21,471 nt of DNA. Source: a virus. Under the pieces are notes generated by a model, which saw nothing but the letters and a program-made list of their open reading frames with translations, ran no database searches and was not told where the DNA came from. The stretch is from positions 1-21,471 of the IMG/VR virus record IMGVR_UViG_3300048588_000882; one strand, written 5' to 3'. A program made the position numbers and the translations under genes. Positions 1 through 21,471 of the stretch are shown here, piece by piece. Each line of letters starts with the position of its first letter. Position 1 is the first letter of the stretch.

Positions 1-1328
1 GCTCGAACTTCATGAGCCTGGTCGTGGATGCTCCGGGCGAGCGCCTCGAGGTCCAGGGGTTCCGCTTCCGGGATGCCGAGGGCGACGCCGACATCTGGCG
101 CAGGATCTGGCAGGAGAACGACCTCGACGCCGGCTCCCAGCTGGCGCACACGGAGGCGCTCATGAAGGGCGTCGCCTACGCGATCGTGGAGCCGTCCCCG
201 GACGGGACGCCCGTGGTGACCGTCGAGGACCCGCTCGACTGCGTGGTGGAAGCCGCCGCCAAGGACCGGACGCAGCGCGTGGCTGCGCTCAAGCGCTGGG
301 TCGACGACGAGGGGCATCTCGTCGCCTACCTCCACCTGCCCGACGCGGTGTTCAAGTACCGGTCGGTCGCCAGGGTCAGGACGATCACGACCGAGATCCC
401 GGCCGGCGACCTGCCGCTCGAACCGAGCGCGGTGCGATGGACGCGGCTCGAGGTCGCGGACGAGCCCTGGCCGCTGCCCAACCCGCTCGGCGTGGTGCCG
501 GTCGTGCCGCTGCCGAACCGGCCGCGGCTGTCCGGCCGCTCGTGGTCCGTGTCTGGCGTCCCCGTCCGCCTCGACGGGCGGAGCGAGATCGCCGCGGTGA
601 TGAGCAACCAGGACGCCATCAACAAGTACCGGGCCGATGCGCTCGTGGCATCGGAGTTCGCCGCGTTCCGCCAGCGCTGGGCGATCGGCATCGACATCCC
701 CGTCGACCCCGAGACGGGCCGGCCGATCGAGCCCTTCAAGCCGGCCGTGGACAGGCTGTGGACGTTCCCCCGTCCCGACCCCGAGGACCCCAACCAGGCC
801 TTCCCCCAGGTGGGCGAGTTCGCGGCGACCGACCTCCTGCCCTACAAGCTGATGATCGAGACCGAGGTCGGCCACATCAGCTCCATCAGCCGCATCCCGT
901 ACCACTTCTTCCTCGGCCAGCCGCAGGCCATCCCGCCGTCGGGCGAGTCGCTGAAGTCGAGCGAGGCGGGGCTCGTGCGCAAGGTCGGGCGCATCGCGCT
1001 CCACCTGGGCGAGGGCTGGGAGGAGGTCATGCGCCTGTGCCTGCTGGCCATGGGCGACGCCCGAGGACGCATCCGCTCGGCCGAGACGATCTGGCGCGAT
1101 CCCGAGACCCAGAACGAGGCGGTGCGCACGGACGCGGTGCTGAAGCAGTTCCAGGCCGGGGTCATCGACCTCGAATCGGCGCAGGAGCAGCTGGGCTACT
1201 CGCCCGAGCAGGTGCGCCAGATGCGCGAGCGCCGGCAGGCCAAGGCGGCCGCGCCGGCACCCATCCCCGACACCTCCACCCCGATCGGCGCCGGCTTCAC
1301 CGACGCGGTCACCAGCACGGGAGCCTGA
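1..1328 (+). CDS. Phage portal protein, 3' part (5' end outside window)
   Basis: Forms the dodecameric DNA-entry ring at the capsid vertex, to which terminase docks. The frame is open from base 3, and the ATG at 12 is an internal methionine: the copy at the right end of the window shows 68 codons upstream of the same Met, so the intact protein would be about 506 aa. The sequence resembles the SPP1 gp6-like portal family: an N-terminal segment with SLVVDAPGERLEV and a GVAYAIVEPSPDG strand, then the IPYHFFLGQPQAIPPSGESL segment near ATG-numbered residues 295-315, typical of the family's clip/stem region. The C-terminus is Ala/Pro-rich. A scaffold-like ORF begins two bases after the stop, the usual portal-to-scaffold order. 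Family assignment is from remembered patterns; the 5' truncation is seen directly. Confidence 0.85.
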   Translation, partial: SNFMSLVVDAPGERLEVQGFRFRDAEGDADIWRRIWQENDLDAGSQLAHTEALMKGVAYAIVEPSPDGTPVVTVEDPLDCVVEAAAKDRTQRVAALKRWVDDEGHLVAYLHLPDAVFKYRSVARVRTITTEIPAGDLPLEPSAVRWTRLEVADEPWPLPNPLGVVPVVPLPNRPRLSGRSWSVSGVPVRLDGRSEIAAVMSNQDAINKYRADALVASEFAAFRQRWAIGIDIPVDPETGRPIEPFKPAVDRLWTFPRPDPEDPNQAFPQVGEFAATDLLPYKLMIETEVGHISSISRIPYHFFLGQPQAIPPSGESLKSSEAGLVRKVGRIALHLGEGWEEVMRLCLLAMGDARGRIRSAETIWRDPETQNEAVRTDAVLKQFQAGVIDLESAQEQLGYSPEQVRQMRERRQAKAAAPAPIPDTSTPIGAGFTDAVTSTGA

Positions 1329-1330
1329 CG

Positions 1331-1516
1331 ATGGCCGACACCCCGAGCGCGTCCGAGGCCCAGGTGGCCGAGGGCGCGCAGCCCCAGGTGGGCACCCCCG
1401 ATCCGGCCCAGGTGGCCGGCACCGACGCGCCCGACGTCGGGACGCTCCAGCGGGAGCTCGCCGAGGCCCGTCGCGAGGCGGCCCGCTATCGGACCGACCT
1501 GCACCCGCGAACTTGA
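1331..1516 (+). pseudogene. Truncated phage scaffolding-like protein (N-terminus only)
   Basis: This 61-aa ORF starts two bases after the portal stop. It opens with a low-complexity Ala/Pro/Gln/Asp-rich segment and then a charged helical start (LQRELAEARREAARYRTDL), the pattern of capsid scaffolding proteins encoded just after portal. Such proteins normally run on for 100-200 further residues of coiled coil. Here the helix stops near base 1503, is followed by the unrelated tail HPRT, and terminates. I infer a truncation by rearrangement or by an assembly join. No capsid gene follows, unlike a complete phage head operon. Confidence 0.5.
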
Positions 1517-1827
1517 TGCGGCGGGCAAACCACGCCGGGACGCGGCCGGCCGTCCGTACTTCGGTCCACCGCGACGCCGACGGTTCCGGCGGGGTCTCGA
1601 GCCGAGCAGCGAAGGCTTACCGAGGCCATTCGTGCGCCATCCCAAGAGCTCGGTACTGATCCATTGCCCCGGCTGTGGCCGGGTCAACGAGCTTGCCGAA
1701 CCGCGCTGGGACCAGTAGCATGATGAAGTCAACCGGAGATACCTCCCCGGTAAGCGAGAAGGCCCCCAGAGCGGCAGGCCCTTCAGCAGCGGGCTCGCTG
1801 TCGGTGCGTCCGATGGCTGGAGAGCGC
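1517..1827 (+). other. Non-coding or degraded stretch after the phage break
   Basis: I see no convincing gene here. All frames are short or have poor composition, and base usage differs from the phage genes before it. A minus-strand 70-aa frame (1829-1617) ends in a protein-like stretch, but lacks a ribosome binding site and starts within the next gene's start codon. The segment begins just after the scaffold-like ORF loses its expected sequence, so it may be a junction with unrelated DNA. Confidence 0.4.
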
Positions 1828-2241
1828 ATGCCCTTGGAACCGGCGAACCACCTCGATGCGGATGTCCGTTGGAACTGTCGCGACCTGGCTCGCGCGGTGA
1901 TCGAACTGGCTCGGGTGCTGGGGTGGCAGGTGTACTCGTTGACGGAGCCGTGCCCCGCACCCACCGCCAACGGGCGAGGGTCCGTCGTTGGTCCGGGGTC
2001 GGTGCTCCTGCTCATGCACCCTGACCAGGACCGCGTCCTGCTCGCCCAGCTGACGGGCATCGGTCGCTGGTCTGGTCGGCCGCCCAGGTCCGACTTCACG
2101 CCACGGCGCAGTCACGGACGTACCGCGGCCGCGGTTCCGCGCGTGGTGGAGACCCGCGTCTGGGGTCCGAGCGAGTTCATGGATGGGGACGTCGCCGCAT
2201 GTCTGCTGGGCGCTGATGAGGGGGTGGAACAGGCCGCCTGA
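1828..2241 (+). CDS. Small protein resembling a degenerate VRR-NUC-type nuclease
   Basis: 137 aa starting at the ATG 1828, preceded by a GGAGAG-like ribosome binding site; in-frame ATGs at 1813 and 1675 are weaker. After RDLARAVIELARVLGWQVYS comes a central hydrophobic strand pair (GPGSVLLLMHPDQDRVLLAQLTG) and a late VVETRVWGPSEFMDGD segment. This order matches the layout of VRR-NUC (PD-(D/E)XK) phage nucleases: helix ending in LGW-x-VY, strand with PD, ELK strand, then a W-x-P-S-D segment. The expected catalytic PD and E-x-K are absent or replaced (AQLTG in place of ELKT), so if the resemblance is real the protein is probably not a nuclease. Such genes usually lie near phage replication or packaging genes. 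Fold assignment is inference; coding status is moderately likely. Confidence 0.45.
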   Translation: MPLEPANHLDADVRWNCRDLARAVIELARVLGWQVYSLTEPCPAPTANGRGSVVGPGSVLLLMHPDQDRVLLAQLTGIGRWSGRPPRSDFTPRRSHGRTAAAVPRVVETRVWGPSEFMDGDVAACLLGADEGVEQAA

Positions 2242-2313
2242 AGCCGGGCACCCGCGTGCAGGCATAGAAAATGCATAATCGACGCGCGCAATGACAAGCG
2301 GTCTGCTAGGATC
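2242..2313 (+). promoter_or_regulatory. A/T-richer intergenic region with short inverted repeat and -10-like box
   Basis: This gap is clearly richer in A/T than its surroundings. It holds a short inverted repeat GCAT-AGAAA-ATGC (2262-2274) that overlaps a CATAAT box (2274-2279) resembling a -10 element. I find no good -35. The position, just upstream of a two-gene unit ending in an XRE-type regulator, suits an autoregulated promoter with its operator, but this is inferred. Confidence 0.3.
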
Positions 2314-2319
2314 ATGGGC

Positions 2320-2928
2320 ATGAGCACACGCCTGCGCGTCCAAGCGGACCTGGACCGTTATCACGATCGCCTGGCACGCTGCGTGCAGGTGGCGATCGGG
2401 CAGTTCATCGCCGACAACGGGGACCGGCTGTTCTTCTGGCGGCCGGGATCGGTCGCCAACGTCGTCCGGGACTACATCGTGCGCGAGATCAAGCGCGAGT
2501 TCCCGGACGGGGTCGATGGCATCCGGCACCAGGAGCGCCGGGGCCTGTTCCTGCTCTTCATCCGGGACGCCTACGTGCTGCGCTTCAAGAAGCTGGGTCG
2601 AGGCCGCCGGACGATGAATCAGCCGACGCAGCTGGCGCTCGCCTTCGTGGCCCAGGAGCCGCTCGGGCTGTTCCCGGACCTCGCGCCCGTGCTGCACCTC
2701 AACGTCGGCTACCACGCGCCGACGACCCTTGCCAGCTCGACGGTCTGGATCACCTGCCCCGACGGCGACGCTCTCGAGTGGGAGTGGCAGATCTCGGAGG
2801 ACGCCGACACGGTCCGCATCCCGGTGGCAGCCACGAGCCAGCCCACGCCCGCGGCGATCCGGCGGCCGCGTGCACGACCGAAGCGAGTGCCGGGCGCCGG
2901 TGTCGTGAGCGATGGGCAGAGCGTCTGA
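2320..2928 (+). CDS. Unknown protein paired with an XRE/ImmA-IrrE regulator
   Basis: 202 aa, start chosen at ATG 2320, which is 9 bases after an AGG; ATG 2314 is in frame but too close to it. I do not recognise the family. The N-terminal half is helical and basic (QADLDRYHDRLARCVQVAIGQ, then NVVRDYIVREIKREFPDGVDG). The middle is a basic strand segment (LFIRDAYVLRFKKLGRGRR), and the C-terminal half alternates hydrophobic strands (LHLNVGYH, STVWITCPDGD, WEWQISED), ending in a Pro/Arg-rich tail. No membrane segment or catalytic motif is visible. The last 17 bases overlap the regulator's start, so the two are translationally coupled. A partner coupled to an XRE-ImmA/IrrE protein is often its target, a toxin, or a co-regulated stress protein; which applies here is unknown. 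Confidence 0.7.
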   Translation: MSTRLRVQADLDRYHDRLARCVQVAIGQFIADNGDRLFFWRPGSVANVVRDYIVREIKREFPDGVDGIRHQERRGLFLLFIRDAYVLRFKKLGRGRRTMNQPTQLALAFVAQEPLGLFPDLAPVLHLNVGYHAPTTLASSTVWITCPDGDALEWEWQISEDADTVRIPVAATSQPTPAAIRRPRARPKRVPGAGVVSDGQSV

Positions 2929-4021
2929 GGCGGAGTCGGGAGCACCGCGCCCTGATCTGGTGGTGCTCGCCCGCGAGTCGAGGGGCCTGACCCAGGTCGC
3001 CCTGGCCGGGCGTCTCGGGATGTCCCAGGGGCACCTTTCGAAGATCGAGGCGGGCCTGCTGCCGATCTCCGACGACATCCTCGAGCGCCTTGCTCACGCC
3101 CTCGCGTACCCCACGCACTTCTTCACGATGTCCGAGCCGGTCTACGGCCCGGGCACGAGCGAGTTCTTCCATCGCAAGCGCAGCGCCATGTCCGCACGGC
3201 TGCTCGCGCAGATCCACGCGATGGTCAACATCCGCCGGATCCAGGTCGCTCGCCTGCTCCGGGCCGTCGAGATCGACGACGACCTGGTGCCCGAGCTCGA
3301 CCTCGACGAGTTCGGCAGCCCCGAGGAGATCGCCCGTGCCGTCCGGGCGTCGTGGTCGTTGCCACGTGGACCCATCGTGGACCTCACCCGGGTCGTCGAG
3401 GCCGCCGGCGGGATCGTGATCCCCATGGACTTCGGCACCCAGCTCATCGACGCCGTCGGGCGCTACGTGCCCGGTCTGCCGCCGCTGTTCTTCATCAATC
3501 GGGACGCCCCGGCGGATCGGACCCGGCTGACCCTGGCGCACGAGCTCGGGCACATGGTCATGCACCGCGTGCCGAACCCCGACATGGAGGACCAGGCGTT
3601 CCGGTTCGGCGCCGAGCTCCTGATGCCGGAGCAGGACATCAGGGCTGAACTCGATGGCCTGACGCTCGACCGGCTCGTCTGGTTGAAGCGTCGGTGGCGG
3701 GTCTCCATGGGCGCCCTGTTGAAGCGGGGCGAGACGCTCGGGCGCATCCAGCCACGACGGGCCCGCTACCTGTGGATGACCATGAGCCGGCTCGGGTACC
3801 GCACGCGGGAACCCGCCGAGGGTGACATCGCGCCGGAGCTTCCGGAGACCCTTCGGGACATCGTGGATGCGCACATCCGCGGCCTCGGCTACTCGGCCGA
3901 CGACCTCGGCGAGCTCGTCGCCCTGCTCCCCCAGGAGCTGGAGGCGACGTATGGGGTGCGCGGTCCGTCCTTCCCGGACGGGCGCCAGCGACTCCGCGTC
4001 CTGCGCAGTGTGGCGGGGTAG
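2912..4021 (+). CDS. XRE-family regulator with ImmA/IrrE zinc metallopeptidase domain
   Basis: 369 aa. Residues ~17-71 form an XRE helix-turn-helix (LARESRGLTQVALAGRLG, then MSQGHLSKIEAG). A linker follows, then the ImmA/IrrE peptidase with the zinc motif HELGH at 210-214 and the downstream EDQAFRFGAELLMP segment that supplies the third ligand. The C-terminal ~100 residues are helical (LKRRWRVSMGALLKRG). ImmA-type proteases cleave cognate repressors in mobile elements (ICEBs1) and IrrE acts in the Deinococcus DNA-damage response, so this protein likely senses stress and controls its own operon or a phage repressor. It could be host- or phage-borne; its place between phage fragments suits a mobile element. 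The start overlaps the upstream gene. Confidence 0.88.
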   Translation: MGRASEAESGAPRPDLVVLARESRGLTQVALAGRLGMSQGHLSKIEAGLLPISDDILERLAHALAYPTHFFTMSEPVYGPGTSEFFHRKRSAMSARLLAQIHAMVNIRRIQVARLLRAVEIDDDLVPELDLDEFGSPEEIARAVRASWSLPRGPIVDLTRVVEAAGGIVIPMDFGTQLIDAVGRYVPGLPPLFFINRDAPADRTRLTLAHELGHMVMHRVPNPDMEDQAFRFGAELLMPEQDIRAELDGLTLDRLVWLKRRWRVSMGALLKRGETLGRIQPRRARYLWMTMSRLGYRTREPAEGDIAPELPETLRDIVDAHIRGLGYSADDLGELVALLPQELEATYGVRGPSFPDGRQRLRVLRSVAG

Positions 4022-4089
4022 CGATGGGGTCACCTGGCGTGCTGGCACCAGCCAATGGCGCCAGCGACGGCCCCCAGGCCGAAGGGATC

Positions 4090-4757
4090 CGGCCCCTGCC
4101 CTTCCAGAAGATCAGGTGGCGATCGGAGTAGATGCCCAGCGGCAGCCCGAAGCCGCGGGCCGTCTGGATGAGCACATCGAGGTAGCCGGCCGTGTCCTCC
4201 TGCTCCCGGAACGTGGCGCCGGTCACCACGCCCGTGGCGTCGTCGATCGCCCCGACCAGGGTCAGCCAGGGGCCCCGGCCCTCCAGCCAGTCGTGACGGG
4301 AGCCGTCGACCTGGAGGAGCATCCCGGCCTGGCTCATCCGCTCCCGGCGCTGCCGGGCACCGGCCGGTCGCCGTCTGCGCACCGGCGGCACGCCGTTCTC
4401 GTCGAGGATCCGGCGCAGCGTCCGGGCGGGCACGGTGATCCCCTCGCGCTCGGCGAGCAGGTCCGCGAGGTGCGACCGGTTGACGCCGGCATAGGTGGTG
4501 GTGGCGAGCTCGACGAGCCGCTCGCGCAGCTCGGTCGGCACCCGGTTCGCCGACGGACGGCCGCGGTTCCCGTGCACCAGGGCGGCCACGCCATCGGGTC
4601 CGCGGTACCCGGCCAGCAGCCGCCGCACCGTGCGCAGGCTCACCCCGAGCAGCGTCGCGGCATCCGCGGCCGACAGCTCACCGACAAGGACATGGTTGAG
4701 CACCCGCAGGCGCTGCTGCGCGCGTGCATCCAACGTGATCGCCTCCCTCGTGTCCAT
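4090..4757 (-). pseudogene. ISNCY-family transposase, 3'-truncated
   Basis: Read leftward from ATG 4757. It has an N-terminal winged HTH (LSAADAATLLGVSLRTVRRLL), a second HTH around YAGVNRSHLADLLAEREGI, and the start of a DDE integrase core: QVDGSRHDWLEGRG (first Asp), VGAIDDATG, and YSDRH (second Asp). Homologues I recall continue for about 200 more residues to the catalytic Glu. Here the match ends just after YSDRHLIFWKGRG, near base 4090, and the frame then runs antisense through the ImmA/IrrE gene without meaning. The element has therefore lost its 3' part and should be inactive. Its deletion end lies about 70 bases from the ImmA/IrrE stop, suggesting the IS was cut by a rearrangement. 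Confidence 0.8.
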
Positions 4758-4766
4758 GTGTCCGAG

Positions 4767-4812
4767 GGTGACAAAGTCGCTGGCCGCTTAGCGGTGACAG
4801 ATTCGCTGGCCG
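4767..4812 (+). repeat. Tandem 20-bp repeats at the end of the IS remnant
   Basis: Two direct copies of GGTGACARAKTCGCTGGCCG lie at 4767-4786 and 4793-4812, with only two differences. They sit just outside the transposase start codon, as expected for the terminal repeat plus an internal transposase-binding copy of an ISNCY/IS481-like element. The opposite end of the IS is not found in the window, in line with the truncated transposase. Confidence 0.6.
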
Positions 4813-4836
4813 TCCACACACAAGGCCGATCACCTA

Positions 4837-4865
4837 TTGACTGTAGAGGTCCTAGGTGCTACACC
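4837..4865 (+). promoter_or_regulatory. Possible sigma70-type promoter for the secreted-protein operon
   Basis: TTGACT (4837-4842) is followed after 17 bases by TACACC (4860-4865), preceded by TGC, an extended -10 arrangement. It lies about 43 bases before the start of the secreted-protein gene, outside the IS end repeats. The -10 is weak, so this is a tentative call. Confidence 0.35.
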
Positions 4866-4907
4866 CATCTCAAAGCCACGAGAATCGCGCAGCCCGAGGG
4901 GATCCAC

Positions 4908-5726
4908 ATGCAAAGGCTGACTCGGCACGGAACCTTCCGTCGGTTGATTGCGTCTCTGTCGATGGTGGCAGTGGTCGCGACGCTAGCACCCGCCGCAGGA
5001 TCTGCCGCGGCGACGGGTGCTTGCCAGAACGACGCCAACCCTCTGGCAAGGTGGTATGGAGTGGTCACCCGGGATGCGAGCGACCTCGGCTATAACGGGT
5101 TCGTCGGGGCGATCGGCGAGGCGGTTGCCCGTCCACTGACACTCTGTAGCGGCGGGAACGAGAATGACACGGACTTCGTGGCAGTGCTCCCGGTGAACAT
5201 GCAAGACCCCTCTGGAAACATCATCCAGATGGGCATGTGGAACAAGCGGAGCACGGGCTTCCACTTCATCTACTCGTACTCGGGCGACGGGACCTTTCTC
5301 CGCCTAGATGACTGGGTAGGAGGCCCGCCACAGGTTGGGCATCGCTACCGGTTCAAGATCAACTTGTATGGCACCAATCTCGCTCTCGCGAGTTTCTGTG
5401 TCCGCGACGTAACGGACAATGGCGACTACCTGTGCCGCTCGGATCGTCCCAACCCCGTCGGCTTGGCCAGCTTTGCGTGGTGGGGAGTCGAGATCAACGA
5501 CTGGAACAGCGGAATGGGTCCAGTCCTGGGTGACGGCTACTTGTCGATGCGGTGGTTTCAGTACAACCCACAGGGCAATGTCGACTGGCAGGTGGCTTGG
5601 CCCAACACCGCGGAGAAGATTGTCCAGTTTGTCGATGCCAACCACCCCTTCAAAGCGAAATGGGCGGTCTACACCGAGGACTTTGCGTTCACGAAGGACC
5701 AGCTGCAGAACGTGTCCACCCCTTAG
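4908..5726 (+). CDS. Secreted protein of unknown function
   Basis: 272 aa. The start is ATG 4908, preceded by GAGGGGA about 6 bases upstream; the longer upstream frame crosses the IS remnant antisense and is not real. Residues 1-35 form a classic Sec signal peptide (basic RLTRHGTFRR, hydrophobic LIASLSMVAVVATLAPAAG, cleavage near AAA-TGA). The mature part is rich in aromatic residues and Gly/Asn/Asp, with repeated strand-like segments (GFHFIYSYSGDG, GHRYRFKINLYG, WQVAWPNTAEK) and four cysteines, suggesting a stable extracellular beta-sandwich. I do not recognise a family. Codon use is lower in GC than in the phage genes. The small membrane-anchored gene 18 bases downstream is probably co-transcribed. 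Confidence 0.8.
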   Translation: MQRLTRHGTFRRLIASLSMVAVVATLAPAAGSAAATGACQNDANPLARWYGVVTRDASDLGYNGFVGAIGEAVARPLTLCSGGNENDTDFVAVLPVNMQDPSGNIIQMGMWNKRSTGFHFIYSYSGDGTFLRLDDWVGGPPQVGHRYRFKINLYGTNLALASFCVRDVTDNGDYLCRSDRPNPVGLASFAWWGVEINDWNSGMGPVLGDGYLSMRWFQYNPQGNVDWQVAWPNTAEKIVQFVDANHPFKAKWAVYTEDFAFTKDQLQNVSTP

Positions 5727-5744
5727 CATCAAGGAGACATTCAG

Positions 5745-6086
5745 ATGAAGGTGCAAGCGAGACGGAGAATCGCTGCGGGCGTCATTGTGGGGTTGGTGGC
5801 CGTGGCGTCTGTGGCGTGGGTCACTCGACCTCAAGAGTCGGTCGCGGTAGGGGCTGACCGCAGCGTTCCTCTGATTGCAGAGGGGCGAGATGCTGTCGAG
5901 AGCACAAATGACCGCTCCAGAAGCGTCGCGATCGACGTCAAGGATCCTGACTACATTCGAGCGCACGAGCAGATGAGTGACGCTGCAAAGGGCCTGAAGG
6001 ACACGAGTTGTCCTGGCGAGGACGAGTGCGAGAGCGGTGGCCGGGGTAACCATGATCCGCATCCATCGCCATCATTGAAAGACTAG
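5745..6086 (+). CDS. Small membrane-anchored or exported protein
   Basis: 113 aa with a strong ribosome binding site (AAGGAGA, 8 bases before ATG 5745) and only 18 bases from the preceding gene, so one operon. Residues 2-8 are basic and 9-26 hydrophobic (AAGVIVGLVAVASVAWV): an uncleaved N-terminal anchor or a signal peptide. The rest is hydrophilic and acidic, with a late C-P-G-E-D-E-C motif and a His/Pro-rich end. No known domain. It likely faces the outside together with the secreted neighbour. Composition is less GC-rich than the phage module. Confidence 0.7.
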   Translation: MKVQARRRIAAGVIVGLVAVASVAWVTRPQESVAVGADRSVPLIAEGRDAVESTNDRSRSVAIDVKDPDYIRAHEQMSDAAKGLKDTSCPGEDECESGGRGNHDPHPSPSLKD

Positions 6087-6097
6087 TGCCGAGATCC

Positions 6098-6143
6098 TGC
6101 TCATTCGGTTCAACGGTCAGGTCGCGAACCTGACGACTGAGCA
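6098..6143 (+). terminator. Nested hairpin after the secreted-protein operon
   Basis: The inner stem GTCAGGT/ACCTGAC (6116-6122 and 6128-6134) has a 5-base loop, CGCGA. An outer stem TGCTCA/TGAGCA (6098-6103 and 6138-6143) encloses it. It lies just after the stop of the small exported protein. No T-run follows, so it may be a weak or factor-assisted terminator, or an RNA-protecting hairpin. Confidence 0.4.
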
Positions 6144-6274
6144 ACCGCCGTCCGCACCACACAGAGACTCTGGTCGAAGCCGGCCGGGGTCTCTGTAACA
6201 TTGGCGAACCCGGGCCAGGCTACTACGCTGTGTTGGTCCATCGATAGGGTTACGGCACATGGGCACCGTGCGTT

Positions 6275-6541
6275 TCCTGCCAGCCACGCTGCCAGCCACG
6301 GCGGTCACACTCGGTCCCACGGCATGGACCATGTGGACGACAACCGCGCGGGAAACTAACCCAGAGTGCCCCAGAGTGCCCCTGTGGACGGCGCCACGGC
6401 AGACTTTTAATCCTCGTGTCCTGGGTTCGAATCCCAGCCGGCTCACCACGTTTCGCGCACATATGAGCGTAGATACCTATGTTCTGGTGGATCGCTGCGA
6501 ACTTTGACCAGTCCTGCCAGCCACGCTGCCAGCCACGGCGG
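6275..6541 (+). other. attP-like integration site with paired arm repeats
   Basis: A 30-bp sequence occurs identically at 6275-6304 and 6512-6541. Each copy contains two tandem 12-bp units, CTGCCAGCCACG. Between the copies lies a tRNA-Lys 3' half (6404-6448), and a further tandem 10-mer CCAGAGTGCC x2 lies at 6361-6380. A tRNA-derived core flanked on both sides by identical paired short direct repeats is the architecture of attP sites of tyrosine recombinases such as lambda or L5 (arm-type sites around a core). An integrated prophage would instead have arms on one side only at each end. The nearest integrase is at 9387-10520, separated by three cargo genes. The rest of the 6087-6623 gap holds no gene; ORFs across the tRNA piece are the familiar translated-tRNA artefacts. 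Confidence 0.5.
6404..6448 (+). tRNA. tRNA-Lys(UUU) 3' half only (att core)
   Basis: Seen directly: anticodon loop CTTTTAA (anticodon TTT), 3' anticodon stem TCCTC, variable GTGTC, T-arm CTGGG-TTCGAAT-CCCAG, acceptor strand CCGGCTC, discriminator A, and encoded CCA. The 5' half is missing: the bases before the loop (GCAGA) do not pair with TCCTC, and no GAGCCGG acceptor partner or D-arm lies upstream. It is a fragment and should not be a functional tRNA. Such 3' halves are carried by integrative elements to restore the host tRNA on insertion. Confidence 0.75.
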
Positions 6542-6623
6542 AAGCACGCGGTGGACGTGGTGCTCGGGATGGACCGGCAGATTGGTACGCCTTTGCCCCA
6601 GGCCCAGGGACTTGCGGGAGCCC

Positions 6624-7871
6624 TTAGGGGGCGTCGCCGGGCATGAACGTGACACCATCCGCTAGTGGATCGGATGACTCACCCCTCAGGCCGCTCCAGA
6701 CCAGGACTCTGTCTCCCGCCCAGACAGATGGCACCGAGTCACGGAACGTCGCGTCGGTTGGGGCCGGTGGCAGCATCATCCAAGAGTCCGAGTCCGGCAC
6801 GTAGGCCACGCCGTCCTGACCTAGCGCCAGCAGCATCGATCCGGTCCAGACCTCATCGAGGGTCGCGTCGTTTTGCGGAGGGGGTGTGCGCGGCGTGCGC
6901 CAGCAGCCAGCCTCGGTGTCAAGGGTGACGCTCGACGGCAGCGGATCCGCGGCATCAGCGGCATGAACGCCGATCAACAGCACCATGCCATCGGTCGACA
7001 CCGGCCTGGGCTCGTCGTATCGCGACAGCTCCACCCCCAGGAGAATCTGCCAATCGCCAGTCAGGGGGTCGAAGAGGGCCAACCGCGCACGACCGCTGCC
7101 GTGGTCGCGGCCATCCACGTAGCCGGCCAAGAGCATCGCGCTACCGGTCCACGCCACATATAGCGTGTCCAGCGGTCCCAACGGGTCGGGCGGAATCGTC
7201 TCCCACCTATCCGTAGCCGGATCATAGGAGAGACCACCGGGCACCCTGGCACCGCGGGCGTCGACTCCGCCATACACCAGCATCCGGGAACCGGTCCAGA
7301 TCGCCTGATGCCGCTGCCGTCCGACGGCCGTAGGGGGACTCGAGATCCGCTCCCAGACATCGGTTGCGGGGTCGTATGCAGCCCCATCTCGTCGGACGGT
7401 CTGCCCGCGCCCGCCCCCCCAAACGATCATCTGGGAGCCGGTCCAGACCGCACTATGCCGTGACCGACCCTGCAGCGGCGACCTTGCGATCCGCCGCCAC
7501 GTATCTGTCGTTGGATCGTAGGCGGCGCCATCACGACGACCGTCCCCTGCCCAGTAGACGGCCTCGGACCCGGTCCAGACGACCGAGTGCTCGGTGCGAG
7601 CCGGTACGGGAGCGACCGACATGGTGCCCCAGGCTCCCGGTAGAGTCGCGGCTGGCTGAGCGGACGACCCGTCAGGCGTCCCAGCAAACGCCGACGGAAG
7701 GGGCGAGGCCAGAACAGAGGCTGTGTCGGCGCCACACTCCGACAGGGTCACGGACGAGGCCATCCCGGAGGGGGGTGGACTCTGTGCGAGCGACGTGGGG
7801 GGCGCCAGCAGCATGGCCAACGCGAGGCTGGAGGCCAGCGCGCCCGAGCGAACTGCTGAGTGACGTGACAT
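6624..7871 (-). CDS. Secreted Kelch-like beta-propeller protein
   Basis: 415 aa, with a strong Shine-Dalgarno (AAGGAGG, about 8 bases before ATG 7871). Residues 1-30 are a signal peptide (LASSLALAMLLAPPTSLAQ). After a Ser/Pro/Ala-rich linker come six to seven repeats, each with a strand motif of the type HSxVWTGSxMxVxGG followed by AYDPATDxWxRI. This is the Kelch/galactose-oxidase-like propeller pattern with one blade per ~50 residues. Function is probably extracellular binding; no enzyme residues can be named. It is divergent from the metzincin gene, sharing an 83-bp promoter region. Similar WTGS repeat proteins are common in high-GC environmental bacteria. Confidence 0.85.
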   Translation of the reverse strand: MSRHSAVRSGALASSLALAMLLAPPTSLAQSPPPSGMASSVTLSECGADTASVLASPLPSAFAGTPDGSSAQPAATLPGAWGTMSVAPVPARTEHSVVWTGSEAVYWAGDGRRDGAAYDPTTDTWRRIARSPLQGRSRHSAVWTGSQMIVWGGGRGQTVRRDGAAYDPATDVWERISSPPTAVGRQRHQAIWTGSRMLVYGGVDARGARVPGGLSYDPATDRWETIPPDPLGPLDTLYVAWTGSAMLLAGYVDGRDHGSGRARLALFDPLTGDWQILLGVELSRYDEPRPVSTDGMVLLIGVHAADAADPLPSSVTLDTEAGCWRTPRTPPPQNDATLDEVWTGSMLLALGQDGVAYVPDSDSWMMLPPAPTDATFRDSVPSVWAGDRVLVWSGLRGESSDPLADGVTFMPGDAP

Positions 7872-7954
7872 CTTGGCCTTCCTCCTTGACTGGGTCGCAC
7901 ATACTACGGCGACCGAGGGAAACCATGCCGCACGATCACATGGAGGAGTGGTTC
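7872..7954. promoter_or_regulatory. Divergent promoter region between propeller and metzincin genes
   Basis: This is an 83-bp gap between two outward-facing genes. On the minus strand a TAGTAT box (7906-7901) fits a -10 element about 30 bases before the propeller start. I cannot place a convincing -35, nor a clear promoter for the rightward gene. Shared control of both genes is inferred from the layout only. Confidence 0.3.
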
Positions 7955-8638
7955 ATGCCCGATGAACGGCAGCTCGGCTGGCGGATGCGTCACGCCGCGG
8001 GCTGGATTGCCACCATTCTCGTCTTCGCGACCGCCAACCCGGTCGCCGCCGCACCGCAGCACTTCGGCTCCGACTGGACTAATGCGTGCGACGAGACCAA
8101 GAAAAGCGAGTGCAAGGCCAACAACGGGACTCATGTGGTCAATCTCTGGAGTCTCGACCCCGACATGGAGGATGCCGCGGTCTTCGTCCTGCTCAACCGC
8201 TACGAACCGCTTGCCGGCATCACGGTTGGGATCTACACGGATGAGACCCCTCTAGACGAGGATGTGATCGTCAAGGACTTCAACGTCCAGGACAACGGCG
8301 ACATCGGGTACACCCGGTGCGCCAAGGCCTCAGAAGGCGAAGGAGTTCAGTACGGCGGTAACCCGGATAACCACACCGCGTGGTGCAGACCACAGATCGT
8401 GATATATGACACCACCTACGACCGGCAGCCAACGAATACCGTGATGGGATATGGCACCCAGAAGAAGCGCCGATGGCTCAATTGTCACGAGCTCGGTCAC
8501 ACGTTCGGACTGCGTCATCGGAACGATACCTTCAGCAGCTGCATGCACCAGTATCCTGCTGATAAGTCCGATCACGTGAATCTCGACTACGATCTCCTTC
8601 AGGCTGACAAGGACCATCTCGAGGATGCGTACTCATGA
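7955..8638 (+). CDS. Secreted metzincin-type zinc metalloprotease
   Basis: 227 aa from ATG 7955, chosen because GGAGGAG lies 6-7 bases before it; ATGs at 7925 and 7940 are in frame without a ribosome binding site. A signal peptide occupies residues 1-29 (WIATILVFATANPVAAA). Near residue 177 is CHELGHTFGLRH, the metzincin zinc site HExxHxxGxxH, followed by a Met-bearing turn (SSCMHQYP), as in matrixins. Several cysteines suggest disulphides outside the cell. The expected activity is extracellular peptide-bond hydrolysis with catalytic Glu in HELGH; the substrate is unknown. Its stop overlaps the start of the next gene (ATGA), so the two are co-translated. Confidence 0.85.
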   Translation: MPDERQLGWRMRHAAGWIATILVFATANPVAAAPQHFGSDWTNACDETKKSECKANNGTHVVNLWSLDPDMEDAAVFVLLNRYEPLAGITVGIYTDETPLDEDVIVKDFNVQDNGDIGYTRCAKASEGEGVQYGGNPDNHTAWCRPQIVIYDTTYDRQPTNTVMGYGTQKKRRWLNCHELGHTFGLRHRNDTFSSCMHQYPADKSDHVNLDYDLLQADKDHLEDAYS

Positions 8639-9318
8639 CGGCGCGCGGCATTCGACGCGGTGTGAAGATTGCGCGCACGTGGAGTTTTGTCCTCGTGCCA
8701 GTCGCCGTCGTCATTCTCCTCGGCAGCATCGCGCACGTGAGCCGGATCGGAACGGCGGTCGATCGTCTTGACGCTGGCTGGATGGCCATTCGCCCGATGT
8801 CGGCGTCCGATGCAGAGCACGCGGAGTCATTGGAGGAACTTGTCGACGTCGCAGATCTGGTAGTGGTGGCGAAGATTCGCGACGTTGAGTTCGGGCGCAC
8901 CGTTGGAGACAAATCTGAGCCATGTCGCTACGGGTGCTCAGTCGCGTACTACGCGAACGCCTACTTGGAGGTGGAAGACGTCTTGGCCGGGTCGCCGGCC
9001 TATCGGGGTGATGTGGTGCTCGACCTACTCATGACCGAGCGGGACCAGTTGAGGTCACTCCAGGATTCGCTGCCCGGCCAGCGGGGCTTGTTCATCCTGA
9101 GGCACAAGGGGGAGAACGCCCGGCGGATGGGGCTGTCCCGGGCGGTACAGGAGGAGCGTTGGCCGTACTACCGACTGGTGAGCAGCCAGGCGCTGTACCG
9201 AGACGACGGTGGGAAGGTGCGGCCGCCAGTCGGTGCAGAGGACGAGTTCGTGCTCAGCCAGAGAGGCAAGGGATTCGACGGCTTCGTGGACGAGGTGACC
9301 GACCTCGCCCGGGATTGA
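8635..9318 (+). CDS. Membrane-anchored extracytoplasmic protein coupled to the metzincin
   Basis: 227 aa, start ATG overlapping the protease stop by four bases. A single N-terminal membrane segment (about residues 17-35, SFVLVPVAVVILLGSIAHV) follows a basic leader, so the bulk lies outside. The external part has LEELVDVADLVVVAKIRDVEFGR and then AYLEVEDVLAGSPAYRGDVVLDLL, a small beta-barrel-like layout seen in exported proteins of high-GC bacteria, with two cysteines (CRYGC) in a loop. No catalytic motif is seen. Coupling suggests it is a partner, anchor or inhibitor of the protease; this is inference. Confidence 0.75.
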   Translation: MTARGIRRGVKIARTWSFVLVPVAVVILLGSIAHVSRIGTAVDRLDAGWMAIRPMSASDAEHAESLEELVDVADLVVVAKIRDVEFGRTVGDKSEPCRYGCSVAYYANAYLEVEDVLAGSPAYRGDVVLDLLMTERDQLRSLQDSLPGQRGLFILRHKGENARRMGLSRAVQEERWPYYRLVSSQALYRDDGGKVRPPVGAEDEFVLSQRGKGFDGFVDEVTDLARD

Positions 9319-9386
9319 CCCGGTCGAATCCCGCCGGACTGTAGGGAACCGGCTCTCTCAGGCGGTACTGTTGAGCTCGGGCGCCT
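9319..9386. other. Short gap between cargo operon and integrase 3' end
   Basis: 68 bases between convergent genes. It contains TCGAATCCCGCCGG, which resembles part of a tRNA T-arm, but no pairing arms or acceptor strand follow, so I do not call a tRNA or an att site. No clear terminator hairpin with a T-run is visible. Confidence 0.3.
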
Positions 9387-10520
9387 TCAGCCGCTCAGCA
9401 CTGCGTCCATCGCCCGGGCCACCTGCCGCTGGCGCTGCTCGAGCACGTGCCCGTAGGTGTTCGAGGTCAGTGTGATGGAGCTGTGGCCGAGGAGGTTCTT
9501 CACGTCCTCGAGGGTCATGCCCTGGGCGAGCAGGAACGTAGCGGCGGCATGGCGAAGGTCATGGAACCGACACGTGGGGAGACCGGCCCGGGTCAGCGCC
9601 GCCTTGAATGCGCGGGTGATGGTGGCCGCGTGGTAGGGCGTGCCGTGGAGCGTGGAGAACACATGGCCGCTGTCCACCCATCGCGAGCCTGCCATCATGC
9701 GCTCCATCTTCTGGCGGGTCCGATGGGCGCGGAGCGCCGTGACCACCGCCTCCGCGAGCAGGACGGTCCGCCGGCTGCGGTCGGTCTTGGGCTCGAGCAG
9801 GGTCAGCTCGCCGTCGACGTTGGCGAGGCTGTGGCGGACCCGGAGTCTGCCGGCGTCGAGGTCTACGTCCTCCCAGCGGAGTCCCAGCAGCTCGCCCTGG
9901 CGCATCCCGGTGCCCAGCGCCGTGATCCACAGCGCCCGGTGGCGGTCGTCGGCCGATGTCTCGATGAGCGCCTTCGCCTGCTCCGGGGTGAGCGGCGAGA
10001 TCTCGTGCTTCGGTACCCGCGGCGGGTCCACGAGCTTGGCCACGTTCCGGCTGACCATGCCCCACTTCTCCGCGGTCACGAGCGCCCGGCGCAGGACGGC
10101 GTGGATGTACTGGACCCGGCGCGGTGACAGCCCGCCCGCCAGCTTCTGGTTGAGGAAGGACTGGACCTCGGCAGGAGTGAGCTTCGCGAGCGCGATTCTG
10201 CCCAGCCCAGGGATGAGGTGTGCGACCAGGAGATCGTCGTAGCTCTTGTAGGTCGAGGCGCGGAGCGTGGGCTTGGCCACCTCGTCCAGCCAGCGGCGCA
10301 GGAACGGTCCGACCTTCTCGCGCTGGTCGGGGATGGGCCGTTTCTCCTCGTGCGCCCGCATGAGCGCGGCCATCTTGTCCTTGACCTCGGCGCGCGAGCG
10401 GCCCATGACGTGCTTGCGCACGCGCCTGCCACCCTCGTAGCCGATGCTCACGGTGCCCGCCCAACGGCCGTCGTTCGCCCGCTGGTAGATGGAGCCCTCA
10501 TGCGGGCCGCGGCGGGTCAT
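9387..10520 (-). CDS. int: Tyrosine recombinase (phage integrase)
   Basis: 377 aa. N-terminal AP2-like arm-binding domain (residues ~8-50, EGSIYQRANDGRWAGTVSIG), SAM-like core-binding domain (~68-160), then the catalytic domain with the complete set: Arg207 (GTGMRQGELLGLRW), Lys245 (EPKTDRSRRT), His320 and Arg323 (HDLRH), His346 (LLGHSS) and the nucleophile Tyr356 (NTYGH). It should integrate and excise the element by recombining attP with a host site, most likely a tRNA gene. It is read leftward with its start overlapping by four bases the stop of the zinc-tailed protein, so both come from one promoter opposite the excisionase gene. The nearest att-like site is about 2.9 kb beyond its 3' end. 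Confidence 0.96.
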   Translation of the reverse strand: MTRRGPHEGSIYQRANDGRWAGTVSIGYEGGRRVRKHVMGRSRAEVKDKMAALMRAHEEKRPIPDQREKVGPFLRRWLDEVAKPTLRASTYKSYDDLLVAHLIPGLGRIALAKLTPAEVQSFLNQKLAGGLSPRRVQYIHAVLRRALVTAEKWGMVSRNVAKLVDPPRVPKHEISPLTPEQAKALIETSADDRHRALWITALGTGMRQGELLGLRWEDVDLDAGRLRVRHSLANVDGELTLLEPKTDRSRRTVLLAEAVVTALRAHRTRQKMERMMAGSRWVDSGHVFSTLHGTPYHAATITRAFKAALTRAGLPTCRFHDLRHAAATFLLAQGMTLEDVKNLLGHSSITLTSNTYGHVLEQRQRQVARAMDAVLSG

Positions 10521-11680
10521 CGGGGCTTCCAGACGTTGATCTCGATCTCCGTCCCATCCTCGAGCACGATGTCGGCCCTTCGCCGCCGCTGTTCACGCTT
10601 GTTGTGCCGGAACTGCTCGCGCTCGTTGCAGAAGAAGCGTCTGCGCGCGTCAAGGACGACGAACGGCTGACCGCACTCGCGGCAGATCGCGGCACCCGGC
10701 TCGCCCTCGGTGATGCGTCGCAACGCCTCGAACAGCTGGAGGTAGATCGGGGCCAGCACCGACTGCCAGACCCGCTCCTCCCGAGGCACTAGGACGGGGC
10801 GGGTCTTGCCATGGACCTCCTGGGCCTCGAACGCGACGGTGAACTTCCGCTCGACCGCTCGCGCCACATAGGGAACGATGAGGAGCCGCTCGAGCGTCAC
10901 GGTCCGGTCCCACGTCGTGCCGAGGACCTCGGCCCGCGCCTCGCTGTCCCACGGCAGCGGCCCGTCCGGCCCGTCCTCCTCCTGCTCCCATGCCTCGTCC
11001 CACAGGAACTCGCCGACCTCCACGACCGGCCAGTCGTCGGTCGCGGCGCGCAGTCGCTCGGCCGCGTCGGCCTCCCGCTGTCGTCTGGGGTCGTCAGCGA
11101 ACTCGCGCCGCAGCAGATCGATGGTGCTCCGGAGCGTCAGTCGCTCGCCACCGTGCGGCCCGCCGACCACCATGTCCCCTTCCGGACCGGCGACGATCAG
11201 TCGTCCCCAGCTCGGGTCCCATTCCTGGGACAGCCGCGTCTCGGACAGGCGCGCGAGCGTGGTCAGGTGCCACCGCACGTTGTCCTGCTCGATCTCCACA
11301 TCGCGACGGTGATCAGCGAGTTCCTCGGCCCCGCGCTCGGGCAGCCAGTTGTCGTTGATGACCTCCGCGGGTGGCCCGACGAAGGCGGCGCGATCGATGA
11401 CCCCGTGCTCCACGAACCAGGCCTTGGCGGTCGTGCGATCACGCAGGTCCAGTCGCGCGAAGGACTCCGCCAGCAGCAACCGGTCGGCCGTCCAATCGAA
11501 CGGGTCGATGGTCCGCTCCGACAGGCGCCCGAGGAGGAAGCCGTGGTGGTCGAAGGCGACCTTCGACGGCACCAGCAAGCGGCCATCCCCGGCCAGGCGG
11601 GGGCGGTTGCTCACCGGTAGAACCTCTGCGAGGTCCCGGAATGCTCTGGTGTTGCACCGGACATCGACATCCGCTACCAT
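10517..11680 (-). CDS. Unknown phage protein with C-terminal zinc-finger-like tail, upstream of integrase
   Basis: 387 aa from ATG 11680; a GTG 12 codons upstream would run into an inverted repeat, so the shorter start is preferred. The long N-terminal part is mixed helix, rich in Trp, Glu and Arg, and not recognised. Near the C-terminus, CRECGQPFVVLDARRRFF-C-NEREQFRHNKREQRRR resembles CGNR-type or treble-clef zinc fingers: C-x2-C, a basic strand, C, then His and an Arg-rich helix, suggesting nucleic-acid binding. It is coupled to the integrase by an ATGA overlap, and divergent from the excisionase gene. This position (after the regulatory switch, before int) suits a lysogeny regulator. Family-level function is unknown. 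Confidence 0.8.
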   Translation of the reverse strand: MVADVDVRCNTRAFRDLAEVLPVSNRPRLAGDGRLLVPSKVAFDHHGFLLGRLSERTIDPFDWTADRLLLAESFARLDLRDRTTAKAWFVEHGVIDRAAFVGPPAEVINDNWLPERGAEELADHRRDVEIEQDNVRWHLTTLARLSETRLSQEWDPSWGRLIVAGPEGDMVVGGPHGGERLTLRSTIDLLRREFADDPRRQREADAAERLRAATDDWPVVEVGEFLWDEAWEQEEDGPDGPLPWDSEARAEVLGTTWDRTVTLERLLIVPYVARAVERKFTVAFEAQEVHGKTRPVLVPREERVWQSVLAPIYLQLFEALRRITEGEPGAAICRECGQPFVVLDARRRFFCNEREQFRHNKREQRRRRADIVLEDGTEIEINVWKPR

Positions 11681-11686
11681 CCGTCT

Positions 11687-11718
11687 CAGTGGTCCCGGAA
11701 AGTCTCCGGGGAACACTG
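11687..11718. promoter_or_regulatory. Imperfect inverted repeat between divergent int and xis operons
   Basis: Left arm CAGTGGTCCCGGA (11687-11699) and right arm TCCGGGGAACACTG (11705-11718) are near-perfect reverse complements around a 5-base centre. The repeat lies between the leftward zinc-protein/integrase operon and the rightward excisionase/primase operon, where a lysogeny switch operator is expected. The binding protein could be the excisionase-like HTH or the zinc-tailed protein; this is inferred. Confidence 0.45.
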
Positions 11719-11754
11719 GACATCATGGCACACGGTGCGACAGGAGGCAAGGCC

Positions 11755-11958
11755 ATGAACCGGGTGGATGGGGTCGATGGGGCGAGCGGGCGCCTCCTGC
11801 GGCTCGATGAGGTGGCCGACCGCCTTGCGATTTCGAGGTCGATGGCCTGGAAGCTCGTCGCCTACGGGCAGTTGCGGTCGGTCCGAATCGGACGCGCACT
11901 GAGAATCCGTCCTGCCGATCTCGAGGCGTACATCGCCGGCGCGGTACGCGAGCCCTGA
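11755..11958 (+). CDS. Excisionase-family helix-turn-helix DNA-binding protein
   Basis: 67 aa, start ATG 11755 with AGGAGG eight bases upstream. Residues 14-60 are a MerR/Xis-like winged HTH (LRLDEVADRLAISRSMAWKL, then VRIGRALRIRPADLEAYI). Excisionases of this family bend att DNA and steer the integrase toward excision; they may also act as regulators. It is the first gene of the rightward early operon, and its stop overlaps the primase start (TGATG). Short length and sequence both match the family. Confidence 0.88.
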   Translation: MNRVDGVDGASGRLLRLDEVADRLAISRSMAWKLVAYGQLRSVRIGRALRIRPADLEAYIAGAVREP

Positions 11959-12758
11959 TGACCACCGCGATGCCGGGCCAGATCACCACGCCGAGCGACC
12001 GGATCGGCGTTTCGCGCACCGCGAGCTGGGCGCGCGCCTACGCGGACCTCGGCTGGAGGGTGTATCCCGTCGAGCGCGCCGGCAAGCGCCCGGTGTACGG
12101 AGGCTGGCTGACGGACGCCACGACCGATCCGATGCTGATCGATCGCTGGTGGCCGCGGGACACGGGCGCCCCGAACATCGGCGTGGTCGCGGGTGAGACG
12201 TTCGACGTCTTCGACATCGAGGCGCCCCACGTGAAGGCGTTCGAGGCGGCGGTACCGGGAGGGACCCTGCCTGCGACGCCGGTCGCGCGGTCGGGTCGCG
12301 GCGGTCTCCACGTGTACGTCGCGCCGCTCGGCCTCGGCACCCGCCGCCTGGTCCTTCAGGGCGTGCACATCGGCGAGCTCAAGGGGTCGGGCGGCGTCCT
12401 GGTGCCGCCCTCGATGACGACCGGCCCCTACGAGTGGCTGCGGGATCCGTCCACCGTGACGGTGACCGCCGCACCACGCTGGATGCGCGCCATGGTCCAG
12501 GAGGCCCGCCCGATCGCCACGGGAGCCGTCGGCCGACTGACGCCCAGCCGGGCCGTGGCCCTGATGGCCGGACTGTATCGGGTGGTCGCCGAGGCGCGCG
12601 AGGGCGAGCGGAACGGCCTGCTCTACTGGGCGACGCGCCGGGTCGCCGAGCACGGCATCGACCGGGACGCCGCGGTCAGCATCCTGCTCTCCGCCGCGTT
12701 GAGCGCCGGCCTGCCCGAGCGCGAGGCACGGGCCACGATCGCGAGCGGGCTGCGCTGA
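11958..12758 (+). CDS. Bifunctional DNA primase/polymerase (prim-pol) family protein
   Basis: 266 aa. N-terminal prim-pol domain, residues ~8-165: ARAYADLGWRVYPVERAGKRP, then the acidic metal-binding stretch D83/D86/E88 (TFDVFDIE), the GGLHVY histidine (His118), and GELKGSGGVLVPPS. The C-terminal segment (residues ~195-266, LYWATRRVAEHG to EREARATIASGLR) resembles PriCT primase C-terminal domains. It should synthesise primers for the element's replication alongside the ATPase, whose start overlaps this stop (ATGA). It is shorter than fused primase-helicases because the helicase is a separate gene. Confidence 0.92.
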   Translation: MTTAMPGQITTPSDRIGVSRTASWARAYADLGWRVYPVERAGKRPVYGGWLTDATTDPMLIDRWWPRDTGAPNIGVVAGETFDVFDIEAPHVKAFEAAVPGGTLPATPVARSGRGGLHVYVAPLGLGTRRLVLQGVHIGELKGSGGVLVPPSMTTGPYEWLRDPSTVTVTAAPRWMRAMVQEARPIATGAVGRLTPSRAVALMAGLYRVVAEAREGERNGLLYWATRRVAEHGIDRDAAVSILLSAALSAGLPEREARATIASGLR

Positions 12759-14509
12759 TGGGCACGACCGTCCCGCCCGACCTCGAGGACGAGTTCGCCC
12801 GCGTCGCCGACAGCCAGCGCGTAGCCGGTGAGGACGACGGCGCCGAGGGCTCGAAGAAGGACGGCAAGGAGTCCCAGGCCACCCGCCTCGTCGACCTCGG
12901 CAAGCGCGTCCCGCTGTTCCACGATCCCGAGCAGAACGCCTACGCGACCGTCGCCGTCGACGACCATGACGAGACCTGGCGCCTGCGCTCGACGGGCTTC
13001 CGGTCCTGGCTTGCGCGTCAGTACTACGAGCGGGAGGGGGCGATCCCGCGCGCGGGAGCCATCCAGGATGCCCTGACCACGCTCGAGGGCCTCGCCCGCT
13101 TCGATGGGCCCGAACTCGCCGTTTACCTGCGTCACGCCCACGTGGATGGCGTCCTGTACATCGACATGGGCGACGCCGCCTGGCGGGTGATCGAGGTGAG
13201 CGCCGCGGGCTGGCGGATCCTGGACGAGTCCCCGGTGAAGTTCCGCCGGCCCCGGGGGATGCAGCCGTTGCCCGAGCCCGTGCGCGATGGTCGCCATGGC
13301 ATCGAGTGGCTCCGCGGGTTCCTCAACATCACCGACGATGACGCTTGGCGCCTGATCGTCGGCTTCCTGCTCGGCTGCTTCAGCAAGGGCCCGTACCCGG
13401 TGCTGGTCCTGAACGGCGAGCAGGGGTCCGCCAAGAGCACGACCGGCCGCGTGATCCGCTCCCTGGTGGACCCCGCGCGCACGCCCGACCGCTCGGCACC
13501 CCGCGATGAGCGCGACCTGATCATCGCGGCCACGAACGGCCACGTGGTGTCGTTCGACAACCTGTCGGGCCTCCGGGACTGGCTGAGCGACGGCCTGGCG
13601 CGCCTGTCCACGGGCGCTGGGTTCGGCACCCGGGAGCTGTACTCCGACGCGGAGGAGACCCTGTTCTGGGCGGCCCGTCCGATCATCCTCAACGGCATCA
13701 CGGACCTCGCCGTGCGCTCGGACCTGCTGGACCGGACGCTTCTCGTGACCCTGCCGCGCATCCCGGACGAGCAGCGCCGGACGGCGGCTTCGTTCTGGAC
13801 CGAGTTCGACGCCGCCGCGCCGGCGATCCTGGGCGCGCTCCTCGACGCCGTCTCCGCCTCCCTGGGCGGCCACCGCAGCGTCCGGCTCCGCCGCCTCCCG
13901 CGGATGGCGGACTTCGCCGTCTGGGTGACCGCGGCCGAGCGCGCACTCGGCTGGGAGGACGGCGCCTTCATGGCCTCCTATGGCCGCAACCGTGCATCGG
14001 CCCACGACCTCGCCCTGGAGTCGGCCAGTATCGTGCCGCCGCTCCAGCGGTTGCCCGAGACCTGGGAGGGGACCGCCGGTGAGCTGCTGGAGCAGCTGCT
14101 GGGCCTGGTCGCGGAGAAGGTCGCCAAGCGCGAGGACTGGCCCGCCAACCCGCGCTCGCTGTCCGGCCAGCTCCGCCGCCTCGCCCCGGATCTCCGGGCG
14201 ATCGGCATCGAGGTCACGTTCCCCCAGCGCAGCGGGCAGCGTCGCTCGATCACCATCACCCGTGCGGAACGGGCGGGTGATGGACCGTCATCCGCGTCAT
14301 CAGCGTCACACCAGGAGGGCGACGACCCCTTCGGCGGTGACGGTCGTGACGCAAGTGACGGTCGTGACGGTCGGGAACCCGCCTCGTCCGCGCGATCGGA
14401 CCATGGGCCCGATCCGGAGCAGCCGGCCAACGACGACGGATGGCCTGACGGGCCACCGAACGTGTGGGACTGGATGAGCATGTCGCCCCGTCCCGGGCAC
14501 GCCGCATGA
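12758..14509 (+). CDS. Phage replication ATPase/helicase (SF3/D5-like)
   Basis: 583 aa from ATG 12758, overlapping the primase stop; an open frame upstream of it is antiparallel noise inside the primase. The ATPase domain has Walker A GEQGSAKST (Lys226) and Walker B VVSFDNLSGL (Asp267), then a WAARPIILNGI sensor-like strand and LLDRTLLVTLPRI. This is the pattern of the D5/SF3-type helicases that partner prim-pol enzymes in phages and satellites. The N-terminal ~190 residues bring YYEREGAIPRAGAIQDALTT and a small beta domain. Residues ~505-583 are a disordered Asp/Gly/Arg/Pro-rich tail that encodes repeat array 1. The likely role is replicative unwinding of the element. Confidence 0.9.
   Translation: MGTTVPPDLEDEFARVADSQRVAGEDDGAEGSKKDGKESQATRLVDLGKRVPLFHDPEQNAYATVAVDDHDETWRLRSTGFRSWLARQYYEREGAIPRAGAIQDALTTLEGLARFDGPELAVYLRHAHVDGVLYIDMGDAAWRVIEVSAAGWRILDESPVKFRRPRGMQPLPEPVRDGRHGIEWLRGFLNITDDDAWRLIVGFLLGCFSKGPYPVLVLNGEQGSAKSTTGRVIRSLVDPARTPDRSAPRDERDLIIAATNGHVVSFDNLSGLRDWLSDGLARLSTGAGFGTRELYSDAEETLFWAARPIILNGITDLAVRSDLLDRTLLVTLPRIPDEQRRTAASFWTEFDAAAPAILGALLDAVSASLGGHRSVRLRRLPRMADFAVWVTAAERALGWEDGAFMASYGRNRASAHDLALESASIVPPLQRLPETWEGTAGELLEQLLGLVAEKVAKREDWPANPRSLSGQLRRLAPDLRAIGIEVTFPQRSGQRRSITITRAERAGDGPSSASSASHQEGDDPFGGDGRDASDGRDGREPASSARSDHGPDPEQPANDDGWPDGPPNVWDWMSMSPRPGHAA
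14283..14372 (+). repeat. Dyad array 1 of 9-bp repeats (RTGACGNNN)
   Basis: Three 9-mers on the minus strand (14283-14309) face four on the plus strand (14337-14372) across a 27-base centre. Each unit reads RTGACGNNN in its own direction, most often GTGACGGTC. The array lies in the end of the ATPase gene, where it encodes part of a disordered tail (GDGRDASDGRDG). The units are in frame with the codons, so the amino-acid repeat is a by-product or a constraint. It could be iterons for replication initiation or operator sites. A near-identical layout is seen at 15247-15327. Confidence 0.65.
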
Positions 14510-14844
14510 ACACCCGTCTCGCGCCCACGCCCCGCCAGCTCGAGGTCGTCGACGCCGTGCGGCGCCACGGTTCACCGGCGGCGGCCGCGGGCCCGCTCGG
14601 CGTCAGTCGCCAGACCGTTGAGAACACCGTCGCCGCCTACCACCTACGCGTGTGCGACGCGCGCATCGACGAGCTGGAGCACGAGCTGGAGCGGCTGCGG
14701 CCCTTGGCCGACGTCTCCCGGGTCGCCGAGCGTCTGGAGAAGGCTGCCCGGGGCATCGAGCAGGGCTCGGTCTCGCATCGCCGGATCGCGGATGGCGGCA
14801 CCCGCGTGAAGGAGCAGCGGCGTCGCATGAGGGGCGACTCCTAG
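14506..14844 (+). CDS. Small helix-turn-helix protein with coiled coil
   Basis: 112 aa, ATG 14506 overlapping the ATPase stop. Residues ~8-46 form an HTH like those of sigma-70 region 4 or LuxR proteins (TPRQLEVVDAVRRHGS, then GVSRQTVENTVAAYHLRV). Residues ~52-72 (ARIDELEHELERLRPLADV) form a short coiled coil, followed by a basic tail. It is likely a dimeric DNA-binding regulator, or a terminase-like accessory that binds packaging sites. Its gene lies between the two 9-bp repeat arrays, so it is a good candidate to bind them; that link is inference. Confidence 0.8.
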   Translation: MNTRLAPTPRQLEVVDAVRRHGSPAAAAGPLGVSRQTVENTVAAYHLRVCDARIDELEHELERLRPLADVSRVAERLEKAARGIEQGSVSHRRIADGGTRVKEQRRRMRGDS

Positions 14845-14891
14845 CAGGAGGCGCTAGCGGTCGGGTCGGGTCGCCTCGATACCGTCGGGCC

Positions 14892-15440
14892 ATGCCCACA
14901 CACCCGTGCCCCGGCTGTCTCCGGATCACCTCCCGCGAGGGACGCTGCCTGGACTGCGGGGGAGGGACCACGACCCAGCGCGGATACGGTGCGGCGTGGC
15001 GTCTCCGGCGGGCACGCCAGCTCCTGCTCCATCCGCGTTGCCAGTGGATCGTGCGACTGCCGTCCTTCACGTGCCGGCTGCGCGCCACCGACGTCGATCA
15101 CATCGTGCCGAAGGTCCGCGGCGGCACGGACGACCCCTCGAACCTGCAGTCGCTCTGCGCAGCACATCATCGGGCCAAGACCGCGACGCAGGACCGCCGG
15201 TGGGGGACCGAGGCATCTGGTCCCCGAGCGGAACAAGAGGGCGTACGACCGTCACGACCGTCACTACCGTCATCGGCAGCGTGGTCGGACGCCCACTCTG
15301 GTGACGGTCGTGACGCAAATGACGGTCGCGTACCCGCCCAGTCCTCACCACCCGACCGGTGGGGTACCCATGTTGACCGGCCCAGGCCCCGCCATGACGC
15401 CGCGGGTAGCGTGTACGCGCGGCCGGGTTTCGCGTTTTTT
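14892..15440 (+). CDS. HNH endonuclease with N-terminal zinc ribbon (3' end unresolved)
   Basis: Start ATG 14892. N-terminal zinc ribbon CPGC...CLDC, then basic helices (RGYGAAWRLRRARQLLL), and the HNH core: FTCRLRATDVDHIVP (Asp69-His70), NLQSLCAAHH (Asn84, His92-His93). Packaging-associated HNH nucleases beside terminase genes in HK97-type phages have this form and help genome cleavage. No in-frame stop appears until 16739, a frame that runs antisense through three better genes, so the coordinate given is only where a transcription terminator lies. After about 15240 the sequence enters repeat array 2; the expected stop may have been lost there by insertion, frameshift or sequencing error. 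Core assignment is firm, the end is not. Confidence 0.75.
15247..15327 (+). repeat. Dyad array 2 of 9-bp repeats (RTGACGNNN)
   Basis: Three 9-mers on the minus strand (15247-15273) face three on the plus strand (15301-15327), with a 27-base centre, the same spacing as array 1. The rightward arm matches array 1 in unit order, including the variant unit GTGACGCAA in second place. The array follows directly on the HNH core and would add a disordered Asp/Gly/Arg tail (GDGRDANDGR) if translated. It lies about 965 bp from array 1. It is likely a duplicated binding-site cluster. Confidence 0.65.
15415..15440 (+). terminator. Intrinsic-type terminator at the end of the rightward early operon
   Basis: Stem ACGCG/CGCGT (15415-15419 and 15431-15435), with a GC-rich loop, runs into six T residues (15435-15440). 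It lies between the HNH region and the convergent minus-strand gene that ends at 15456, where a terminator for the rightward transcript is expected. The stem is short, so efficiency is uncertain. Confidence 0.5.
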
Positions 15441-15455
15441 CCCGGTCCCGATGGC

Positions 15456-15701
15456 CTACTCGGGCCAGCGTCCGTCCCGAAGCTCCCGCAGGCAGTAGGC
15501 CATCCCGCGGACGCACTCGACCTCGGTGCGGCCGACCGCGATCCACTCGCGGCTCCGCTTGCCGACCTTGGGTCGCTCGCGGGGGTCGAACGCGTACTGC
15601 TCCCACTCCCCGCGCTCGTCGTGGAGGTAGGGGCGGCCGACCTGCCATCCCATCGTGTTGGCGGCGTGGACCTCGTCCCAGGCGGCCTCGAGATCGCTCA
15701 T
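15456..15701 (-). CDS. Small hypothetical phage protein
   Basis: 81 aa, read leftward from ATG 15701, with no clear ribosome binding site. It is acidic and rich in Trp and Arg (WQVGRPYLHDERGEWEQYAFDP, then RSREWIAVGRTEVE). Composition and codon use look coding. I do not recognise a family. It lies at the end of a run of three minus-strand genes opposite to the replication and packaging genes, possibly one transcription unit, though a hairpin at 15809-15832 separates it from the gene upstream. Confidence 0.6.
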   Translation of the reverse strand: MSDLEAAWDEVHAANTMGWQVGRPYLHDERGEWEQYAFDPRERPKVGKRSREWIAVGRTEVECVRGMAYCLRELRDGRWPE

Positions 15702-15808
15702 GCGGACGATCGTAGCGAGGCCACGCGCGGTCCCGCCCGGGGCGCCACAGGGCGCCCAAGTGCCGCGGTGTCCCGCAGGTCGCGCACGGATGCCACCGGA
15801 CGGACGAA

Positions 15809-15832
15809 GGCCCCGGACTCGCGCCCGGGGCC
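15809..15832 (-). terminator. GC-rich hairpin after a minus-strand gene
   Basis: Perfect 8-bp stem GGCCCCGG/CCGGGGCC (15809-15816 and 15825-15832) with an 8-base loop. Read leftward it follows the 15855 stop and is followed by a short TTCGTC, so it suits a weak terminator for the minus-strand gene. Confidence 0.5.
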
Positions 15833-15854
15833 CGTCGTGCGGCGATCGGGTGGG

Positions 15855-16211
15855 TCAGGCGGCGGCGACCTCCTCGGGCTCCGCCTGGACCTTCGGCTGG
15901 CGGCCCTTCCGCGGCGCCGTCGCCCCGGGCTCGCCCTCGGTGATGGCATCCGTCTCCGCGATCAGCTCCGGCTCCGTGACCGGTTCGGTCGCGGCCTCCG
16001 CCGCCTTGCGGGAGACCGCCGCCTTCCGCAGCGCGTTGGTGTACTGGCGCCAGTGCGGCTTGCACATGCGGCCGAGCCCGTCCTTCTGGCTGGCCTGGAC
16101 CGGGAACTCGTCGACCGGCGCCTCGTGGGCCTCGATGCCGAACGTGGTGCTGCCGATGCAGCGGCGCATGCCGCTGGTGGTCTGGGTGGTGGCGTCCTTC
16201 TTGCTGGCCAT
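15855..16211 (-). CDS. Hypothetical phage protein with Cys pair and charged tail
   Basis: 118 aa, with AGGAG eight bases before ATG 16211. The conserved-looking part is residues ~15-65 (MRRCIGSTTFGIEAHEAPVDEF, then GRMCKPHWRQYTNALRK), with two cysteines and two histidines that could bind a metal. The C-terminal half is a disordered Glu/Ala/Pro and Lys-rich tail. No family is recognised. Its gene lies between other small minus-strand genes and next to the methyltransferase. The dual Cys/His arrangement hints at DNA or RNA binding, but I cannot support a function. Confidence 0.65.
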   Translation of the reverse strand: MASKKDATTQTTSGMRRCIGSTTFGIEAHEAPVDEFPVQASQKDGLGRMCKPHWRQYTNALRKAAVSRKAAEAATEPVTEPELIAETDAITEGEPGATAPRKGRQPKVQAEPEEVAAA

Positions 16212-16292
16212 CGTGGTGCTCCTGGTTGGTCCCCTGCCTCGTCAGCGCCGGGCGGGGTCTCCGGCGGACCGGGCGATCGCCCGGTTTCGGCG

Positions 16293-16649
16293 TCAGGCGT
16301 CGTGGTCCTCGAGGCGCTCCCCGCATCGGGCGCAGGGGCCCCAGGCGTTCTCGCCCGCGAACCCCTCGCACCCGGGGGCGTCGTCCAGGCCGAAGTCCTC
16401 GGGCGCGGCGTAGCCGCCCTCCATCGCGCTCATCAGCGCCGCGCGTCGCTCGGCCGGCGTCTCAGGGTCCTCCGCGACCGGGTCGCGAAGCGCGTCGAGC
16501 TCGATCTCGGCGTGCCGGATGCGCTCCCGGTCGCGGACCTTCATCGCCAGGGGCGATTCCGGCATCGCGGTGGCGGCCCATCGGATGGCGGCGTCGAGCT
16601 CCCGCTGGGCGTCCGCGATGAGGCGGTCGAGGCTTGCCTGATCGGTCAC
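16293..16649 (-). CDS. Hypothetical phage protein with C-terminal CxxC motif
   Basis: 118 aa, start GTG 16649, which has AAAGGAGA about seven bases upstream; longer starts upstream lack this. It is mostly helical and acidic (LDRLIADAQRELDAAIRWAA, then VRDRERIRHAEIELDALRD). Near the end is a Cys, then C-A-R-C-G (CEGFAGENAWGPCARCGERL), resembling a zinc knuckle. No family is recognised. It is divergent from the methyltransferase gene with a 94-bp gap between starts, where promoters for both are expected. Confidence 0.65.
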   Translation of the reverse strand: MTDQASLDRLIADAQRELDAAIRWAATAMPESPLAMKVRDRERIRHAEIELDALRDPVAEDPETPAERRAALMSAMEGGYAAPEDFGLDDAPGCEGFAGENAWGPCARCGERLEDHDA

Positions 16650-16743
16650 TGGGGTCTCCTTTCGGGTCGGGGATGGCGTCTGGACGCGTCCATGAGTCGC
16701 TCGGGACGCGCCGTGATGCAAGGCGTCGGAGCGCGATGACACC

Positions 16744-19026
16744 GTGACGACACCGTCCGTTCGGAACCGTTCGAATGCCCCGGCGCCCGCCCCCTGGCGG
16801 TCCCGGATCGTGGGCACGGGCGACGAGGCACCCGATCAGCTGCTCGCCAACCCCGCGAACTGGAGAACGCATCCGAAGGCGCAGCAGCAGGCGCTCGCGG
16901 GCGTGCTCGATCAGGTCGGCTGGGTGTCGGCGATCCTTGTGAACCGCCGGACCGGGCACCTGGTCGATGGCCACCTGCGCGTCGAGCTCGCCATCACCCG
17001 GGGGGAGGCGTCGGTCCCGGTGAGCTACGTGGACCTCGATGCCGATGAGGAGGCACTCGTCCTTGCGTCCCTCGATCCGCTCGCCGCGATGGCCGGCGTC
17101 GACGACGAGAAGCTCCGGGCGCTGCTCGCGGATGTCTCGGTCGACGACGAGGCGCTCGGCGCGATGCTCGCCCGCCTGTCAGCACCCGAGCCGAAGGCGG
17201 GGCTCACCGACCCGGACGAAATCCCGGCGCCCCCGGACGAGGCGATCACCAAGCCGGGGGACCTGTGGATCCTCGGCGAGCACCGGCTGCTGTGCGGAGA
17301 CTCAGGCAACCCCGCGGATCTCGATCGGCTGCTCGACGGCGCGACGGTCGACCTGCTCTCCACCGACCCGCCCTACAACGTGAAGGTCGAGCCGCGCTCC
17401 AACAACGCGATCGCGGCCGGCATGTCGGACCAGTGGGACGCCTCCTACCAGACCGCCCTCGAGGCGAGCCAGGCGAAGCGTCGCAACGCCCGGGGCCTCC
17501 ACGAGTTCGACCAGGCGCGGCAGTCAGGGCCGCGGGGTCACCACCAGTCCATGGACCTGGCGCGCCATCCCGAGAAGGCCCAGGCGACCCACCGCAAGAT
17601 GCGCGCCAAGGATCGGCCCCTTGTCGGCGACTTCATCACCGACGAGGACTTCGCGGCGCGTCTCGACGCCTGGTTCCGGAACGGCGCCCGGGTGCTCCGC
17701 CCCGGCGGCGCCTTCTACGTCTGGGGTGGCTACGCGAACATCGCGAACTACCCGCCCGCACTCCGTGCCGCCGGCCTCTACTTCAGCCAGGCGGTGATCT
17801 GGGTGAAGGAGCACGCGGTGCTCACCCGCAAGGACTTCATGGGCAACCACGAGTGGTGCCAGCCGGCGGGCACCCGGGTGCTCACGCCCGACGGCCGGGT
17901 CCCGATCGAGTCGCTCCGGGACGACGACCGGGTGGTCAGCCTGGACCTGCGCTCACCGGCCATCACGGGCCTCCGGGACGGGCTCGGCATCCGCACCACG
18001 AGCCGACCCTACGACGGCGACCTCTACGGCGTGGCGGTCGGGGGCGCCGAGACCTGGACGACCGATGGCCATCCCTGGACCGTGCGGTTCACCGCGGAGT
18101 CCGCGGGCATGTGGTGCGTCTACCTGATGCGCCGCGGACGCTGGTGGCGGGTCGGTCGGACGCGCCTCCAGACGACCTGGGGCTTCGGGCTCAAGGGCCG
18201 GATGCTCACCGAGGGTGGCGAGGAGGGCTGGATCCTGAGCCTCCATGGCTCGGAGACCGATGCCGGGGTCGCGGAGCAGATCGCCTCGGTGCGCTACGGC
18301 ATCCCGACCACGTTCTGGCGATCGCTGGCACGGGATGGCCGGAGCGAGGCGGCGATCGCGCGCATCTATGACGCGCTCGACCTCGACGGGCTCCAGGCCG
18401 CAGCGGAGCGGGCGCTCGCGGACCACGGTCGACGCCTGGCGTTCCCGTTCGTCCGGCTCGGCGCGACGCGCACCAAGATCGGGGCCCGCGTCCCGGTCCA
18501 GGTGCGGGCCTGCAACCTGCTCCCCGAGGCGATGACGGTGCCGGTGCCCGGCAGGGGCCACGCGTTCAGCTGGGAGCCCGTCCGGAACGTCGACCGCCAG
18601 GCCTTCGCGGGACCGGTCTATTCGATGGACGTGGACCGCCACCACCACTACGTCGCCGACGGCATCGTCACCCACAACTGCTTCTACGGCTGGAAGGAAG
18701 GCGCGGGGCACCGGTTCTTCGGGCCTCCGAACGCCACTGACGTCTGGTCGGTCAAGAAGGTCAACCCGCGGGCGATGGTCCACCTGACCGAGAAGCCCAC
18801 CGAGCTGACGCGCCTGACGATCGAGTACAGCTCCCTCCCCGGTGAGGTGGTGCTCGACCTGTTCGGTGGCTCCGGATCGGCGCTGATCGCCGCGGAACAG
18901 ACCGGCCGGCGTGCCCGCCTCATGGAGATCGACCCGCTCTACTGCGACGTCATCGTCCGGCGATTCGAGGAGTTCACGGGCATCAAGCCAGAGCGCATCC
19001 CGGCACCCACGGCGGAGGCCGCGTGA
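16744..19026 (+). CDS. ParB-like/DNA methyltransferase (N4/N6, beta-type) precursor with in-frame intein
   Basis: 760-aa precursor from GTG 16744; after splicing 486 aa. The N-terminus (residues ~20-120) is a ParB/Srx-like domain (LLANPANWRTHPKAQQQALA, then GHLVDGHLRVELA). The methyltransferase has motif IV STDPPYN (208-211) before motif I LDLFGGSGS (705-712), the order of beta-class N4-cytosine/N6-adenine enzymes, with VHLTEKPTELTRL just ahead of motif I. The joined exteins read NHEW-CFYGWKEGAGH, the form intein-free homologues show. It methylates DNA using S-adenosylmethionine, probably to protect phage DNA from restriction or to mark packaging. The TerS start overlaps its stop by one base (TGATG). 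Confidence 0.93.
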   Translation: MTTPSVRNRSNAPAPAPWRSRIVGTGDEAPDQLLANPANWRTHPKAQQQALAGVLDQVGWVSAILVNRRTGHLVDGHLRVELAITRGEASVPVSYVDLDADEEALVLASLDPLAAMAGVDDEKLRALLADVSVDDEALGAMLARLSAPEPKAGLTDPDEIPAPPDEAITKPGDLWILGEHRLLCGDSGNPADLDRLLDGATVDLLSTDPPYNVKVEPRSNNAIAAGMSDQWDASYQTALEASQAKRRNARGLHEFDQARQSGPRGHHQSMDLARHPEKAQATHRKMRAKDRPLVGDFITDEDFAARLDAWFRNGARVLRPGGAFYVWGGYANIANYPPALRAAGLYFSQAVIWVKEHAVLTRKDFMGNHEWCQPAGTRVLTPDGRVPIESLRDDDRVVSLDLRSPAITGLRDGLGIRTTSRPYDGDLYGVAVGGAETWTTDGHPWTVRFTAESAGMWCVYLMRRGRWWRVGRTRLQTTWGFGLKGRMLTEGGEEGWILSLHGSETDAGVAEQIASVRYGIPTTFWRSLARDGRSEAAIARIYDALDLDGLQAAAERALADHGRRLAFPFVRLGATRTKIGARVPVQVRACNLLPEAMTVPVPGRGHAFSWEPVRNVDRQAFAGPVYSMDVDRHHHYVADGIVTHNCFYGWKEGAGHRFFGPPNATDVWSVKKVNPRAMVHLTEKPTELTRLTIEYSSLPGEVVLDLFGGSGSALIAAEQTGRRARLMEIDPLYCDVIVRRFEEFTGIKPERIPAPTAEAA
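17857..18678 (+). other. Intein with unusual, GIY-YIG-like inserted domain
   Basis: 274 aa (precursor residues 372-645). Splice signals: Cys372 (CQPAGTRVLTPDGRVPIESL, block A), block B TDGH at 440-443, block F (GPVYSMDVDRHHHYVADG), and the terminal His644-Asn645 followed by Cys646 of the extein. These are all residues needed for protein splicing. Between blocks B and F lies a ~120-aa insert without LAGLIDADG or HNH motifs. It opens with WCVYLMRRGRWWRVGRTR (Tyr460, RVGRT at 469-473), followed 40 residues later by Glu511 in a helix, which parallels GIY, YIG and catalytic Glu of GIY-YIG nucleases; the second Tyr is replaced. Splicing is near certain, nuclease activity is not. Confidence 0.88.
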
Positions 19027-19517
19027 TGGGCCGCCGCGGACCCGCTCCCACCCCGACCGGCGTGAAGCTCCGGAACGGCGAGACCCGCCCCTCGCGCGTC
19101 AACCGGATGGAGCCCCTGCCGCGGCGTGGCGCCCCGCAGATGCCACGGGGCATGGACGACGAGGCCCAGAAGGTCTGGCGGCGCGTGGTCCGCGAGATGC
19201 GGGGCAGCGACGTGATCGTGGGTGCCGATGCGGACGTCCTGCGCTGCTACTGCGAGGCCGTCGCCCGCTATGCCCAGGCCGCGGAGCTGTACGCCAAGTC
19301 CAGCCCGCTCCTCCGACGCGATGGCGAGTTCGTCAAGAACCCGCTCCACCAGGTCGTGCGCGACAACGCTGATGCGGTCCGCCTGTTCGCCCGGGAGCTG
19401 GGCCTCTCGCCCTCGGCTCGGGCGGGCCTGCGGGTCGAGGCATCGGCGCTGCCCGCCGACATCGAGGACGTCCTCGGGCCACCGCCCCGTCTGCGCGTGG
19501 TGGGCGGCGATGCCTGA
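19026..19517 (+). CDS. terS: Phage terminase small subunit (P27 family)
   Basis: 163 aa. The ATG at 19026 is preferred over GTG 19023 because GGAGG lies seven bases before it. The N-terminus GRRGPAPTPTGVKLRNGETRPSR is typical of P27-type TerS, followed by helices (EAQKVWRRVVREMRGSDVIV, DVLRCYCEAVARYAQAAELY), and NPLHQVVRDNADAVRLFARELGLSPSARAGLR. Small subunits bind the pac or cos site and hand the genome to the large subunit. Its start overlaps the methyltransferase stop and the TerL gene begins three bases after its own, so packaging is one operon. Confidence 0.92.
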   Translation: MGRRGPAPTPTGVKLRNGETRPSRVNRMEPLPRRGAPQMPRGMDDEAQKVWRRVVREMRGSDVIVGADADVLRCYCEAVARYAQAAELYAKSSPLLRRDGEFVKNPLHQVVRDNADAVRLFARELGLSPSARAGLRVEASALPADIEDVLGPPPRLRVVGGDA

Positions 19518-19520
19518 GCC

Positions 19521-21068
19521 GTGGTCCCCGATGAGCTCACCGGCGGCCCCCGCTTCGCCGCCTTCTGCGAGCACTACGTCCGCCACACCAAGGGACGCTG
19601 GGCCCGCGAGCCCCTGCGCCTCGAACCATGGCAGCGCGAGTTCTGGTGGGAGGCGCTCGAGGTCGACCCCGTCACCGGCCTCCGGGTCTACCAGGAGGTC
19701 GGCCTCGGCCTGCCCCGCAAGAACGGCAAGTCCGTCCAGGCCAGTGCCGCCGGCCTGTACTTCCTGGTCGCTGACGGGGAGGCCGAGCCCGAGGTCTACG
19801 TCGCCGCTGCCGCCCGCAACCAGGCCGGCATCGTGCTCGGCCAGTCCCGGCGCATGGCCCAGCAGTCACCCCGACTCGCCCGTCACGTCACCGTCCGGAC
19901 GACGCTCATCGAGTGCCCGCGCAACGGCGGGGTCATGCGATCGCTGTCTGCCGACGCTGCGCTCCAGCACGGCCTCAACCCCTACGCGAACATCATCGAC
20001 GAGCTCCACGCCCACCGGACGGCGGATCTCTACACCGCGCTCACGACCGGCACCGGAGCACGGGAGCAGCCCTTCACCCTCTGGATCAGCACCGCGGGCG
20101 TCGATGGTCCGGGCATCCTGTCGGAGCTGCACGCCTCGATGTTCGACGGACCGGGCGAGCTCGAGGAGCGCGGCTCGCTCCTGGTCTACCGCGACCGGGC
20201 CAACGGCGTCCTCATCTGGTGGTACGGCGCGGCCCGGGACGCCGACATCGAGGACCCCGCGGTCTGGCTGGGCGCCAACCCCGCCTCCTGGCTCCGCGAT
20301 GGCAAGTACCTCGCCCAGGAGTACGCCCGCCTCAAGTCCCGCGGCGCCCTGCTCGAGTGGCGCCGGTACCACCTCAACCAGTTCGTCGGCACCGAGGAAG
20401 CCTGGCTCCCCGACGGAGCGTGGTCGGGCTGTCGAGTCGGCGACCCCGATCCCGGTGACCCGCTCCACGGCCTCGAAGCGACCCTCCCGGTCGGCGTGGG
20501 AATCGACAAGGGCCAGACGAGCGACCTGTCCGCGATCGTCGTCGCCCAGCGCCAGGGGGACCGCGTCGTGGTGAGGTCGCGCGTGTTCCCGCCCCACCCC
20601 GCCACCGGCCGCGTCAACACCGAGTCGATGCGCGTCTATCTGCGCGACCTGCGGGGTCGCTTCCCGGTGTCCCAGGCCCGGGACGAGAAGACCAACCGGG
20701 TGCTGCCCGGTCCTGCCTTCGCCTACGACCGCTGGGCGTTCTCCGAATCCGCCGAGACCCTCGAGCAGGAGGGGCTGGCGATGGTCGACTTCCCCCAGAA
20801 CGCGACCACGATGGGACCAGCCAGCACCCAGGCGTTCGAGCTGATCACCACCGGACGGCTCGCGCATGACGGCGACCCGGTGCTCGCGGAGCACGTCGCC
20901 AACACCACCGCGATCCTCACGGAACGCGGCATGAAGGTCACCAAGCCGAGGAAGGTGACGCCGAGGAAGAACGACGCCTGCGTGGCGATGGTCATGGCGG
21001 TCGCGATGGCGATGCAGGAGGCGCCGAAGCCGTTCGTGCGCCAACCCCGCGTCCCGGTGGGCTTCTGA
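19521..21068 (+). CDS. terL: Phage terminase large subunit
   Basis: 515 aa from GTG 19521, three bases after the small-subunit stop. The ATPase motor has Walker A GLPRKNGKS (Lys70) and Walker B NIIDELH (Asp160-Glu161). The C-terminal nuclease domain shows VGIDKGQTSDLSAIVVA, FAYDRWAF, and KNDACVAMVMAV, the acidic residues of RNase-H-like terminase nucleases. It cuts concatemers and pumps DNA into the prohead. Length is normal for the Terminase_1 family, and no frame break is seen. The portal start overlaps its stop (TGATG). Confidence 0.96.
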   Translation: MVPDELTGGPRFAAFCEHYVRHTKGRWAREPLRLEPWQREFWWEALEVDPVTGLRVYQEVGLGLPRKNGKSVQASAAGLYFLVADGEAEPEVYVAAAARNQAGIVLGQSRRMAQQSPRLARHVTVRTTLIECPRNGGVMRSLSADAALQHGLNPYANIIDELHAHRTADLYTALTTGTGAREQPFTLWISTAGVDGPGILSELHASMFDGPGELEERGSLLVYRDRANGVLIWWYGAARDADIEDPAVWLGANPASWLRDGKYLAQEYARLKSRGALLEWRRYHLNQFVGTEEAWLPDGAWSGCRVGDPDPGDPLHGLEATLPVGVGIDKGQTSDLSAIVVAQRQGDRVVVRSRVFPPHPATGRVNTESMRVYLRDLRGRFPVSQARDEKTNRVLPGPAFAYDRWAFSESAETLEQEGLAMVDFPQNATTMGPASTQAFELITTGRLAHDGDPVLAEHVANTTAILTERGMKVTKPRKVTPRKNDACVAMVMAVAMAMQEAPKPFVRQPRVPVGF

Positions 21069-21471
21069 TGCCGGACACGCTCGACCTCCGCACTGCTCCC
21101 GCCGGCTCTCCCGAGTGGTGGCTGGCCCGTCTCCTCGCGCGCCTCGAGGCGCGACGGCTCGACCTCGAGACGTTCGAGGCCTACTACGACGGGCACCAGC
21201 CGCTGGCGTTCGCGAGCCAGAAGTTCCGGGACGCCTTCGGCTCCCGCTTCCGGGAGTTCAGCTCCAACTTCATGAGCCTCGTCGTGGACGCGCCCGGTGA
21301 GCGGCTCGAGGTCCAGGGCTTCCGCTTCCGGGATGCCGAGGGAGATGCCGACATCTGGCGCCGCATCTGGCAGGAGAACGACCTCGACGCCGGCTCCCAG
21401 CTGGCGCACACGGAGGCGCTCATGAAGGGCGTCGCCTACGCGATCGTGGAGCCGTCCCCGGACGGGACGCC
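21068..21471 (+). CDS. Phage portal protein, 5' part (runs off the window)
   Basis: Starts at ATG 21068, overlapping the TerL stop by one base. The first 68 codons (PDTLDLRTAPAGSPEWWLARL, then FEAYYDGHQPLAFASQKFRDAF) are the N-terminal arm of SPP1 gp6-like portals. From codon 65 it reads the same protein as the window's left end: same amino acids, 12 synonymous changes in 211 bases. It is cut by the window end at about residue 134. It docks with terminase, whose gene precedes it. Confidence 0.9.
   Translation, partial: MPDTLDLRTAPAGSPEWWLARLLARLEARRLDLETFEAYYDGHQPLAFASQKFRDAFGSRFREFSSNFMSLVVDAPGERLEVQGFRFRDAEGDADIWRRIWQENDLDAGSQLAHTEALMKGVAYAIVEPSPDGT
21261..21471 (+). repeat. Terminal near-repeat of bases 1-211
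   Basis: The last 211 bases align without gaps to the first 211. Twelve differences lie at 21265, 21280, 21289, 21292, 21295, 21298, 21304, 21319, 21343, 21346, 21362 and 21364, all synonymous in the portal frame; the last 107 bases are identical. It suggests circularity or two related copies. Confidence 0.9.

Follow-up and report, generated by a model that had tools for sequence, protein, structure and literature searches.

What kind of domain is carried by the intein that interrupts a phage DNA methyltransferase gene, and could that domain drive the spread of the intein? The question is raised by a viral record of 21,471 bases (the window, meaning here the whole stretch of DNA analysed), which encodes a phage integrase, a primase, the small and large terminase subunits and a portal gene. 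The open reading frame 16744-19026 (plus strand) of this window specifies a 760-residue precursor, an N6/N4 DNA methyltransferase interrupted by an intein. Two regions of the precursor, both of them extein, belong to the methylase family PF01555 (E 2.8e-21, Pfam scan); phrog_498 matches the precursor with an E-value of 2.8e-94 (PHROGs scan), and ParB-like phrogs cover its residues 30-217.

As for the surroundings of the gene, the record has a portal match at either end (to phrog_104 in 1-1328 and to SPP1_portal in 21068-21469), so that the record, which comes with no completeness value, may correspond to the circular or permuted near-complete genome of a small temperate phage. An HNH-endonuclease-like stretch (CPGC...CLDC...DVDHIVPKVRGGTDDPSNLQSLCAAHH; approximately 14890-15210, plus strand) is found within the open reading frame 14652-16739, upstream of the methyltransferase and terminase genes, and precedes the intein by about 2.5 kb. 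Either a packaging-associated HNH or a nuclease acting in trans may be encoded there.

A class-1 intein in the methyltransferase gene

The stretch 17857-18678 is a class-1 intein within the methyltransferase gene. Its splicing parts and the flanking exteins are arranged as follows:

16744-17856, plus strand: N-extein, with the ParB-like N-terminal region and the first methyltransferase part (precursor residues 1-371; GTG start as called)
17857-18678, plus strand: intein of 274 residues, C1 to H273-N274, class 1 by its residues (precursor residues 372-645)
17857-18102, plus strand: N-terminal part of the Hint domain, intein residues 1-82, with block A (C1) and block B (Hint_2 match at residues 1-30; Hint fold in the AlphaFold2 model; Foldseek matches to solved inteins)
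18061-18072, plus strand: block B, TDGH, intein residues T69-H72 (T69 and H72 invariant in 45 relatives)
18502-18678, plus strand: C-terminal part of the Hint domain, intein residues 216-274, with blocks F and G and the HN end (TIGR01443 at 253-274; PF14890 at 236-274)
18679-19026, plus strand: C-extein of the methyltransferase, beginning with Cys +1 (CFYGWKEG...) and including the stop codon (PF01555 at precursor residues 663-738)

The original prediction had called an intein from C372, the TDGH block, the His-Asn end and the cysteine at +1, and all of these signals are confirmed in place. The first intein residue is a cysteine (C1 at position 17857, C372 of the precursor) that is invariant in 45 relatives, whereas the C-terminus reads ...VTHN (H273-N274) and is directly followed by Cys +1. 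The profile TIGR01443 (intein_Cterm) is matched above its cut-off (22.8 versus 15.6 bits). Hint_2 and Intein_splicing match this intein weakly, below cut-off, but the latter is matched in 44 of the 45 relatives, with a best E-value of 1e-12. Because 13 full-length relatives are available, all of 274 residues and 52-61% identical, the assignment as an intein stands far beyond chance. An AlphaFold2 model built with 45 aligned inteins (pLDDT 95.3, pTM 0.90) gives the outer parts a Hint fold, and Foldseek searches with the whole intein retrieve solved inteins at probability 1.0, the matches being dominated by Hint domains. Most likely, the element splices as class 1.

Alleles devoid of the intein define the insertion site exactly. 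When a joined consensus extein was used as query, 80 viral loci matched straight across HEW-CFYGW with 86-95% identity, and in 72 of them the uninterrupted site was also recognized by pattern. The intein-free methyltransferase homologues thus join precisely at HEW-C, as the intein call demanded, and in them the C-extein is continuous with the N-extein. One pair of occupied and empty alleles (L012 and L168, respectively) shares 97.5% DNA identity in an end-to-end alignment of 749 nt that spans the join. A scan by codon pattern for inteins at NHEW-C returned 20 stretches, of which 18 belonged to the same insert family as the window intein and two were chance matches. All 18 contigs keep the insert domain, and neither mini-inteins nor other nucleases were seen at NHEW-C among the 20 stretches. 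At one locus (L002:3047-3250) the C-extein of this methyltransferase apparently holds the beginning of a second intein (VHL-CLHPDALVLTESGYRPIRS), located within the HLTEKP motif.

The insert between blocks B and F

The insert comprises about 135 residues and is located between Hint blocks B and F. The elements relevant to its interpretation are:

18106-18321, plus strand: GIY-YIG-like core, intein residues 84-155 (AlphaFold2 strands 86-93 and 96-103, helix 111-119, strand 123-130, helix 133-147)
18121-18123, plus strand: Tyr89, equivalent of the GIY tyrosine (80/80 sequences)
18154-18156, plus strand: Gly100, equivalent of the YIG glycine, in WRVG (80/80 sequences)
18199-18201, plus strand: Arg115, candidate catalytic arginine (78/80 sequences)
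18274-18276, plus strand: Glu140 (precursor Glu511), candidate catalytic metal-binding glutamate (80/80 sequences)
18322-18501, plus strand: helical C-terminal part of the insert, intein residues 156-215 (AlphaFold2 helices 164-172 and 176-189), candidate DNA-contacting region

The absence of LAGLIDADG and HNH motifs from the insert, noticed in the original prediction, agrees with the database scans, since no signature of either type was matched in Pfam, PHROGs or NCBIfam. In fact, HMMER comparison of the intein and its insert with these three libraries named no nuclease family at all, and sequence profile searches of the PDB with the insert produced chance matches only.

The GIY-YIG superfamily is defined by the GIY and YIG motifs, a central arginine and a glutamate in the C-terminal part (PMC1564403). 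In the insert the two motifs occur in a relaxed form, VY(L/M) in 80/80 sequences and RVG with its glycine in 80/80, the first glycine of GIY and the tyrosine of YIG being replaced (by Arg in the latter case, W-R-V-G). The replacement of this second tyrosine, already pointed out in the original prediction, is in line with the T5orf172/MUG113 subfamily, the T5orf172 sequences gathered here having K-I-G or K-V-G at the YIG position. The spacing given for Glu511 is also correct, as this residue is intein E140, 40 residues past G100 of WRVG, and it aligns with the EA...E motif of the UvrC, UPF0213 and T5orf172 families. The Tyr, Gly, Arg and Glu are kept across inteins as divergent as 25-30% identity.

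Structure prediction gave an answer in two parts. In the AlphaFold2 model, residues 86-147 follow the order beta-beta-alpha-beta-alpha, as in GIY-YIG domains, and then come two helices; the insert modelled alone shows the same order (pLDDT 89.6). Foldseek searches of the PDB with the insert alone, however, retrieved no GIY-YIG structure (best probability 0.08, in a comparison run without a known GIY-YIG domain as positive control).

The insert core was also compared by profile-profile alignment (hhalign) with UvrC, UPF0213-like and T5orf172 sequences brought together in one alignment. The score was 23.5 (pairwise E 5.6e-4, HH probability 29.7%), and the four signature positions all fell into register. 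The maximum reached by 1,000 column-shuffled controls was 17.1 in a run of 200 and 17.7 in a run of 800; the real score lies 7 standard deviations above the shuffles, and real-protein decoys scored 12.4 at most. Against single families the HH probabilities were 1-4%, and shuffles scored as high as the insert in 5/200 cases for UvrC, 9/200 for UPF0213-like and 0/200 for T5orf172. The original idea of a GIY-YIG-like insert has fair but incomplete support: the conserved Y/G/R/E residues, the topology and a profile score that beats 1,000 shuffles speak for it, whereas the Foldseek search, an HH probability of 30% and weak single-family scores speak against it. Taken together, the fold is likely to be GIY-YIG, and the insert would accordingly be expected to have nuclease activity.

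Relatives, selection and mobility

About 80 distinct relatives of the insert were gathered, essentially all of them within inteins; they were collected with intein queries and are not a complete census. The phage collection contributed 28 records, and scans of viral and bacterial contigs yielded 62 and 22 loci, plus a few more. Both intein ends could be delimited by a strict pattern in 62 of the 78 distinct domain copies, the remaining ones being, by inspection, mostly in inteins or interrupted by a contig end. A search of about 690 bacterial genomes for free-standing relatives of the insert found none, only intein copies and chance matches.

Host genes, assigned from the flanking sequence and Pfam, fall into at least three families. 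In methyltransferases, which include copies from Pseudomonadota and Planctomycetota genomes and from Streptococcus phages (42% identity), the insertion position is always the same. UvrD-type helicases have several insertion points, among them those following ...DDDQ and ...TIH; the relatives in SPO1-like Bacillus phages (33-34% identity) are in UvrD-like helicases. One relative (L076) resides in a Mu-like portal protein gene. The suspicion that such inserts form a recurrent, uncharacterized class was borne out, and more broadly than guessed, as members occur in many phyla. The suggestion that they recur in actinophage inteins was not: the relatives in named phages belong to Streptococcus and Bacillus phages, and the published actinophage methylase inteins carry LAGLIDADG (PMC9957025).

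Among the helicase-borne relatives, some loci present more complex arrangements. One UvrD-type helicase (L072:1877-4585) harbours two inteins with the GIY-YIG-like insert in a single reading frame, after DMGQ and after TIH, and another frame (L077:1496-4819) has, besides one such intein, a second Intein_splicing match (residues 216-480). In a helicase-like gene of Rhizobacter sp. Root1221 (L100:3725-4795) the relative is larger (about 357 residues or more) and more divergent, and the longer region past its GIY-like core may reflect an insert that is nested or extended.

Estimates of pN/pS, pooled over 40 closely related pairs that are not independent of one another, were 0.13 for the GIY-like core, 0.20 and 0.17 for the two splicing parts and 0.27 for the helical tail. 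The core is thus no less strictly conserved than the splicing domain.

The intein carries the signs of a mobile element, namely site-specific and patchy occupation and repeated horizontal invasion. The methyltransferase site is occupied in sequences from Pseudomonadota, Planctomycetota and Streptococcus phages. A tree of 97 methyltransferases contained 35 occupied and 62 empty alleles, a ratio that is not a frequency because the empty alleles were chosen by similarity to one query. Intein presence changes at least 18 times on this tree, six of these changes being forced by well-supported branches. In one pair of occupied alleles (L014 and L029) the exteins are 96% identical and the inteins 57%, which points to separate invasions or to replacement at one site. 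The patchy distribution and the precise junctions show mobility, without proving that the insert domain is its driver.

Proposed homing pathway, alternatives and known systems

The element is probably a mobile, cis-splicing class-1 intein equipped with a divergent GIY-YIG homing endonuclease, nearest in motif to T5orf172/MUG113, and with a helical region that probably contacts DNA. This proposal starts from computational observations: the intein anatomy, the exact empty site, the conservation of residues, the selection on the domain and the patchy, repeated occupation. Splicing, DNA cleavage and homing themselves would take the following course. After translation of the precursor, the Hint domain would excise itself by means of C1, block B, H273-N274 and C+1, leaving an intact methyltransferase. 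The GIY-YIG domain of the free intein, through Y89, G100, R115, E140 and a metal ion, would then cut intein-free methyltransferase alleles near HEW-C, such alleles being presumably provided by a co-infecting or resident phage. Repair would copy the intein into the cut allele, and the occupied site would from then on be immune.

It is unlikely, although conceivable, that the insert has some other fold and serves as a homing or DNA-binding domain through which the intein is still mobile, its Y/G/R/E match having arisen by convergence or coincidence. The silent HMMER libraries, the Foldseek search of the insert alone that returned no GIY-YIG structure and the single-family hhalign probabilities of 1-4% would all fit such a domain. 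They are countered by a combined-profile score 7 standard deviations above the shuffles, with the four signature positions in register, and by the fact that exactly those residues are invariant across inteins only 25-30% identical. Lower still is the probability of a non-nuclease domain with a structural or regulatory role in splicing or its control, the intein being moved by a nuclease acting in trans (an HNH gene, for example) or by ordinary recombination. This would be compatible with a domain that is never missing from the inteins found at the methyltransferase site (18/18), with a core pN/pS below that of the splicing domain and with the HNH-like frame that precedes the intein by about 2.5 kb and could act in trans; for a giant virus, an HNH acting in trans close to an intein has been proposed (PMC5871332). 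Nevertheless, the residues conserved here are what one would expect in the active site of a nuclease, and the location between blocks B and F is the usual insertion point of intein endonucleases. Moreover, Hint domains in general splice without inserts.

An AP2-like DNA-binding domain, with a beta sheet, a helix and a W-I-L-G-x-F-x-T-x-x-E-A pattern, is highly improbable. The AP2 chains 7et4 and 7et5 are among the best, yet insignificant, Foldseek matches of the insert, and the helicase-intein stretch WILGVF.S..EA presumably resembles AP2. However, the Foldseek probability does not exceed 0.08, with an rmsd near 9 A. Moreover, strands 2 and 3 of AP2 are not known to be separated by a helix, nor do the invariant Tyr, Gly, Arg and Glu belong to the known signatures of AP2.

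Returning to the GIY-YIG reading, we hold with moderate confidence that the insert defines a widespread, previously undescribed class of inteins with an active, divergent GIY-YIG homing endonuclease in cis, a class that invades genes for methyltransferases, UvrD-type helicases and portal proteins in phages and in bacteria of several phyla. If this is true, GIY-YIG has to be added to the kinds of nuclease that inteins contain. An active domain would connect inteins with the GIY-YIG homing of introns and of free-standing genes in phages and would represent a compact intein endonuclease (about 135 residues), for which the near-identical occupied and empty alleles offer a test pair.

GIY-YIG proteins were stated in 2006 as not known in inteins (PMC1564403), and no description of a GIY-YIG nuclease embedded in an intein was found in the open-access literature searched. 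For this reason, and with the AceL NrdHF split intein (PMC7891396) as nearest precedent, the element is filed as an intein, a GIY-YIG-like endonuclease domain being the best but unproven reading of its insert. The AceL NrdHF intein is likewise associated with a GIY-YIG endonuclease, but there the nuclease is a separate gene lying between the halves of a split class 3 intein, in a fractured-gene arrangement, whereas the GIY-YIG-like domain described here is an in-frame part of a class-1 intein. With T5orf172/MUG113 (PF10544, PF13455) the insert has in common VY...[K/R][I/V]G, the replaced YIG tyrosine and the subsequent Arg and Glu; it differs in having no HMMER match to PF10544 or PF13455, in lacking the C-terminal EWF motif and in occurring here only inside inteins. 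Nuclease activity was shown for a protein of the T5orf172 type, Odn/Gp88 of phage ICP1 (PMC8263062).

The actinophage methylase inteins with LAGLIDADG (PMC9957025) share with the window intein the Hint domain, a nuclease-like domain inserted between blocks B and F, a phage methylase host and a patchy distribution, but they have 327 residues against 274 here, where the insert of about 135 residues lacks LAGLIDADG. These inteins and the element of actinophage ShiLan were considered as possibly the same thing and found to be different. The UvrD-helicase inteins of SPO1 and CampHawk (PMC3868849), already annotated as inteins, belong to the same family as the window intein, with 33-34% identity over the full length and the same insert with Y/G/R/E kept, although in another host gene and at another insertion site. 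Neither their annotations nor the CampHawk paper (PMC3868849) name a nuclease type. Since these Bacillus phages carry members of the class and can be cultured, the question lends itself to laboratory experiments.
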